Part shown: piece by piece, positions 1-64,000 of the stretch
Numbering within the stretch: the first letter of the stretch is position 1
How the letters are laid out: every line of letters begins with the position of its first letter
NCBI RefSeq assembly: GCF_000971195.1
Contig: NZ_BBLZ01000008.1
Coordinates: 99,747-163,746 of the forward strand
DNA: 64,000 nucleotides
From: Demequina soli
GTDB taxonomy: Bacteria; Actinomycetota; Actinomycetes; Actinomycetales; Demequinaceae
Reading direction: 5' to 3'
The notes under the pieces: generated by a model
The model's input: only the letters and a program-made list of their open reading frames with translations
Told to the model about the DNA's origin: nothing
Database searches by the model: none
Made by a program: the position numbers and the translations under genes

Positions 1-531
1 GCCGAGCAGCGCGGTCACGATCGCCGTGTCCGTGCACTTGCCGCCCTTGAGGTCGAGGCGCTTGGCCATGCCCTCGCGCGCGATGAGCAGGTCGAGCAGC
101 TCCTGCACGTTGGTGAGGTTGCCGTTGTGGCCCAGCGCGATGGTGCCGTGCGCTGTCGGGCCGAGCGTCGGCTGCGCGTTCGCCCAGACGGACGCGCCGG
201 TGGTGGAGTAGCGCGTGTGGCCCACGGCCATGTGGCCCTGGAGCGCCTCGAGCGCACCCTCGTCGAACACCTGCGACACGAGGCCCATGTCCTTGAACAC
301 CAGGATGTTCTCGCCGTTGGAGGTGGCGATGCCCGCGGACTCCTGCCCGCGGTGCTGGAGCGCGTAGAGCCCGAAGTAGGCGAGCTTGGCGACCTCCTCG
401 CCGGGTCCGAAGACGCCGAACACGCCGCACTCGTCCTGCGGGGTCGACTCGCCCTGGAGGAGGTCGTGGTTCAGGCGGCCGTCGCCGCCGCGGCGGGCGG
501 TCAGCGGGGTGCCGTCGGGGCGTCGGTTCAT
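1..531 (-). CDS. purF: Amidophosphoribosyltransferase PurF, N-terminal 177 residues (cut by window edge)
   Basis: PurF makes phosphoribosylamine from PRPP and glutamine, the first committed step of purine synthesis. The visible part is the class II (Ntn) glutamine amidotransferase domain. It starts at ATG 531 with a 34-residue leader before the motif DECGVFGVFGP, so the nucleophile is Cys35 and the leader is probably a cleaved propeptide, as in other PurF enzymes. The blocks YALQHRGQESAGIA, GHTRYSTTG and GHNGNLTN are typical. The PRPP-binding half lies off the left edge. The ATG overlaps the stop of the upstream membrane-protein gene by one base (TGATG), so the two are probably translationally coupled. 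purL lies upstream on the same strand but about 18 kb away, with accessory genes between. Confidence 0.97.
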   Translation of the reverse strand, partial: MNRRPDGTPLTARRGGDGRLNHDLLQGESTPQDECGVFGVFGPGEEVAKLAYFGLYALQHRGQESAGIATSNGENILVFKDMGLVSQVFDEGALEALQGHMAVGHTRYSTTGASVWANAQPTLGPTAHGTIALGHNGNLTNVQELLDLLIAREGMAKRLDLKGGKCTDTAIVTALLG

Positions 532-845
532 CGGCCGGTCTCCGTTCGGGGGGACGATGCGCGGTCGAGGCTCGTCGCCACGGCACCTCCGATGATGGCG
601 CCGAAGAGGCAGAAGCCGAGCGCCATGAGGAGGAACACGAGGAAGCGGCCCACGCCGGTGGAGTTGGGGAGGACGATCGCGAGGATCGCCGCGAGGAGGA
701 TGCCCAGACCCACGCCGGTGCCGACGAACGGGCCGAAGCGAGGTGCGTTGCGGATCGCGGCGGGTACGGCGACGCTCTCGAGGTTCTCCGGCAGGGGCTG
801 CTCGGGACCGGCGGATGCGTTGTCGTGCTGGGGGACGTCGCTCAC
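528..845 (-). CDS. Small two-helix membrane protein coupled to purF
   Basis: A 105-residue protein with two predicted membrane helices in its middle (FVGTGVGLGILLAAILAIVL and FLVFLLMALGFCLFGAIIGG) and a short hydrophilic tail. The GTG start at 845 is supported by a TAGAAT -10 box at 852-857 that leaves only 6 bases, implying a leaderless transcript. Its stop overlaps the purF start. I do not recognise the family. Small membrane proteins of this kind occur beside actinobacterial purF, but no function can be assigned. The tail carries one GGACGATGCG copy (552-561, read antisense as Ala-Ser-Ser). Confidence 0.8.
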   Translation of the reverse strand: MSDVPQHDNASAGPEQPLPENLESVAVPAAIRNAPRFGPFVGTGVGLGILLAAILAIVLPNSTGVGRFLVFLLMALGFCLFGAIIGGAVATSLDRASSPRTETGR

Positions 846-914
846 GCATCGATTCTAGGCGGTGCCCGCACGGGCGAGGAACGGCCGTCGGACCCTGGCC
901 GTACAGTGAGCGCC
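846..914. promoter_or_regulatory. Divergent promoter region, membrane protein-purF / histidine kinase
   Basis: This 69-base gap separates two divergent genes. On the minus strand TAGAAT (857 to 852) precedes the GTG at 845 by 6 bases. On the plus strand TACAGT (902-907) precedes the ATG at 915 by 7 bases. Both look like -10 elements of leaderless promoters. No clear -35 boxes are seen. Confidence 0.55.
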
Positions 915-1703
915 ATGACCTGGGGGCTCGCGGTGATCGCGGTCGCCGCGACGGCGGTCGCGGCCGTGCTCGGCGTGCGCCTCGCGGTGGAGCGCAGGCG
1001 CTTCGCGGCCCTCGCCCGCGCGCGCGAACGCGACGGAGAGGCCGCCCTCGCGCTGGCCGCCTCCAACGAGCGCGCGCGCATCGCCCGCGAGATGCACGAC
1101 GTGGTCGCGCACACGCTGTCCGTGGTGGTCGCGCAGGCCGACGGCGGTCGCTTTGCCGGCCGCACCGACGCGGCGGCAGCGCTCCAGAGCCTCGACACCA
1201 TCGCCGACGTCAGCCGCTCCGCGCTCGCCGAGATGCGCGCCCTCCTCGGGGTCCTGCGCGACGGCGACGGCGAGGCCGCGCTCGGCCCGCAGCCCGCGCT
1301 CGCCGACATCCCCGCCCTGGTCGCCCAGATGCGCGAGGGCGGCCTCGAGGTCTCGTACGTCACCACCGGCACCCCGCGGCCCCTGCCGGTCGGCGCGGGC
1401 CTCGCCGCGTACCGCATCGTCCAGGAGGCCCTCACGAACGTGCTCAAGCACGCCGGGCCGCACGTGACCGCGTTCGTGCAGCTGCGGTGGGAGGACGATG
1501 CGCTGGCGGTGGCCGTGTCCGACGACGGCCGGGGCGCGGCGGCGCGGGGCGACGGCGCCGGGCTCGGGATCGCCGGCATGGCCGAGCGCGCCACCGTCTT
1601 CGGGGGCACGCTGACGGCGGGGCCCCGCGCGGGCGGCGGCTTCCTCGTGCGCGCCCGCCTACCCCTCACCCCCCGCACCTCACCCCAGATGGAGGACGCA
1701 TGA
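915..1703 (+). CDS. NarL/DesK-type sensor histidine kinase, minimal sensor
   Basis: A 262-residue two-component kinase that should autophosphorylate on His61 in the HisKA_3 box (ARIAREMHDVVAHTLS) and pass phosphate to the regulator encoded next. There is one N-terminal membrane helix (about residues 4-22), then the dimerisation/phosphoacceptor helix and a GHKL ATPase domain (YRIVQEALTNVLKHA, SDDGRG, GLGIAGMAER). No extracytoplasmic sensor domain is present, so the stimulus is probably sensed in the membrane or through a partner. I prefer ATG 915, just after TACAGT at 902-907; GTG 906 is in frame but would overlap the -10. The stop overlaps the regulator start by 4 bases (ATGA). The nearby ABC transporter with FtsX permeases is a plausible target but is not contiguous. 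Confidence 0.92.
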   Translation: MTWGLAVIAVAATAVAAVLGVRLAVERRRFAALARARERDGEAALALAASNERARIAREMHDVVAHTLSVVVAQADGGRFAGRTDAAAALQSLDTIADVSRSALAEMRALLGVLRDGDGEAALGPQPALADIPALVAQMREGGLEVSYVTTGTPRPLPVGAGLAAYRIVQEALTNVLKHAGPHVTAFVQLRWEDDALAVAVSDDGRGAAARGDGAGLGIAGMAERATVFGGTLTAGPRAGGGFLVRARLPLTPRTSPQMEDA

Positions 1704-2353
1704 TCCGGGTCGCCCTGGTCGACGACCAGCAGCTCATCCGCGCCGGCTTCCGCATGGTGGTCGACTCGCAAGAGGACATGACCGTGGTCGCGGAGGCCGG
1801 CGACGGCGACTGCGCGGTCACCGGCCTCGCGACGCTCGAGGCGCCCGCCGACGTGGTCCTCATGGACGTCCGGATGCCCGGCACGGACGGGATCGCGGCG
1901 TGCGCGGCGATCACCGCATCGTCCGATACCAGGGTGATCATCCTCACGACGTTCGACCTCGACGAGTACGTGGTCGCCGCCATCCGGGCGGGCGCATCCG
2001 GGTTCCTCCTCAAGGACGCGCCGCCCGAGGATCTGCTCGCCGCGATCCGGACGGTGCACGCGGGCGACGCGGTGATCGCGCCGAGCTCGACGCGGCGGCT
2101 GCTCGCGCGCGTCGCGTCGCTGCCGGACCCGGTGGACGATGCGCGGCTCGCGGGCCTCACCGACCGCGAGCGCGAGGTGCTCGAGCTGATGGCGCGCGGG
2201 CTGTCGAACCACGAGATCTGCGCGGAGCTGTACCTCGCCGAGCCGACCGTGAAGACCCACGTGGGACGCGTGCTCGCGAAGCTGGGCGCACGCGACCGCG
2301 TGCAGGCGGTGGTGATCGCGTTCGAGGCGGGGCTGGTGAGCCCGCGAGGCTGA
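1700..2353 (+). CDS. NarL/FixJ-family response regulator
   Basis: A 217-residue regulator with an N-terminal receiver domain (acidic pair in ALVDDQ, phosphoacceptor Asp56 in VVLMDVRMP, switch Thr in ILTTF, conserved Lys in LLKDA) and a C-terminal LuxR-type helix-turn-helix (LTDREREVLELMARG, then TVKTHVGRVLAKLGARDR). It is the partner of the kinase immediately upstream and is translationally coupled to it. Its target promoters cannot be read from the sequence. The receiver carries GGACGATGCG at 2134 (Val-Asp-Asp-Ala, interdomain linker) and an inverted copy at 1915. Confidence 0.95.
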   Translation: MIRVALVDDQQLIRAGFRMVVDSQEDMTVVAEAGDGDCAVTGLATLEAPADVVLMDVRMPGTDGIAACAAITASSDTRVIILTTFDLDEYVVAAIRAGASGFLLKDAPPEDLLAAIRTVHAGDAVIAPSSTRRLLARVASLPDPVDDARLAGLTDREREVLELMARGLSNHEICAELYLAEPTVKTHVGRVLAKLGARDRVQAVVIAFEAGLVSPRG

Positions 2354-2380
2354 GGCAGGACCCAACGGAGGGGGTGCGCG

Positions 2381-3652
2381 GTGCGTCGGACACTGATGAC
2401 GGGTGCGATCGGGGTCGCTGTCGGAGGGCTCGTGTTGGCTGGATGCATGTCGCCCGCCGTGCCCGCCGCTCCCGAGGTCCCGCGGCCCGCGCCCACGCCC
2501 TCGGCCGCCGTGCCGCTGGCCGGCGCGCTCAACGAGACCGGCCTGCGCATCTTCCGCGCGGCCGCGGGCGACACGAACCTCGCCGTCTCCCCCGTGTCGC
2601 TCGGTCTCGCGTTCGGGATGGTCGACGCGGGGGCCTCCGGCCCCGTGGACGCGGCGCTCCAGGAGCTCTTCGCATATCCCGCGGAGGGCGAGTCGCTGCT
2701 GAGCGCGTTCAACTCGCTCGACCTCGGGGTGTCGAGCGAGAAGGGCGACGGCGCGGAGAACGCGCTGGGCGACACGGTGGACCTGCCGATCGTGCGGGTC
2801 GCCAACTCGGCGTGGTTCGACGATCGCGTCACGCCCGATCCTACGTACGTGGACAAGGTGCAGACCTGGTTCGGGGCCGAGGCGACGACCGCGCCGCTCG
2901 TCGACGACCCCGCCGGCTCGCGCGAGCGGATCGACGCCTGGGTCAAGGACCGCACCGAGGGGCTCATCCCGCACGTGATGCCGGTGGACGTCCCGCGACC
3001 CGAGACGCGCTTCATCCTCGTCAACACCGTGTACCTGAAGGCGCAGTGGTGGGACCCGTTCGCGGCGGAGGTCACGTCCGAGGAGGACTTCCACCTCGCC
3101 GGCGGCGGCACCGCCACCGCCGAGCTCATGACGCACGGCACCTACGCGGACTACGTGCTGACCGACGACTACGACGCGGTCGCGCTGCGCTACGTCGGCG
3201 ACCTCGAGATGCTCGTCGTGGTCCCGCACGAGGGCGCGTTCACCCAGGTCCGCGACGGCCTCGACGCGGCCGTGCTCGCCGACATCGATGCCGGCCTCGA
3301 GAACGGCCACGTCCTGGTCAGGCTGCCGAAGTTCTCCACGGAGTCGGCGGTCGACCTCGCCGACGTGATCGAGAACGGCGTCGGCGTGTCCGGCCTGTTC
3401 CGCACGATCGGGCTGGACGGCATCGGCCCCGAGCTCGAGGTTGGCGCGGCGGTCCACGCGACCAAGGTGATCGTGGACGAGAAGGGCACCGAGGCCGCCG
3501 CCGCGACCGTCGTCGAGGGAGCCGCGGGGGCCGCCCCGCCCGAGTTCGACGCGGAGATCGTCGCCGACCACCCGTTCCTCTACGTCATCCGCGACCGCGG
3601 CACCGGCGCGATCCTCTTCGTCGGCCAGTACGTTGACCCCGCCGGGGCCTGA
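2381..3652 (+). CDS. Serpin-family protease inhibitor, predicted lipoprotein
   Basis: A 423-residue serpin, an inhibitor that traps serine proteases through a mobile reactive-centre loop. GTG 2381 is preceded by GGAGGGGG (2367-2374). The N-terminus is a lipoprotein signal ending in LAGC (Cys22), then a short Pro/Ala linker and the full serpin fold (FILVNTVYLKAQWWDPF near the middle; DHPFLYVIRDRGTGAILFVGQ at the end). The loop hinge EKGTEAAAAT (from Glu367) fits the inhibitory consensus of small residues at P12-P9. Aligned on alpha-1-antitrypsin spacing, the scissile bond would be about Gly383-Ala384, followed by the usual Ala-Pro-Pro-Glu-Phe. That predicts a target preferring small residues, such as an elastase- or subtilisin-like protease. 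Serpins are patchy in bacteria. This one would sit on the outer face of the membrane. It follows the two-component pair by 27 bases and may be co-transcribed. Confidence 0.93.
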   Translation: MRRTLMTGAIGVAVGGLVLAGCMSPAVPAAPEVPRPAPTPSAAVPLAGALNETGLRIFRAAAGDTNLAVSPVSLGLAFGMVDAGASGPVDAALQELFAYPAEGESLLSAFNSLDLGVSSEKGDGAENALGDTVDLPIVRVANSAWFDDRVTPDPTYVDKVQTWFGAEATTAPLVDDPAGSRERIDAWVKDRTEGLIPHVMPVDVPRPETRFILVNTVYLKAQWWDPFAAEVTSEEDFHLAGGGTATAELMTHGTYADYVLTDDYDAVALRYVGDLEMLVVVPHEGAFTQVRDGLDAAVLADIDAGLENGHVLVRLPKFSTESAVDLADVIENGVGVSGLFRTIGLDGIGPELEVGAAVHATKVIVDEKGTEAAAATVVEGAAGAAPPEFDAEIVADHPFLYVIRDRGTGAILFVGQYVDPAGA

Positions 3653-3679
3653 CGTCGGCGCGACGACGCGAGCTCCAAC

Positions 3680-4939
3680 TCAGGGCCCGAGACAGGCAAG
3701 CGGCACCACGTGGACGCCGTCGTCACGCGTGTAGGCGTACTCGCCTCCCGTGATGATGATGCGCGCGGCGGGGCCTCCGGAGCGGCTCGTGTCGATCTTG
3801 TCCTCCAGCGTGCGCAGCGACGCCGCCGCATCGCCGACACGGCTCGCCGCGAGCTTGACCTCGACCAATGCCCACCGGCCGTCGCGCAACTGGATGACCG
3901 CGTCGGCTTCCGTCCCCCGCGCGTCTCGGTAGTGCAGGATCTCACCGTCGAGCAACTGGGCGTAGACCCGCAGGTCACGCACCGCCAGGGACTCGAAGAG
4001 CAGGCCGAACGACTCGAGGTCTTGCAGCAACCGGTCCGGGCTCGCACCCATCGCCGCGGCCGCGAGCGAGGGGTCGACGAAGTGGCGCACGGGCGCCTTG
4101 CGCACGACATCCCTTGAACGCAGGTGCGGGCCCCAGCTCGGCTGTTCCTCGATCACCCAGATCCGCTCGAGCGCGGCGATGTACTCGGCAACGGTGTCGT
4201 CCTTGATGGCGGGCTCACCGACTGCAACCGTGTCCCGAGCGATCGTCGCCATGCTCGCCGAGGTCGCGACATGCCGGGCGTACGAGGCGAGCATGCGGCG
4301 CACTCGCGATGCGTCGCGGCGCGACGCACGCGGGTCCGCACTGCTGATGTCGACACGAGCGATGTCGTCGAGGTACGAGCGAAGTGTGCGCTGAGCCTGA
4401 GCAGCGGCGAGGGATTGGAGCGCGGGCCACCCGCCTCGCACGACGATCTCGGCGAGGTCGGGCACGGATACCGACGTCACGCTTCCCTGAACCGTGCCGC
4501 CGTCGAGCAGGTGGGCGAGCGAGACCTCACCCGAGGATGCGCCGGACTCGAGGAGCGTCATCGGGCGCATGCGGAACCGGATGATCCGCCCCGCGCCCGA
4601 GTGGCGCGTCACGTCGTCCGCCGGAGTCGCGGAGCCGGTGAGGATGAACCGGCCGGGCTCCACTGTCTCGTCGACGGCGTGGCGAACCTGGTTCCACAGG
4701 CGTGGCGCGAGCTGCCACTCGTCGATCAGACGGGGTGACGCGCCGTCCAGGAGCAGGGCCGGCAACGCCTCGGCCATCGCGAGCGCCCCGTCGTCCGAAT
4801 CGAGCAGGACCTCACTCGCCGCGGCCTGGCGCGCCGTCGCAGTCTTGCCGCACGCGCGCGGACCCTCGACGAGAACGGCGCCAGCCGCTTCCAGCGCCTC
4901 CAGGAGCAGCCGGTCGGCAACCCGACTTCGGTACGTCAT
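3680..4939 (-). CDS. AAA+ ATPase with DUF4143 domain
   Basis: A 419-residue protein of the widespread AAA_14/DUF4143 family. Residues about 1-130 are the ATPase core, with Walker A GPRACGKT, Walker B-like PRLIDEWQ, and the sensor motif FILTGSATPADDV. The C-terminal half is the DUF4143 region, a nuclease-like domain (EADAVIQLRDGRWALVEVKL resembles a restriction-endonuclease-fold D...E-x-K). These proteins are suspected of DNA or toxin-related roles but their function is unknown. It converges on the serpin gene with a 27-base gap. It contains no GGACGATGCG copy, like much of 2.1-14.5 kb. Confidence 0.88.
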   Translation of the reverse strand: MTYRSRVADRLLLEALEAAGAVLVEGPRACGKTATARQAAASEVLLDSDDGALAMAEALPALLLDGASPRLIDEWQLAPRLWNQVRHAVDETVEPGRFILTGSATPADDVTRHSGAGRIIRFRMRPMTLLESGASSGEVSLAHLLDGGTVQGSVTSVSVPDLAEIVVRGGWPALQSLAAAQAQRTLRSYLDDIARVDISSADPRASRRDASRVRRMLASYARHVATSASMATIARDTVAVGEPAIKDDTVAEYIAALERIWVIEEQPSWGPHLRSRDVVRKAPVRHFVDPSLAAAAMGASPDRLLQDLESFGLLFESLAVRDLRVYAQLLDGEILHYRDARGTEADAVIQLRDGRWALVEVKLAASRVGDAAASLRTLEDKIDTSRSGGPAARIIITGGEYAYTRDDGVHVVPLACLGP

Positions 4940-5177
4940 CCCTGGATCATAGGCATGAGCGGGAGATTAGAGAAGATTTCAACGGGGATTTTGTAAGCCT
5001 TCGGGAGGGGAATCTGAGAACGCTCAGGCGGACGTTCCACAAGCGGGCGCTCCGCGCTCGCTCGCCCGCACCGCCCGTGGCCCCATCCTTCTCGCCAGAT
5101 GTCATACCTGGGTACCACCCCAGAACAGTGCGGAGGGACGATGCGCGGGCGGGGCGGGCGCCGATAGTTTCGCTGGC
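4940..5177. promoter_or_regulatory. AT-richer divergent intergenic region
   Basis: This 238-base gap lies between the divergent ATPase and ABC-transporter operon. Bases 4960-5015 are clearly poorer in GC than the surroundings. It holds small inverted repeats CTGAG/CTCAG (5013-5026) and CTGGG/CCCAG (5108-5123), one GGACGATGCG copy (5136-5145), and TAGTTT (5165-5170) 7 bases before the ABC ATPase ATG, a probable leaderless -10. No convincing ORF is visible in it. Confidence 0.5.
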
Positions 5178-5930
5178 ATGGACACCAGGGGGGACGTCCC
5201 TCTCGCGCTCAAGGCGCGGGGGCTGACGAAGATCTACGGCGCGGGCGACGCCGCCGTGACCGCGGTCGACCACGTGGACCTCGACATCCCGGCCGGCGTG
5301 CTCACCGCCGTCATGGGGCCATCGGGGTCGGGCAAGACCACGCTCGTGCATCTGCTCGCCGGGCTCGACCGGCCCGACTCCGGCCAGGTGTGGGTGGGCG
5401 ACGACGAGATCACGGCCATGAAGGACAAGCAGCTGGCGCGGGTGCGCGGGCGCATCGTCGGCTTCGTCTTCCAGGGCTTCAACCTGCTGCAGACCATGAC
5501 GGCGCGAGAGAACATCGTGCTGCCGCTCCGACTCAACGCGCTGCCCGCGGACGACGCGTGGCTCGCCTCGCTCGTGGACATGCTCGGGATCGGGCGCGAG
5601 CTCGACCGCCGCCCCTACGAGATGTCGGGCGGCCAGCAGCAGCGCGTCGCGATCGCGCGGGCACTCATCACCCGGCCGCGCATCGTCCTCGCGGACGAGC
5701 CGACCGGCAACCTCGACACCCACGCGAGCGCGGAGATCCTCGCGCACCTGCGCCAGTCGTGCCGCGAGCTCGGACAGTCGGTGGTGATGGTGACGCACGA
5801 CCCGACCGCGGCGTCGTACGCGGGGCGCGTGCTGCTGTTCGCGGACGGCAAGGTCGCCGGGCACGTCACCGACCCGACGCCGGAGGCCGTGCTGGCCGGG
5901 CTCGACGCGCTCGCAGGGGTCGAGCGATGA
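5178..5930 (+). CDS. ABC transporter ATP-binding protein (MacB/FtsE-like)
   Basis: A 250-residue ATPase that drives the four FtsX-like permeases encoded next. Visible are Walker A GPSGSGKTT, the Q-loop region VFQGFNLL, signature MSGGQQQRVAIARAL, Walker B RIVLADEPTGNLD and the H-loop MVTHD. This is the class that powers mechanotransmission or lipid/peptide extrusion (MacB, LolD, FtsE, BceA) rather than nutrient import. The ATG at 5178 has no Shine-Dalgarno but is 7 bases after TAGTTT, so a leaderless message is likely. Its stop overlaps the first permease start (ATGA). Confidence 0.95.
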   Translation: MDTRGDVPLALKARGLTKIYGAGDAAVTAVDHVDLDIPAGVLTAVMGPSGSGKTTLVHLLAGLDRPDSGQVWVGDDEITAMKDKQLARVRGRIVGFVFQGFNLLQTMTARENIVLPLRLNALPADDAWLASLVDMLGIGRELDRRPYEMSGGQQQRVAIARALITRPRIVLADEPTGNLDTHASAEILAHLRQSCRELGQSVVMVTHDPTAASYAGRVLLFADGKVAGHVTDPTPEAVLAGLDALAGVER

Positions 5931-7747
5931 GGCGCGTCGCGGCATTCGTCGCGGGGGCTGCGGCGGCGGCCGCGATGGGCGCGACTCTCGACTGGAACCT
6001 GCGCGAGTGCGCCGACGTGTGCGGCATGGCCCCCGAGTCCCTCACCTGGTTCTCGGTCGGGGTGATCGCCCTCTACGCGTCGGTGCCGATGGCGCTGCTC
6101 ACGGCCGTGCTGGTGTGGACCCTCGGGATCCGGCCGGCCGCTCCCGGCGAGGCCGCGGTGCGGGTCGCGCTGGGCGAGTCCGTGGCGCAGGGGACGGCGC
6201 GCGCGGCGCTCACGGGGCTGCGGGACGGCCTCGCGGTGGCGACCGCCGCGTATCTGGTCACGGGCGCGATCCACGTCGCGCTGGAGACCACGCGCGGGTG
6301 GGCGGCCTTCTCCACCGACACGATCTACTGGGCGATGCGCGGCATCGAGGGGATCCTCGTCGCGCTCTGTCTCGCAACCGCGCACGCGATCGCGGTATGG
6401 CGACCGCGGCGCACCCCGGTCGAACGCCTGCGCGAGGACCTGGCGCCGTACGCGCCGCGCCGCGCGGGCCGCGGCGCCGTGGTGCTCGCGCTCGTCGCCG
6501 CGGCGGCCGCCGCGGCCGTCGTGGGGGTCGCCTTGGTCGCCGGCGTCGTACCCGCGTCACCGGCCACCGCCACAGCCGGCGTCGCGTGGACGGTCGCGGC
6601 CGTCGCGCTCGTGGCGCTCGCGCTCGGGGTCGTGGTGCCGGCGGCGCGACGCGCCGTCCCGCACGCGGTCGCGGCGGCCGCCGGCCTCTCCGACCGCCTG
6701 GACGCGCCGCGGCTGTCCGCGGTGCTCGCGGCCCGCGCAGCAGCGCCCACCAGGTCGGGCGGGCGTGCGGTCATGGTGCTCGGCGCCCTCGCGTTCGCGG
6801 TCGCGGCCATGAGCGACGCGCCGACAGGCCTGCACCAGAGCGAGCGGTTCGTGATGACCGTCACCGAGCCCACCGATGCGGCTCCCGGCACCGCCGCGCG
6901 CCTGGCGGCGATCAACGGTGTCGCCGCCGTGGTCACGGCGGATGCGCGCGCAGGCGCCGACGCGATGCACACCGTGGTCCGGGTCGACCCCGCCACGCTC
7001 GCGGGTCTCGACGACGCCCTCGCGGACGCGCTGCTCGCGCACCCCGGCGCCGTCGTCGCCCCGACCTCGACCGTGGCGGATGTCACGAACGGGGACCTGC
7101 GCCCGACGGGCATCGTGCCGCTGGCCGGCGGCGACGCCGCCTTCATCGACGCCGCGACGACGTCCGGCCCGCCGAGCGAGCTCGCCCACCTCATCTACGC
7201 GGCGGACGGCGCCGACAAGCGCGCGATCATCGCCGCCGTCGGTGGCGCGATCGACGATGCGCCGGGCATGGGCGCGCTGTACCCCGACGGGTGGCAGCGC
7301 GGCGCCCCCGACGCGGTGCCGGGCTGGATCCTGTACCGCGTCGCCGTGCTCGCGCTGCTGGTCGCCCCGCTCGCGGCGGGAGCGATGCGCGCGGGCGCCC
7401 GTGAGGCGGCCACCATGGCGGCGCTCGGCGCCGAGGCGACGGTCGTCCGGTCCGCGCTCGCGGTCGAGGGGCTCGCGCTCGCGGCGATGGCGTGCGGGGC
7501 GGGTATCGCGTCCGGGACGGCGACGCGCGCCATCCTCGAGGCGCTCGGTGCGGCACAAGCCTCGCTCGACGGCGTCATCACCGACTCGTATCTGGGCACC
7601 GCGCTCGCGTCCGTCGCGTGGAGCGACGCGATCACGTGGGGAGTGACGATGGTCGCCGTCTACGGCGCCGTCTCCGCGCTCATCGCAGCGGGCATGCATC
7701 TCGAGACGCCCGCGGAGGCGTTGCGGGACCTGGCGGTGGCCCGATGA
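5927..7747 (+). CDS. FtsX-like ABC permease 1
   Basis: A 606-residue multi-spanning membrane protein with an N-terminal helix, two clusters of hydrophobic helices separated by a long extracytoplasmic stretch, and a C-terminal FtsX-type helix bundle (VLALLVAPLAAGAMRAGAREAATMAALGAEATVVRSALAVEG is the core, shown by position near residues 470-520). A cytoplasmic motif RPRRTPVERLRED precedes the middle helices. It is a close paralogue of permease 2, sharing the MRRVAA start, the IRPA-PGEAAVRVALGE block, RPRRTPVERLRED and a VLAARA motif. The start at 5927 is fixed by the ATGA overlap with the ATPase gene. Confidence 0.88.
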   Translation: MRRVAAFVAGAAAAAAMGATLDWNLRECADVCGMAPESLTWFSVGVIALYASVPMALLTAVLVWTLGIRPAAPGEAAVRVALGESVAQGTARAALTGLRDGLAVATAAYLVTGAIHVALETTRGWAAFSTDTIYWAMRGIEGILVALCLATAHAIAVWRPRRTPVERLREDLAPYAPRRAGRGAVVLALVAAAAAAAVVGVALVAGVVPASPATATAGVAWTVAAVALVALALGVVVPAARRAVPHAVAAAAGLSDRLDAPRLSAVLAARAAAPTRSGGRAVMVLGALAFAVAAMSDAPTGLHQSERFVMTVTEPTDAAPGTAARLAAINGVAAVVTADARAGADAMHTVVRVDPATLAGLDDALADALLAHPGAVVAPTSTVADVTNGDLRPTGIVPLAGGDAAFIDAATTSGPPSELAHLIYAADGADKRAIIAAVGGAIDDAPGMGALYPDGWQRGAPDAVPGWILYRVAVLALLVAPLAAGAMRAGAREAATMAALGAEATVVRSALAVEGLALAAMACGAGIASGTATRAILEALGAAQASLDGVITDSYLGTALASVAWSDAITWGVTMVAVYGAVSALIAAGMHLETPAEALRDLAVAR

Positions 7748-9561
7748 GGCGCGTCGCGGCGGTCGCCACCGGCGTGCTCGCGCTCGCGCTCATGCTCATC
7801 GCCGAGCCGTGGGGACGGCTCGACTGCCGCCCGGGCGAGTGCTCGATGAGCTCCGAGGGGGTCGGCTGGGCGTGGGAGGCGATCGGGCTGCTGGTCTATC
7901 TCGCGATCCCCGCGGCGATCCTGTGCTTCGTGCTGGTCGCGATCCTGCGCATCCGGCCCGCCGACCCCGGCGAGGCGGCGGTGCGCGCGGCGCTCGGCGA
8001 GACGGGCGGCGCGGGCGTGCGCCGGGCCGCCCGTCGCGGCCTCCTCGATGGCGCCATCGCCGCGGCGGGCGCCTTCGTGGTGGCCGGCGCGGTCCACCTC
8101 GTGCTTCTCGACGCGACCGGGTGGCCGCTCGGCACGGACGCGCAGATGTGGCGCACCCGGCTGTACGAGGGCCTGATCGTGGGCGCCACGCTGGCGGTCG
8201 CGCACGTGCTCGCCGCGTGGCGCCCGCGGCGCACGCCCGTCGAGCGGCTGCGTGAGGACGTCGAGGCGGCACGACCGCCGCGGATCGGGCGACGCGTCGC
8301 CGTGTTCGGCATCCTCGGCGCGGGCGCGGCCACGGTGATCGTCGTCCTCGCGACGCGCTACGACATCGCGCCGGACTTCCACGCGACCAACGCCGCCGGC
8401 ATCGCGATCGGGATCGCGTGGATCGGCCTGGTCGGGCTCGGCCTGGGTGCGGTGCTGCCCTGGGCGAGCGGCCTCGCCCCTCGCTTCGTCGCGGTCGCGG
8501 CGGGCCTCGCGGACGGCCTGGGAGCGTCCCGGTTGGCGGCGGTGCTGGCCGCGCGCGCATCGTCCCCCACGAAGGCGACGGGGCGGACCGTGCTGGCGGT
8601 GGGCGGCATCGTGTTCGCGGTCGTCGTGCTCCTGACGCCGGGAACCGGTGTGCGGCAGTCGGACGCGGCGATCGCGACCGTGGCGCTCTCCGGCGACGCG
8701 GACGCCACGGGGTTCGCGGACGCGCTCCGGGCGATCGACGGCGTGGCGGCGGTCCTCGAGGGGACCGAGCTCAGCACGGAGGACTCCTGGTCCACGGTGG
8801 TGGCGGTGGACCCCGCCGCCCTGTGGGGCATCGACGACGAGATCGCGGCGGCCCTGACCGCGCACCCCGAGGCAGCGGTATCCGGCGCCACGAATGTGAA
8901 CGACGTCACCACCGAGGGGTTCACGCCCTCGGGGATCGTGCCCATGCGGGGCGGCTGGGCGTCCTACGTCTCGGCGGATGAGGTGACCGGCGAGGGACAC
9001 CGGCCGTACTTCCTCATCTACGCCGAGGACGGCGCGGATCGCGCCGCTATCGATCAGGCGGTGAGCCGCGTCCCCACAGATGCGTCCGGCGTCGCGGTCG
9101 GCACCGTCGCGGGCGAGCCCGGAGTCCCGGGCCTCATGGGGTTCGCCATCGCCACCGTCGTGCTGACGCTCGTGCTCGCTCCGGTCGCCGCGGGAGCGGT
9201 CAAGGCCGGGATGCGCGAGGCGGCGACGCTCGTCGCCCTGGGCGTCGAGACGCGGGTGCTGCGCGTCGCGCTGGTGATCGAGGGTGCCGTCGTGGCTGCG
9301 GTGGGCGTGGCGGCGGGCGCCGTCGCGGGCATCGGCACACGGATGACGATCACGGCGCTCGAGGCCGCCCGTCGGTCGCTGACCGGGGTGATCACGGACT
9401 CGTTCGCGGGTGCCGCGCTGGAGTCCGTGTGGTGGGCGGGCCTGGTCGGGTGCGGCGTGCTCGTGGTGGCGGTGTTCGCGGGCGTGACGGCCCTCGCGGC
9501 CGCGGCCGAGAGGCTCGAGACTCCGGCCGATGCGCTGCGCGGCGGGGCGGCGGCGCGATGA
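7744..9561 (+). CDS. FtsX-like ABC permease 2 (tandem paralogue)
   Basis: A 605-residue membrane protein sharing layout and many blocks with permease 1: MRRVAAVATG start, IRPADPGEAAVRAALGE, RPRRTPVERLREDV, SRLAAVLAARASSPT and an FtsX-like C-terminal bundle beginning near LVLAPVAAGAVKAGMREAATLVALG. The similarity and tandem order indicate duplication. Two cysteines lie just outside the first helix (DCRPGECSM), as in permease 1 (ECADVC), and may form an extracellular disulfide. The start at 7744 overlaps the previous stop by 4 bases. GGACGATGCG occurs once, inverted, at 8556-8565. Confidence 0.88.
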   Translation: MRRVAAVATGVLALALMLIAEPWGRLDCRPGECSMSSEGVGWAWEAIGLLVYLAIPAAILCFVLVAILRIRPADPGEAAVRAALGETGGAGVRRAARRGLLDGAIAAAGAFVVAGAVHLVLLDATGWPLGTDAQMWRTRLYEGLIVGATLAVAHVLAAWRPRRTPVERLREDVEAARPPRIGRRVAVFGILGAGAATVIVVLATRYDIAPDFHATNAAGIAIGIAWIGLVGLGLGAVLPWASGLAPRFVAVAAGLADGLGASRLAAVLAARASSPTKATGRTVLAVGGIVFAVVVLLTPGTGVRQSDAAIATVALSGDADATGFADALRAIDGVAAVLEGTELSTEDSWSTVVAVDPAALWGIDDEIAAALTAHPEAAVSGATNVNDVTTEGFTPSGIVPMRGGWASYVSADEVTGEGHRPYFLIYAEDGADRAAIDQAVSRVPTDASGVAVGTVAGEPGVPGLMGFAIATVVLTLVLAPVAAGAVKAGMREAATLVALGVETRVLRVALVIEGAVVAAVGVAAGAVAGIGTRMTITALEAARRSLTGVITDSFAGAALESVWWAGLVGCGVLVVAVFAGVTALAAAAERLETPADALRGGAAAR

Positions 9562-11546
9562 GGCATTTAGGGGCCGTGACGATCGGGCTCGTCGCGCTGC
9601 TGGGTGGGATGACGGCACCGCTCGTGATCGTCACCGATGCGTCGGGGAGCAGCTGGCCCGCCGGGCCGTCGCTCGGCCTGTCGACGCTCGCGATGCTGGC
9701 GGTGCCGCTCGCGATCGTCAGCCCGCTCGCCTACGCGTTCCGGGTGCTGGGCACACGGCGCGAGGCCATCGCGTGGCGCGCCCGCATCGTGCTGGGCGAG
9801 CCTCTCGGCATCCACGTGACCGCGCAGGCCCGGCGCGGGGTCTCCGCCGGCATGGTGGCGTCCGGCGTGGGGCTGGTGGCCGGAGTCGGCTGGCAGGTGG
9901 TCGCGGACTGGGCCACGCTCGGCGGCTCCGGCGTGGCCCACTTCGAGGCATGGGGCGTCCCCACGCTCGCCGTGACGCTCGCCGTGTGCGTGGCCGTGAC
10001 CGCGGTGGTCTACGCGCTCGCCGCCGGGCGGGTGGCCTCCGCCCCGATGGGCGCGAGCGCCGCGCGGGCCGCCGAGGGTGCACCCTCACGCTCCGAGACT
10101 CGCATCCGCCTCTGGATGTGGCGCGGGCTGGCGGCGCTGACCGGGGCTTCATTCGGCCTCCTCGCGTGGGATCGGATCTGGTTCGCCCGCGGCTCCGCGT
10201 CCGACTCCGTCGCGTCGGGTCTCACGGCCGCCGTCGGGTATGCGACCTTCGCGTTCCTCGTGGGCGGGGCACTGCTCCTCATGCGCGGCGTCGCATTCGC
10301 CTCCGCAGCCCTGTCGCGGCGCACGGCGGGGGCGCTGGCCTCCCGGCCGCTCGGGGCGGCCTTTGCGGCGGCCGCGGACGGGCTCGCGCATCGGTCCCGG
10401 GTGCGGGTGCTGGCCGCGGGCACCATCGCGACGGTGCTCGTCATCGTCGCGTGCGTCGGCGGCACGGTCGCGGTGAACGATGCGCGGTCGAGCGTCGCGG
10501 CGACGCTCTCGCCCCCGTTCATCGTCGCCGCGCTCGACCCGTCGGAGTCCTTCGACACCGCGCCCGGGTACGAGCCGCAGGCCCTGCCGACCTCGCTGGT
10601 CGACGCGATCGAGGGCGACGCGCGCATCGTCTCCGTACCCTTCGGCGTGCTGTGGGGTGCCGCGGAGCCGGTCACCGACCCCGCCGCGGGCGCCGCAGCG
10701 CCCGACTCGGTGCTGGTCGTCGACCCCGCGCGGCTCACCGCCGTCTCCCCCGACGGACTGCGACCGCTCGGCCTCCAGGACGGCACGGTGACGCGTGGCA
10801 ACGGCGCAGGCCTCGCGAACGGGATCCTCCCGTGGGAGACCGGACCCGCCGCACTCGACCTGCCCGCGGGCCCGCTGGCGGCCTTCGCGCTGCCGACCGC
10901 GGCGTTCGACGCATTCGGCACCGAGGCGTGGGCCGAGCCGGCGGCGGGCGCGGCGCCCGTCACCGGGATGATGCTGTGGCCCGCCGCCGGCGTCACGCGG
11001 GACGAGCTCGACGCCGCGATCACCGCGCACGTCGGCGACACGGGCGCACGGATCTGGGAGATCTCGGGGATCCACGGCAGCCTCGCGGCCATCGGGCTAC
11101 GCGAGACGGGTCTCCTCTACGTCCTGCTCGCGATCGGGGTGGCACTCACGGTGGCGCTGGCGGCCTCGTCGGCCCGCGATCGGCGCACGGAGCTCGCGAC
11201 GCTCGCCGCGCTGGGCGCCCGATCCGCCTCGCTGCGGTGGGTGCCGGCGCTCGAGGCGGGCGTGACGATCGCGTGCGCGGCGCTCATCGCGCTGCCGACC
11301 GGGTTCGTGCTCGCGATGCTCGGCACCCACCCGACGCTGCTGCGCGCGGGAGCTCCGCTCGACGCTGTCGAGACCCTGTGGGACCTGGGCTGGGAGCTCG
11401 CGCACCTGGGCTGGACGATGCCGGTGCTGCTGGCGGCCGTCGCGCTGGCGGGCGGCGTGGTCGCGGCGGGGATCGTCGGCGCGACGATGCTGCGCGGCAC
11501 CCCGGTCGACGAGCTTCGCGAGGCGGAGAAGGAGGGGGCGCTGTGA
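9558..11546 (+). CDS. FtsX-like ABC permease 3
   Basis: A 662-residue membrane protein, more diverged but with the same plan: an N-terminal helix pair, a cytoplasmic segment resembling the paralogues (FRVLGTRREAIAWRARIVLGE), a middle helix cluster, a long extracytoplasmic region (about residues 310-500) and a C-terminal FtsX bundle (LLAIGVALTVALAASSARDRRTELATLAALGARSASL region). The start at 9558 overlaps the previous gene by 4 bases. Four permeases with a single ATPase is unusual; most such systems have one or two. Confidence 0.86.
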   Translation: MRHLGAVTIGLVALLGGMTAPLVIVTDASGSSWPAGPSLGLSTLAMLAVPLAIVSPLAYAFRVLGTRREAIAWRARIVLGEPLGIHVTAQARRGVSAGMVASGVGLVAGVGWQVVADWATLGGSGVAHFEAWGVPTLAVTLAVCVAVTAVVYALAAGRVASAPMGASAARAAEGAPSRSETRIRLWMWRGLAALTGASFGLLAWDRIWFARGSASDSVASGLTAAVGYATFAFLVGGALLLMRGVAFASAALSRRTAGALASRPLGAAFAAAADGLAHRSRVRVLAAGTIATVLVIVACVGGTVAVNDARSSVAATLSPPFIVAALDPSESFDTAPGYEPQALPTSLVDAIEGDARIVSVPFGVLWGAAEPVTDPAAGAAAPDSVLVVDPARLTAVSPDGLRPLGLQDGTVTRGNGAGLANGILPWETGPAALDLPAGPLAAFALPTAAFDAFGTEAWAEPAAGAAPVTGMMLWPAAGVTRDELDAAITAHVGDTGARIWEISGIHGSLAAIGLRETGLLYVLLAIGVALTVALAASSARDRRTELATLAALGARSASLRWVPALEAGVTIACAALIALPTGFVLAMLGTHPTLLRAGAPLDAVETLWDLGWELAHLGWTMPVLLAAVALAGGVVAAGIVGATMLRGTPVDELREAEKEGAL

Positions 11547-13621
11547 TCATCCAGCTCATGCGGGAGCAGGCGCGGGCGCATCGCGCCTACCTGGCGTGGA
11601 CGGGGGCGCTCATCGCGGCGACCGTCGGGCTGGCGGTGTTCGTGACGGCCACCGCGCTGCAGCAGCTCGCCGTGACCGCATACGCCGAGCGAGCCTTCGG
11701 GCTCGACGGCGAGTGGTCGCGCTCCCTCGAACTCGGGGCCACCTACGGCGACACCGGCACCGCGATCACCCGCGCACAGCTCGATGCGGTCCTCGACGCG
11801 GCCGATGCGGACGGCGCGCGGACCGCCGCGCTCCACGAGGTTCCGGGGCTCGGCCTGTGGGCGCCCGGCGCGATCGCGTTCGACGAGGCCGGATTCCCCG
11901 CCGCGCAGCGCGCCGCGGAGCCGGCGGGTGTCCGCGGCGCGCTCGACTGGGACGCGCTGCTGCTTGAGGGGCACGCCCCCGGTCTCGGCGAGGTGGTCCT
12001 CGACGCCTCGTGGGCCCACGCGACCGGGCTCGGGGTGGGCGACACCCTCGCGGCGGTCTGGCGGGACGACGCGACCGACGACGACTGGCAGCAGGTCGCC
12101 TCGCTCACCGTGTCCGGCCTCCTGCACACGTCCTCGGACGGGCGCTACCGGGCCTACCTCCCGCTCGCGCTCCTCGACTGGGAGCAGTCGTTCGACTTCG
12201 GGAACCGCATGCGCGTGGAGGTCGCCGCGCAGCGCTCGTCGCCGGAGCTCGAGGACGTCCCGGGGTGGCCGGGGTCGCCGAACTTCGGCGGGTTCACGGG
12301 GATGACGGTCGCGGTCGTGCTCGCGCTCACCGCCGCGGTGCTCGCGATCGGCCTGGTCGGCATGGCCTTCGCTGCGGGCCGCGCGCAGGCGGAGCAGCGC
12401 ACCCGGTGGATCGCCACCGCCCGCGCGCTCGGGGCGCGGCGTGGCACGATCGCCGCGGCCACCCTTCTCGAGGCCCTCGCGATGGGAGCCGTCGCGGGCG
12501 CGGCGGCCCTTGCCCTGGGCTGGGCGGCGGCCTGGCTGGACTGGACGGTCTTCACCGCCGCGCGTCCCGACGCACTCGTGCCCGGCCTCCCGCTGCTGCC
12601 GCCGTGGCTGGCCCTCGCCGCGCTCGCGCTCGCGCTCGTGCTGGCAGGCATCGTCGGCGCGATCCCCGCGCGCCTCGCCTCCCGTGTCTCCCCCGCCGCG
12701 GCGCTCAAGCCCGTCGCGCCCGTTACCGCTGCCGAGCACCCTCCGCGCGTCCGGTCGGCCGTCCTCACCCTGATGTGGGCGGGCACGGTGGCGTGGAGCG
12801 TGGTCGAGCTCGAGGGGTGGGCAGCCGCGGGCTTCACCGGCTTCAGCTGGGCGGTCGTGCCCGTGCCGATCGCGGCGATCCTGTCGATCGCCGTCCTCGT
12901 CCGATGGACGCGCGACGCGACCCGCGCCGCCGCACGCCGCCTCGCACGGTCGTCACGGCCGTGGGCGCTCGCGGCGGGGATCGCGCTGGTCGGGCGGCCC
13001 CGGCAGGCCTCGACGCCGGCGGCCGTGCTCGCGCTCGCGACGGGCGGGCTCGCAGGGGTCCAGGCCTGGGCGGCGCTCTACGGGTGGTCGCGGGGCGGGC
13101 CGAGCGCCGAGGCGGGCCTCAGCACGACCGCCTGGTTCGCGACCGCATTCCAGGCCCCGCCGAGCGGCATGATGGGCGTGACCCACGTTCCCTCCGTCGC
13201 GGCCCTCACCTGCGGGGCGCTTGCCCTCGTCGCGCTGGCGACGCACCTCGCGACCGCCGCGGCGCATCGGGACGATGCCGTGGCGCAGTCGGCGCTCGGC
13301 CTCACGCGCCGCGACGCGCGGCTCGCGCAGGCGGCCACTCTCGGCGTCCCGTTGGCGATCGGCGTGGCGCTCGGCACCGCCATGGGTGCGCTCGTGGCGG
13401 TCGCGAGCTTCTTCGGCTACTCGGCGGATAACGAGATCGAGGCCTCACCCGGACAATGGCAGCCCGGTCCCGTCGGGCCCCTGTGGGCGCTGACGAATGT
13501 CACCCACATCGTCATCCCGGTGGCCGGCATCGCGCTGATCGGTCTGGCGTCCGTCGCCGTCGCGGCGGCGCTGGCCGGCGCGCTCGCGCCGATCGGCACG
13601 CGCGAGCGAATCGCGGCGTAG
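11543..13621 (+). CDS. FtsX-like ABC permease 4
   Basis: A 692-residue membrane protein starting at GTG 11543 (GTGA overlap with permease 3). It has the canonical FtsX/MacB arrangement: one N-terminal helix, an extracytoplasmic periplasmic-core-like domain (about residues 40-250), then an FtsX helix set with LVGMAFAAGRAQAEQRTRWIATARALGAR, followed by a second helix cluster. It is the best match of the four to a full-length FtsX-like permease. Transported substrate is unknown. It is the last gene of the five-gene operon; the next gene converges 21 bases later. Confidence 0.87.
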   Translation: MIIQLMREQARAHRAYLAWTGALIAATVGLAVFVTATALQQLAVTAYAERAFGLDGEWSRSLELGATYGDTGTAITRAQLDAVLDAADADGARTAALHEVPGLGLWAPGAIAFDEAGFPAAQRAAEPAGVRGALDWDALLLEGHAPGLGEVVLDASWAHATGLGVGDTLAAVWRDDATDDDWQQVASLTVSGLLHTSSDGRYRAYLPLALLDWEQSFDFGNRMRVEVAAQRSSPELEDVPGWPGSPNFGGFTGMTVAVVLALTAAVLAIGLVGMAFAAGRAQAEQRTRWIATARALGARRGTIAAATLLEALAMGAVAGAAALALGWAAAWLDWTVFTAARPDALVPGLPLLPPWLALAALALALVLAGIVGAIPARLASRVSPAAALKPVAPVTAAEHPPRVRSAVLTLMWAGTVAWSVVELEGWAAAGFTGFSWAVVPVPIAAILSIAVLVRWTRDATRAAARRLARSSRPWALAAGIALVGRPRQASTPAAVLALATGGLAGVQAWAALYGWSRGGPSAEAGLSTTAWFATAFQAPPSGMMGVTHVPSVAALTCGALALVALATHLATAAAHRDDAVAQSALGLTRRDARLAQAATLGVPLAIGVALGTAMGALVAVASFFGYSADNEIEASPGQWQPGPVGPLWALTNVTHIVIPVAGIALIGLASVAVAAALAGALAPIGTRERIAA

Positions 13622-13642
13622 GCGCCGCCGCAGGTCCGTTGG

Positions 13643-13960
13643 CTAGCGTCCAGCCTCAGCGTCGACCAGGACGATCCGGCCGCCGAGCGCGCGGGACAAC
13701 TTCTCGAGGGTCGCGAGGGTCGGGTTCCCCACGCCTCGCTCAATCCGGCTGATCTCAGCCTGCTCGATGCCGGAGAGCCGTTGGAGGTCGGGCTGGGTCA
13801 GGCGCCGAGCCCCGCGCAGGCGCGAGATCTCCGCTCCGAGGTCTGCGCGGAGATCCATCTCCGCCTGGAAGGTGCGCGCTGAGGCGGCGTGAACCGCAGC
13901 AGCCTCATCGGACCAGCCGGCTCGCACTTCGTCGGCGATCTCACTGAATCGCTTGCCCAT
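13643..13960 (-). CDS. higA: HigA-type antitoxin, XRE-family HTH
   Basis: A 105-residue antitoxin with a C-terminal XRE/Cro helix-turn-helix (RRLTQPDLQRLSGIEQAEISRIERG, residues about 62-86) and an N-terminal toxin-binding arm. I take ATG 13960 (MGKRFSEIADEVRAG), not the longer in-frame start at 14041, because it forms a TGATG overlap with the toxin stop and fits family length. It should bind and neutralise the adjacent HigB toxin and repress the operon. Order is toxin first, antitoxin second, as in HigBA. Confidence 0.9.
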   Translation of the reverse strand: MGKRFSEIADEVRAGWSDEAAAVHAASARTFQAEMDLRADLGAEISRLRGARRLTQPDLQRLSGIEQAEISRIERGVGNPTLATLEKLSRALGGRIVLVDAEAGR

Positions 13961-14352
13961 CACGACGCTCCCTTCATCGCCCCACCCCAGCATGTGGTGG
14001 AGCACATACGCAGTGAACGTCGCCGGCGACGGTCGCGCCACGCAGTCAAGCGCCGGCGCGCCGTCCTGATCTCCCGCTGCTGGCGCTTCGCCGAAGGGTC
14101 GCGCCGCCTGTCATAGCCACCCAACAGGAGGATGACCCGGCCTCCATGGAACGAGCCGAAGACCCGGAGCAGCGCCTGTCGATCCGCGCCTGGGCGATCG
14201 GCCGATGCACCCGCTATAGCTTCGAGCGACTGACGCACTCGGAACTCGTACAGGCCCCCGCCGATCGCCCTTCCCCACTCGGTGCGACAGATGTCCGGCC
14301 CGAGGCGTTCGACGTCGCCCTCGTCCGTGTCCTCGGCGCTCCAGTCGTTCAC
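13960..14352 (-). CDS. higB: HigB-type (RelE superfamily) toxin
   Basis: A 130-residue type II toxin of the HigB/Gp49-like family, a predicted ribosome-dependent mRNA interferase. Diagnostic blocks are GGGLYEFRV, LLRVFGSFHGGRVILLLGGYD and DPSAKRQQREIRTARRRL. The C-terminal tail (after about residue 105) is Arg-rich and longer than usual. The start is GTG 14352. It is coupled to higA. The pair lies directly after the sterol-carrier-family gene on the same strand. Confidence 0.88.
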   Translation of the reverse strand: MNDWSAEDTDEGDVERLGPDICRTEWGRAIGGGLYEFRVRQSLEAIAGASADRPGADRQALLRVFGSFHGGRVILLLGGYDRRRDPSAKRQQREIRTARRRLTAWRDRRRRRSLRMCSTTCWGGAMKGAS

Positions 14353-14415
14353 GTCGCCCCCGATCCCCGCTCCCGACGCTAGCCGGGGGCACCGACAATG
14401 CGAGCGGGGGCGGGC

Positions 14416-14787
14416 CTACAGCGCGAGCGGCAGCAGCGCGGACAGGTCCGAGCGCTCCCCCGACGCATCGACGTCGCCCGCGCCCACCGCATCGTCCCAG
14501 GTCAGACGGCCGGTCACGAGGCCGAGCCACACCTCGGGCGACATCTCCACGACGGCGGGCGGGGTGCCTCGACGGTGGACCGATCCCTCGACGCACTGGG
14601 TCGCGCCCCACGGCGGGACCCGAACCTCGAGCGAGCGTCCAGGCGCGACGGCGGCGAGCTCCTCGAGCGAGAAGCGGACGGCCATCGCGGTCATGCCGGG
14701 CTCGACGTTGCCCGCATCTGTGAGCGCCGCCCACAGGCGGACGGCCTCGCGGCCGGCGGCGACGGGGATGCGGCGGCGGGGAGGCAT
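14416..14787 (-). CDS. Sterol-carrier-family protein (SCP_3-like, Rv0807 type)
   Basis: A 123-residue protein matching the actinobacterial SCP_3 family found next to purF in mycobacteria and relatives. Recognisable blocks are VRVPPWGATQCVEGSVHRRGTPP, EMSPEVWLGLVTGRLTWDDAV and SGERSDLSALLPL (each abbreviated here from the fold core at residues about 57-123). The role is unknown; an SCP2-like lipid-binding pocket is inferred. A TACGCT -10 box 6 bases before the ATG suggests its own leaderless promoter inside the yoeB gap. It is probably the remnant marker of the ancestral purL-SCP-purF order, now flanked by two toxin-antitoxin modules. Confidence 0.82.
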   Translation of the reverse strand: MPPRRRIPVAAGREAVRLWAALTDAGNVEPGMTAMAVRFSLEELAAVAPGRSLEVRVPPWGATQCVEGSVHRRGTPPAVVEMSPEVWLGLVTGRLTWDDAVGAGDVDASGERSDLSALLPLAL

Positions 14788-14800
14788 GGGTCCAGCGTAT

Positions 14801-15076
14801 TCAGTCCGTGTAGTGGAAACGGCAGGCGGCGATGCGCACCTCGTCGCCGACCACCTTGTAGACGAGGCGGTGCTCGTCTGTGATGCGCCGCGACCAGTAG
14901 CCGTGAAGGCCGTGCTTGAGCTCCTCAGGCTTGCCGATCCCCTCGTGCGGCGCGCCGTCGGCCGCGCCTCGGACGATGTCCTTGAGGAGCACGTTGATCC
15001 GCCGGAGGACCTTCCGATCCTGCTCCTGCCAGTGGACGTAGTCCTCCCAGGCTCGCGCCTGCCACACGAGGATCAT
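14801..15076 (-). CDS. yoeB: YoeB/Txe-type mRNA interferase toxin
   Basis: A 91-residue RelE-superfamily toxin that cleaves mRNA in the ribosomal A site. The family signature is complete: AWEDYVHWQEQDRKVLRRIN, GKPEELKHGLHGYWSRRI, and the C-terminal catalytic region DEHRLVYKV...CRFHYTD with the conserved His-Tyr end. It overlaps the antitoxin gene by 4 bases (ATGA). Confidence 0.96.
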   Translation of the reverse strand: MILVWQARAWEDYVHWQEQDRKVLRRINVLLKDIVRGAADGAPHEGIGKPEELKHGLHGYWSRRITDEHRLVYKVVGDEVRIAACRFHYTD

Positions 15077-15324
15077 TCGAGGAGCTCGTGCACCTCGCCG
15101 CGGCCCGCCTCGAGGTCCTCGATGGCGCTCAGCAGCCGGCGCGCGTTGGCTGGGTTCTGGAGGAGGTAGGCGGTCTCCTTGAGCGACTCGTAGTCGTCGA
15201 GCGACACGATAACGACCGGCTCATGACCGGCGCGTGTGATGACGACCTCCTCACGGTCATCCACCACCGAGTCGAGGACGCTCGCGTAGTTCTTACGCGA
15301 CTCCGAATAGGACATCGTCTTCAT
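15073..15324 (-). CDS. yefM: YefM-type antitoxin (Phd/YefM family)
   Basis: An 83-residue antitoxin: an N-terminal DNA-binding fold (MKTMSYSESRKNYASVLDSVV, then EEVVITRAGHEPVVIVSLDDYESLKET) and a flexible acidic C-terminal arm that would wrap YoeB. I use ATG 15324, which has an AGGAGG ribosome site about 5 bases upstream; the longer in-frame start at 15369 would run through the operator. Autoregulation by the YefM-YoeB complex is expected through the palindrome at 15337-15358. Confidence 0.95.
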   Translation of the reverse strand: MKTMSYSESRKNYASVLDSVVDDREEVVITRAGHEPVVIVSLDDYESLKETAYLLQNPANARRLLSAIEDLEAGRGEVHELLE

Positions 15325-15336
15325 GGCACACCTCCT

Positions 15337-15358
15337 GACGTACAGAAAACTGTACGTC
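15337..15358. promoter_or_regulatory. yefM-yoeB operator palindrome
   Basis: A perfect 9-bp inverted repeat, GACGTACAG-AAAA-CTGTACGTC, lies 13 bases before the yefM start. YefM operators in enterobacteria have TGTACA cores; here the half-site is CTGTACG, the same hexamer core (CGTACA) that recurs at the other Phd/RelE locus (22129-22161). Confidence 0.82.
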
Positions 15359-15381
15359 CATCGGCGCAACGCACCAAGGGG

Positions 15382-18300
15382 TCAGGAAGCACCGATCGCG
15401 GCGAGGCCCCGCGCGGTCGCGCCCGGGTCCTCGCCCGCGCGCAGCGGCGACAAGGTGAACGCGAGCATGTGGGGCTCGTCGCCTGCAACCGTCGCGAACG
15501 GCAGCGCGCGCTCGCCCCACGTGAGCCCGAGGCCCTGCTGCACCGCGTCCACCGACAGGTGCACCAGGCCGTCCGGCTCGAGCTCGAAGGGACGACCGGC
15601 CGCCTCGATCGCGGCCTCCGTCACCGGGAGCGTCGCGGCCTCGAGCGGCGCGACGCCCGCGGCGATCAGCAGCCCGGCCCCCGCATCGTCCGTCACGGCC
15701 CACCACTCGACGCCCGTGTGGTTGCCGGTTGCCTGCGGGACCACGTACGGGAACACCTGATCCGCGACGGTGGAGGTCCACAGGGAGGTCAGCTGCCCCG
15801 CGTGGCGGTCGCCCCAGCTCTCGCCCGGCCCGCGCCCGAGCCACGTGAGGTGCTGGTACATGCCGGGGAGCGTCAACTCCATCCCGACGGCCGGGATCTC
15901 GAAGGCGCGCGAGGTGGCTCCCAGGGTCGCATCGACCGCGATCGCCCCGTCGCCCGTGACCGTGTAGGTCGCGTTCCACGAAGGGTCGCCGGTGGCGGGG
16001 ACCGTGGCGGTCACGTCGAGCGTCACGGCGTCCGCGGACCGGGAGACGATGCGCACGTCGACGTCCTCGAGCGCCTCGCCCGCGCCCTCCCAGGAGCGGG
16101 CGTTGTCGGTGACGCCGTTGAGCAGGTCGTTCTGCGTGGGGGCGCGCCAGAAGTCGGGGTGCCAGGGCTCGGCGAGCAGGTCGGCGCCGTCGACGGCGTA
16201 GGAGGTGAGCGCCCCGGTCGCGGTGGAGAAGGCCGCGGTGAAGCCCTCGCCGGTCACGGTGATCGCGTCGCCCGAGTCGTCGACGGCCACCCGTCCCGAC
16301 GTGGAAGGCACGGCGGCGGTCCCGGTGTCCCACGGCATCGTCGTCTGCAGCGAGGCGACCACGTGCCCGGCCGAGGCCCACGCGCTGTCGGAAGCGAGCG
16401 CGAAGGACACCGTCACCCGGTAGGTCGCGCCGGCCACCGGGTCGGCAGGCGCGGTGACGGGAACGTCGACCCAGCCCGTCGAGCCCGGCGCGAGCGACAC
16501 CACGAGCGACCCCGAGTCGACGGGCACGCCGTCGGCCTCGAGCGTCCAGGTGGCCGCGAGCTCAGACAGGTCCGTGAAAAGATGCTCGTTGCGCACCTGG
16601 ATCCGCGACCCGTCGGAGGACACCAGCTCGACGGGCGCGTACACGGCGGCGAGGTCCGCCAGCTCGGGCTGCGGCACCCGGTCGGGGTTGACCACCCCGT
16701 TGAGCGTCCACGGCCCGTCCGTCGGGGCGTCGCCCCAGTCGGAGCCGTAGGACAGGTAGGTCGACCCGGCGGGCGCATCGTCCGCCACGGGAAGCGCGCC
16801 CACCCCGCCGTCGATCGGCAGGCGGATCGCCTGGTCCGCCCACTGCCACACGAAGCCGCCCTGCATCTCCGGGTTGGTGTCGATGACCTGCCAGAACTCC
16901 TCGATGCCACCCAGGGCGTTCCCGAGCGCGTGCTGGTACTCGGTCATGATCCACGGGCGCCCGGCGGTGGTCGCGGCGCGCTCCTCGAGCGTCGACAGGT
17001 ACGGATAGAACACCCCGTCGACGTCCGCGACCGTGCTGTCCTCCTGGAAATGGACCAGCCGTCCGGGATCGACGGACCGCAGCCAGTCGGCGGCCTCCGC
17101 GAAGATCTCGCCCGGCCCGACCTCGTTGCCCAGCGACCACCACAGGACCGACGGGTGATTCTTGTCGCGCTCGTACAGGCTGACGATGCGGTCCATCACG
17201 GCGGCGTCCCACTCGGGGGCGCCGTCGGGGAACCGCCGCAGCTCGTGGGTCTCGAGGTTCGCCTCATCGAGGACGTACATGCCGATCTCGTCGGCGAGGC
17301 GGTAGAGGTCCGGGCTCGCCGGGTAGTGCGACGTGCGCACCGCCGTGATGTTGTGCTGACGCATGAGCAGCAGGTCCTCACGGGTCTGCTCCTCGGTGAA
17401 GGCCTGCCCGGTGTCGGGACTCATCTCGGAGCGGTTGACGCCCTTGATGTCGAGCGGCATGCCGTTGAGGGTCATGAGCCCGTCCACGATCCCGAACTCG
17501 CGGATCCCCACGCGCGTCGCGACCGTCTCGGTCACCTCGCCGCCCTCGAGGAGCTCGTAGACGAGCGTGTAGAGGTACGGGTCCTCGGCGGACCACAGGC
17601 GGGCGTCGGGCACGTCGATGGTGGACGATGCGCCGGTCGCCTCCCCGACGACGGCACCCTCGGCGTCGTGCAGCGTGGCGCGGACGGTCGCGTCCCCGAC
17701 GACCTCGACGTCGGCGTGGACGGTGGCGGAGGCGAGGTCGTCCGCGACGTGGGTGGTGACGGTGTGGTCGGCGAGGTAGGTCAGCGGCGTCGAGTAGAGG
17801 TCGACGCTGCGGAAGATGCCGGACAGGTCGATCTGGTCCTGGTTCTCGAGCCACGAGCCGTCGGACCAGCGGTGCACCAGCACCGCGATCGTGTTGGCGC
17901 CGGGATGCACCGCTGCGGTGACGTCGAACTCCGCGGGCGAGTAGCTGCTCTCGCTGTACCCGACCTCGATCCCGTTGACCCACACCGTGTACGCGGACTT
18001 CACGCCCTGGAAGGCGAGCACCGTGCGGCGGCCGTCCCAGGCGTCCGGGACGTCGAACGAGCGGCGGTACGAGCCGACCGAGTTGCCCTCATCCGGGATG
18101 GTGAAGGGGTCGAGCTCCCCGTAGGCCTCCCAGGGGTACTCCTCGTTGAGGTAGACGAGGTCGTGCGTGGCCTGGTCGCCGTAGCCGTCGAGCTGCCACT
18201 GGTGGGGCACCTCGACGGTGTCCCACCCCGAAACGTCGACGGCGGGGTCCACGAAGCCGGTGTCCGCGTCCGACGCCGAAGGCGACCAGCGGAAGCTCCA

Positions 18301-18543
18301 CTCGCCGTCGAGGTCGAGGCGCCACGGCGAGGCCTGCTCGGCCTCGTAGGCGCCCTCGGCCAGGACGGTCGCCGCGTCTGCGACGGGCACCGCGCGTGCG
18401 GCGGCATCGAGGCGACCCTCCTGGTAGACGCCGGGAGTCCCGGCCCAGGGCGTGGAGGACGCACCCGTGAGCGTCGCGGCGACCACCAGTCCGGCGGTCG
18501 CCGCGCACAGCAGGACCAGGCCCGCCCAGGCGCGCGTCCTCAC
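15382..18543 (-). CDS. Exported GH2 beta-galactosidase (LacZ-like)
   Basis: A 1053-residue glycoside hydrolase family 2 enzyme for terminal beta-galactosides. An N-terminal hydrophobic segment (about residues 7-27) acts as a signal peptide or anchor, unlike cytoplasmic LacZ. Domain order follows LacZ: sugar-binding jelly roll (VPHQWQLDGYG...), immunoglobulin-like domain, TIM barrel, a second Ig-like domain and a Bgal_small_N beta-sandwich. The acid/base is Glu474 in WSLGNEVG and the nucleophile Glu535 in MTEYQHALGN; TSHYP and DEANLETH are kept. The LacZ block RGVNRHEH is changed to KGVNRSEM, losing a substrate-contacting His, which may shift specificity. No sortase or wall-binding motif is seen. 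It starts only 22 bases after the purL stop, so it may be read through from purL. Confidence 0.92.
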   Translation of the reverse strand: MRTRAWAGLVLLCAATAGLVVAATLTGASSTPWAGTPGVYQEGRLDAAARAVPVADAATVLAEGAYEAEQASPWRLDLDGEWSFRWSPSASDADTGFVDPAVDVSGWDTVEVPHQWQLDGYGDQATHDLVYLNEEYPWEAYGELDPFTIPDEGNSVGSYRRSFDVPDAWDGRRTVLAFQGVKSAYTVWVNGIEVGYSESSYSPAEFDVTAAVHPGANTIAVLVHRWSDGSWLENQDQIDLSGIFRSVDLYSTPLTYLADHTVTTHVADDLASATVHADVEVVGDATVRATLHDAEGAVVGEATGASSTIDVPDARLWSAEDPYLYTLVYELLEGGEVTETVATRVGIREFGIVDGLMTLNGMPLDIKGVNRSEMSPDTGQAFTEEQTREDLLLMRQHNITAVRTSHYPASPDLYRLADEIGMYVLDEANLETHELRRFPDGAPEWDAAVMDRIVSLYERDKNHPSVLWWSLGNEVGPGEIFAEAADWLRSVDPGRLVHFQEDSTVADVDGVFYPYLSTLEERAATTAGRPWIMTEYQHALGNALGGIEEFWQVIDTNPEMQGGFVWQWADQAIRLPIDGGVGALPVADDAPAGSTYLSYGSDWGDAPTDGPWTLNGVVNPDRVPQPELADLAAVYAPVELVSSDGSRIQVRNEHLFTDLSELAATWTLEADGVPVDSGSLVVSLAPGSTGWVDVPVTAPADPVAGATYRVTVSFALASDSAWASAGHVVASLQTTMPWDTGTAAVPSTSGRVAVDDSGDAITVTGEGFTAAFSTATGALTSYAVDGADLLAEPWHPDFWRAPTQNDLLNGVTDNARSWEGAGEALEDVDVRIVSRSADAVTLDVTATVPATGDPSWNATYTVTGDGAIAVDATLGATSRAFEIPAVGMELTLPGMYQHLTWLGRGPGESWGDRHAGQLTSLWTSTVADQVFPYVVPQATGNHTGVEWWAVTDDAGAGLLIAAGVAPLEAATLPVTEAAIEAAGRPFELEPDGLVHLSVDAVQQGLGLTWGERALPFATVAGDEPHMLAFTLSPLRAGEDPGATARGLAAIGAS

Positions 18544-18565
18544 GTGCCCCTACCCGCGCATCGTC

Positions 18566-20872
18566 CTACGCGAAGCGTGCGGGAAGCGGGGCCTCCCAGG
18601 CCTCCTGGAGCTCGGCGACGCCGACCTCGAACTGGCCCTGGACGTCGATGACGTCGCCGCCGGTGACGCCGACGCGGGCGAACGGCACGCCGCGCGCCTC
18701 GAGCATCGCCACGAAGCGGGGCTCCTCGGTGCGCGGGACGGTCAGCAGCGCGCGGCCCTGCGACTCCGAGAAGAGCGCCTGCGCGGGGGTCAGCCCGTCG
18801 CGCTCGCAGATCTCGTCGAGGACGATGCGCGCGCCGACGCCGTAGCGCAGCGAGCCGTACGCGGCCGCGGCCGCGATGCCGCCCTCCGAGACGTCGCGGG
18901 CGGCGTCGACGAGGCCGTCGCGCGAGCAGGCGATGAGGATCTCGGCGAGCTCCTTCTCCCACGCGAGGTCGAGCACGGGCGGCAGTCCGCCGAGGTGACC
19001 GTGCGTGGCGGCGAGCTCGGAGCCGTCGAGCTCCGGCTTGGTGGTGCCGACCAGGAACAGCAGCTGGCCGTCCTCGCGCCAGCCCGACGGGGTCGCGCGG
19101 GCGACGTCGTCGAGGATGCCGAGGATGCCGACGATCGCGGTCGGGTTGATCGAGGAGTCGATGCGGCCCGGCTCACCGGTGCCGTTGTAGAGCGAGACGT
19201 TGCCGCCCGTGACCGGGACGCCGAGCTCCTGGCACGCGTCCGCGAGGCCGCGGATGGCCTCGGCGAACTGCCACATCGAGTCGGGGTCCTCGGGCGAGCC
19301 GAAGTTGAGGCCGTCGGTGACGGCGGTCGGCTCGGCGCCGGCGATCGCGACGCCGCGGAAGGCGGCCGCGACGGACTGGCGCGCGCCGCTGTACGGGTCG
19401 AGCTTCGTGAAACGGTCGTTGGAGCGGGTCGCGATGGCGACGCCGCGGCCGGTCTCCTCGTCGATGCGGACCACGCCGGCGGTGTCGGGGCGCGACGCGG
19501 CGGTGTTGCCCTGGACGTAGCGGTCGTACTGGTGCGTGATCCACTCTCGCGAGGCCATGTTGTCGCTGGTGAGCAGCGTCATGAACGCCTGCTTGAGGGC
19601 GTCGCCGTCGGTCGGCAGGGCCGCCGCGAAGCGGTCGGCCTGGAGCCCGTCCATCCACGCGGGACGGTGGAACGGACGGTCGTACACAGGGCCGTCGTGC
19701 GCGACGGTGCGCGGGTCCACGTCGACGATGCGCTGACCGTGGTGGTCGATGGTGAGGCGGCCCGAGTCGTTGACCTCGCCGACCACGGCGGACTCGATGT
19801 CCCACTTGCCGGTGATCGCGAGGAACTGCTCGAGCTTCTCGGGCGTGACCACCGCCATCATGCGCTCCTGCGACTCCGACATGAGGATCTCGCCGGCGTT
19901 CAGGGTGGGGTCGCGCAGCAGGACGTCGTCGAGCCACACGTGCATGCCGCCCGAGCCGTTGGAGGCGAGCTCCGAGGTCGCGCACGAGATGCCGGCCGCG
20001 CCGAGGTCCTGGATGCCCTGGACCACGTCGGCCGCGAACAGCTCGAGGCAGCACTCGATGAGCACCTTCTCCATGAAGGGGTCGCCCACCTGGACGGACG
20101 GGCGCTTCGCGGGGACGCCGTCCTCGAACGTCTCGGACGCGAGGATCGAGGCGCCGCCGATGCCGTCGCCGCCGGTGCGGGCGCCGAACAGGACGACCTT
20201 GTTGCCCACGCCCTCGGCGGACGCGAGGTGGATGTCCTCGTGCTTCATCTTGCCCACGCACAGCGCGTTGACGAGGGGGTTGCCCTGGTAGCAGGAGTCG
20301 AAGCGCGCGCCGCCGCCGATGTTGGGCAGGCCGAGCGAGTTGCCGTAGCCGCCGACGCCGGAGACCACGCCGTGGACCACGCGGGCCGTGTCGGGGTGGT
20401 CGATCGCGCCGAAGCGCAGCTCGTCCATGCCGGCGACCGGGCGGGCGCCCATCGCGAGGATGTCGCGGACGATGCCGCCGACGCCGGTCGCGGCGCCCTG
20501 GTGCGGCTCGACGTAGGACGGGTGGTTGTGCGACTCCACCTTGAACGTGACGGCCCAGCCGTCGCCGATGTCGACCACGCCGGCGTTCTCGCCGATGCCG
20601 ACCATGAGGCGCTGCTTCATCTCCGGCGTGGTCTTCTCGCCGAACTGGCGCAGGTGCACCTTGGAGGACTTGTACGAGCAGTGCTCCGACCACATGACGG
20701 AGTACATCGCGAGCTCCGCGTTGGTGGGCCGGCGACCGAGCAGGTCGCGGATGCGCTGGTACTCGTCGTGCTTGAGGCCCAGCTCTCCCCAGGGCTGCTC
20801 CTGGTCGGGGGTCTTCTCCGCGTAGCCGACGGTGTCGAGCTGGGCGGCGGTGGGCTGGAGCGCGTCGGTCAT
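18566..20872 (-). CDS. purL: Phosphoribosylformylglycinamidine synthase subunit PurL
   Basis: The 768-residue small-type PurL is the ATP-dependent synthetase subunit that converts FGAR to FGAM with ammonia from PurQ; PurS bridges them. Motifs include [12 protein letters not shown] near the N-terminus, [14 protein letters not shown] (here [10 protein letters not shown]), [13 protein letters not shown], and the C-terminal AIRS-like domain with AARDVSEGG. purS and purQ are on the same strand about 27 kb upstream, so the three subunits of one complex are split. A TAGGAT -10 near 20913 and GAGGA before the ATG suggest its own promoter with a short leader. Confidence 0.98.
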
Positions 20873-20949
20873 GAAGTCCTCATGGGTGGTGCCGGCGGTG
20901 ACCCGGCAATCCTATCCGCGCGCCCGGACCCCCACGGCCCGGAGGGCGG

Positions 20950-21495
20950 TCAGTTCCTCACGGTCGGGAAGTGCACGGTCGAGCCCGGCTCGACGAGGAC
21001 CACCGAGTCCGCGGCGCCGCACATCGCGGTCCACGTGTCGGCGAGGGCCGCGTCGGCCGGTGCGCCCGGGTCGAGCATGCGGCCCACGATCGGGTCGCCG
21101 CCCAGGTCGAATCCGTCCGCCACCGCCAGTCCATCGGGACCGCGCAGCGACGCGACGGCGCCGCCGCCACCCGCCCCGATGCCCGGGATGGACGCGCTCC
21201 ACCCGTCGACGAGCAGCAGCCCGGCGGTGGTGCCGTCGCTGAGCGTCGCGGTGGGGCACGCGGTGAAGAGCCCGTGCGACGCGACCTGCGCGTACCCGGC
21301 GACCTCGAGCGCCTCGCCGGACCAGTCCGTCGCGGCGTAGGTGGGCACGTGGGCGGGACGCTCCCAGAACGCCGCCGTGAAGACGAGCGCGAGCGCGACG
21401 CCCGCGACGATCACGCCCGCGAGCGCGGCCCGCCTGGTGGGCGCCTGCCTGCGGATCGGCGCGTCCTCGCGCGCCTGGGCCGCCTCGGCGCTCAC
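20950..21495 (-). CDS. Membrane-anchored protein, paralogue of the upstream gene
   Basis: A 181-residue protein starting at GTG 21495 (GTGA overlap with the upstream gene). A cytoplasmic N-terminus is followed by one membrane helix (LAGVIVAGVALALVFTAAF) and an extracytoplasmic domain. It shares with its neighbour PTY-A-DWSGEA, a single Cys early in the domain, a central W, and the ending VGRMLDPGAPADAALADTWTAMCGAA. The two conserved Cys could form a disulfide. Family not recognised. Confidence 0.75.
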   Translation of the reverse strand: MSAEAAQAREDAPIRRQAPTRRAALAGVIVAGVALALVFTAAFWERPAHVPTYAATDWSGEALEVAGYAQVASHGLFTACPTATLSDGTTAGLLLVDGWSASIPGIGAGGGGAVASLRGPDGLAVADGFDLGGDPIVGRMLDPGAPADAALADTWTAMCGAADSVVLVEPGSTVHFPTVRN

Positions 21496-22046
21496 AGCTC
21501 GCCGCCCGTGAGTCCCTGGGGAGCGGCCTGCACCACGGCGTCCACCGCCGCGCCGCACCGGTCCGTCCATGCCTGGGCAAGCGCCGCATCGTCCGGATCC
21601 GCCGGGTCGAGGACGCGTCCCGAGACCTCGATCGCGCTCGAGCCGTCGCCGGGCGCCTCGAGGATCACTCCGTCGCGGCCGTGCTGGAGCCGGGGCACGG
21701 GGTCCTCGGACACCTGGCCGCTCACCACCGGCCACGTGCCGCGCCACGTGTCGGCGACCAGCACGCCCACGTTCGCGGAGCCCTCGACGGCGATCGCCAT
21801 CGTGCACATCGTGCCGCCCGCGGTGGGCTCGGCGGTGAGCCCGTCCGCGACGGGCGCCGCGTCGCCCGACCAGTCCGCGGCCGGGTAGGTGGGCAGCGTC
21901 GCGTCCCTCCACTCGACGCTGCCCGATCCACGGCCGAGCATCGCGAGCGCGACGAGCATGGTCACGACGAGCGTGAGCGAGATGATGATCCCCGCGACGG
22001 CAGCGCCGCGGTGTGGCGCGTCGATGCGCCCGTTGGTGTCCCCCAT
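21492..22046 (-). CDS. Membrane-anchored protein, tandem paralogue
   Basis: A 184-residue protein with one N-terminal helix (VAGIIISLTLVVTMLVALAML) and an extracytoplasmic domain with LPTYPAADWSGDA, Cys in TMCTMAI and VLDPADPDDAALAQAWTDRCGAA, all shared with the downstream gene. I chose ATG 22046 (MGDTNGR), with AGGA 8 bases upstream; ATG 22067 and 22109 are alternatives. The pair lies upstream of purL on the same strand. Function unknown. Confidence 0.72.
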   Translation of the reverse strand: MGDTNGRIDAPHRGAAVAGIIISLTLVVTMLVALAMLGRGSGSVEWRDATLPTYPAADWSGDAAPVADGLTAEPTAGGTMCTMAIAVEGSANVGVLVADTWRGTWPVVSGQVSEDPVPRLQHGRDGVILEAPGDGSSAIEVSGRVLDPADPDDAALAQAWTDRCGAAVDAVVQAAPQGLTGGEL

Positions 22047-22128
22047 GGGGTCATCCTGCACCCCCATCGAGGGTTTGACCAGGGATGTCGCCGCCTCACG
22101 GCGCGCCACGGGGCCTCACCCACAGCCC

Positions 22129-22161
22129 CGTACAGTCGACCGCGCGAAACGTACAATCGAC
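22129..22161. promoter_or_regulatory. Direct-repeat operator over the Phd/RelE promoter
   Basis: Two copies of CGTACARTCGAC (22129-22140 and 22150-22161) are spaced 21 bases start to start, two helical turns. The second copy contains TACAAT (22152-22157), the probable -10, which leaves 6 bases to the antitoxin ATG; the first covers the -35 position. Antitoxin binding would directly block RNA polymerase. Confidence 0.7.
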
Positions 22162-22163
22162 GA

Positions 22164-22415
22164 ATGGTCGAGATCGTCCCCGTGTCACGGGCTCGCGCCG
22201 AGCTGCGCAGCGTGATCGAGCGCGCCCAGGAGCGCGCGATCTTCCTCGAGCGCCGCGGCGCCATCGAGGCGGTGGTCATCAGCCCGCACATGTACGAGCG
22301 GATGATCGAGGCGCTCGAAGATGCCGAGGACATCGCGGCCGCCGAGGCCGCGCTCGCGGAGGATGGCGAGTCGATCCCTTGGGAGCAGGTCAAGGCCGAG
22401 CTCGGCTGGACGTGA
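22164..22415 (+). CDS. Phd/YefM-family antitoxin
   Basis: An 83-residue antitoxin: VEIVPVSRARAELRSVIERA and RRGAIEAVVISPHMYERMIEALED form the Phd/YefM DNA-binding fold, followed by an acidic Ala/Glu-rich arm (AAAEAALAEDGESIPWEQVKAEL) that should bind the toxin. The ATG at 22164 follows TACAAT by 6 bases, so the message is probably leaderless. The toxin gene follows with a 4-base overlap. Confidence 0.88.
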   Translation: MVEIVPVSRARAELRSVIERAQERAIFLERRGAIEAVVISPHMYERMIEALEDAEDIAAAEAALAEDGESIPWEQVKAELGWT

Positions 22416-22669
22416 CCTACCGCGTCACGCTGCGCCCGTCCGCCGCGAAGGCGCTCGCGCGGATCCAGGCGCGCGACCAGGCACGGATCCGAGGCGCGAT
22501 CGAGCTGCTCGCACAGGATCCGCGGCCGCCGGCATCCAGGCGGCTGGTCGACAGCGCCTTCTTCCGGGTCCGGATCGGCGACTACCGGGTCATCTACTCG
22601 ATCGATGACGGCGTGCTCGTGGTCGTCGTGCTCGCTGTCGGCCACCGGCGCGAGGTCTACCGGCGCTGA
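22412..22669 (+). CDS. RelE/ParE-superfamily toxin
   Basis: An 85-residue toxin starting at GTG 22412 inside the antitoxin stop (GTGA). The family pattern is clear: RVTLRPSAAKALARIQ, basic centre, then FFRVRIGDYRVIYSID and VVVVLAVGHRREVYRR, matching RelE-type mRNA interferases (Arg residues and terminal Tyr). This is the third type II module in the first 23 kb. Confidence 0.92.
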   Translation: MTYRVTLRPSAAKALARIQARDQARIRGAIELLAQDPRPPASRRLVDSAFFRVRIGDYRVIYSIDDGVLVVVVLAVGHRREVYRR

Positions 22670-22684
22670 GGCACGCGAACCGGG

Positions 22685-23953
22685 CTACGCCAGCGCCTCC
22701 GCGACCGCGTCCGCGAGCGTCTCGGCGGACAGGCCCGGGCCGTGAACGTGGACGCCCTCGGCGTCCTCCCACAGCACGCGGTCCACGCCAGGCAGCAGCC
22801 CGAGTGCGTCCGCCACGGCCTGCATGCGTGCCTCGGTGAGGGACTCGACCACACGCGGGTGCAGCGCCACGGTGTACGTGTAGTCGTCCAGCCACGGGGT
22901 CTGCACGGTGACGGTGGCGTCCCAGCCGTCCACCTCGATGGTGCGCACGGCGAGGTCCTGGTGCTTGCCCAGGCGCTCGAGGAACGGCGCGCGCAGCAGC
23001 AGGCCGCGGCGGTCGTCCTCGGTGAGCGGGGCATCGTCCGGGCGCGAGGGGAGCTCGGTCCGGGCGGCGCCGCGCAGCGCGGCCAGCACCTCGACGGTGA
23101 GCAGGCCCGGCGCCCACACCTCGAGCACGTGGTGGCTGCGGAACGCCACCCGGGAGATCCCGGGGGCGGCGTCGCAGCCGCGGAGGAAGCGCAGCAGCGC
23201 GGGCTCGTCGATCGCGCCGGCGGCGAGCATGACGATGGCGTGGTGCGTCGCGTCCGACGGCGTGCCGGGCGCGTGGCCGGGTCCCGCATCGTTCACCACG
23301 AGGCCCGGGTCGCCCTCGTGGACCGGGCCGAGCAGCGCGGATGCGGGCGCCGACGGCAGCTCGCTCGGGCGCACGGCCCGCTTGAAGAGGCCGCCGGACG
23401 GGATGAAGGACTCGCGCACGTCGGCCGGGGTGTCGAACGCCTCGTACGTGAGGGTCCCGGGCGAGGCGAACCACCGCAGCACGTCCTCGATCGAGTCCCA
23501 CGCGGCGCGGCCGTGGCCCATCGCCGCGACCGCGTGCGGCAGGAGCGCGATCGGCGGGCCGCCGGGGCCGAGCACCGGGTCGAGGTACGTGGGCGAGCCC
23601 TCGCGACGGTCGAGCCCCCACGTGAGCGGCTGGTGATCGTCGGCGAGGCCGCCCACGTAGACGAGCAGGCCGTCGATGAGGGCGGCGCCGTGCATCGTGA
23701 GCTCGCCGCCGAGCTCCGAGCGGTACGCCCAGTCGGGCTTGATCGCCGAGCGGTCGCGGCGCAGGTCGCGGGTCACCCAGTCGATGGTGGGGCGCAGCTC
23801 CGCGGGCGTGAAGTGGAGGTCGTGACCGGTCGCCTTGCGCAGGCGCGTCGCGAGGTACTCGGCGCTCTTCGGGCTCGCGGAGAGCCAGGCCTGGAACCAC
23901 GCGTCGGCCTCGTAGAAGCGGCGCGTGTCACCCTCGGACGTGAAGAAACCCAT
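22685..23953 (-). CDS. Unknown 422-residue cytoplasmic protein
   Basis: I do not recognise the family. There is no signal peptide or membrane helix. The N-terminal 90 residues are mixed helical (FYEADAWFQAWLSASPKSAEYLATRLRKATGHDLHF region), the centre is Pro/Gly-rich, and two later stretches resemble one another in layout (SHHVLEVWAPGLLTVEVLAAL and YTYTVALHPRVVESLTEARMQAVADAL regions). The gene is clearly real: a TAGCCT -10 box (23960-23965, minus strand) sits 6 bases before the ATG, and codon use matches the neighbours. It converges with the RelE toxin gene and is divergent from a phosphoribosyltransferase. Confidence 0.75.
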   Translation of the reverse strand: MGFFTSEGDTRRFYEADAWFQAWLSASPKSAEYLATRLRKATGHDLHFTPAELRPTIDWVTRDLRRDRSAIKPDWAYRSELGGELTMHGAALIDGLLVYVGGLADDHQPLTWGLDRREGSPTYLDPVLGPGGPPIALLPHAVAAMGHGRAAWDSIEDVLRWFASPGTLTYEAFDTPADVRESFIPSGGLFKRAVRPSELPSAPASALLGPVHEGDPGLVVNDAGPGHAPGTPSDATHHAIVMLAAGAIDEPALLRFLRGCDAAPGISRVAFRSHHVLEVWAPGLLTVEVLAALRGAARTELPSRPDDAPLTEDDRRGLLLRAPFLERLGKHQDLAVRTIEVDGWDATVTVQTPWLDDYTYTVALHPRVVESLTEARMQAVADALGLLPGVDRVLWEDAEGVHVHGPGLSAETLADAVAEALA

Positions 23954-24048
23954 CGGGCAAGGCTAATCGGGACCGCGGGCCGCCGGTGCGGGCGGCGGCG
24001 ATGGTTCAATGAGTGCCACGCCCCACACCGCCCTGCGAGGAGCCCCCG

Positions 24049-24552
24049 ATGACCGACACCCCCGAGCGCGAGATCCTCACCTGGCAGGGCTACGGCGACG
24101 CGTCGCGCGAGCTCGCGCAGGCGGTCGTCGACTCCGGCTACGAGCCCGACGTGGTGGTCGCGGTCGCCCGCGGCGGCCTGCCCGTGGGCGGCGCGATCTC
24201 GTACGCGCTGGGCACCAAGGGCGTCGGCACGCTCAACGTCGAGTTCTACACGGGCATCGACGAGCGTCTGCCCGCGCCGGTGCTGCTGCCGCCGCTGCTC
24301 GACACCGACGCGATGAAGGGTCTCAAGGTGCTGGTCGCGGACGACGTCGCCGACACCGGCGAGACCCTCGCGCTCGTGAAGGCCCTGATGGAGCAGCACG
24401 CGGGCGAGGTCCGCACGGTGGTCCTCTACGCGAAGTCGCACTCGATCATCGACCCCGACTACGTGTGGAAGCGCACCGACCTGTGGATCACGTTCCCGTG
24501 GTCTGCGCTCCCGCCCGTCAGCCCGAACAAGCCTCACCCCGAGGAGGGGTAG
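24049..24552 (+). CDS. Purine-type phosphoribosyltransferase
   Basis: A 167-residue type I phosphoribosyltransferase with the PRPP-binding loop VLVADDVADTGETL and an N-terminal VAVARGGLPVG. It resembles actinobacterial xanthine/hypoxanthine-guanine salvage enzymes and would transfer ribose-5-phosphate to a free purine base; the exact base is uncertain. ATG 24049 is preceded by GCGAGGAG and is preferred over the in-frame ATG at 24013. It ends 3 bases from the convergent glyoxalase-fold gene. Confidence 0.85.
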   Translation: MTDTPEREILTWQGYGDASRELAQAVVDSGYEPDVVVAVARGGLPVGGAISYALGTKGVGTLNVEFYTGIDERLPAPVLLPPLLDTDAMKGLKVLVADDVADTGETLALVKALMEQHAGEVRTVVLYAKSHSIIDPDYVWKRTDLWITFPWSALPPVSPNKPHPEEG

Positions 24553-24555
24553 GGC

Positions 24556-24948
24556 TCAGCCCCTCATCTGCGCGAGCTGGATGAGGTTGCCCACCGTGTC
24601 GTCGAGCACCGCGACGGTGACCGGCCCCATGTCGGTGGGCGGCATTGTGAACTCGACGCCGAGCGCCACGAGCCGCTCGTGCTCGGCGCGCACGTCGTCG
24701 CACGCGAACTGGGTCGCCGGGATGCCGTCCTCGCGGAGCGCCTGCCGGTAGGGCCCGACCGCGCGATGGCCGGACGGCTCGAGCAGCAGCTGCACCGCAT
24801 CGTCCCCCGGCGCGCCCACCGTGAGCCAGCGGTCCTCGCCGCCGAGCGGCACATCCTGACGCACCTCGAAGCCGAGGACGCGCGTGTAGAAGTCGAGGGC
24901 GCGCGCCTGATCGTCGACGAACACGCTGGTGAGATGGATGCGGATCAT
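24556..24948 (-). CDS. Glyoxalase/VOC-family protein
   Basis: A 130-residue single-domain VOC protein with two beta-alpha-beta-beta-beta repeats: HLTSVFVDDQARALDFYTRVLGFEV at the start, and TVAVLDDTVGNLIQLAQ at the end. The likely metal ligands include His5 and the final Gln of IQL. Substrate unknown; resistance-type or metabolic dioxygenase relatives share this fold. TAGGGT lies 6 bases before the ATG (leaderless). Confidence 0.88.
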   Translation of the reverse strand: MIRIHLTSVFVDDQARALDFYTRVLGFEVRQDVPLGGEDRWLTVGAPGDDAVQLLLEPSGHRAVGPYRQALREDGIPATQFACDDVRAEHERLVALGVEFTMPPTDMGPVTVAVLDDTVGNLIQLAQMRG

Positions 24949-25005
24949 TCCCTCACCCTAGGCGCGGACCTAGACTGGCGCGCATCCCCACCCGAGAGGA
25001 CCGCC

Positions 25006-25419
25006 ATGACGTACGCCGGAGACCTGACGCCGCACGAGGCGTGGCAGCTGCTCGAGGACCAGCCCGGCGCGATCCTGGTCGACGTCCGCACCGAGGCCGA
25101 GTGGCGCTTCACCGGGGTCCCCGACGCCTCGAGCCTGGGCAAGCAGGCCGCGCTGATCGAGTGGGTGTCCTACCCGGCGATGAACCGCAACGAGGGATTC
25201 CTCGACCAGCTCCAGGCGACCGGCGTCGAGCCGGGGCAGCCGATCGTGTTCCTGTGCCGCTCGGGCGCGCGCTCCATCGGCGCCGCCGAGGCCGCGACCG
25301 CCGCGGGCCTGGGTCCCGCCTACAACGTCCTCGAGGGCTTCGAGGGCGCCACCGACGAGCACGGCCACCGCGGCTGGCAGGGCTGGAAGGGCGCCGGCCT
25401 CCCCTGGCACCAGGGCTGA
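25006..25419 (+). CDS. Rhodanese-like sulfurtransferase domain protein
   Basis: A 137-residue single rhodanese domain. DVRTEAEWRFTGVPDA is the CH2A-like block, and the active-site Cys lies in VFLCRSGARSIGAAEAA. It would carry persulfide sulfur, or act in redox or thiosulfate chemistry. ATG 25006 has GAGAGGA upstream, and TAGACT (24971-24976) is a good -10 giving a leader of about 25 bases. Confidence 0.92.
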   Translation: MTYAGDLTPHEAWQLLEDQPGAILVDVRTEAEWRFTGVPDASSLGKQAALIEWVSYPAMNRNEGFLDQLQATGVEPGQPIVFLCRSGARSIGAAEAATAAGLGPAYNVLEGFEGATDEHGHRGWQGWKGAGLPWHQG

Positions 25420-25588
25420 CCGCCCGCGGCGAACGCCGTCGGGACCGCCGCCGGAGGGCGAACGTCACGATTCGGTAACCCGGCTTGCTTTGTTGCGGCG
25501 ACCAACATAATCTCGGGACATCGCGGCGCGTCGAAGCGCTTCGACCGCCCGCCGGCGGCCAGCCGGCACCCGGGACGATGGAGTCGAG
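25420..25588 (+). promoter_or_regulatory. lacI-family gene promoter region
   Basis: Within this 169-base gap TTGCTT (25485-25490) and TAATCT (25508-25513), 17 bases apart, form a plausible sigma-A promoter, with CATAAT (25505-25510) an alternative -10. The regulator's palindromic operator begins 17 bases downstream of the -10, so autorepression is likely. Confidence 0.55.
25530..25545. promoter_or_regulatory. LacI-family operator O1
   Basis: A perfect 16-bp palindrome, GTCGAAGCGCTTCGAC, with the central CG step typical of LacI-family sites, sits between the probable regulator promoter and its start codon. The same 14-bp core TCGAAGCGCTTCGA recurs before the binding-protein gene. Confidence 0.9.
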
Positions 25589-26605
25589 ATGGCGACGATC
25601 GCAGACGTGGCGCAGGCCGCGGGCGTGTCGATCTCGACCGTGTCCTACGCCCTGTCCGGCAAGCGCTCCATCACCGCCGAGACCCGCACCCGCGTGCTCG
25701 CCGCCGCCGATGCGCTGGGCTACCTTCCGCATGCGAGTGCGCGCATGCTCGCCGCGAACCGCTCGCAGATCATCGCGGTGAGCGAGCCCGTGCACGCCGA
25801 CACCGACGACGCCGCGCACATGGCCTTCGCGATGGAGACCACCAAGGTTGCGCGCGCCCACAACTTCGACACCCTCCTGCTGGTCCACGACGACGCGCTC
25901 GAGGGCATGCGCCGCTCGGCCGCCACGCAGCTGGCCGACGGCATCGTCGTGCTCGACGTGGATGTGGACGATGCACGGGTCCCCCTGGCGCGCACCCTCG
26001 CCTGTCCGACGGTCTTCGTGGGCATCCCGGCGGACACCGCGGGCCTCATCTGCGTCGACCTCGACTTCGAGGCGGCGGCGCGCGAGGCGGTCGACCGGCT
26101 CGTCGACGCCGGGCACAGGCAGATCGGCCTCATCTCCCACCGCCCCGAGACCCTCGAGCGCGGCTCCAACTTCCCGCTGCGCTTCCGCGACGCGTTCCTG
26201 GCCCGCTGCGACGAGCGCGGCGTCGCGCACGCGGTGGTCCACCCCAACGGCCACACCGCCGACGGCAGCGTGCGCCGCCTGCTCGAGCGCCTGCCCGACC
26301 TCGACGGCATCGTGCTCAGCACCACGCCCGACGTCGCGTCGTCGCTGTCCGCGATACTCGCGACGCGCGAGCTCGTCGTCCCACGCGACGTGTCGGTGAT
26401 CGCAGCCGGCGTGAGCTTCTCGACCGCGCGGTTCGCCGTGCCGTTCGACACGATGCCGCTCGACGCCCACGCGTCGTGCGCCGCCGCCGTGGACCTCCTC
26501 GTCCAGGCGATCGACGGCGGGGACCGCAGCCCCCGCATCGTCCTCCTCCCACCCGCCTACATCGACCACGGGTCGGTGCTCGCGCGCGCGACACCCCCCG
26601 ACTGA
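25589..26605 (+). CDS. LacI-family transcriptional regulator of the alpha-xyloside operon
   Basis: A 338-residue repressor. Residues 1-55 are the LacI helix-turn-helix and hinge (TIADVAQAAGVSISTVSYALSG, then ARMLAANRS), followed by a periplasmic-binding-protein-like effector domain ending in the usual IVLLPPAYIDHGS. It is expected to release two matching operators (25530 and 26651) on binding a sugar, probably an alpha-xyloside or isoprimeverose-like product given the downstream enzyme. GGAG lies upstream of the ATG. Confidence 0.94.
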   Translation: MATIADVAQAAGVSISTVSYALSGKRSITAETRTRVLAAADALGYLPHASARMLAANRSQIIAVSEPVHADTDDAAHMAFAMETTKVARAHNFDTLLLVHDDALEGMRRSAATQLADGIVVLDVDVDDARVPLARTLACPTVFVGIPADTAGLICVDLDFEAAAREAVDRLVDAGHRQIGLISHRPETLERGSNFPLRFRDAFLARCDERGVAHAVVHPNGHTADGSVRRLLERLPDLDGIVLSTTPDVASSLSAILATRELVVPRDVSVIAAGVSFSTARFAVPFDTMPLDAHASCAAAVDLLVQAIDGGDRSPRIVLLPPAYIDHGSVLARATPPD

Positions 26606-26650
26606 CCCGGGCAGCCGTCACACCCGTGCGGCGACCCACGCGCCCGCATC

Positions 26651-26666
26651 GTCGAAGCGCTTCGAA
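26651..26666. promoter_or_regulatory. LacI-family operator O2
   Basis: GTCGAAGCGCTTCGAA matches operator O1 at 15 of 16 bases (14-bp core TCGAAGCGCTTCGA is perfect). It lies 63 bases before the binding-protein gene. It is flanked by an inverted pair of the recurring word, GCATCGTC (26646-26653) and GACGATGC (26678-26685), which could form a stem over the operator and act as a terminator or barrier after the regulator gene. Confidence 0.88.
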
Positions 26667-26729
26667 AGAGGCGCGGGGACGATGCACCCAGCCGGCCTCC
26701 GGGCCACGACAAGGAAGCAGGAACGGACA

Positions 26730-28055
26730 ATGAAGTACCGCATCACCGCAGCGACCGCCGTGCTCGCCGCCGGCGCGCTCAGCCTGAGCGCATGCTCGTC
26801 CTCGGATGGAGGCTCCACCGACGGGGCGTCCGCGTCCGGCGGCTCGGGCGACTTCTCCGGCCAGACCCTCACCGTCATGCACTACGAGGGCGACGAGTCC
26901 GCGATGGGCAAGGCGTGGAACAAGGCCATCGAGATCTTCGAGAAGGAGACCGGCGCCACCGTCGACCTCCAGAACACCGCGTTCGAGGACCTGAACGCCT
27001 CCGCGCAGCAGCTCTTCGACTCCTCCGACGCGCCCGACGTGTCCGAGTACAACAAGGGCAACGGCACCGCCGGCCAGCTCGCCGCGACCGGCGTGATCCT
27101 GCCGCTCGACGACGCCTACGCGAAGTACGGCTGGGCCGACAAGCTCAGCGCGGGCGTCGACACCATCGCCAAGTACGACGAGAACGGCGTCATGGGCTCG
27201 GGCTCCTGGTACGGCGTCCCGAACTACGGCGAGTTCGTCTTCCTCTACTACAACAAGGACATGTTCGACCAGTACGGCATCGACGTGCCGACGGACGAGG
27301 CGAGCCTCGAGGCCGCGATGCAGACGTTCGTCGACAACGGCGTCACGCCGCTGACCACCTCGGCCCAGGAGTACCCGATGGGCCAGCTCTGGTACCAGCT
27401 CGCGCTGTCCAAGGCCGACCGCCAGTGGGTCAACGACTACCAGCTGTACGAGAACCCCGTGGACTGGTCCGGCACGGAGGTCAGCACCGCGACCGGGACA
27501 CTCGAGGACTGGGTGAGCAAGGGCTACATCAGCAAGGACGCCTCCGGCATGACCGCCGAGGACGCCGGCCTGCAGTTCATCAACGGCGAGTCCCCGATGT
27601 TCTACTCCGGCTCGTGGTGGTACGGCCGCATGCTCAGCGACGTCACCACGTTCGACTTCGGCATCGCCAACTGGCCCGACACCACGCTGACCCCCGGCTC
27701 GGGCGGCAACATCTGGGTGGTCCCCGCCCAGTCGAAGAACCCCGAGCTCGCCGAGAAGTTCATCGACGTCACGATGTACCCCGAGGTCCAGGCGCTGCTC
27801 GGCGAGTCCGGCGGATTGCCCGTCGCCGCCGACACCGCCGACATCACCGACCCGAACGCCAAGCAGCTCATCGACCTGTTCAACGAGGTCAACGACCGCG
27901 ACGGCCTGGCCTTCTACCCCGACTGGCCGACCCCGACCTTCTACGGCGACCTCAACTCCGTCATGCAGAGCATCGTCAACGGCGACGCGACCACGGACGA
28001 GGCCGACGCCCAGCTGAAGGACTACTACGAGAGCTACGTCTCGACCGTCAACTAA
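26730..28055 (+). CDS. ABC sugar-binding lipoprotein (family 1)
   Basis: A 441-residue extracellular solute-binding protein. The signal ends in LSLSAC, giving an acylated Cys, followed by a Ser/Gly linker and a two-lobed binding protein (LTVMHYEGDE at the start; the SBP_bac_1 core ending GNIWVVPAQSKNPELAEKFI). It should capture an oligosaccharide and deliver it to the two permeases that follow. The ATG at 26730 has a purine-rich AAGGAAGCAGGAA upstream. No ATPase gene is present in the operon, so a shared MsiK-type ATPase elsewhere is likely, as is common in actinobacteria. Confidence 0.95.
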   Translation: MKYRITAATAVLAAGALSLSACSSSDGGSTDGASASGGSGDFSGQTLTVMHYEGDESAMGKAWNKAIEIFEKETGATVDLQNTAFEDLNASAQQLFDSSDAPDVSEYNKGNGTAGQLAATGVILPLDDAYAKYGWADKLSAGVDTIAKYDENGVMGSGSWYGVPNYGEFVFLYYNKDMFDQYGIDVPTDEASLEAAMQTFVDNGVTPLTTSAQEYPMGQLWYQLALSKADRQWVNDYQLYENPVDWSGTEVSTATGTLEDWVSKGYISKDASGMTAEDAGLQFINGESPMFYSGSWWYGRMLSDVTTFDFGIANWPDTTLTPGSGGNIWVVPAQSKNPELAEKFIDVTMYPEVQALLGESGGLPVAADTADITDPNAKQLIDLFNEVNDRDGLAFYPDWPTPTFYGDLNSVMQSIVNGDATTDEADAQLKDYYESYVSTVN

Positions 28056-28066
28056 GCCTCGACCAC

Positions 28067-28097
28067 GCGGGGGCCCCGGCCGGCCCGGGGCCCCCGC
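28067..28097 (+). terminator. Intercistronic stem-loop between binding protein and permease
   Basis: A perfect 13-bp stem (GCGGGGGCCCCGG / CCGGGGCCCCCGC) with a 5-base loop lies in the 58-base gap after the binding-protein stop. With no U-run, and transport genes downstream, it is more likely a 3'-end stabiliser or partial terminator that keeps the binding protein in excess than a full stop. Confidence 0.7.
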
Positions 28098-28113
28098 CAG
28101 AGACGGATCCCTC

Positions 28114-29079
28114 ATGACCTCCCTCGCACCCCGCACCCGCCCGCGTCGCACCGACGAACCCGCGCGTATCCCGCAGCGCGACTCCAGCAAGCTCGGCTAC
28201 TGGCTCTACCTCATCCCCGGCACGCTGCTCGTGGGCCTCGTGATCTTCTACCCGATCGTGCGCAACGTGCGCCTGAGCTTCTTCCACTGGCGCGGCGGGC
28301 GCGCCGAGGAGCACTTCGCGGGCCTCGACAACTGGATCGCCCTGGCCTCGGACCACGAGTTCATCCAGTCGTTCAAGAACATCTTCCTCGTCATCATCGC
28401 CATGGTGATCGTGCCCACCCTGCTGGGCCTCATCATCGCGGCGCTGCTCTTCGACGTGGTGGGCCGCCGCTTCGGCGCGCGCCTGTCGAGCTTCCTGCGC
28501 GCCACCTACTACCTCCCGCAGATCCTCCCGATCGCGGTCGCGGGCGTGATGTTCTCCTGGATCCTCAAGCCCAACTCCGACGGCGTGCTCAACCAGTTCC
28601 TGTCTGTCATCACGGGGTCGACCGTCGAGGTCAACTGGCTCGGCGGGCAGTACTCGACCGCCATGGCCTCCGTCATGGTGCTGATGATCTGGATCCAGCT
28701 GGGCTACCCCGTCGTCATCTTCATGGCGGCCCTCCAGCGCGTCGACCCGCAGCTGTACGAGGCCGCCGAGCTCGACGGCGCCAACTGGTACCAGCGCTTC
28801 CGCGCGATCACGCTGCCGATGATCCAGCCCGAGGTGTTCGTGGTCGCGCTGACCACCACCATCGCGGCGCTCAAGGTGTTCGCGCCGGTCTTCATCCTCA
28901 CCAACGGCGGCCCGTCGAAGTCGACCTATGTGCCCTCGTACTACGCGTACGAGGAGTTCATCCGCGGCACCGACAAGGGCTACGCCGCCACGATCGCGTC
29001 GGCCATCACGCTCGTGGTCGTCGTGGTCGCCATCATCTTCATCCGCGTGCAGAACCGCGCCGAGCGCAAGGAGGCGTGA
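28114..29079 (+). CDS. ABC sugar permease, MalF type
   Basis: A 321-residue integral membrane permease with about six helices (first LYLIPGTLLVGLVIFYPIV). The binding-protein-dependent transport motif that contacts the ATPase is in YEAAELDGANWYQRFRAITLP. It forms a heterodimer with the next gene product, which begins 4 bases after this stop. Confidence 0.95.
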   Translation: MTSLAPRTRPRRTDEPARIPQRDSSKLGYWLYLIPGTLLVGLVIFYPIVRNVRLSFFHWRGGRAEEHFAGLDNWIALASDHEFIQSFKNIFLVIIAMVIVPTLLGLIIAALLFDVVGRRFGARLSSFLRATYYLPQILPIAVAGVMFSWILKPNSDGVLNQFLSVITGSTVEVNWLGGQYSTAMASVMVLMIWIQLGYPVVIFMAALQRVDPQLYEAAELDGANWYQRFRAITLPMIQPEVFVVALTTTIAALKVFAPVFILTNGGPSKSTYVPSYYAYEEFIRGTDKGYAATIASAITLVVVVVAIIFIRVQNRAERKEA

Positions 29080-29083
29080 CGCC

Positions 29084-29971
29084 ATGACCGCCGTCGCCCA
29101 GGCCCCCACCCCCGTCGACACCACGGCGCCGACCAAGAACAGGGCACGCCCTCGCACCGCCACCGAGTGGATCCTGCTGATCGCGGCGATCCTCGGCGCC
29201 CTCGCGATCGTGTTCCCGATGCTCCTGCTGCTGCTCAACGCGTTCAAGTCCCCCGCGGACTACGCGAACTCCGGCCCGCTGCAGCTGCCCGAGAAGCTCG
29301 ACCTCACCGGCATCCGCACGTTCTGGGAGACCCAGAACTTCCCGCGCGCGCTGTGGAACTCGGTGTTCATCTCGACGATGGTGTCCCTCATCGCCGTCGT
29401 GGTGTCCGTGCTGAACTCGTTCGCGATCGGCATCGGCCGCGTGCGGGGCCGCACCTGGATCGTGCTCATCTTCCTCATGGCCAACCTGGTCCCGCAGGAG
29501 ATGCTGTTCGACCCGCTGTTCAAGCTCTACGACAAGATCGGCCTGCTCTCCAACCCCTGGTCCGTCATCCTGACGTTCGTGGTGATCCAGTCGGCCTTCG
29601 GCACCTACCTGCTGTCGAGCCTGCTCGGCACGTTCCCCAAGGAGATCCTCGAGGCCGCGTCGGTCGACGGCGCCACCCGCGGGCGCGTGCTGCGCTCGGT
29701 GATCGTTCCGATCCTCCGGCCCACGCTGTCCGTCCTCATGGTGTTCTTCTTCATCTGGACGTGGAACGAGTTCCTGCTGCCGCTGGCGTTCCTCAACACC
29801 TCCGACAGCCTCACGGTGCCGCTGCTGCTCGAGCAGCTCAACGGCGAGCGCCAGACCGACACCACCACCCTGATCGCCGGCACGCTCATCAGCGTGATCC
29901 CCACGATCATCTTCTTCCTCATCTTCCAGCGCACCCTCACGCGCGGCATCACGGCAGGAGCAGTGAAGTGA
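29084..29971 (+). CDS. ABC sugar permease, MalG type
   Basis: A 295-residue permease with about six helices; the EAA loop is LEAASVDGATRGRVLRSVIVP, and the C-terminus ends in the MalG-like FQRTLTRGITAGAVK. ATG 29084 is chosen because the longer frame overlaps the first permease. The stop overlaps the GTG of the alpha-xylosidase gene by 2 bases (GTGAAGTGA context), indicating tight co-translation. Confidence 0.95.
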   Translation: MTAVAQAPTPVDTTAPTKNRARPRTATEWILLIAAILGALAIVFPMLLLLLNAFKSPADYANSGPLQLPEKLDLTGIRTFWETQNFPRALWNSVFISTMVSLIAVVVSVLNSFAIGIGRVRGRTWIVLIFLMANLVPQEMLFDPLFKLYDKIGLLSNPWSVILTFVVIQSAFGTYLLSSLLGTFPKEILEAASVDGATRGRVLRSVIVPILRPTLSVLMVFFFIWTWNEFLLPLAFLNTSDSLTVPLLLEQLNGERQTDTTTLIAGTLISVIPTIIFFLIFQRTLTRGITAGAVK

Positions 29972-32238
29972 AGTTCACCGACGGATTCTGGATGCGCCGG
30001 CCCGGCGTCGACGCGCTCTACGCCGAGGAGGCGTACGACGTCTGGGCCGAGGGCGACACCCTCACCGTCCACGCCCCCACCCGCGTGATCCGCGCCCGCG
30101 GCGACGTGCTCAACCGCGCGATGCTCACGGTCACGCTGAGCTCGCCGCTCGAGGGCGTGGTGCGCGTGCGGATCGACCACCACCAGGGCGCACGGCGCTC
30201 CCCCGGCTTCCGGATGCCGGGCGCCGTCGAGGGCACGGGCGTCGCGGCGGTGGACGATGCGGGGGGCACCCTGACCTCCGGCCGCCTGACTGCGCGGGTC
30301 GCGCAGGGCGCGCCGTGGCGCCTCGACTTCGAGGTCGACGGCGAGCGCATCACCGGGTCGGGCCACCACTCGGTGGGCTACATGACGCTGGCGAAGGACG
30401 CCCCCGTGCCCGCCGAGCCGGCCGGCGTGGCCGGCTACTCCGAGACCGGGCTCGCGCCGCATCGTGCCTACGTCCACGAGCAGCTCGACCTGGGCGTGGG
30501 CGAGACCATCTACGGGCTCGGTGAGCGCTTCGGCCCGTTCGTGAAGAACGGCCAGACCGTGGACATCTGGAACGCCGACGGCGGCACCAGCTCCGAGCAG
30601 TCCTACAAGTCGATCCCGTTCTACCTGTCGTCGCGCGGCTACGGCGTGCTGGTCAACCACCCCGAGCACGTGAGCATCGAGGTGGGCTCCGAGGCCGTCG
30701 AGCGGGTGCAGTTCTCCACCGCGGGCGAGTCGCTCGAGTACCTCGTCTTCGCGGGCCCCACGCCCGCCGAGGCGGTCGAGCGCTACACGGCGCTGCTCGG
30801 CCGCCCGCCGCGCGTGCCCGCGTGGTCCTTCGGCCTGTGGCTGTCGACGTCGTTCACGACGCAGTACGACGAGGCGACGGTCGCATCATTCGTCGACGGC
30901 ATGCGCGAGCGCGACATCCCGCTGTCGGTGTTCCACTACGACTGCTTCTGGATGCGCGAGTTCAACTGGACCGACGGCGTGTGGGACGAGCGGGTGTTCC
31001 CCGACCCCGAGGGCATGCTCGAGCGGATGCACGAGGACAAGGACCTCCACGTGTCGGCGTGGATCAACCCGTACATCGCGCAGCGCGGACGGATGTTCCG
31101 CGAGGGCCTCGAGCACGGCTACCTGGTCAAGCGCCCCGACGGCAGCGTGTGGCAGTGGGACCAGTGGCAGGCGGGCATGGCGCTGGTCGACTTCACCAAC
31201 CCCGCCGCGCGCGCGTGGTTCCAGGACTTCATCCGCGTCCTCGTGCGTCAGGGGGTCGACGCCATCAAGACCGACTTCGGCGAGCGGATCCCGACCGACG
31301 TCGTGTGGCACGACGGCTCGAGCCCCGAGACGATGCACAACCTCTACACGCAGCTCTACAACGAGGCCGTGTGGGAGGCGCTCGTCGAGGAGCGCGGCGA
31401 GGGCGACGCCGTGCTGTTCGCGCGGTCGGCGACCGCGGGGGGCCAGACGATGCCGGTGCACTGGGGCGGCGACAACTCGTCGTCGTACGTGTCGATGGCG
31501 GAGACCCTGCGCGGCGGGCTGTCGCTCATGAGCTCGGGCTTCGGGTACTGGAGCCACGACATCGGCGGCTTCGAGGGCACCCCCGACGCGGGCGTGTTCA
31601 AGCGCTGGCTCGCGTTCGGGCTCATGTCCTCGCACTCGCGCCTGCACGGGTCGAGCTCGTACCGGGTGCCGTGGGCCTTCGACGACGAGGCCGTCGACGT
31701 CGCGCGCACGTTCACGAAGCTCAAGCTGTCGCTCATGCCGTACCTCTACACCGCCTCCGTCGAGACCGCGACCACGGGCGTCCCCATGATGCGGCCGATG
31801 TTCTTGGCCTTCCCCGGCGACCCCGCGACGCAGCACCTGGACCGCCAGTACATGCTCGGCGACTCGCTGCTGGTGGCGCCCGTGATGTCCGAGTCCGGCG
31901 AGGTGTCGCTCTACCTGCCCGAGGGCGAGTGGACGTCGCTGCTCACGGGCGAGCGCGTCGCGGGCGGACGCTGGCGGCGCGAGGTGCACGGCTTCGACTC
32001 GATGCCGCTGTACGTGCGCCCCGGCACCGTGCTCGCGCGCGGCACCCGCGACGACCGCCCGGACTACGACTACCTCGCCGACGTCGAGCTGGTGGTCTAC
32101 CCGGGCGGCCCCGACACGCGCGAGGTCGCCCTGCACGCGTCCGATGGCTCGAGCGACACCGTCACCGTCGTGTCCCGCGACGGCTCGCTCACGGCCACCG
32201 GCGTCTCCGGCCGCGCCTACGCGGTCCGCGAGGCCTGA
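29968..32238 (+). CDS. GH31 alpha-xylosidase (YicI type)
   Basis: A 756-residue glycoside hydrolase family 31 enzyme that releases terminal alpha-xylose. The YicI motifs are almost intact: GLGERFGPFVKNGQ, the nucleophile Asp436 in IKTDFGERIPTDVVWHDGS, the acid/base Asp502 in HWGGDNSSSYVSMAE, and GFGYWSHDIGGFEGT then SSHSRLHGSSSYRVPWAFD. These blocks separate alpha-xylosidases from alpha-glucosidases in the family. There is no signal peptide, so it acts on imported oligosaccharides such as isoprimeverose or xyloglucan fragments. GTG 29968 overlaps the permease stop. GGACGATGCG occurs once at 30252 (Val-Asp-Asp-Ala). Confidence 0.94.
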   Translation: MKFTDGFWMRRPGVDALYAEEAYDVWAEGDTLTVHAPTRVIRARGDVLNRAMLTVTLSSPLEGVVRVRIDHHQGARRSPGFRMPGAVEGTGVAAVDDAGGTLTSGRLTARVAQGAPWRLDFEVDGERITGSGHHSVGYMTLAKDAPVPAEPAGVAGYSETGLAPHRAYVHEQLDLGVGETIYGLGERFGPFVKNGQTVDIWNADGGTSSEQSYKSIPFYLSSRGYGVLVNHPEHVSIEVGSEAVERVQFSTAGESLEYLVFAGPTPAEAVERYTALLGRPPRVPAWSFGLWLSTSFTTQYDEATVASFVDGMRERDIPLSVFHYDCFWMREFNWTDGVWDERVFPDPEGMLERMHEDKDLHVSAWINPYIAQRGRMFREGLEHGYLVKRPDGSVWQWDQWQAGMALVDFTNPAARAWFQDFIRVLVRQGVDAIKTDFGERIPTDVVWHDGSSPETMHNLYTQLYNEAVWEALVEERGEGDAVLFARSATAGGQTMPVHWGGDNSSSYVSMAETLRGGLSLMSSGFGYWSHDIGGFEGTPDAGVFKRWLAFGLMSSHSRLHGSSSYRVPWAFDDEAVDVARTFTKLKLSLMPYLYTASVETATTGVPMMRPMFLAFPGDPATQHLDRQYMLGDSLLVAPVMSESGEVSLYLPEGEWTSLLTGERVAGGRWRREVHGFDSMPLYVRPGTVLARGTRDDRPDYDYLADVELVVYPGGPDTREVALHASDGSSDTVTVVSRDGSLTATGVSGRAYAVREA

Positions 32239-32287
32239 GGACGATGCGGCGGCCGGGTCCCACACCTGCCCGGCCGCCGCATCGTCC
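32239..32287 (+). terminator. Sugar-operon terminator built from an inverted pair of GGACGATGCG
   Basis: A perfect 19-bp stem, GGACGATGCGGCGGCCGGG (32239-32257) pairing with 32269-32287, closes an 11-base loop and begins on the base after the alpha-xylosidase stop. The outer 10 bp of each arm are the recurring word in opposite orientation. Inverted pairs of uptake sequences serve as terminators in Neisseria and Haemophilus. Confidence 0.9.
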
Positions 32288-32317
32288 CGGGGCGCACCGC
32301 GCCGGTAGCCTGAGCCC

Positions 32318-33535
32318 ATGACCTCGGAAGACGCCCCGCAGCTCCGTCCCGACACCCTCGCCGTCCGCGCCGGCCACGTGCGCACGCCGTTCGACGAGAT
32401 GTCCGAGGCGATCTTCATGACGCAGGGGTACGTCTATCCGACGGCTGCCGAGGCGGAGGGCGCGTTCGCGGGCGAGATCGACCGCTACCAGTACTCGCGC
32501 TACGCCAACCCGACGGTGACGATGTTCGAGACGCGCCTCGCCGCGATCGAGGGCGCGGACGACTGCTTCGCGACCGCGACCGGCATGGCGGCCGTGTTCG
32601 TGGCGCTCGCGTCGATCCTGCGCCAGGGCGACCGCCTGGTGGCCTCGCGCGCGCTGTTCGGCACGTCGATCGCGACCTTCGACGACTACTTCGCCGGCTG
32701 GGGCATCCGCGTCGACTACGTCGACGGACACGTCAACGAGGACTGGGACCGCGCGCTCGCGACCCCCGCCACCGCCGTGTTCTGCGAGTCCCCCACCAAC
32801 CCCATGCAGGACGTCGTGGACCTGCGCCACGTCGCGGCGCGCGCCAAGGAGGCCGGCGCGCTGTTCATCGTCGACAACGTGTTCGCGACGCCGCTCGGCC
32901 AGAAGCCGCTCGAGCTCGGCGCCGACGCCGTCGTGTACTCCGCCACCAAGCACATCGACGGTCAGGGCCGCGTCCTCGGCGGTGCGGTGCTCGGCTCGAA
33001 GGAGTACGTGGGCAAGGTGCGCCAGATGGTGCGCACCATGGGCGCGACCATGTCGCCGTTCACCGCGTGGGTGCTCGGCAAGTCGCTCGAGACCCTCGCG
33101 GTGCGCGTCAAGGCGCAGGCGGCCTCCGCGCTCGACCTCGCGCAGTGGCTCGAGGCGCACCCCAAGGTCGCGGTCGCGCGCTACCCGCTGCTGCCGTCGC
33201 ACCCGCAGTACGAGCGCGCGAAGGGCCAGATGACGATGGGCGGCACGCTCGTCACCATCGACATCGCGCTCGACGAGGGCGTCGACCCGCACGGCCCCGA
33301 GGCGAAGGCGGCGACGTTCCGGTTCCTCGACGCGCTGCGCGTCATCGACCTGTCGAACAACCTCGGCGACGCGAAGTCCATCGCGACGCACCCCGCCACG
33401 ACGACCCACCGCAAGCTCGGCGCCGTGCGCCGCGCCGCGGTCGGCATGTGCGAGGCGACCGTGCGGCTGAGCATCGGCCTCGAGGATGTCGAGGACCTCC
33501 GCGAGGACCTCGCCCGCGCGCTCGACGCCATCTGA
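32318..33535 (+). CDS. metZ: O-succinylhomoserine sulfhydrylase MetZ
   Basis: A 405-residue PLP-dependent Cys/Met-metabolism enzyme that makes homocysteine from O-succinylhomoserine and sulfide. Features are TQGYVYPTAAEAEGAF, YSRYANPTVTMFE, ATGMAAVFVAL, and the PLP lysine in YSATKHIDGQGRVLGG, the MetZ form of the motif. TAGCCT (32306-32311) is 6 bases before the ATG, with no ribosome site, so a leaderless message is likely. O-acetylhomoserine use is an alternative. Confidence 0.92.
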   Translation: MTSEDAPQLRPDTLAVRAGHVRTPFDEMSEAIFMTQGYVYPTAAEAEGAFAGEIDRYQYSRYANPTVTMFETRLAAIEGADDCFATATGMAAVFVALASILRQGDRLVASRALFGTSIATFDDYFAGWGIRVDYVDGHVNEDWDRALATPATAVFCESPTNPMQDVVDLRHVAARAKEAGALFIVDNVFATPLGQKPLELGADAVVYSATKHIDGQGRVLGGAVLGSKEYVGKVRQMVRTMGATMSPFTAWVLGKSLETLAVRVKAQAASALDLAQWLEAHPKVAVARYPLLPSHPQYERAKGQMTMGGTLVTIDIALDEGVDPHGPEAKAATFRFLDALRVIDLSNNLGDAKSIATHPATTTHRKLGAVRRAAVGMCEATVRLSIGLEDVEDLREDLARALDAI

Positions 33536-33545
33536 TCCCACCCTC

Positions 33546-33564
33546 GTCCGGGGCCCTCCCGGAC
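33546..33564 (+). terminator. Stem-loop after metZ
   Basis: GTCCGGG (33546-33552) and CCCGGAC (33558-33564) form a 7-bp stem with a GCCCT loop, 10 bases after the metZ stop. There is no U-run, which is usual for actinobacterial terminators. Confidence 0.55.
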
Positions 33565-33615
33565 GGCCACGACTCGACCTGAGAGGGGACGGGCCTCCGT
33601 GCTAGCGTCGCGATC

Positions 33616-34218
33616 ATGAGCAGCGGCGCGTCCTCCGCCGCTGACGCGGCCACCCTGGGCCAGGCCCAGCCGCTCGCCGTGCGGCTGATCGGGCGCGGCT
33701 CCCTCGCGGGCGCGCTCGTCGTCCTGCTCATCGCGCTCGCCTACGCCGTGGTCCTCCCGCGCGTCGCGATCGCCGTCTCCGCGCCCAGCGCGCCGCAGCG
33801 CGTCGACATCGGTGGCGGCGCCACGGTCGCGGTCTCCGAGGACTGGTCGCAGGCGTCCTCCGCCGCCGGCACGCTCACCCTCACGCAGGGCGGCGCGCAG
33901 CTCGTCATCACGGCGCCGCGCGCCTCGACCACGCCGCCGGCGGTGCGCATCGACGCCCTCGCGCGGAGCTGGCTCGCCAGCTCCGCCGACCCGAACTCCG
34001 TGGCCACCACACCCAAGGGGTTCACCACGGACGCGGGGGACGACGCGGCGACGGTCGTGGTGCAGGAGGCCACCCAGACGGGCGAGGCCTGGGTGGTGTC
34101 GGACGGCACCCAGGAGGTCGTCGCGGCCCTCACGTCGCCCACCGCCTCGTGGGACGCCGCGTCCGCCTCCGCGCAGGCCCTCATCCGCACGCTCGTGCTC
34201 CCGCGGGCCGTCGGATGA
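33616..34218 (+). CDS. Single-pass membrane protein of unknown function
   Basis: A 200-residue protein with one membrane helix (about residues 29-50, LAGALVVLLIALAYAVVLP) and an extracytoplasmic beta-rich domain (VAVSEDWSQA...LTLTQGGAQLVITAP) that resembles small PsbP/LpqN-like surface domains only in general form. TAGCGT is 7 bases before the ATG (leaderless). It overlaps the PrsW gene by 4 bases, so the two probably act together. Confidence 0.75.
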   Translation: MSSGASSAADAATLGQAQPLAVRLIGRGSLAGALVVLLIALAYAVVLPRVAIAVSAPSAPQRVDIGGGATVAVSEDWSQASSAAGTLTLTQGGAQLVITAPRASTTPPAVRIDALARSWLASSADPNSVATTPKGFTTDAGDDAATVVVQEATQTGEAWVVSDGTQEVVAALTSPTASWDAASASAQALIRTLVLPRAVG

Positions 34219-35360
34219 CCAGCGCCGCGCGCGTGCGCGGTGGGATCCCCCGCCCCCGCACCCCCACCTTCATCGACGGGCGGTCCTGGGTGTTCTGGAC
34301 CATGATCGTGCTCGCCATCGGCGCGTTCGCCCAGGTCACGCCGCTGGCGCTCGAGTCCCTGCTCGCCAACCCGCTGTCCGGCGCCGCCTCGGCGGCGGTG
34401 TGGACCCTGTACGGCCTGGTCTTCGCCACGGCGGTGTACCTGCTCGAGCTGTACGAGAGGCGGCCCCTCGTCAACGTGGTCGGGGCGATCGCGTGGGGCG
34501 CGGTCGTCGCGGTGGGCATCTCGCGGATCGCGGGTCCCGCCATGCACCAGATCGTCGGCCAGTGGCTGGGCGAGGACTCGCCGTGGCTGTCCGCGATCGC
34601 GGCGCCGCTGGTCGAGGAGCCCCTCAAGGCGCTCGGCGTGGTCGCGCTGGCGCTCATCCCGGGCGCCCGCATCCGCACCGTCGCCGACGCGGCGTTCTAC
34701 GGCGGCATGGTGGGCCTGGGCTTCCAGGTGCTCGAGGGCTTCCTCTACACGTCGCGCACCGCTGCGCTCGCGGGCAACCCGATGGACGCGGTGGCGCAGG
34801 TCTTCGTGCTGCGCGGCATCGTCGCGGGACTGTGGAGCCACGCGGCGTTCTCGGCGGTCGCGGGCGCGGGCATCGGCTACTTCTTCGTCGCGGTGGGTCC
34901 GGCGTGGCGGCGCTGGCTGGTCGCGCTCGGCTCGCTGGGCGCCGCGATGGTGCTGCACGGCTTCCTCAACTCGCCGCTCATCCACGGCTCCCAGGTGACG
35001 GCCGCGCTCATCAAGGGCGTGCCGATCGTCATCGTGCTCGCGACCACCCTGCACGTGAGCCACCTGCGCGAGCGCGCCGTGTTCGCGCGGACGGCGCGCG
35101 TGACCGTGCCGGACCACCTGGTGAGCCCGGCCGACTTCGACGGGCTCTCGACGCGGAACCGGCGCCGGGCCGCGCGGGCCGACATGCGCGAGCGGCACGG
35201 CGCGCAGGCCGCCCGCGACCTGCACCGGCTGCAGCGCGCGCAGCTCGCGCTGCTGGTCGCCGCGCACTCGGACGGGATGGTGTCCGCGCGTGCGGCCGAT
35301 GCCGCGGGCCGCGTCACCGCCTCCCGGTCCGCCCTCGCGTGGTCGGTGGCGGGCCGCTGA
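34215..35360 (+). CDS. PrsW-family intramembrane metalloprotease
   Basis: A 381-residue multi-helix protein with the PrsW signature motifs: EE-x-x-K in LVEEPLKALG, F-x-x-x-E in GFQVLEG, His in WSHAAFSAVAG and His-x-x-x-Asn in VLHGFLNS. These are the presumed zinc-binding and catalytic sites. Relatives cleave membrane-anchored regulators; the upstream single-pass protein is a reasonable candidate substrate or partner. The last 80 residues are cytoplasmic and Arg-rich. The ATG at 34215 is fixed by the 4-base overlap. Confidence 0.9.
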   Translation: MTSAARVRGGIPRPRTPTFIDGRSWVFWTMIVLAIGAFAQVTPLALESLLANPLSGAASAAVWTLYGLVFATAVYLLELYERRPLVNVVGAIAWGAVVAVGISRIAGPAMHQIVGQWLGEDSPWLSAIAAPLVEEPLKALGVVALALIPGARIRTVADAAFYGGMVGLGFQVLEGFLYTSRTAALAGNPMDAVAQVFVLRGIVAGLWSHAAFSAVAGAGIGYFFVAVGPAWRRWLVALGSLGAAMVLHGFLNSPLIHGSQVTAALIKGVPIVIVLATTLHVSHLRERAVFARTARVTVPDHLVSPADFDGLSTRNRRRAARADMRERHGAQAARDLHRLQRAQLALLVAAHSDGMVSARAADAAGRVTASRSALAWSVAGR

Positions 35361-35370
35361 CGGGTCGCGC

Positions 35371-37686
35371 TCAGCCCCTCCGGAATCCCCGCAGGCGCAG
35401 CGAGTTGCCGACCACGAACAGGCTCGACGCGCCCATCGCGGCGGCGGCGAGCATGGGGTCCAGCACCCCGAACGCCGCGAGCGGGATCATCAACACGTTG
35501 TAGGCGAACGCCCAGAACAGGTTGCCGCGGATGGTGGCGTAGGTGCGCCGCGACAGCGCGATCGCGTCCGCCGCGGCGCGCGGGTCGCCCGCCACGATCG
35601 TGAGGTCGGAGGCCTCGCGCGCGACGTCCGCACCCGTGCCGATCGCGATCCCCAGGTCGGAGGCCGCGAGCGCGGGGGCGTCGTTGACGCCGTCGCCGAC
35701 CATCGCGACCCGCCGTCCGCCCTCCTGCAGCTCCCGGATGACGGCCTCCTTGTCGCCGGGCAGCACCTCGGCGATCACGCGGTCGATCCCGAGCGCGGCC
35801 CCCACCGCCTCCGCGGCGCGCCGGTTGTCGCCCGTGAGCAGCACGACGTCGACGCCGAGCCCGTGCAGCGCCTCGACCGCGGCGGGCGCCGTGTCCTTGA
35901 GGCGGTCGCGCACGGCGATGGCGGCCTCGGCCGCGAGCGCCGTCCGGGTCAGGGTGGACGATGCGTCGCCCGCCCCAAGCAGCCCGCCCCCGAGGGGTGC
36001 GGCGCGGCCTGCGAACACGACGGTCTCGCCTCGCTCCTCGCGGGCCGTCGCCCAGGCCGCCAGCTCGTCCGGAAGCGTGTCGAACAGGCGCCTCGAGCCG
36101 ATGGTGACGTCCGCGTGGGAACCCTCGGCGCCCGCCCGCTGCACGGTCGCGGTGACGCCCTGGCCGGGGGTCGAACGGAAGCCCTTGAGCGGGATCCGGG
36201 CGTCGCGGGATGCCGCGATCGCGCGGGCCACGGGGTGCTCCGAGCGCGCCTCGACGGAGGCGACGGCGTCGAGCAGGGTGCCGGCCGCATCGTCCTCCAG
36301 GCCGGGGACCAGGGAGGACGTGACCTCCATGCGGCCCTCGGTGACGGTGCCCGTCTTGTCGAGCACCACGGTCTGAAGCGACCGCGCGTCCTCGAGCGCC
36401 TGCGCGCCGCGCACCAGGATGCCCATCTGGGCACCGCGGCCGGTGCCGACCATGATCGCGAGCGGCGTCGCGAGACCCATCGCGCACGGGCAGCTGATGA
36501 TCAGGACGGCGACGGCGGCGGTGACGGCCGCGGAGGCGTCGCCGGTGAAGGCGAGCCACAGCGCGGCGGTGACGAGCGCGAGCGCGATGACGGCGGGCAC
36601 GAACACCGCGGAGACGCGGTCGGCGAGGCGTTGGATGCGGGCCTTGCCGGCCTGCGCCTCGTCGACCATGCGGGCGATCTGCGCGAGCATCGTCTCCTCG
36701 CCCACGCGGGTCGCCTCGACGGTCAGCGACCCGTCGGTGGCGATGGTGCCGCCGACCACCTCGACGCCGGGCGCGGCCGCGACGGGGACGGGCTCGCCGG
36801 TGACCAGGCTCGCGTCGACGGCGGCGGCGCCCTCGACGACGGTCCCGTCGGTGGCGATCGCCTCGCCCGGCCGGACCAGGAAGCGCATGCCGACGCCCAG
36901 GTCGGCACGCTCGATGACGGTGCCGTCCTCGAGCGTGACGGTCGGGCTCTGGCGCGCGCCGAGCGCGCGGATCGCGTCGCCCGCGCGCGCCGTCGAGCGC
37001 ACCTCGAGCCACTTGCCCAGCAGGATCAGGGAGACGATGACGGCACCCGTCTCGAAGTAGACGTGCCCCTCGGCGCCCGTCGTCAGGAGCGCGACCGACC
37101 ACAGCCACGCCACCGCGGAGCCGAGGCTCACGAGCGTGTCCATGGTGGTGGTGCCGTGACGGGCGCCCTTGAGGGCGGAACGGTGGAAGGGCAGCGCGGC
37201 CCACCACACCACGGGCGTCGCGAGCACGGCCGCGACCCATTCCCACCCCGGGAAGCGCAGCGCGGGGATCATCGAGATGAGGGCGACGGGCACGGTCAGC
37301 GTGGCGGCGACCAGGAAGCGGCGGCGGAAGTCGGCGATGCGGCGCTCGTCGTTGCGGGCCTGCGCCTCGGCCTCGTCCTCGCGCGAGTCGGGACGAGGCG
37401 CGTCCCCGTCCGACGTCCGGTCCCCCACCGCGCGGGTGAGGACCTCGTACCCGAGCCCCGTGATGGCGGCGCGCATGGCGTCCTCGAGCTCGTCGCGGTC
37501 GAGCGTGCCGTCAGGCAGGACGGTCGCGCGGCGGGTCGCGATGTTGACCGCGGCGGAGCCGACGCCGGGCAGGACCGCGAGCCCGCGCTGGATGCCGGCG
37601 GCGCAGCCTGCGCAGGTCATGCCGCCGACGGCAAGGTCGATCGAGGATTCCTCGTGCGGGGCCTCGGGGAGGGTCTCGGTGCTCAT
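35371..37686 (-). CDS. copA: Copper-exporting P1B-type ATPase CopA
   Basis: A 771-residue P-type ATPase that pumps Cu(I) out of the cell. Order: one N-terminal heavy-metal domain (GGMTCAGCAAGIQ), membrane helices, actuator domain (LVTGEPVPV), the transmembrane metal site CPC in IISCPCAMGLATP, phosphorylation Asp443 in LDKTGTVTEG, the HP locus SEHPVARAI and MVGDGVNDAPALAASDLG. The ATG at 37686 is 6 bases after a TAGCCT -10, so the transcript is leaderless. Control is through the MerR-type promoter at 37693-37724. Confidence 0.97.
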   Translation of the reverse strand: MSTETLPEAPHEESSIDLAVGGMTCAGCAAGIQRGLAVLPGVGSAAVNIATRRATVLPDGTLDRDELEDAMRAAITGLGYEVLTRAVGDRTSDGDAPRPDSREDEAEAQARNDERRIADFRRRFLVAATLTVPVALISMIPALRFPGWEWVAAVLATPVVWWAALPFHRSALKGARHGTTTMDTLVSLGSAVAWLWSVALLTTGAEGHVYFETGAVIVSLILLGKWLEVRSTARAGDAIRALGARQSPTVTLEDGTVIERADLGVGMRFLVRPGEAIATDGTVVEGAAAVDASLVTGEPVPVAAAPGVEVVGGTIATDGSLTVEATRVGEETMLAQIARMVDEAQAGKARIQRLADRVSAVFVPAVIALALVTAALWLAFTGDASAAVTAAVAVLIISCPCAMGLATPLAIMVGTGRGAQMGILVRGAQALEDARSLQTVVLDKTGTVTEGRMEVTSSLVPGLEDDAAGTLLDAVASVEARSEHPVARAIAASRDARIPLKGFRSTPGQGVTATVQRAGAEGSHADVTIGSRRLFDTLPDELAAWATAREERGETVVFAGRAAPLGGGLLGAGDASSTLTRTALAAEAAIAVRDRLKDTAPAAVEALHGLGVDVVLLTGDNRRAAEAVGAALGIDRVIAEVLPGDKEAVIRELQEGGRRVAMVGDGVNDAPALAASDLGIAIGTGADVAREASDLTIVAGDPRAAADAIALSRRTYATIRGNLFWAFAYNVLMIPLAAFGVLDPMLAAAAMGASSLFVVGNSLRLRGFRRG

Positions 37687-37692
37687 GATCGG

Positions 37693-37724
37693 AGGCTAGA
37701 CCTTCCCGCCCACGGCAAGGTCAA
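37693..37724 (-). promoter_or_regulatory. MerR/CueR-type copA promoter with operator in long spacer
   Basis: On the minus strand TTGACC (37724 to 37719) and TAGCCT (37698 to 37693) are separated by 20 bases, the stretched spacing MerR activators need. The spacer and box contain the dyad GACCTT-N12-AAGGTC (37699-37722), close to known CueR operators. The whole element lies in the last codons of the regulator gene. Confidence 0.85.
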
Positions 37725-38115
37725 GCGCGAGGACCTGGCAGCGGTTGGGGTCGTTGCACTCGGCAGGATCGAGGGTCTCGGCGCGACGCGCGAGGGCGGT
37801 GAGCTCCGCCTTCGCGGCGAGCAGGCTCGCGATCTGCGCGTCGATGTCGTGCAGGTGGCGCTCGACCATCGCGCGGCTGTGTGCGCAGGTGCTCTCACCC
37901 TCGTCCTTCATGTGGAGGATGTCGCCCGTCTCCGCGAGGGTCATGCCCGACGCCTGGGCGTCGCGGATGAACCGCAGGCGCTCGAGCGCGACCTCGTCGT
38001 ACTCCCGGTAGCCGTTGGAGCGCCGGTCGGGCGCGGGCAGCAGCCCGATGCCCTCGTAGTAGCGCACAGTCTTGGCGGTCACGCCTCCGCGGGAGGCCAG
38101 CTCTCCGATTCGCAT
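37696..38115 (-). CDS. MerR-family copper-responsive regulator (CueR-like)
   Basis: A 139-residue MerR regulator: winged helix-turn-helix (MRIGELASRGGVTAKTVRYYEGIGLL, NGYREYDE), dimerisation helix, and a metal-binding end with Cys in GESTCAHS and ECNDPNRC. CueR has Cys-x7-Cys in this loop; here it is Cys-x5-Cys with an extra upstream Cys, so metal choice is inferred from the copA neighbour. ATG 38115 follows TACGGT by 6 bases, so I reject the longer start at 38166. It lies 9 bases upstream of copA on the same strand. Confidence 0.9.
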   Translation of the reverse strand: MRIGELASRGGVTAKTVRYYEGIGLLPAPDRRSNGYREYDEVALERLRFIRDAQASGMTLAETGDILHMKDEGESTCAHSRAMVERHLHDIDAQIASLLAAKAELTALARRAETLDPAECNDPNRCQVLALDLAVGGKV

Positions 38116-38201
38116 GGTTACACCGTACGGGAAGGTTGGATTCCGCGGGAGGGGCCAAGGACCCACCCCATGGCCCCCGCACCCGTCGCTAGGGTCGGCT
38201 C

Positions 38202-38903
38202 ATGCGCACCTCTCCCCGCCGCATCGGCCTGCTCGGCGGCATCACGTGGCACTCGACGCTCGAGTACGAGCGGCTCCTGCACGAGGGCGTCGCCGCCGCG
38301 CTCCCCGGCCGCACCGCGGACCTGGTGATCCGCCACTATGACTTCGGCGGGATCGCCGCGGCGCAGGACGCCGGCGACTGGGCGGGGCTGGCCATGACCT
38401 TCGGGCGCGACGCGCGCTGGCTCGTCGACGGCGGCGCCGAGGCGATCGTCATCTGCGCGAACACCATGCACGTGATCGCGGACGAGGTCGCGGAGGCCGC
38501 GGGCGTGCCCGTCATCCACATCGTCGACGAGACGGCCGCCGCGATCCGTGCGGCCGGCCTCGACACCGTGGCGCTGCTGGGCACCGGGTTCACGATGCGG
38601 ATGCCGTTCTACCGCGACCGCCTCGCGGCGCAGGGCGTGACGGCGCTGGTGCCCGCCGAGCCCCGCCTGTCCGAGGTGCACGCGCTCATCTACGAGCGCC
38701 TCGCGCGGGGCATCGTGGACGATGCGGGGCGCGCCCTCATGCGCGCGGCGGCCGAGGAGCTGGTGGCCGCGGGCGCGCAGGGCGTGATCGCGGGCTGCAC
38801 GGAGATCCCCCTGGTGATGACGGCGGCCGACGTGGACGTGCCGTACCTCGACGCGCTCGCGCTGCATGCCGAGGCGGCCGTGAGGTTCGCGCTCGCCGAG
38901 TAG
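38202..38903 (+). CDS. Aspartate/glutamate racemase family protein
   Basis: A 233-residue cofactor-independent racemase of the Asp/Glu/hydantoin family. Start block GLLGGITWHSTLEYERLL replaces the usual GGMSWEST; the two catalytic Cys are in VICANTMH and IAGCTEIPLV. Substrate (aspartate or another amino acid) is not clear. TAGGGT is 6 bases before the ATG. GGACGATGCG at 38717 encodes Val-Asp-Asp-Ala. Confidence 0.9.
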   Translation: MRTSPRRIGLLGGITWHSTLEYERLLHEGVAAALPGRTADLVIRHYDFGGIAAAQDAGDWAGLAMTFGRDARWLVDGGAEAIVICANTMHVIADEVAEAAGVPVIHIVDETAAAIRAAGLDTVALLGTGFTMRMPFYRDRLAAQGVTALVPAEPRLSEVHALIYERLARGIVDDAGRALMRAAAEELVAAGAQGVIAGCTEIPLVMTAADVDVPYLDALALHAEAAVRFALAE

Positions 38904-38957
38904 GACGGATGGACGGGGTCGCCCGCCGCCTCGCTCACCGCGGCACACCGCCCCGGG

Positions 38958-40601
38958 TCACCCCTCGCGGTGGACCACCTCGCCGCCCAGCACCGTCACG
39001 ACGGTCCGCGTGACCGCGATGTCCTGCGCCGCGCCCGCGAAGGGATCCCGCGAGGCCACGCACAGGTCCGCGCGTGCGCCGACCTCGAGCACACCCGAGC
39101 CCGCGACCCCGAGCAGGCGGTGCGAGCCCGCGGTGTAGGCGCGGAGGGCGGCGGCCAGCGGGATCGCCTCCCCCGGGTTGAGCGGCGGCGCGCCCGAGCC
39201 GGGCTCCCGCCGGGTGACCGCGGTGTGGATCGCCTGCCACGGGTCGGGCGTGGACACGGGCCAGTCGGAGCCCATCGCGAGCGCCGCGCCCGCGCGCAGG
39301 AAGGACCCGAAGGGGTACTGCCAAGCCGCGCGCCTCTCGCCCAGGATCGGCACGGTGAGCTCGGTCATCTGGGCCTCGTTGCGCGCCCACAGGGCCTGCG
39401 CGTTCACGGTGACCCCGAGGGCCGCGAACCGCGGCACGTCAGCGGGGTCGACCACCTGGACGTGGGCGACGTGGTGGCGGCGCCGGGACCGGTCCGCGGC
39501 CGGGATCGCCTCGACCGCGTCGAGCGCGTCGGTCACGGCGCGGTCCCCGATCGCGTGGAAGTGGAGCGCGAAGCCCTCGGCCGCGAGCGCGGTGGCGACT
39601 GCCACGAGCACGTCGCGACCGAAGTACGCGATGCCCCGCCCGCCGCCGCAGTCGCAACCGTCGACCACGTACGGCTCGTGCATCGCGGCGGTGCGGTTCT
39701 CCGCGACGCCGTCGACCATGATCTTCGCGGTCGACGTGTCGAGGCCGGCCACGGCGTTGGCGTCGCGGCGGGCCACGAGGTCCGCCACCAGCGCCGGCAC
39801 GCCCTCGAGGGCGGTCTCGCGGGGCACCCACAGCGCCCCCGAGACCCGGTCGGTGAGGACCCCGTCGGCGATGAGGCCCCGATAGGCCGGCGTGGCGTCG
39901 GCGTGGCCGCCGTACTCGCCGACGATCGCCTCCTGCCACGCGGTCACCCCGGCGCGATGGAGGGTCGCGACCGCGGCGGCGAGGCCGGCCCGCGCGGCGT
40001 CGGGGCTCACGGGCGGCAGGCGCCGCTCGACGAGCGCCATCGCGCCCTCGTGCAGCGTGCCGGTGGGGACGCCGGCGGCGTCCCGCTCGATGCGCCCGTC
40101 GGCCGGGTCGGGCGTCGAGGCGTCGATGCCCGCGATGCGCAGCGCGGCCGTGTTGACCCACGCGCCGTGGTGGTCGGCGTTCACCAGGAACGCGGGGACG
40201 TCGCCCGTGACGGCGTCGAGCGCGGCGGCGGTCGGGGTGCCGCCCTCGTAGTCGGACATGTGCCACCCGCCGCCGACGATCCAGGGTCCGTCGTGGGTCA
40301 TCGCGTAGGCCCCGACAAGGGCCAGGCACGCGTCGGAACCGTGGGCGCCGCTCACGTCGAGCCCGAGCGCTTCGATGCCGGCCATCGCGGCATGCACATG
40401 CGCGTCGGCGAAGGACGGATGGATGAGACCGCCCGCGGCGTCGATCACCCCGGCGCCCGCCGCATCGTCCCGCGCGGCCAGCGCGTCTCCGGACCCGATG
40501 GCGGCGATCCGCCCGTCGATCACGAGGACCGCGTCCCCGTCGAGGACGGCCCCGTCGGACCACGGCACGCCGCCGCGGATGAGCAGCGTCGCCACGGTCA
40601 C
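38958..40601 (-). CDS. Amidohydrolase family 3 protein (YtcJ-like)
   Basis: A 547-residue metal-dependent amidohydrolase. Metal ligands are in SFADAHVHAAM (His-x-His), the carboxylated Lys region near KIMVDGV, FHAIGDRAV and GSDWPVSTPDP. Substrate unknown; relatives act on N-substituted amides or cyclic amides. GTG 40601 overlaps the upstream gene stop (GTGA), so it is co-translated with the acetyltransferase-kinase fusion. Confidence 0.9.
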   Translation of the reverse strand: MTVATLLIRGGVPWSDGAVLDGDAVLVIDGRIAAIGSGDALAARDDAAGAGVIDAAGGLIHPSFADAHVHAAMAGIEALGLDVSGAHGSDACLALVGAYAMTHDGPWIVGGGWHMSDYEGGTPTAAALDAVTGDVPAFLVNADHHGAWVNTAALRIAGIDASTPDPADGRIERDAAGVPTGTLHEGAMALVERRLPPVSPDAARAGLAAAVATLHRAGVTAWQEAIVGEYGGHADATPAYRGLIADGVLTDRVSGALWVPRETALEGVPALVADLVARRDANAVAGLDTSTAKIMVDGVAENRTAAMHEPYVVDGCDCGGGRGIAYFGRDVLVAVATALAAEGFALHFHAIGDRAVTDALDAVEAIPAADRSRRRHHVAHVQVVDPADVPRFAALGVTVNAQALWARNEAQMTELTVPILGERRAAWQYPFGSFLRAGAALAMGSDWPVSTPDPWQAIHTAVTRREPGSGAPPLNPGEAIPLAAALRAYTAGSHRLLGVAGSGVLEVGARADLCVASRDPFAGAAQDIAVTRTVVTVLGGEVVHREG

Positions 40602-41581
40602 CACCCCGCCGCGTCGAGCACGTCGGCGGCGACCTCGGCGGGTGCGCGCCCGGCGCTGTCGACCACCGCATCCTCGAGCGCGAGCGCCTCGAGCTCGCCC
40701 TCCATCTCGACCGTGCGCCCGCGCGCCCAGGCGAGCCAGCGCTCGGAGCACTCGCGCCTCTCGAGGCGCGCGATCCGCTCGTCGTCCGGGGCGGTCAGGC
40801 GCACGATCGTGACCTCCGCCGGTCCGGCGTGCGAGGAGAAGGCACGGGCCAGGCGCTCGGGGTCGCCGGCATCGTCCATCGCGATCGGGACGAGGACGTT
40901 GCCGAAGCCGCGCGCCCGGTAGAGCGGCGCGAGCGCCCCGAGCGCCTCCCATAGGAGACGCCGGTTCACCGGGTCGGCGGCATCGGCGGGATAGGCCTGG
41001 GTGAGCGCGTCGACGTCGAGGTGGGAGGTGCGGGCGCCACGCCCGGCGAGGAGCTCATGCGCGGCCGCGGCGACGGTGGTCTTGCCGGCGCCGAGCGCGC
41101 CCGTGAGCACCAGGACGCGGGTCGGCAGGTCGAGGCCGTAGCAGATCGAGTCGGGCTCGTCCTTGTACTCGCCGTACGGCGCGATGCGGGAGTACCCGAG
41201 GCGGTCGTAGAGCGCGAGGGCCTCGGGCTGCTCGGAGCCGGTCTCCAGGACGATGCGGCACGCGCCCGCGCGCCGCGCGACCGCCTCCGCGGCGCCCATC
41301 ATCACCTTGGAATGGCCGTGGCCACGATGGCCGGGCCGCACGAAGAGCCGCTTGATCTCGATCGCGCCGGGCCCGGTGGCGTAGGGCGACCAGCGCAGCA
41401 CCAGGCTCGCGGCGGGCTCGCCGTCCTCGGCGTAGCCCACGAGCGAGGCGACCGGGGCGGCGAAGCGGGCGGGCTGCTCGGGGAGCTCGGAGCCGTAGCG
41501 GAGCGCGAGGTCGGCCTGCTGCTCGTCCCACAGGGCGTGCGCGTCGGCGTCGTCGGGCTCGACGCGGCGGACGGAGATCAT
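40598..41581 (-). CDS. GNAT acetyltransferase fused to a P-loop kinase-like domain
   Basis: A 327-residue two-domain protein. Residues about 1-150 are a GNAT N-acetyltransferase (IKRLFVRPGHRGHGHSKVMM is the acetyl-CoA pyrophosphate loop; LALYDRLGYSRI the C-terminal motif). Residues about 155-327 are a P-loop NTPase with Walker A GALGAGKTT (161-169), a SHLDVDAL strand and a lid-like Arg-rich helix, like small-molecule kinases or AAA_33 proteins. No frameshift separates them. TAGCCT lies 6 bases before the ATG. It heads a two-gene operon with the amidohydrolase, suggesting a small-molecule modification and degradation route. Confidence 0.85.
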   Translation of the reverse strand: MISVRRVEPDDADAHALWDEQQADLALRYGSELPEQPARFAAPVASLVGYAEDGEPAASLVLRWSPYATGPGAIEIKRLFVRPGHRGHGHSKVMMGAAEAVARRAGACRIVLETGSEQPEALALYDRLGYSRIAPYGEYKDEPDSICYGLDLPTRVLVLTGALGAGKTTVAAAAHELLAGRGARTSHLDVDALTQAYPADAADPVNRRLLWEALGALAPLYRARGFGNVLVPIAMDDAGDPERLARAFSSHAGPAEVTIVRLTAPDDERIARLERRECSERWLAWARGRTVEMEGELEALALEDAVVDSAGRAPAEVAADVLDAAGW

Positions 41582-41713
41582 GGGGTCAGGCTAGCGACGC
41601 CCACCCGGTTCGCTGCGCACGGTCCTGACCGCGACACACGGAGGCTGCGGCGCGAGAATGGGCAGGGAGGCGGCGTGTCGCGTGGAGGACCGTGCCAAGC
41701 GAACGGCGGTAAC

Positions 41714-41727
41714 GTTGACACGTCAAC
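41714..41727. promoter_or_regulatory. Palindromic operator before the LLM flavoprotein gene
   Basis: GTTGAC-AC-GTCAAC is a perfect 6-bp inverted repeat 13 bases before the GTG start, just ahead of the ribosome site GAAGGGGG. It fits a MarR- or TetR-type site, but no such regulator is encoded nearby. The remaining gap (41582-41713) holds a TAGCCT leaderless box for the opposite gene and nothing else I recognise. Confidence 0.6.
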
Positions 41728-41740
41728 TGAAGGGGGCGCG

Positions 41741-42769
41741 GTGCGCAACGTCGGATTCCTGTCGTTCGGGTGGTGGTCGGCCGCCCCGGGCTCGAAGGTG
41801 CGCGACGCCTCGGAGGCGATGCACGACACCATCCGCCTCGCCGAGGCGGCGGAGGACGCCGGGATCGACGGCGCGTGGATCCGCGTGCACCACTTCGAGC
41901 AGTGCCTGTCCTCGCCCTTCCCGCTCCTGGCGGCCATGGGAGCCCGCACCTCGCGCATCGAGCTCGGCACCGGCGTCATCAACATGCGCTACGAGAACCC
42001 GCTGTACATGGCCGAGCTCGCCGCGACCGCGGACCTCGTCGCGAGCGGCAGGCTCCAGCTGGGCGTCTCGCGCGGCAGCCCCGAGCCCGCCGCCGACGGC
42101 CCCGCGACGTTCGGCTACCCGCTCGGGTACGGCGACACGCCCGCCGAGGACGCCGGCCGCCGCATCGCGCGGTTCCGCGAGGCGATCTCCGGCGCCGGCA
42201 TCGCCGAGCCCGGCCCGCGTGCCCACGTGCGCGCCGGCGAGCGGCTGCCCATCCGGCCCCACGCTCCCGGGCTGAGCGAGCGCATCTGGTACGGCGCGGG
42301 CGGCATCGAGTCGGCCCGCCGCACGGGCGAGCTCGGCATGCACCTCATGTCCTCGACGCTCGTGCTCGAGGCCACCGGAGAGCCGCTGGGCGTGGTGCAG
42401 GCGCGCCAGGTCGAGGCGTTCCGGCAGGCCTGGGCCGAGGCCGGCCACGCCGGCGAGCCGCGCGTGTCGGTGTCGCGCTCGATCATGCCGATCGTCGACG
42501 ACATGTCGCGCGTGTACTTCCACCCCTACCTCGAGCGCGACCTCATGGGCGCGAACCGCGACCAGATCGGCGAGATCGACGACACCGTCTCGACGTTCGG
42601 CAAGACCTACGTGGGCGACCTCGACAAGCTCGAGGCCGAGCTGCGCGACGACGAGGCCGTCATGACCGCCGACACCCTCCTCGTGACGGTGCCCAACCAG
42701 CTCGGCGCGGACTTCAACCACACCACGTTCCGCGCGCTCGCCGAGCTGAGGGACCGGCTCGCGGCGTAG
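41741..42769 (+). CDS. LLM-class flavin-dependent oxidoreductase
   Basis: A 342-residue luciferase-like monooxygenase with a TIM barrel: GFLSFGWW near the start, AEAAEDAGIDGAWIRVHHF, SRIELGTGVINMRYENP, LASGRLQLGVSRGSP-type block, and GAGGIESARRTGELG. It would use FMNH2 or F420 with an unknown substrate. GTG 41741 has GAAGGGGG 5 bases upstream. Its stop abuts the stop of the convergent SRPBCC gene with no gap. Confidence 0.88.
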   Translation: MRNVGFLSFGWWSAAPGSKVRDASEAMHDTIRLAEAAEDAGIDGAWIRVHHFEQCLSSPFPLLAAMGARTSRIELGTGVINMRYENPLYMAELAATADLVASGRLQLGVSRGSPEPAADGPATFGYPLGYGDTPAEDAGRRIARFREAISGAGIAEPGPRAHVRAGERLPIRPHAPGLSERIWYGAGGIESARRTGELGMHLMSSTLVLEATGEPLGVVQARQVEAFRQAWAEAGHAGEPRVSVSRSIMPIVDDMSRVYFHPYLERDLMGANRDQIGEIDDTVSTFGKTYVGDLDKLEAELRDDEAVMTADTLLVTVPNQLGADFNHTTFRALAELRDRLAA

Positions 42770-43177
42770 TCAGGCGGCGTCGAGCACCGTGCCCAGGTGC
42801 GCGACCACGAGCGGCCAGCCGTGACCCATGCCCGTGAACCCGGTGAGCCCGATCGGGGTGTCGACGTCGAAGCCCGCGTGCGCGAGCAGCAGCCGCGTGC
42901 CGGCTCCCTCCGGCACGAGCGTCCACGTGATGGTGGAGTCGAGCAGACCCTCGGAGAACGTGTAGGCAAGTGTCCGCGGCTCGTCGACGGCGGTGACCGT
43001 GCACCGCTGGACACCCCAGTCGGGGAAGGTGATGGTGAAGGCACGCCCGACCTCGGGGACGATGTCGCTGGGCGCCCACCACGACTCGAGCAGCGCCGGG
43101 TCGGTGAGCGCGCGCCACACGACGGCGGGCGGGTGCGCGAGGAACTGGTCGACCTCGATGGTCTTGAGCGTGCTCAT
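42770..43177 (-). CDS. SRPBCC (AHSA1/START-fold) domain protein
   Basis: A 135-residue AHSA1-type protein (VDQFLAHPPAVVWRALTDPALLESWW, then TFSEGLLDSTITWTLVPEGAGTRLLLAHAGF). The fold has a large hydrophobic cavity; ligand unknown. It overlaps the ArsR gene by 4 bases (ATGA). ArsR-SRPBCC pairs are very common and the ArsR partner controls the pair. Confidence 0.9.
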   Translation of the reverse strand: MSTLKTIEVDQFLAHPPAVVWRALTDPALLESWWAPSDIVPEVGRAFTITFPDWGVQRCTVTAVDEPRTLAYTFSEGLLDSTITWTLVPEGAGTRLLLAHAGFDVDTPIGLTGFTGMGHGWPLVVAHLGTVLDAA

Positions 43178-43494
43178 GAGGGGCTGTCCTCCTGGGAGTC
43201 GAGGAACGTCGACAGGTCGCGCAGCCGGTCGCGCCAGTAGCGTTCGAAGGGATGGAGCCAGTCGCCCACCTCGGCGAGCGGCGCCGCGGTCAGGCGGTAG
43301 ATGCGCCGCCGGCCCTCGCGCTCCTCGGCGACCAGGCCCGCATCGCGCAGGACCGCGAGATGCTCCGAGACGGCGGGCCTGCCGATCGCGAAGAGCGCGG
43401 CGAGCTCGCCCGCGGCGGCGGGGTGCTCGCGCAGCTCCTCGAGGATGCGCCGCCGCGCGGGGTTGGCGAGGGCGGCGAAGGTGTCGGTGGGCAC
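43174..43494 (-). CDS. ArsR-family repressor
   Basis: A 106-residue winged-helix repressor (FAALANPARRRILEELREHPAAAGELAALF, then IGRPAVSEHLAVLRDAGLV). Cys metal ligands are absent, typical of the non-metal ArsR group linked to SRPBCC proteins. GTG 43494 lies 6 bases after a TATTGT -10, so I reject the longer start at 43599, which would run through promoter and operator. Confidence 0.9.
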   Translation of the reverse strand: MPTDTFAALANPARRRILEELREHPAAAGELAALFAIGRPAVSEHLAVLRDAGLVAEEREGRRRIYRLTAAPLAEVGDWLHPFERYWRDRLRDLSTFLDSQEDSPS

Positions 43495-43500
43495 GCGCCC

Positions 43501-43538
43501 ACAATACGTCGGAAATCTCCGACAGGTCAACATGTTGA
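43501..43538 (-). promoter_or_regulatory. arsR promoter with operator in the spacer
   Basis: On the minus strand TTGACC (43530 to 43525), an 18-base spacer and TATTGT (43506 to 43501) form a strong promoter. The palindrome GTCGGA-AATC-TCCGAC (43508-43523) fills the spacer, and a second perfect palindrome TCAACATGTTGA (43527-43538) overlaps the -35. Transcription would start at the GTG codon. Confidence 0.85.
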
Positions 43539-43622
43539 AGACCTCCCGCAACCTCCCCGCCACCCCGAGCGACACGCCGCGACCATTGCGTCCAGGCACG
43601 ATGCGCCGCTAGCGTCGCGCCC

Positions 43623-43985
43623 ATGACCCGGTTCGTCGCGCGTGCCGCGGGAGCGCTGTCGCTCGCCGCCGGGGCGCTGCTCGCGCTCGCCGGAGCCCTG
43701 TACACCGTGGACGCCTGGCCCGGGGCGGACGACGGCGCACGCGCCCTCATCGGCGCGTGCCTCGTGGTCGGGCTCACCACCGCGGCGGCCGCGATCGTCC
43801 TCGTGCGCGCGCGGAGGTGGGGCTGGGCCGCGGCGGCGGCGCTCGCCTCCACCGTGACCCCCACCGGCTTCGACTACCTCGGCAACGGGCTCGCCCTCGC
43901 CCTCGCGATCGTGTGTGCCGTGCTGGCCCTCGGCGCGCGGCTCGCGCGCGGCGCCCGCTCCCGCGAGCGCGCGGGGGTCCGGTAG
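43623..43985 (+). CDS. Small hydrophobic membrane protein
   Basis: A 120-residue protein with about four membrane helices and an Arg-rich C-terminal tail. Family not recognised. TAGCGT (43610-43615) lies 7 bases before the ATG and supports the start. It is followed by a long bidirectional terminator. Confidence 0.7.
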   Translation: MTRFVARAAGALSLAAGALLALAGALYTVDAWPGADDGARALIGACLVVGLTTAAAAIVLVRARRWGWAAAAALASTVTPTGFDYLGNGLALALAIVCAVLALGARLARGARSRERAGVR

Positions 43986-43990
43986 CGCGT

Positions 43991-44023
43991 GTGCCCGGCC
44001 GAGCGGATCGCTCGACCGGGCAC
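43991..44023. terminator. Bidirectional terminator between convergent genes
   Basis: GTGCCCGG-C-CGAGCG pairs with CGCTCG-A-CCGGGCAC around a GAT loop: 14 paired bases with one mismatch. It lies between the convergent small membrane protein and FAD oxidase genes and can serve both. Confidence 0.85.
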
Positions 44024-44035
44024 CTGGCGTGGACG

Positions 44036-45406
44036 TCAGTCGACGGGATGGCCCGCGGCGAACATCCCCGCAGGGTCGTACACCGCCTTGAGCTCGCGCA
44101 GCCGGGTCACCGAGTCCCCGAAGCCGCGCTCACGGCCCACGTCGCCGTCGATGAACGTCAGCGCGAGGGCCGGGGCGTGCCAGGCATCCATGGCGTGGAC
44201 CAGGGAGTGCACGGCCGCCTGCGCGACGGGCGCGAGCTCGGGCACGGGCACCATGCCGATTCCCGCGAGCAGGTAGTCGCCGTCGAGCGCGCCGACGGCG
44301 CCCGCGCCCTCCGGCCTCCGCGAGGCCGCTCCGCCCACGTGCCTCACCTCGGCGAACGACAGCCCCGGAGTGGCCGTCGCGGCGAGGTGCCACGCGTCGA
44401 CCGCCTCGTCCGAGAACGACGCGAGCATCGCCCCGGTCGAGGCCGCGGGGGTCGGCTCCGGCGGGTCCATGTGCATGTGCACCAGCCCGGCCGCGGGGAT
44501 CCGCGCGAACGTGTCCAGCTCCGGGGCGAGGGCGCGCAGCGGGGCGATGACCCCGGCCGCCGCATCGTCCCCCTCCAGGACCACGCCGTCGATCACCACC
44601 ACGCTGCGACCCGACAGGAACGGCGGCAGCTCCGGGAGCGGCGGGAAGTGCATGATCCGCAGCGAGGTCGAGACGCTCTCCGGCGCCGTACGGGTCCACG
44701 CCGCCCACGCGTGGGCGACCGCGCGGGCCCGCGAGACGTCCCAGAGCAGCATGCCCGCGAAGAGGTCGGCATAGGGCAGCAGGTCGACCTCGATCGAGAC
44801 CACGATGCCGAAGGCCCCCGAACCGCCCCGCACCGCCCAGAACAGCTCGGGGTTCTCGTCGACGCTCGCGCGCACGAGGCGGCCGTCGGCGGTGACGATG
44901 CGCACCGCGCGAACCGCGTTCACGGCCAGCCCGTGGGCGCGCACGAAGAACGACAGCCCCCCGCTGAGCGAGTAACCGACGACGCCGACGTCACCGGCGC
45001 TGCCGTGCATCGCGGTGAGGCCGTGCGGGGCGGCCTCGGCCAGCACGTCGTTCCACTGGGAGCCGCCGAGGGCCCGGGCCGTGCGGGTCGCCGGGTCCAC
45101 GGTCACCCCGCGCAGGCCGGCGAGCGACACGAGGACCGCGTCGGAGAGGTCGGAGTCCGCGAGCGCGCCGGCGCCGTGGCCGGTCGCCTGCGGGGCGACC
45201 CTCAGGCCGACGGCGGCGGCGGCGCGCACGACGGCGACCACGTCGTCGGCCGACTCGGGGCGCGCGACCGCGAACGGCCGCTGGTCGATCGCACGGTTCC
45301 ACGGGAGGCGTGCGTCCTCGTACTCCGCGTCGCCCGGGAGGACGATGCGGTCGCCGAGGAGGCGGCGCAGCTCGTCCGCGACGGCGATGGTGGGCTGGAT
45401 GGTCAC
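44036..45406 (-). CDS. FAD-linked oxidase (BBE/berberine-bridge-like)
   Basis: A 456-residue flavoprotein with an FAD_binding_4 (PCMH) N-terminal half (RPESADDVVAVVRAAAAVGL, APQATGHGAGAL, where the His is the probable covalent FAD site) and a BBE C-terminus (YDPAGMFAAGHPVD). The second, cysteinyl FAD site is missing: the usual GxCxxVG reads GSAGDVGVVG. It should oxidise an alcohol or sugar substrate. GTG 45406 follows GAGGAAC. It is divergent from the LuxR-type regulator. Confidence 0.9.
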   Translation of the reverse strand: MTIQPTIAVADELRRLLGDRIVLPGDAEYEDARLPWNRAIDQRPFAVARPESADDVVAVVRAAAAVGLRVAPQATGHGAGALADSDLSDAVLVSLAGLRGVTVDPATRTARALGGSQWNDVLAEAAPHGLTAMHGSAGDVGVVGYSLSGGLSFFVRAHGLAVNAVRAVRIVTADGRLVRASVDENPELFWAVRGGSGAFGIVVSIEVDLLPYADLFAGMLLWDVSRARAVAHAWAAWTRTAPESVSTSLRIMHFPPLPELPPFLSGRSVVVIDGVVLEGDDAAAGVIAPLRALAPELDTFARIPAAGLVHMHMDPPEPTPAASTGAMLASFSDEAVDAWHLAATATPGLSFAEVRHVGGAASRRPEGAGAVGALDGDYLLAGIGMVPVPELAPVAQAAVHSLVHAMDAWHAPALALTFIDGDVGRERGFGDSVTRLRELKAVYDPAGMFAAGHPVD

Positions 45407-45477
45407 GATGGTGTTCCTCGGGTGTCGATGGGTCCGGTGGACGTCGCCCAGCGTGCGCCGCCGGGGCCCACCGCCGG

Positions 45478-45523
45478 TATCCCGTGACCGCGGGGTTTCT
45501 CGACCCCCCAGAACTGTGGGATA
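45478..45523. promoter_or_regulatory. Dyad in the FAD oxidase / LuxR divergent region
   Basis: TATCCC (45478-45483) and GGGATA (45518-45523) form a spaced inverted repeat, enclosing GGGGTTTCTCGACCCC. It lies 35 bases before the regulator ATG and could be the shared operator of the divergent pair. Confidence 0.4.
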
Positions 45524-45557
45524 GCGGGACGAAACGGACACGCGCACACTGGTGGTC

Positions 45558-46691
45558 ATGCCGAGCCCGACCTCTGCCCAGCTCGCGCTGGGGCGTGCCC
45601 GCAGCGACGTCGATGTCATCTCGCGCGCCGGGCTCCCGCTCCACCGTTTCCTTGACGAGGCCACCCAGGCCATCGAACGGGCCCTGCCGATGGTGGGGGG
45701 CTGCGTCGCCACGCTCGACCCCGCGACGGCGATGGTGTCGAACAGCTGGAAGTTCTCCACGTTCGCCGGCCGCAACGAGGCCGACGTCCAGTGGGCGCAG
45801 GTCGAGTACGGCGCGGACGACCCGACCTCGTTCCAGACCCTGATCCGCACGGGCACGGGCGCCGTCGGCATGCACCGCGCGACACACGGCGCGGTCGAGA
45901 CCTCGGTGCGCATGGCCGAGGTCATGCTCCCCTGCTACGACTTCCACGACGAGGCACGCACCGTGCTCCGGGACCGCCACGGCGCGTGGGGCGTCATCGC
46001 CGTGTTCCGCGGCGCGGGCGACGCCCCGTTCGAGGCGCAGGAGCTGGCGGCGCTCGCCGAGATGGCGCCGGCCCTCACCCGCGGGATCAGGGTCGGGACG
46101 CTCGCCCAGGCGGGGGCCACGCGCTCCGACTGCCCGAGCGGTCCGGCGGTGATGATCGTCGACGGGCGCGACCGCCTGGTGCAGGCGAGCGCGGGCGCGG
46201 CGACCCACCTCGAGCAGCTGGCCATGTCGCCGGGGGCGGCCGACCCGCTGTCGCTGGTGCACGCCCTGGTCACCGCGGCGCGGCGGCTCGCGCGGGGCGA
46301 GGCGGACCTGCCGCCGCGGGCACGCGTGCGGACCGCCGAGGGGATCTGGCTCGTGCTGCACGCGTCTCCGCTCGGAGGGGCCGGGGACCGCGCGGGCGAC
46401 GTCGTGGTGACCATCGAGGAGGCCCGCCCGCAGGAGGTGATCGAGCTGGTGGCCGACGTGTTCGGCCTCACGGCCCGCGAGCGCGACGTCACGGCGCACG
46501 TGCTGCGCGGGGCGGACACCAAGGAGATCGCGGCCGCGATGCACGTGTCCCCGTACACCGTGCAGGATCACCTCAAGTCGATCTTCGACAAGGCGGGCGT
46601 CGCGAGCAGGCGCGAGCTGGTGTCCCGCGTCTACTTCGACCAGTACATGCCGCGCAGGCTCGAGGAGGGCGCCGGTCGCCTCGGCGCGTGA
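45558..46691 (+). CDS. GAF-like sensor with LuxR-type HTH
   Basis: A 377-residue regulator: an N-terminal GAF-like domain (about residues 20-180), a PAS-like middle (VMIVDGRDRLVQASAGAATHLEQL) and a C-terminal LuxR helix-turn-helix (LTARERDVTAHVLRGADTKEIA, then SPYTVQDHLKSIFDKAGV). This type commonly sits divergent to FAD oxidases in actinobacteria and probably controls the neighbour. ATG 45558 is preferred over GTG 45552. Confidence 0.88.
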   Translation: MPSPTSAQLALGRARSDVDVISRAGLPLHRFLDEATQAIERALPMVGGCVATLDPATAMVSNSWKFSTFAGRNEADVQWAQVEYGADDPTSFQTLIRTGTGAVGMHRATHGAVETSVRMAEVMLPCYDFHDEARTVLRDRHGAWGVIAVFRGAGDAPFEAQELAALAEMAPALTRGIRVGTLAQAGATRSDCPSGPAVMIVDGRDRLVQASAGAATHLEQLAMSPGAADPLSLVHALVTAARRLARGEADLPPRARVRTAEGIWLVLHASPLGGAGDRAGDVVVTIEEARPQEVIELVADVFGLTARERDVTAHVLRGADTKEIAAAMHVSPYTVQDHLKSIFDKAGVASRRELVSRVYFDQYMPRRLEEGAGRLGA

Positions 46692-46704
46692 CGACGGGCG
46701 GCCG

Positions 46705-47004
46705 TCAGGCGGGAGCCTCGATCTCCCGGTAGTGGGGCACGGGCGGCAGCGCGACGTAGAACGGGTGCAGCAGGCGGCGCCACTCCTGGTAGTCCGCCGA
46801 TCCCCGGAACCCCACCTCGTGGTCCTCGACCGTCTCCCACTCGACCGTGAGCAGGTAGGTCGAGGGGTCCTCGACCCCGCGCAGCAGCGAGTGGGAACGA
46901 TGCCCGGGCTGGCGCGCGATGAGCGGCTCGGCCGCGCGGAACGCGGCCTCGTAGTCGGCCTCGCGCCCGGGGTGGACGCGCAGCACCACGGACTCGACGA
47001 TCAC
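46705..47004 (-). CDS. Antibiotic-biosynthesis-monooxygenase-like dimeric barrel protein
   Basis: A 99-residue ferredoxin-like alpha/beta barrel protein (VESVVLRVHPGREADYEAAF, HRSHSLLRGVEDPSTYLL, WETVEDHEVGFRGS). ABM-type proteins act in quinone or polyketide oxidation or heme handling; the role is not clear here. GTG 47004 overlaps the kinase gene stop (GTGA). Confidence 0.85.
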   Translation of the reverse strand: MIVESVVLRVHPGREADYEAAFRAAEPLIARQPGHRSHSLLRGVEDPSTYLLTVEWETVEDHEVGFRGSADYQEWRRLLHPFYVALPPVPHYREIEAPA

Positions 47005-47672
47005 GCGACCTCCTCGCTCGCGGGGCGCACGAGCACGGGTGCGCGGACGTCCTCGTGATCCACGACGACGTCGGCGCGCTCGAGCGGGCGGCAGAACGCG
47101 CGATAGTGACGGTGCGCCAGCGTGTAGCGCAGGTTGGCGGGCGCCTCGGGGTCCGGGTCCGAGCCGTCGCGCGCGGCCATGCGGCGGTAGCGCTCGGGCT
47201 CGGAGGCCTCGAGGAAGATCACGTGGTCCAGCGCGTCCGCCAGCTCGGGGCGCTGGAGCATGACGCCGTCGAGCAGCAGGGTCGCGCGCGACGGGGCGAG
47301 CTGCCACGGCTCGTCGAGCGCGCGGTCGGCGCCGAGGTCCAGGGATCGCGTCCGGTACAGGCCCGAGCCGCCCGGACCCAGCCGGTCGAGCAGGTCGCGG
47401 CGGACCCGGTCGATGTCGAACGCATCCTCGGTGTACCCGCGCCACGAGTCGCGGCCCTGCCGGTAGCGGTGCTCGCGAGGGTGGTGGAAGTCGTCGAGGC
47501 TCGCCTCGATCACGGGCAGCCCGCGTGCGCGCAGCACCGCGGCGAGCTGGGCGCGCAGCGTGGTCTTGCCGGCGCCGTCCGCGCCGTCGATCCCCACGCG
47601 GCACGGGTGACCCAGGGACGATGCGCGGGTCGCCACCGCATCGGCGAGCGCGGCGAGCAGCCCGTCCCGCAT
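47001..47672 (-). CDS. Uridine kinase-like P-loop kinase
   Basis: A 223-residue nucleoside-kinase-like protein: Walker A GADGAGKTT, ASLDDFHHPREHRY (acceptor-binding strand), TLLLDGVMLQRPEL and a lid with RYRRMAARD. Actinobacterial homologues are annotated as uridine kinases, but the phosphate acceptor is unproven. It has GGGGAGGG before the ATG, and TAGCGT further up suggests a promoter with a short leader. It carries GGACGATGCG at 47616 (read antisense as Ala-Ser-Ser). Confidence 0.82.
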   Translation of the reverse strand: MRDGLLAALADAVATRASSLGHPCRVGIDGADGAGKTTLRAQLAAVLRARGLPVIEASLDDFHHPREHRYRQGRDSWRGYTEDAFDIDRVRRDLLDRLGPGGSGLYRTRSLDLGADRALDEPWQLAPSRATLLLDGVMLQRPELADALDHVIFLEASEPERYRRMAARDGSDPDPEAPANLRYTLAHRHYRAFCRPLERADVVVDHEDVRAPVLVRPASEEVA

Positions 47673-47693
47673 CGTGCCCTCCCCTCGCGAACG

Positions 47694-48398
47694 CTAGGCG
47701 GTCGCGAGCAGGTTCTTGATGGCCGAGGTGAAGAACGCGAGCCCGTCGACGCCGGTGCGGCCGCCCTCGCGCGAGTCGGGTCCGAAGCCGGCCTCGACCG
47801 CGTGCTCGGGGTGGGGCATGAGGCCCACGACGTTGCCGCGCTCGTTGGTGATGCCGGCGATGTCGCGGCGCGAGCCGTTGGGGTTCCAGCCGACGTAGCG
47901 GAACGCGACGCGACCCTCGGCCTCGAGCATGTCGAGCGTGTAGTCGTCCGCGACGTACTGGCCGTCCTGGTTCTTCAGCGGGATGACGATCTCCTCGCCG
48001 TCCCGGTACTCGGACGTCCAGGAGGTCTCCGCGTTCTCGACGCGCAGCGTCTGGTCGCGGCAGATGAAGTGCAGGTGCTCGTTCTTGATCATCGAGCCGG
48101 GCAGGAGGTGGACCTCGGTGAGGACCTGGAAGCCGTTGCAGATGCCCAGCACGGGCATGCCGCCGTGCGCCGCGTCGACCACCTTGTCCATGATGGGCGC
48201 GAAGCGCGCGATCGCGCCGGCGCGCAGGTAGTCGCCGTACGAGAAGCCGCCGGGCAGCACCACGGCGTCGACGTCCTGAAGGTCGCCGTCGTTGTGCCAC
48301 AGCGGAACGGCCTCGGCGCCCGCGAGGCGCACCGCGCGCGAGGCGTCGCGGTCGTCGAGCGTCCCCGGGAAGGTGACGACGCCGATGCGCGCGGTCAC
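47694..48398 (-). CDS. purQ: Phosphoribosylformylglycinamidine synthase subunit PurQ
   Basis: The 234-residue glutaminase subunit supplies ammonia to PurL. Triad: Cys in [11 protein letters not shown], His and Glu in MPHPEHAVE; also [20 protein letters not shown]. It overlaps purS by 4 bases. Its partner purL lies about 27 kb downstream on the same strand. Confidence 0.97.
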
Positions 48399-48652
48399 GC
48401 CGTCTCCTGCGCGACCGTCACCTCGACGACGTCCTCGATGACGGGGTTGCTCAGCATCGTCTCGGCCGCCTGGCGGACCTTCGCGAGGACCTCATCGGTC
48501 ACCTCACCGTCGACGGTGAGCTCGAAGCGCTTGCCCTGACGGACCTGCGCGATGCCGTCGAACCCGAGGCGGGGAAGCGCGGCGCCGACCGCCTTGCCCT
48601 GCGGGTCGAGGATCTCGGGCTTGGGCATGACGTGGACGAGGATCGTGGCCAT
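48395..48652 (-). CDS. purS: Phosphoribosylformylglycinamidine synthase subunit PurS
   Basis: An 85-residue PurS, needed to hold PurQ and PurL together ([26 protein letters not shown], then VRQGKRFEL and [22 protein letters not shown]). TAGACT (48660-48665, minus) leaves 7 bases to the ATG, so the transcript is probably leaderless. Confidence 0.96.
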
Positions 48653-48732
48653 GGGCGGCAGTCTACCGGCGGCCGCCCATGCCCGAGGCGCGTCCCGAGT
48701 ACCCTTGACCGTCGCCCGAACGGAGGCCCCCG

Positions 48733-49440
48733 ATGCACGCCCTCATCACCGCCGTCGCCACCGACGAGATCCTCGAGCAGGCGCTCGGCACGCTGCGCGT
48801 GGTCCTCGAGTACCTCGGCACCGTCGCGTTCGCGATCTCCGGGGCGGTCGCCGCGAGCCGCCGCCGCATGGACCTGGTCGGCGCGGTCGTGCTGGCGAGC
48901 CTCGTCGCGGTCGGCGGAGGGACGATGCGCGACCTCCTCCTGCGCCAGCCCGTCTTCTGGATCGAGAAGCCCGCGCTGGTGATCGTCGCGATCGCGACGG
49001 CCCTCGCGATCGCGCCGTTCGCGCGCCGCCGCGACCTCGGCGCCTTCGCCCGCCACCGCATCGTCGAGTACTCCGACGCGGCGGGCCTCGCGATCTTCGT
49101 CGTCATCGGCACCGGCATCGCGCTCGACGTGGGCGCGAGCCCCGTCGCGGCGATGATCGTCGGAGTCGCGAACGGCGTCGGCGGCGGCATCCTGCGCGAC
49201 CTCTTCGCCGCGCAGGTGCCCGAAGTGTTCTGGAACGGCCAGCTCTACGCGACCGCCGCGTTGGGAGGCGCCCTCGCCTACTGGGCGATGTGGGCGGCGG
49301 GCATGCCGCCGCTGGTGGTGTTCTGGGTGCCGCTGCTCGTCATCCTGGTGCTGCGGGGGCTGTCGCTCACGCGCGGATGGGGCGTGCCGTCGGTCGCGAC
49401 GGTGCAGAAGCGCGAGCTGCAGACCGAGAGCCACGCGTAG
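48733..49440 (+). CDS. TRIC-family cation channel (UPF0126)
   Basis: A 235-residue, seven-helix membrane protein with two repeats, each holding the family motif: GGGTMRDLLLRQPVFW and GGGILRDLFAAQVPEVF. Bacterial TRIC proteins are trimeric potassium-type channels. A TACCCT box near 48700 and a ribosome site GGAGG precede ATG 48733. Confidence 0.92.
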   Translation: MHALITAVATDEILEQALGTLRVVLEYLGTVAFAISGAVAASRRRMDLVGAVVLASLVAVGGGTMRDLLLRQPVFWIEKPALVIVAIATALAIAPFARRRDLGAFARHRIVEYSDAAGLAIFVVIGTGIALDVGASPVAAMIVGVANGVGGGILRDLFAAQVPEVFWNGQLYATAALGGALAYWAMWAAGMPPLVVFWVPLLVILVLRGLSLTRGWGVPSVATVQKRELQTESHA

Positions 49441-49443
49441 CGC

Positions 49444-49932
49444 TCAGCAGATCCACCCGTAGGTGAGCTCGCGGTCCGTGAGCCACGTCTCGAGGTTGCC
49501 CGAGTCGGAGCGCCAGTAGGCGAATCCACCCTCGTAGACGGTCAGCGTGCCCACGTCGTCTCCCGGGCCGGGCGCGGCGACCGCGGGCAGGACGAGGCGC
49601 ATCGTCCCCCCGCCCATGCCGCCGGACGGTGCGGCGGGCGGCGCGGGGAACGCGGCGAGGTCATCCGGTTCGAACGGGTACCAGGTGACCCCGCCATGCG
49701 CGATCGGCTCGGTGCCGCACGCCGGGTAGCCCACCACGCCCGCGACGGTCTCGATCCACGCGCCGGGGACACCCAGGTCCTGGCCGTCACCGTGCGCCGT
49801 CGGTCCGGCCTCGCCGGTGCCCGAGGTGGTGCCGGGCGGCGCGCACGCGGACAGCACCGTCCCGAGCACCAACGCCGCGACGAGCGCGACCACGGCCACC
49901 AGCGGCATGCGTCCCATGTCGGTAGGACGCAT
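49444..49932 (-). CDS. Lipoprotein of unknown function
   Basis: A 162-residue protein with a lipoprotein signal ending in LSAC (Cys30 from this start) and an extracytoplasmic domain with two Cys (YPACGTEP and the C-terminal WIC) that may pair. Family unknown. The start is uncertain: ATG 49932, 49917 and 49908 are all in frame, and the first two sit in or beside a 12-bp hairpin. Confidence 0.7.
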   Translation of the reverse strand: MRPTDMGRMPLVAVVALVAALVLGTVLSACAPPGTTSGTGEAGPTAHGDGQDLGVPGAWIETVAGVVGYPACGTEPIAHGGVTWYPFEPDDLAAFPAPPAAPSGGMGGGTMRLVLPAVAAPGPGDDVGTLTVYEGGFAYWRSDSGNLETWLTDRELTYGWIC

Positions 49933-49936
49933 GCCG
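49903..49936. promoter_or_regulatory. 12-bp hairpin over the lipoprotein start codons
   Basis: CGGCATGCGTCC (49903-49914) and GGACGCATGCCG (49925-49936) are perfect inverted repeats around a 10-base loop. Two candidate start codons are in the arms and one in the loop, so folding of the mRNA could mask initiation. Confidence 0.6.
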
Positions 49937-49961
49937 GCCGGATTCCGTTGGGTCGGACGCG

Positions 49962-50858
49962 TCAGTGCTTGGCCAGCCGGTCGAAGGCCTCGAGGTAGCG
50001 GCCGCGCGTACGCTCGACCACGTCGGTCGGTAGCGCGGGCGGCGGCACGTCGGAGGCCTTGTCCCAGCCCGACTCGGGCGAGGTCAGCCAGTCGCGCACG
50101 AACTGCTTGTCGTAGCTCGGCTGCGCGTGGCCCGGCTCCCAGCCGTCGGCCGGCCAGAACCGGCTCGAGTCGGGGGTCAGGACCTCGTCGCCGAGGATGA
50201 TCGCGCCCGAGCCGTCGCGGCCGAACTCGAACTTGGTGTCGGCGAGGATGATGCCCTTGCTCGCGGCGATCTCGTGGGCGCGCGTGTAGAGCGCCAGGGT
50301 GAGGTCGCGCAGCGCGGTCGCGTCCTCGAGGCCGATGAGCGCGACGACGGCGTCGAAGTCGACGTTCTCGTCGTGCTCGCCCACCTCGGCCTTGGTGGCC
50401 GGGGTGAAGATCGGCTCGGGAAGGCGCGAGCCGTCGACCAGCCCGGCGGGCAGCGGGATGCCGCAGACCGTGCCGGATGCGCGGTACTCCGCGAGGCCGG
50501 AGCCCGTGAGGTAGCCGCGCGCGACGCACTCGACGGGGAACATGTCGAGGCGCTTGCACACCATCGCGCGGCCCTCGACCTCGGCGGGCACGGGCGCCTC
50601 GACGGTGTGGTTGGCGACGATGTCGATGACCTGGTCGAACCACCACAGGCTCAGGCCCGTGAGGATGCCGCCCTTGCCGGGGATCTCCGTCGGGAGCACC
50701 CAGTCGTACGCGCTGATGCGGTCGGACGCGACCACGAGCACCACGTCGCCGCGCGGGTGCTCACCGACCGGCTCGTACAGGTCGCGGACCTTGCCGGAGT
50801 AGACATGGCGCCAGCCCTCGAGCTCGAGGTGCGTGGGCGGGGTGGCGTGGCCGGGCAT
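49962..50858 (-). CDS. purC: Phosphoribosylaminoimidazole-succinocarboxamide synthase PurC
   Basis: A 298-residue SAICAR synthetase that joins aspartate to CAIR using ATP. Motifs: [52 protein letters not shown] and [11 protein letters not shown]. It is the longer actinobacterial/yeast-like form. It starts within the purD stop (TGATG). Confidence 0.97.
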
Positions 50859-52141
50859 CAGGCCTCCTCGGCGGCCTTGGCCGCGATGTCGGTGCGGTGG
50901 TGGCTTCCCGCCAGGACGATGCGGTCCACACCCTGGTAGGCACGCTCGCGGGCCTCGGTCAGGGTGGCGCCGAGCGCCGTCACGGACAGCACGCGGCCGC
51001 CGTTGCTCAGCAGGGTGCCGGCGTCGTCGGTGCGGGTGCCGGCGTGCAGGACGTGGACGGTCTCGACCTCCTCCGCCTCGTCGATGCCGGTGATCGGGTC
51101 GCCCTTGCGCGGGTCCGCCGGGTAGTTCTGTGCGGCGACGACGACGGTGACCGCCGCATCGTCCCTCCACTCGAGGGGGTCGATGTCGGCGAGGCGGCCC
51201 TCCGCCGCCGCGCGCAGAACGCCGGCGAGCGGGGTCGCGAGGCGGGCGAGCACCACCTGGGTCTCAGGGTCGCCGAAGCGGGCGTTGAACTCGACCACGC
51301 GCGTGCCCTTCGAGGTGAGCGCGAGGCCGCAGTAGAGGACGCCGACGAAGGGAGTGCCGCGGCGGGTCATCTCGTCGACGGTGGGCTGGGCGACGTCGCG
51401 GACCACCTCGTCGACGAGGCCCGCGGGCGCCCACGGCAGGGGGCTGTACGCGCCCATGCCGCCGGTGTTGGGGCCCTCGTCGGCGTCGAGCGCGCGCTTG
51501 AAGTCCTGGGCCGGCTGCAGCGGGACCACGGTGGAGCCGTCGCACAGGCAGAAGAGGCTGACCTCGGGGCCGTCGAGGAAGTCCTCGACCACCACGACGC
51601 CACCCGCGGCGATGATCGCCTCGCCGTGGGCGAGCGCCTCCGCGCGGTCGGAGGTGACCACGACGCCCTTGCCGGCGGCGAGGCCGTCGTCCTTGACGAC
51701 GTGCGGGGCGCCGAACGCGTCGAAGGCCGCCTCGAGCTCCTTGGCCGTGGTGCAGACGCGAGGCTCGGCGGTCGGCACGCTCGCGGCGGCCATGACCTCC
51801 TTGGCGAACGCCTTGGAGCCCTCGAGCATGGCCGCCTGGCCGCTCGGGCCGAAGACGGGGATGCCGGCGGCGCGCACCGCGTCGGCGACACCCGCGACGA
51901 GCGGCGCTTCGGGGCCGACGACCACGAGGTCCGCGCTCAGCTCGGTCGCGAGTGCGGCCACGGCGGCGGGGTCGGTCGCGTCGACGGCGTGGAGGGCGAC
52001 GGGCTCACCGTTCGCCGTCGCGAGGGTCGCGATGCCGGGGTTGCCCGGGGCGGCATGAAGCCGCGTCACCGCGGGGTCGAGGGACAGGGCACGGGCGAGG
52101 GCGTGCTCACGCGCGCCGGTTCCGACGAGGAGGATGATCAC
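50858..52141 (-). CDS. purD: Phosphoribosylamine-glycine ligase PurD
   Basis: A 427-residue ATP-grasp ligase that makes GAR from the PurF product and glycine. Motifs: [63 protein letters not shown] and [15 protein letters not shown] 52141 lies 7 bases after TAGACT, so it is probably leaderless. Two copies of GGACGATGCG (50914, 51155) fall within the gene in opposite orientation. Confidence 0.97.
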
Positions 52142-52226
52142 GCGAGCGAGTCTAGGCCGTCCCGTTCGGGCGCACGCGCGAGGGCCGCGCCCGGCGGACG
52201 CGGCCCTCGTGATGAGCGCGGGACGC

Positions 52227-52733
52227 TCAGGAGTTGGTGATGTCGAGGTGGATCCCGTACAGGTAGGCGAGCGGGACCGTCACCTCGAAGTGCGACGGGT
52301 CTGTCGGGTCGTACTTGAGCTCGAAGTGCCCCGGCACGGGCGTCTGCATCAGGCGCGGGTCCCCGAACGCGTACGGCTGGATCTTCACGGCGTCGCCGTC
52401 CGCGAACTTGGCACCGGGAGCCAGCGCGATCTCGATGGTGAGGTTCTCGCTGTCGACCCAGTGGAAGATGACGACGCCCGCGGCGTTGTTCCGGCCGGCC
52501 CAGATGGTCGGGTTGCTCTCGAACGAGGTCCGTGTGTACGTGCCCCAGTTGCCCTTGTTGACGTACTTGGTGCCGGCCGCCCACGCGGTGTTGTCCCCCG
52601 CCGAGTACGGCGCGCAGTAGCACGGGCAGCACCCGGAATCGGTGCCCGGGTCAGGCGGCGTGGCGGACGCGGCGGTCGCGCCCCCGACGGTCAGGGCGGT
52701 GACGGCGAACAGGGTCGCCAGTATCTTCTTCAT
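52227..52733 (-). CDS. Secreted Cys-cluster protein of unknown function
   Basis: A 168-residue protein with a Sec signal peptide (cleavage near ATAASA-TPP) and, just after it, the cluster CCPCYC, then a beta-rich domain (WAGRNNAAGVVIFHWVDSENLTIEIALAPGAKF region) with no more Cys. No known family. The start ATG 52733 has GGGGGAGAAG upstream. The leader holds a 7-bp hairpin and a promoter-like site with an inverted repeat. It lies between purD and purA but has its own promoter. Confidence 0.8.
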   Translation of the reverse strand: MKKILATLFAVTALTVGGATAASATPPDPGTDSGCCPCYCAPYSAGDNTAWAAGTKYVNKGNWGTYTRTSFESNPTIWAGRNNAAGVVIFHWVDSENLTIEIALAPGAKFADGDAVKIQPYAFGDPRLMQTPVPGHFELKYDPTDPSHFEVTVPLAYLYGIHLDITNS

Positions 52734-53081
52734 CAGTGCTTCTCCCCCAGGCGATGTCTGGCGGAACGACCCCCTTGGCGCCCCGCCGGGGCTGCGCCCC
52801 GGGTGAGACGCTATTTCCGATTTGCACCTTTCGCAAACGGAGCGGATCAGCGATGCACGAATCCGCCACCGGGGGTCTCGGCGAGGCGGGATCGAGGTGT
52901 GCGCCCACGCCCACGCCCACGTCGGCGACCACGCCGGCGACCCGACCGCTTCCCACACGCCGGATGCGTCTGCCGGTGCTCTACTCGGGGTTTGCGACGG
53001 GAAGTGCAGAGGGTGAACGGTCACACCTCGGTGCTGGTGTGGAAAGAGGTCACGGCTCGGCGCCCACGACGGGCGCCCGCC
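52734..53081. promoter_or_regulatory. Long intergenic region: leader, promoter and purA end
   Basis: This 348-base gap holds, for the minus-strand secreted protein, a hairpin CCGGGGC-TGC-GCCCCGG (52786-52802) in the leader, and TTGCGA (52831-52836) and TAGCGT (about 52808-52813) as -35 and -10, with the inverted repeat TTTGC-N7-GCAAA (52821-52837) between and over them, a possible operator. Bases 52860-53050 show GCCCAC direct repeats near 52901-52921 but no supported gene. Confidence 0.5.
53059..53077 (-). terminator. Stem-loop after purA
   Basis: GGCGCCC-ACGAC-GGGCGCC forms a 7-bp stem with a 5-base loop 5 bases past the purA stop. No U-run follows. Confidence 0.6.
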
Positions 53082-54374
53082 TCAGCGGGTGTGGAGCAGG
53101 TCGTTGATCTGGATGATCTCGTCGCGGCCCGGGCCCACGCCGATCGTGGAGATGCGGCATCCCGACAGCGCCTCGATCGCCTTGACGTAGTCCTGGGCGT
53201 TCTGCGGCAGGTCGGAGAACTCGCGCGCGCCGGAGATGTCCTCGGTCCAGCCGGGGAACGTCTCGTAGACGGGCTCGGCGGCCGCGAACGCGGCCTGGTC
53301 GAGCGGGAGGTCCTGGTGGCGCACGCCGTCGACGTCGTAGGCCACGCACACCGGGATCTCGTCGATGCCGGTAAGGACGTCGAGCTTGGTCAGCACGATG
53401 TCCGTGAGACCGTTGATGCGCGAGGCGTAGCGCGTGATCACCGAGTCGTACCAGCCGCAGCGGCGCGGGCGGCCGGTGGTGGTGCCGAACTCGTGGCCGA
53501 CGTCGCGCAGGCGGTCGCCCCACTTGTCGAGCAGCTCGGTGGGGAACGGGCCCTCGCCCACGCGGGTCGTGTACGCCTTCGCGATGCCGATCACCGAGTC
53601 GATGCGCGTCGGGCCCACACCGGAGCCGGTGCACGCGCCGCCCGCGGTCGCGGACGACGAGGTGACGAACGGGTAGGTGCCATGGTCGACGTCGAGCATC
53701 GTCGCCTGGCCGCCCTCGAACAGGACGTTCTGGCCCTCGTCGAGCGCGTTGTTGAGCACGAGCGAGGTGTCGCTGACGTGCGGCGCGAGGCGGTCGCGGT
53801 ACGCGAGGAGCTCCTCGGCGACCTCGTCGACCGTGATGGCGCGGCGGTTGTAGACCTTGACGAGCAGGTGGTTCTTCGCGACGAGCGCACCCTCGATCTT
53901 GTCGCGCAGCACGGACTCGTCGAACAGGTCGCCCACGCGGATGCCGAGGCGGTTGATCTTGTCGGCGTACGCGGGGCCGATGCCGCGGCCGGTGGTGCCG
54001 ATCTTGCGCTTGCCCAGGAAGCGCTCGGTGACGTTGTCGAGCGTGCGCGCGTAGGGCGCGATGAGGTGCGCCGCGTTCGACACGAGCAGGTCGGACGTGT
54101 CGACGCCGCGCTCGTTGAGGGCGTCGAGCTCCTGGAACAGCACGCGCAGGTCGATGACGACGCCGTTGCCGATCACGGGCGTGCAGCCGGGCGTGAGGAT
54201 GCCGGACGGCAGGAGGTGCAGCGCGAACTTCTGGTCGCCGATGACGACGGTGTGCCCCGCGTTGTTGCCGCCGTTGAACTTCACGACGTAGTCGACGCGC
54301 GAGCCGAGGAGATCGGTCGCCTTGCCCTTGCCCTCGTCGCCCCACTGGGCTCCGACGATCACTGCTCCGGGCAT
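53082..54374 (-). CDS. purA: Adenylosuccinate synthetase PurA
   Basis: A 430-residue GTP-dependent enzyme that joins IMP and aspartate on the way to AMP. Motifs: [67 protein letters not shown] and TKLDVL (guanine site). I use ATG 54374 (5 bases after GGGGAGG) rather than GTG 54377. Confidence 0.98.
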
Positions 54375-54497
54375 CACGCCCTCCCCTCGCCCGGGCCCAT
54401 CCCGGGACTTTCAATGCTGGCAGGGCGCGCCGCGCCCATCCAAGGTTATCGGCCGGTGCGCGCCTGACCTGAATCGCGCATCGTCCCCGAACGTGGA
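54375..54497. promoter_or_regulatory. purA upstream region
   Basis: Upstream of purA on the minus strand lie two dyads: GGGCGCG-C-CGCGCCC (54423-54437) and CCCGGG-N5-CCCGGG near 54392-54408. One inverted GGACGATGCG copy is at 54477-54486. No clear PurR-like box or riboswitch can be recognised. Confidence 0.4.
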
Positions 54498-54531
54498 GAG
54501 GCCTCCGCGGTCATGCGACCGCGGAGGCCTC
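54498..54531 (-). terminator. Strong terminator after fba
   Basis: A perfect 15-bp stem, GAGGCCTCCGCGGTC (54498-54512) with 54517-54531, around an ATGC loop, 17 bases past the fba stop. Confidence 0.9.
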
Positions 54532-54548
54532 GCTCACGAAGCGGTCGG

Positions 54549-55568
<1,020 letters not shown>

Positions 55569-55700
55569 GGGTAACTCCTGAGCTTGTGCGGATGGAACCG
55601 CGGTCCATTCTGTCAGATTTCACACGGCCCCGTGCGGCCAAGGTCCCGGTGCCCGCGAGCGTCCGGGCAGGTACGGACGATGCGCGGCGACGGGCCGCGG
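55569..55700. other. Gap between trmH-type gene and fba
   Basis: This 132-base region carries the fba ribosome site and leader (55569-55625), an AT-richer patch at 55605-55625 where the fba promoter probably lies, and GGACGATGCG at 55675-55684. No gene is visible. Confidence 0.4.
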
Positions 55701-56333
55701 TCAGGCGTGGCCGGCCTCGATGTCGCCGTGCTGACGCACCCATGCGTGCATCGCGATGGCCGCGGCCGCGCCGGCGTTGATGGAGCGCGTCGAGCCGTAC
55801 TGCGCGATCGCGAGCGTGGCCTCGGCGACCTCCCGGACCGCATCGGACAGGCCGACGGACTCCTGGCCGAACACCAGCACGCACGCACGCGGCAACGGGT
55901 ACGTCTCGATCGGCACCGAGCCGGGCAGGTTGTCGATGCCGATGACGGGCAGGCCCTCGGCGACCGCCCACGCGGCGAGGTCGTCGACCGTCGGGTGATG
56001 CCGAACGTGCTGGTAGCGGTCGGTCACCATGGCGCCGCGGCGGTTCCAGCGCCGGTTGCCGACGATGTGCACCTCGCGCGCGAGGAACGCGTTGGCGGTG
56101 CGGACCACGGAGCCGATGTTGAGGTCGTGCTGCCAGTTCTCGATCGCGACGTGGAACGGGTGCCGGCGGGAGTCCAGGTCGGCGACGATCGCTTCGTGCC
56201 GCCAGTAGCGGTAACGGTCGACGACGTTGCGCCGGTCGCCGTGCTCGAGCAGCTCGGGGTCGTAGCGGGCGTCGGCGGGCCACACGCCCTCCCAGGGGCC
56301 CAGACCATGCAGGGGCGACTCGTCGGCGTTCAC
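55701..56333 (-). CDS. TrmH/SpoU-family RNA 2'-O-methyltransferase
   Basis: A 210-residue SPOUT methyltransferase. The three knot motifs are visible: NIGSVVRTANAFLAREVHIVG (motif 1), VLVFGQESVGLSD (motif 2) and QYGSTRSINAGAAAAIAMHAW (motif 3), where the SAM is bound. The target is a tRNA or rRNA ribose. GTG 56333 is 6 bases after TACCCT, so it is probably leaderless. Confidence 0.92.
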   Translation of the reverse strand: MNADESPLHGLGPWEGVWPADARYDPELLEHGDRRNVVDRYRYWRHEAIVADLDSRRHPFHVAIENWQHDLNIGSVVRTANAFLAREVHIVGNRRWNRRGAMVTDRYQHVRHHPTVDDLAAWAVAEGLPVIGIDNLPGSVPIETYPLPRACVLVFGQESVGLSDAVREVAEATLAIAQYGSTRSINAGAAAAIAMHAWVRQHGDIEAGHA

Positions 56334-56347
56334 GCGACGAGGGTAGG

Positions 56348-57043
56348 TCACGCCTCGAGCTCGCGCCGTCCGGCCTCCTCGACCTTGCGCCCGAGCGAGA
56401 TGTCGGCGCGCTTGCCGGCGGCGGCGCCCTCGCCCCACCCCTCCCAGGCGTTCAGCACCCGGGGCCGGGCCGCCCGGAGGTTCGGGAACATCTCGTGATA
56501 CGCGACGTCGACCTGCTGCGCGCGATCGAGGAGCACGACCTCGGAGCCCGTGCCCTCCTCGACCGCCTCGCGTAGCGCGCCGGAGTAGAAGGCCGTGAGG
56601 CGCTCCTTCACCGTGCTGGTGTACGACCACGCGAACGCCTTCTTGCGCGACTGCGACCCGCCGTACACGTCCATCTCGAGCCGCATGGCCGGCACCAGGG
56701 TCTCGACGAGCGCCGCGACGATCGCGAGGTCCGAGGCGAAGCCGACCGTCGTGACGCGCCGGCCCCCGTGGATCACCGCCCGGCACGAGAACACCCGCGC
56801 GATCGCGCACGCGAGGATGACCTGGTCCTTGACGTAGGGCGCCGCGAAGTCGAACCTCCGAGTGGTGGGCCGCTCGGCCTCCTCGCGCGTCATCCGCACG
56901 CCCGCCTCGTCGATCGCGAACCGGACCATCAGCCTCTCGGCGCGCACGCGCGCGAGCTCCCTCTCGGCCGGGTAGGGCGAGCCCCCGTCCGCGATCGCGA
57001 GGAGCGTCCGGATCTGGTCGAGGATGCCGTCAGGTGTGGTCAC
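56348..57043 (-). CDS. DUF2786 family protein
   Basis: A 231-residue protein with an N-terminal DUF2786 helix pair (ILDQIRTLLAIADGGSPYPAERELARVRAERLM) and a long helical remainder (SRKKAFAWSYTSTVKERL). Function unknown; the family is also common in phages. GTG 57043 is the start. It lies 14 bases upstream of the methyltransferase gene on the same strand. Confidence 0.8.
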   Translation of the reverse strand: MTTPDGILDQIRTLLAIADGGSPYPAERELARVRAERLMVRFAIDEAGVRMTREEAERPTTRRFDFAAPYVKDQVILACAIARVFSCRAVIHGGRRVTTVGFASDLAIVAALVETLVPAMRLEMDVYGGSQSRKKAFAWSYTSTVKERLTAFYSGALREAVEEGTGSEVVLLDRAQQVDVAYHEMFPNLRAARPRVLNAWEGWGEGAAAGKRADISLGRKVEEAGRRELEA

Positions 57044-57064
57044 CCGACCAGGGTCGCACCGCCG

Positions 57065-58270
57065 TCAGACGCCGTCGGGGTTCTCCACAAGGTCGATCCG
57101 CAGGGCCGCGGCGGCCGCCCGGGCCGTCGCGCGCGCCTCGTCCACCGTGGCGCCCCGCGCGACCGTCACGGCCACCCGACGCCGGCCGTCGACACGCGGC
57201 TTGCCGAACAGGCGCAGCTCCGTGCCCGGCTCGACCAGCGCATCGTCCACCCCCGAGAACACGGGCACGCCCGCGCCCTCGGCGAGGACCGCGCACGAGG
57301 CGGACGGGCCGAGCGTGAGGACCGCCGGCACGGGCAGGCCGAGCACCGCGCGCGCGTGCAGCGCGAACTCCGACAGGTCCTGCGAGGCGAGCGTCACCAG
57401 GCCGGTGTCGTGCGGGCGGGGCGAGACCTCGGAGAAGATCACCTCGTCGCCGCGCACGAACAGCTCGACGCCGAACACGCCGCGCCCGCCGAGCGCCGCG
57501 GTGACGGCGCCGGCGATCCGGCGCGACTCGGCGAGCGCGGCCTCGGACATGGGCTGCGGCTGCCAGGACTCGCGGTAATCGCCGTCGACCTGCGTGTGGC
57601 CGACCGGGTCGAGGAAGGTGACGCCGCCCGCGTGGCGGACCGTGAGCTGGGTGATCTCGTAGTCGAAGTCGACGAAGCCCTCGACGATGATCCGGGTGCC
57701 GCCCGCGCGGCCCCCCTCGACCGCGTACGTCCACGAGGCGTCGATGTCGGCCGCGGAGCGGATCACGGACTGGCCCTTGCCCGACGAGGACATGACGGGC
57801 TTGACCACCACGGGCAGGCCGAGCTCCTCGACCGCGGCGGCGAGGCCGTCGCGCGTGTCGACGAAGCGGTACGGCGATGTGGGCAGGCCGAGCTCCTCCG
57901 CGGCGAGGCGGCGGATGCCCTCGCGGTCCATCGTCAGGATCGTGGCGCGCGCGGTCGGGATGACGGTCGCGAGGCCGGCATCCTCGACCTCCGCGAGCAC
58001 CCGCGTCGCGATCGCCTCGATCTCCGGGATCACCAGGTGCGGCCGCTCGGCATCGATGAGGGCGCGCAGCGCCGCCGGGTCGAGCATGTCGATCACGTGC
58101 GCACGGTGCGCGACCTGCATCGCGGGCGCCTCGGGATAGCGGTCGACCGCGACGACCTCGACGCCGAGCCGCATCAGCTCGATCGCGACCTCCTTGCCGA
58201 GCTCGCCCGAGCCGAGGAGCATGGCGCGGGTCGCGGACGGGGTGAGCGGGGTTCCGAGCGTGACGGTCAT
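57065..58270 (-). CDS. purT: Formate-dependent GAR transformylase PurT
   Basis: A 401-residue ATP-grasp enzyme that makes FGAR from GAR, formate and ATP, an alternative to the folate-dependent PurN. Motifs: [75 protein letters not shown] 58270 follows GGGAGGAT; the longer start at 58336 is rejected. purN or purH are not in this window. Confidence 0.95.
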
Positions 58271-58367
58271 GCGCCCATCCTCCCAGCGGCGCACCGGGAC
58301 CGGGCGCGCGAGGCCCGCGGATGGAATTCTCAGCATCCTCTAAGAGACGCGCGGTTACCCTTGCCAC

Positions 58368-59111
58368 GTGACTGTCACCGCGCTCGCCGCCTCCCTCCAC
58401 GCCTCCGGGGTCCACACCTTGGGACCCAGCTGGCTCGACCCCGAGCAGATGATCACGGGGTTCATCGACCAGTGGGGCGGCTGGGCGTTCGCCGCCGTGT
58501 GCGTGGTGGTGTTCATCGAGACGGGCCTGCTGTTCCCGTTCCTGCCGGGCGACTCGCTGCTGTTCACGGTCGGCCTGCTCATCGGCACCGGCGTGCTGCA
58601 CATCCCGCTGCCTGTCGCGGGCATCGTGCTCGGGCTCGTCGCGTTCGCGGGCGACCAGAACGCCTACCTCATCGGCAGGAAGAGCGGGCCGCGGCTGTTC
58701 GACCGCCCCGACTCGCGCATCTTCAAGAAGAAGCACATCGACCAGACGCACGCGTTCTTCGAGCGCTACGGCGGCCGCGCGATCTTCATGGGCCGCTTCG
58801 TGCCGTTCGTGCGCACCTACATCGCGGTCGCGGCGGGCGTGGGCCGCATGCCGTACCGGACCTTCGTGAAGTGGTCCATCGCGGGCGGCCTCACGTGGGG
58901 CCTCGGGTTCACCACGCTCGGCTACTTCCTGGGCAACATCGCGCTCATCCGCGACAACATCGAGCTCGCGGCGATCGCGATCGTCGGCATCTCCGTCCTG
59001 CCGATCGCCTTCGAGTGGCTCAAGCATCGCCGGGCGGCCAAGGCGGGCGTCGCGATGGACGATGCGGCGGTCGCCGGGGCGCCGTCGCCCACCGACGCGG
59101 CGGCCGAGTAG
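58368..59111 (+). CDS. DedA-family membrane protein
   Basis: A 247-residue DedA/VTT protein (FIETGLLFPFLPGDSLLFTVGLL, then FFERYGGRAIFMGRFVPFVRTYIAVAAGVGRMPYRTF), several helices. The family flips undecaprenyl phosphate or phospholipids or supports membrane potential. GTG 58368 is 6 bases after TACCCT. The C-terminal tail holds GGACGATGCG at 59057 (Met-Asp-Asp-Ala). Confidence 0.94.
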   Translation: MTVTALAASLHASGVHTLGPSWLDPEQMITGFIDQWGGWAFAAVCVVVFIETGLLFPFLPGDSLLFTVGLLIGTGVLHIPLPVAGIVLGLVAFAGDQNAYLIGRKSGPRLFDRPDSRIFKKKHIDQTHAFFERYGGRAIFMGRFVPFVRTYIAVAAGVGRMPYRTFVKWSIAGGLTWGLGFTTLGYFLGNIALIRDNIELAAIAIVGISVLPIAFEWLKHRRAAKAGVAMDDAAVAGAPSPTDAAAE

Positions 59112-59126
59112 GCGGACGCCCGACCG

Positions 59127-59687
59127 CTAGAACTGGACGTTCGGCGCCTGGCGCGCGGCGTCCTCGGTCTCGAAGTACTCCTCGCGGTGGAAGCCGAACA
59201 TGTTGGCGATGATCACCGTGGGGAACGTCTCGATGCGGGTGTTGAGCGTGCGGACGTTCGCGTTGTAGAAGCGGCGGCCCGCGGCGATGCGGTCCTCGGT
59301 GTTGGTCAGCTCGGACTGCAGCTGGATGAAGTTCTGGTTCGCCTTGAGGTCCGGGTAGGCCTCGGCGACCGCGAAGAGGCGGCCCAGCGCCTGCGTGAGG
59401 ATGTTCTCCTGCGCGGCCTGCTCTGCGGGCGACGAGCCGGGCGCGGCCGCGATGGTGCGGGCCTGTGTGACGGCCTCGAGCGTGCCGGCCTCGTGCTTGG
59501 CGTAGCCCTTGACGGTCTCGACGAGGTTGGGGATGAGGTCGTGGCGGCGCTGCAGCTCGACGTCGATCTGGCGCCAGGCCTCCTGCACCAGGTTCCGCAG
59601 CCGTACCAGGCCGTTGTAGGCCGCGATCGCCCAGATCACGATGATGACCACGATCACCGCGAGCGCGATGAGGAACCACTCCAGCAT
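59127..59687 (-). CDS. lemA: LemA-family protein
   Basis: A 186-residue LemA protein: a single N-terminal helix then a coiled helical bundle (AYNGLVRLRNLVQEAWRQIDVELQRRHDLIPNLVETVKGYA). Function unclear; LemA often pairs with a membrane partner, here the next gene upstream. GGAGAG precedes the ATG. Confidence 0.95.
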   Translation of the reverse strand: MLEWFLIALAVIVVIIVIWAIAAYNGLVRLRNLVQEAWRQIDVELQRRHDLIPNLVETVKGYAKHEAGTLEAVTQARTIAAAPGSSPAEQAAQENILTQALGRLFAVAEAYPDLKANQNFIQLQSELTNTEDRIAAGRRFYNANVRTLNTRIETFPTVIIANMFGFHREEYFETEDAARQAPNVQF

Positions 59688-59715
59688 GAATCTCTCCTGA
59701 CGTCTCTGCGCGAGC

Positions 59716-60618
59716 CTAGCGAGGTTCGTCGTCCATGCCCAGGGTCGCCTCGCCGGGTTCGGCCGGGTCCTCGACGCCGATGCCGGTGTACCGACGCGAG
59801 GTCAGCGCGCCGGGGGTGACGGCCCAGTCGGGGCCCGCGAGCGGCGCGTCGGGGTCGGGGATCTCCTGCCCCTCGTCGGCGTAGCGACGGAGCACGTGTG
59901 CGGGGATGCGCCGCGCGACGCCCGACACGACGTCGAGCCGCTTCGCGAGGGTGTCGACGCCCTCGCGGCCGGACGACCACATCAGCACGGCGCCGCCGTC
60001 GATGCGCAGCGCGCGCCCCTCGGCGTCCCACTGCAGCAGCCGCTCGATCATGCGCGGGTCGACCACGTCGTGGCCGTAGCGCCGGTCCCGGGCGATGACC
60101 CGCCACCGCTCGTTGAAGGCGTGCGACTCGACCTCGATGTCGATGCCCCCGAAGGCCTGCGCGATCCTCCCCGCGAGCGACTCCGGCACGATGTCGAGAC
60201 GCGGCAGCCTCACGTCGAGCTCCGCGAGGGTGACCTGGAACACCTGCGCCGTGGTGCGGTCGCCGTCGCGCTGCGTCTCGACCACGTGGGTGAAGGTGGC
60301 GCAGCGGGCGCCCCCGTAGCGGCCCTCGAGCACGTCCTCCTGGCGCACGGACGTGCCCGACAGGTCGAACGGCATGCCAGAGAAGCGCAACGAGTACTTG
60401 GCGGTGCGCGGCGTGTGGGTCCAGCCATGGCTCGCGGCGAAGGCGGCCGACGCGTCGCGGTGGCGCAGGCGCGCCAGCCCCTCCCAGGCGGCGAACAGCC
60501 CCGCCAGCGCGCCGGCCGCGAGGATCACCCACGCGGCGCGCCCGCCGAAGAGGTAGGCAAGGGAGGCCAGGCCGAGCAGCGCACCGACCCCGATGCGCAT
60601 CGACGTGATCCCCCGCAT
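59716..60618 (-). CDS. Two-helix membrane protein adjacent to lemA
   Basis: A 300-residue protein with two N-terminal membrane helices (IGVGALLGLASLAYLFGG, AWVILAAGALAGLFAAW) and a large cytoplasmic domain resembling the DUF3137 type often seen beside LemA. I correct the start to ATG 60618, 7 bases after a TAGGGT -10 (60626-60631); the longer GTG 60627 overlaps that box. Confidence 0.75.
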   Translation of the reverse strand: MRGITSMRIGVGALLGLASLAYLFGGRAAWVILAAGALAGLFAAWEGLARLRHRDASAAFAASHGWTHTPRTAKYSLRFSGMPFDLSGTSVRQEDVLEGRYGGARCATFTHVVETQRDGDRTTAQVFQVTLAELDVRLPRLDIVPESLAGRIAQAFGGIDIEVESHAFNERWRVIARDRRYGHDVVDPRMIERLLQWDAEGRALRIDGGAVLMWSSGREGVDTLAKRLDVVSGVARRIPAHVLRRYADEGQEIPDPDAPLAGPDWAVTPGALTSRRYTGIGVEDPAEPGEATLGMDDEPR

Positions 60619-60657
60619 GCCCGTCACCCTAGCGACGGGACGATGCGCCGGGAAGGC

Positions 60658-61221
60658 TCAGGCGAGGTCGAGGTCGTCAAGCCCGTACAGGTAGAGGTAG
60701 GGCAGACCCTCCTCCTCGATGACCTCGCGCGCACCCGTGTTGCGGTCCACGATCACGGCCACGGCGACGACGTCCGCACCGGCCTCCTTGAGCGCGCTCA
60801 CGGCCGTGAGGACCGAGCCGCCGGTGGTGGAGGTGTCCTCGACCGCGACGACCTTGCGGCCGGCGACGTCGGGGCCCTCGATGCGGCGCTGGAGGCCGTG
60901 CGCCTTGTTCTCCTTGCGCACGACGAACGCGTCGAGGTCGAGGCCGCGTGACGCGGCGGCGTGCATGAGCGCGGTCGCGACCGGGTCGGCGCCGAGCGTG
61001 AGGCCGCCGACCGCGTCGACGTCGGCGGGCCCGAAGCCGGCCTCCTCGAGCGCGTCGAGCAGCACGTGGCCCACGAGCGGGGCGGCCCGGTGGTGGAGGG
61101 TGATGCGGCGCAGGTCCACGTAGTAGTCGGCCTCGCGGCCCGACGCGAGGGTGATGCGGCCGTGCACGACGGCCAGGTCCTTGATGAGGTCGCGCAGCTG
61201 CTCGCGAGGGGTACCGGTCAT
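60658..61221 (-). CDS. pyrE: Orotate phosphoribosyltransferase PyrE
   Basis: A 187-residue OPRT that makes OMP from orotate and PRPP, fifth step of pyrimidine synthesis. PRPP loop VVAVEDTSTTGGSVLTA; also FVVRKENKAHGLQRRIEG. TAGGCT (61229-61234, minus) leaves 7 bases to the ATG. No other pyr genes are near. Confidence 0.96.
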   Translation of the reverse strand: MTGTPREQLRDLIKDLAVVHGRITLASGREADYYVDLRRITLHHRAAPLVGHVLLDALEEAGFGPADVDAVGGLTLGADPVATALMHAAASRGLDLDAFVVRKENKAHGLQRRIEGPDVAGRKVVAVEDTSTTGGSVLTAVSALKEAGADVVAVAVIVDRNTGAREVIEEEGLPYLYLYGLDDLDLA

Positions 61222-61254
61222 GGGCCCCAGCCTAACGGGGGACGATGCGGGGGC

Positions 61255-62019
61255 TCAGTCGCGCGCGATGGTGCGGCCGCGACGCGTGACCGCGGTGGGG
61301 ACGGCGCGCATCACCGTGGCCGCGAGCGCGTAGGCCGGGGTCGGTGTGACGACGGTCTGACCGCGGCGCACGGCCGCGAGCGCCGAGGTGACCACGCGCT
61401 CCGGGTCGAGCCACGCGAGGTCGGGGAACTCGTCGCGCATGTGGCGCAGCGAGTCCGTGTCGTGGAACCGCGTGCGCACCAGGCCGGGCAGCACCGCGGT
61501 GGCGGTGACGCCGGTGCCGGCGAGCTGCCCGGCGAGCGCCTGGGTGAAGTCCACCGCCCAGCGCTTGTGCGCCGCGTACGTCGAGTTGCCGAGCCGCGCG
61601 GCGACGGAGGCGACGTTGAGGATCGCGCCGTGGCCGCGCTCGACCATGCCGGGCAGCGCCGCGTGGGCGAGCTGGAGCGGCGCGGTGACGTGGATGTCGA
61701 GGAGCGCACGCTCCCGCTCCCAGGTCGAGGTCAGGAAGCCCTCGCCGAGCCCGAAGCCGGCGTTGTTGACGAGCAGGCTGACCGGCGCCTCGTCGGCGGC
61801 GAGGCGGTCGGCGACGGCCTCGCGTCCCTCCTCGGTGGTGAGGTCGGCGGGCAGGATCTCGGCGGCGCGGCCGGTCGCGGAGGTGAGCACCTCGGCGACC
61901 TCGCTGAGCCGGTCCCGCGACCTCGCCACGAGCACCACGTCGTGGCCCGCGGTGGCGAGCTGCCACGCGAACTCCTCGCCGAGCCCCGCGGAGGCCCCCG
62001 TCACCAGTGCGATCGCCAT
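61255..62019 (-). CDS. Short-chain dehydrogenase/reductase
   Basis: A 254-residue SDR: TGASAGLG (cofactor loop), NNAGFG, and the catalytic Tyr-x-x-x-Lys in TYAAHKR, with the Ser in NVASVAA. An Arg in VARSRDRL hints at NADPH. Substrate unknown. TAGCCT lies 6 bases before the ATG. Confidence 0.92.
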   Translation of the reverse strand: MAIALVTGASAGLGEEFAWQLATAGHDVVLVARSRDRLSEVAEVLTSATGRAAEILPADLTTEEGREAVADRLAADEAPVSLLVNNAGFGLGEGFLTSTWERERALLDIHVTAPLQLAHAALPGMVERGHGAILNVASVAARLGNSTYAAHKRWAVDFTQALAGQLAGTGVTATAVLPGLVRTRFHDTDSLRHMRDEFPDLAWLDPERVVTSALAAVRRGQTVVTPTPAYALAATVMRAVPTAVTRRGRTIARD

Positions 62020-62062
62020 GACGGAAGGCTACCCGCGCATCGTCCACCGGTAGTTTGGGGGG

Positions 62063-62851
62063 ATGCGCCTCGCCACCTGGAACGTGAACTCCATCCGTGC
62101 CCGCGTCGACCGTGTGGTCGACTGGCTCGACCGCTCCGGCACCGACGTCCTCGCGATGCAGGAGATCAAGTGCAAGCCCGAGCAGTTCCCGCGCGAGGCC
62201 TTCGAGGCGGCGGGCTACGAGCTCGCGATCCACGGCCTCAACCAGTGGAACGGCGTCGCGATCGCGTCCCGCGTGGGCCTGACCGACGTGGAGACGGAGT
62301 TCCCGCTGCAGCCGGGCTTCGCCAAGACGGGCGAGCCCGCCCTCGAGGCGCGCGCGCTCGGGGCGACCGCGGGCGGCGTGCGCGTGTGGAGCCTCTACGT
62401 GCCCAACGGCCGCGGCCTCGCGGACCCGCACTACGCGTACAAGCTGGACTTCCTCGCACGCCTCAAGGACGCCGCCGCGACGTGGGCCGATGGGCCTACC
62501 GCGCTCGTGGGCGACTTCAACGTCGCGCCGCTGCCCACCGACATCTGGTCGGAGGAGGACTCCGAGGCGGTCACGCACGTGACCCCCGAGGCGCGCGCGG
62601 CGTTCCACGCGTTCGAGGACGCCGGCTACACCGAGCTGTCGCGCCGCTTCATCCCCGACGAGCGCACCTACACGTTCTGGGACTACAAGGCGCTGCGCTT
62701 CCCCAAGGGCGAGGGCATGCGGATCGACTTCGTGTACGCGTCCGCGCCGCTCGCCGAGCGCGCGACGGGCGTGACCATCGTGCGCGACGAGCGCAAGGGC
62801 AAGGGCGCCTCGGACCACGTGCCCGTGGTCGTGGACATCGCGGAGGCCTGA
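62063..62851 (+). CDS. xth: Exodeoxyribonuclease III
   Basis: A 262-residue AP endonuclease/exonuclease of the EEP family for base-excision repair. Catalytic blocks: LATWNVNSIRARV, MQEIKCKPEQF, VGDFNVAPLPTDIW, DYKALRF and KGASDHVPVVVDI. TAGTTT (62051-62056) is 6 bases before the ATG and directly follows an inverted GGACGATGCG copy (62036-62045). Confidence 0.95.
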   Translation: MRLATWNVNSIRARVDRVVDWLDRSGTDVLAMQEIKCKPEQFPREAFEAAGYELAIHGLNQWNGVAIASRVGLTDVETEFPLQPGFAKTGEPALEARALGATAGGVRVWSLYVPNGRGLADPHYAYKLDFLARLKDAAATWADGPTALVGDFNVAPLPTDIWSEEDSEAVTHVTPEARAAFHAFEDAGYTELSRRFIPDERTYTFWDYKALRFPKGEGMRIDFVYASAPLAERATGVTIVRDERKGKGASDHVPVVVDIAEA

Positions 62852-62854
62852 GCC

Positions 62855-62916
62855 GAGACGGTCGGCCGAGCAGGCGAGACGGTCAGCCGAGCGGCGAGGC
62901 GGTCAGCCGAGCAGGC
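62855..62916. repeat. Three-copy 20/21-bp tandem repeat
   Basis: The unit GAGACGGTCAGCCGAGCAGGC occurs three times with few changes (62855-62875, 62876-62895, 62896-62916). It fills the gap between the convergent xth and vLRR genes, and the third copy includes the stop codon of the latter. Confidence 0.8.
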
Positions 62917-63445
62917 GGCCGCGCGCCGAGATGGCCGCGAGCACGGCCGGCTCGCCCTGCTCGGTGAGCCACTGCAGGAGGTTCGCGGGGGTCGCAGGGT
63001 TCGCGGCGATCGCGGGGCGCAGCTCCGGGTGCGCATAGGCGAGCTCCGACAGCTCGATGCCGGTGGCGTACGGGCTCGCGGCGAGCAGGCGCGCGGCCCC
63101 GGCGCCGGCGGCCCCGAACGGCGCGGGCGCCGGGTCGGTGCGGTAGGCGGTCGCGACGGACGGCACAGGCTCGAGCGGATGCCGTGCGTCGTGGACCAGG
63201 CGGCGCACGATGACGGCGATGATCGCCAGCGGCACGAGGGGCAGGACGAGCACCACGGGCGGCACGTCGACGTGGAACACGTACTCCGTCAGCAGCGCGA
63301 AGCCGATGAAGAAGACGGCACCGACGAGGAAGATGGTCCTCGAGCCGGCGCTCAGGGCCACGCGGGGGTGAAGAGAGGTGATGACGACGAGAGCAAGCAT
63401 TCCCCCCGTGGCGACAAGAGCGAGAGACTCGGTCGACCAGCTCAC
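62903..63445 (-). CDS. Two-helix membrane protein with variant leucine-rich (LRV-like) tail
   Basis: A 180-residue protein with about three N-terminal membrane helices (LALVATGGMLALVVITSLH; TIFLVGAVFFIGFALLTEYVF; VVLVLPLVPLAIIAVIVRRLV) and a cytoplasmic end (LAYAHPELRPAIAANPATPANLLQWL...AVLAAISARG) that matches the short helical variant leucine-rich repeat. GTG 63445 has GGAGAGGGG upstream; the longer start at 63523 is rejected. Function unknown. Confidence 0.75.
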   Translation of the reverse strand: MSWSTESLALVATGGMLALVVITSLHPRVALSAGSRTIFLVGAVFFIGFALLTEYVFHVDVPPVVLVLPLVPLAIIAVIVRRLVHDARHPLEPVPSVATAYRTDPAPAPFGAAGAGAARLLAASPYATGIELSELAYAHPELRPAIAANPATPANLLQWLTEQGEPAVLAAISARGRLLG

Positions 63446-63515
63446 TGCTCGAACCCCTCTCCACCTCCCACGTGAACCTCGGGAAGAGCGTCTCGTGCAG
63501 GGGGTTCGCGGGCAA

Positions 63516-63542
63516 GCCCCCACTTATGGGGGCAACGCCCCC
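63516..63542. promoter_or_regulatory. Alternating GCCCCC/GGGGGC dyads upstream of a response regulator
   Basis: GCCCCC (63516-63521), GGGGGC (63528-63533) and GCCCCC (63537-63542) give two overlapping, mutually exclusive inverted repeats. They lie 40 bases upstream of the probable -10 TAGAGT (63582-63587). Confidence 0.55.
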
Positions 63543-63611
63543 GACAGGCATCGGTGCCAGGCCGGACGCCGTCTCGTCCACTAGAGTGCCAAGGAGGAAA
63601 GGGGGCCTGCC

Positions 63612-64000
63612 ATGACGGTCGCGAAGGAGCGTCGGGTCATCGCGCTCGTGGAGGATCACGCCCTGATCGCGCTGGGCTTCCGGGACCTCGTGGAGGGCAC
63701 CCCCGACCTCGAGCTGGCGGGCCTCGTCGAGAGCGTGGACGCGCTGCCGGGCCTGGGCCGGCCGCTCGATCTCGTGGTACTCGACCTGCGGCTCGCGGAC
63801 GGCTCGACGCCCGAGGCCAACATCGCCGCGATCCACGCGATGGGCGCCGAGGTGCTCATCTACACCGGGGGCGAGGACCGGCGCCTCATCCAGTCCGCCG
63901 CGCGCGCGGGCGCGCTGGGGCTCATCCGCAAGTCCTCGGAGCCCGAGCTGCTGCTCGACGCGATCCGCACGGCCGCCGCCGGCCAGGAGGTCTTCGGCAC
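63612..64000 (+). CDS. Response regulator, receiver domain (cut by window edge)
   Basis: The first 129 residues of a NarL-type regulator. Receiver features: acidic pair in ALVEDHAL, phosphoacceptor Asp58 in LVVLDLRLADG, Thr in LIYTGGE and Lys in LIRKSSEP. The DNA-binding half lies beyond the right edge. ATG 63612 follows AGGAGG (63592-63597) and GGGGG. Confidence 0.9.
   Translation, partial: MTVAKERRVIALVEDHALIALGFRDLVEGTPDLELAGLVESVDALPGLGRPLDLVVLDLRLADGSTPEANIAAIHAMGAEVLIYTGGEDRRLIQSAARAGALGLIRKSSEPELLLDAIRTAAAGQEVFG

Follow-up and report, generated by a model that had tools for sequence, protein, structure and literature searches.

Inverted pairs of an abundant, probably uptake-like DNA word form hairpins at gene 3' ends in Demequina soli

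Directly behind the stop codon of a GH31 gene of Demequina soli lies a perfect stem whose two ends carry the same short word in opposite directions. We consider the locus here in a window of 64,000 nucleotides (the whole stretch of DNA that was analysed; 73% GC, in a genome of 3.0 Mb). The features at the locus are as follows.

29968-32238, + strand: GH31 gene (alpha-xylosidase type), directly 5' of the hairpin; gene call with Pfam Glyco_hydro_31 domains
32239-32257, + strand: hairpin 5' arm, with the word GGACGATGCG as its first 10 bases
32258-32268, + strand: loop, 11 nt
32269-32287, + strand: hairpin 3' arm, with the word's reverse complement as its last 10 bases
32318-33535, + strand: gene for a Cys/Met-metabolism PLP enzyme, beginning 30 nt past the hairpin; gene call, Pfam

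An earlier note on this DNA had described a perfect 19-bp stem right after the alpha-xylosidase stop with GGACGATGCGG inverted on its arms, and this is indeed what the sequence contains. The two 19-nt arms are 100% complementary, both arm ends read GGACGATGCGG in opposite directions (at the 3' end as the reverse complement), and the hairpin starts at the first base past the TGA stop, occupying 49 nt of the 79 nt between the GH31 stop and the next gene. RNA folding of positions 32225-32310 (86 nt) gives −61.2 kcal/mol (z −6.07), with none of 200 shuffles as low. A U-tract is absent after the hairpin, where the tail reads CGGGGCGCAC, a terminator scan has no entry for it, and Rfam at gathering thresholds returns no match over positions 25500-33000. 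In all likelihood, the hairpin either terminates transcription of the GH31 operon or stabilizes the 3' end of its mRNA.

The word itself is found throughout the genome, with GGACGATGCG present in 754 + 721 = 1,475 copies against 3 of its reversed control and GGACGATGCGG in 299 + 283 copies against 1, the reversed word being a lenient control since the word outnumbers its reverse in other families of the order too. Under a third-order model, 16.3 copies of GGACGATGCG are expected in 1.2 Mb, where 603 were found; among other repeats in the same 1.2 Mb, CCAATGACA has 38 copies and CAATGACAGA 29, with fewer than one expected for each. In a 1.264-Mb sample, with genes assigned by our own gene finder, 440 of 642 copies lie in genes, 196 are intergenic and 6 straddle a boundary, and the word is 3.9 times denser in intergenic than in coding sequence. 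Inside genes, same-strand copies fall into one frame in 215 of 226 cases, and the codons that spell the word depart strongly from expectation. Asp-Asp-Ala after a G-ending codon is written GAC GAT GCG in 215 of 287 instances (10.4 expected), and the same spelling is raised less when the matching base does not precede it (19 of 144, 5.2 expected); Ala-Ser-Ser after a C-ending codon is written GCA TCG TCC in 130 of 214 (1.0 expected) and, without the matching preceding base, in 4 of 31 (0.14 expected). Synonymous codons are thus selected so as to spell the word; something acts on the DNA word itself.

The earlier note had staked its reading on inverted pairs being over-represented, at short distance, near the 3' ends of genes elsewhere in the genome, and such an excess exists. 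At gaps of 3-33, the D. soli genome holds 34 pairs in which the word precedes its reverse complement (+-), 18 in the opposite order (-+) and 5 on the same strand, where density alone predicts about 7.3 of each; these counts take in either word, and pure GGACGATGCG-N3-33-CGCATCGTCC pairs number 33. A structured null that keeps the word's coding and intergenic densities, and with them its intergenic clustering, leads to the same order: at gaps of 0-40 in 1.264 Mb there are 18 +- pairs versus 4.6 (maximum 12 in 300 simulations), 6 -+ pairs versus 4.6 and 2 same-strand pairs versus 9.3. The gaps of the 33 +- pairs are 7-16 (24 pairs) or 28-32 (9 pairs), with none at 17-27, and their interiors form a mean of 1.33 further stem pairs versus 0.59 in shuffled interiors (1 in 2,000). 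Since 14 of these 33 pairs have no stem past the words, the 19-bp stem at the GH31 locus, with 9 inner pairs among the two longest, is an extreme case.

Placement relative to genes is uneven too. Of 20 intergenic inverted pairs, 12 are no more than 60 nt from a stop codon (5 expected, from 25% of random 38-mers; p 0.001); for single intergenic words the figure is 87 of 154, compared with 27% of random 10-mers. Among 539 hairpins scored in the sample, 128 follow a stop codon and have 10 or more pairs, and 14 of these carry the inverted core ACGATGC (9 +-, 5 -+), which also occurs in 4 of 43 other intergenic hairpins and in 2 of 368 inside genes. This count is partly circular, as an inverted word pair already forms a stem, a problem from which the pair nulls are free. 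The reading of such pairs as uptake-like words that may double as terminators is supported in part: the excess at 3' ends is there, while a run resembling a U-tract (at least four T in the next 8 bases) follows 0 of the 14 word hairpins, compared with 8 of the 114 other post-stop hairpins.

A weaker pair near operator O2 had been offered as a second case.

26644-26685, + strand: core of the word in a weak -+ pair (GCATCGTC ... GACGATGC) that flanks the palindrome GAAGCGCTTC

The palindrome is of the LacI-operator type, and the genes on its two sides encode a LacI-family regulator and a solute-binding protein. The two sides (26646-26653 and 26678-26685) are in -+ order and each matches 9 of the 10 letters of the word; positions 26646-26685 pair over 8 bp only, around the palindrome (−28.5 kcal/mol, z −3.71). 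The -+ order does not rise above the structured null in the 1.264-Mb sample, and we therefore leave this pair as chance. What the earlier note drew on for an uptake-like reading is thus retained as far as the GH31 arrangement and the 3'-end excess in the D. soli genome are concerned, and finds no support at O2.

How far does the word extend beyond D. soli? Among 44 genomes of the same genus, GGACGATGCG exceeds 600 copies in 15, and GGCCGATGCG, a word found through k-mers, exceeds 300 in a further 12 (maximum 1,203); both thresholds are our own. A third form, GGCCGATGCYG, reaches 931 copies and is raised in several of the twelve GGCCGATGCG genomes and in some others; GGCCGATGCG and GGCCGATGCYG are both numerous in some genomes. 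The sister words are one base apart. Eight of the 44 genomes are poor in all three (maxima of 123, 107 and 95 copies), namely G004, G026, G033, G034, G036, G037, G039 and G043, with G012 borderline. The first word was also searched in 184 genomes from the order's remaining families, where it does not exceed 55 copies per strand; the sister words GGCCGATGCG and GGCCGATGCYG were searched within the family. When named genomes were scanned for the paired word, 78 stretches came up, 57 of them from Demequina (14 genomes) and the other 21 scattered. The 10-bp word is confined to part of the genus Demequina. Its labels cluster on gene trees of 30 sequences each, needing 6 changes versus 13.6 when shuffled on the alpha-xylosidase tree and 5 versus 13.7 on the ComEC tree, and each label shows more than one gain or loss on both of these single-gene trees.

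The order of the pairs recurs across the genus. Of the 27 word-rich genomes, 22 have more +- than -+ pairs, 4 have fewer and one has as many of each (sign test p 0.0005, indicative at most, as the 27 genomes are related). Summed over the 15 GGACGATGCG-rich genomes there are 340 +-, 246 -+ and 400 same-strand pairs (76.5 expected of each), and over the 12 GGCCGATGCG genomes 90, 51 and 71 (about 25.1 expected of each). The same-strand excess is led by G021 (113) and G028 (81), where the pairs are probably tandem arrays of the word, with 206 remaining without both. In one GGCCGATGCG genome, G016, inverted pairs were absent from a 400-kb sample, which contained 3 same-strand pairs, and the whole genome gave 10 +-, 9 -+ and 18 same-strand pairs (4.9 expected). 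In its 5 same-strand pairs D. soli is atypical, many of its word-rich relatives being above chance. Same-strand pairs are in excess across the genus, and part of the word pairing is therefore general clustering.

The GH31 locus itself was compared between species. The GH31 protein was matched in 38 of the 44 genomes, and 30 loci were returned, all of which were read. Among the 11 closest loci (at least 85% identity, the window included), nine have the word hairpin, in one case with a single base altered in one of the arms. The two exceptions, G006 and G035, are close relatives and word-rich. In all 19 more distant loci the inverted word pair is absent after the GH31 gene, and in 13 of these a different stem (at least 12 positions, at most one mismatch) lies within 140 nt. 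The close relatives retain the 9-base core on both arms. In the nine word hairpins the 3'-arm 9-mer GCATCGTCC and the eight outermost pairs are invariant, whereas three of the more inward pairs vary in both partners; the stem covariation score is 0.148 versus 0.071 in shuffled data, with 0 of 500 shuffles as high, and a number of both-side-changing pairs equal to the three observed is reached in 68 of 500. Since distant species mostly have another hairpin at this place without the word, the word seems to have been added, within a single clade, to an existing, widespread 3'-end hairpin and to have been conserved in its two arms since.

Computation establishes a strong clade-specific pressure on a DNA word, with sister words, and inverted pairs of it that make 3'-end hairpins. 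We consider it probable, with moderate confidence, that the word whose inverted pair forms the base of the stem works like a DNA uptake sequence. Known signals of this kind, the DUS and USS, are words of 9-12 bp with about 1,000 or more copies on both strands, as found here (754/721); they form inverted pairs at 3' ends with a +- bias, as in the D. soli genome, and have dialects that follow phylogeny, with three forms in the present case and labels clustered on two gene trees. Close pairs on the same strand are rare in such systems and in D. soli, but exceed expectation in the genus as a whole. The data fit a DUS/USS-like uptake signal in an actinobacterium. In such a mechanism, cells would preferentially take up and recombine word-bearing DNA, with the word being read by a putative uptake receptor, which might be one of the minor pilins of type IV pili; this uptake bias would be the pressure on it. 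The word would then accumulate where it is tolerated, intergenic 3' ends tolerating it best, and two opposite copies would provide a ready-made 3'-end stem, which would be kept and could end or protect transcripts.

Machinery for DNA import, a further attribute of DUS/USS systems, is encoded but does not discriminate. Of 47 genomes of the family, 46 encode ComEC and 45 encode PilM, so that an import machine may be available in Demequina; both are also found in word-poor genomes (for example G004, G034 and G043), and their presence gives no separation of word-bearing from word-less genomes across the family. The comEC match is split between two frames in G023 (G023:C1:423579-424363; few words) and in G037 (G037:C1:2039413-2040200; poor in all three words), and also in the half-complete G011; as the alpha-xylosidase gene is split in G037 and G011 too, we set these splits aside as possible assembly errors. 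In the mostly open-access literature that was searched, no uptake word is reported for Actinobacteria or Demequina, and the term 'uptake sequence' is absent from the main text of the Micrococcus luteus paper PMC4322843. The fuller proposition, that uptake self-recognition evolved in Demequina independently of the Neisseriaceae and Pasteurellaceae, has at least three dialects and saw its inverted pairs co-opted as 3'-end hairpins, is in our judgement close to evenly balanced, leaning slightly towards true.

Several other explanations have to be weighed against an uptake signal. First of all, the word could be the site of another sequence-specific system, such as self-DNA marking in defence or modification, or a chromosome organizer, with the hairpins following from its sheer abundance. 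We regard this as unlikely, though it is the alternative to be taken most seriously. The drifting specificity of such a system would suit a non-palindromic 10-bp word of about 1,500 copies with sister words at one base distance, the competence genes do not sort the genomes by word, and the close same-strand pairs in the relatives are not explained by hairpins. There is, on the other hand, no evident reason for marking sites to gather at 3' ends or to prefer the +- order. Restriction-type sites, moreover, are usually avoided, whereas this word is driven up against codon usage.

Second, the word could be purely an RNA element of 3' ends, favoured for making good terminator or stabilizer hairpins. 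The enrichment of both single and paired words at 3' ends and the covariation of the stem would be expected of it. Yet most sampled copies (440 of 642) are inside genes and on both strands, which largely refutes this explanation, and of the 196 intergenic copies 32 (+-) and 9 (-+) have an exact inverted partner within 53 nt, rising to 42 and 12 when one mismatch is allowed. The distant relatives, in addition, form their 3'-end hairpin at the GH31 locus without the word. We therefore hold it to be improbable.

Third, a chromosome signal with strand polarity, such as KOPS or a Chi-like site, or a small mobile repeat of the REP/MITE kind would also give many copies spread genome-wide. The strand counts of 99/92, 117/95 and 103/97 in three 400-kb blocks show no skew, no base outside the 10-mer exceeds 60% in 1.2 Mb, so that there is no conserved unit longer than the word, and the gene copies are biased to one frame with synonymous distortion, which together make this very improbable. 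Finally, a chance GC-rich hairpin with a common word by accident, which the plentiful hairpins of a 73% GC genome (368 of the 539 scored lie within genes) might suggest, is scarcely credible against the fold z-score, the recurrence at 9 of the 11 closest loci, where the stem covaries, and the +- excess. The tests of skew, flanks, frame and locus make the pure RNA element, the chromosome signals, the mobile repeat and chance all unlikely.

Should the word indeed be an uptake signal, it would apparently be the first such system outside the Neisseriaceae and Pasteurellaceae, and apparently the first in a one-membrane bacterium, within our searches and general knowledge. As a third, unrelated case with dialects, it would imply that sequence-specific uptake evolves repeatedly; it would supply natural dialect pairs for receptor discovery and a test of whether uptake bias spreads such words. 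The same secondary use as hairpins would also have arisen again, in a GC-rich genome without T-tails.

Among known elements, the GH31 hairpin resembles an intrinsic (Rho-independent) terminator in being a stable GC-rich hairpin directly past the stop codon, and differs from it in that no U-tract is found behind the stem. HIP1 of cyanobacteria is likewise a short word with more than 1,000 copies within a clade, and it is palindromic; the Demequina word is non-palindromic and has sister words in related species.

Sequence-specific DNA uptake is named for two families, the Pasteurellaceae and the Neisseriaceae, in Ambur 2016 (PMC5031613). In Neisseria, inverted DUS pairs are described as acting as terminators, and eight DUS dialects as following phylogeny (Treangen 2008, PMC2397512; Frye 2013, PMC3630211). 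As in the published accounts of the neisserial DUS, the Demequina word has 10 bp and lies on both strands (the DUS in about 1,900 copies) with intergenic enrichment, its inverted pairs lie at 3' ends with +- favoured, and its dialects run along the phylogeny. Unlike Neisseria, the host is a GC-rich actinobacterium and the hairpins have no T-tail. In the counts of Kingsford 2007 (PMC1852404), N. meningitidis Z2491 has 958/934 DUS copies and close pairs of 226 +-, 5 -+ and 0 same-strand, so that its 226:5 contrasts with about 2:1 in D. soli; same-strand close pairs, 0 or 1 in Neisseria as tabulated, number 5 in D. soli and are common in its relatives. The same source places the DUS word in 54-57% of high-confidence Neisseria terminators and the USS in 23% of H. 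influenzae terminators, whereas an inverted pair is in 14 of 128 post-stop hairpins of D. soli, which is counted differently from the 54-57%. It also explains the +- order bias in Neisseria by T-tails; the Demequina pairs form hairpins without them, and hairpin formation is therefore separable from the T-tail explanation as given there.

For the Pasteurellaceae, Table 5 of the same paper (PMC1852404) lists 737/734 USS copies in H. influenzae, with close pairs of 50 +-, 25 -+ and 1 same-strand. The USS differs from the D. soli word in being a 9-bp motif with an AT-rich extension, and the single same-strand pair contrasts with 5 in D. soli and many in its relatives. The copy numbers, on the other hand, are alike (1,471 in H. 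influenzae versus 1,475 in D. soli), and so are the pair orders, 50/25 and 34/18, at different gap limits, the spacing being limited to 10 nt in the H. influenzae count and to 3-33 in ours. With this wider gap allowed, the pair pattern of D. soli is closest to that of H. influenzae.
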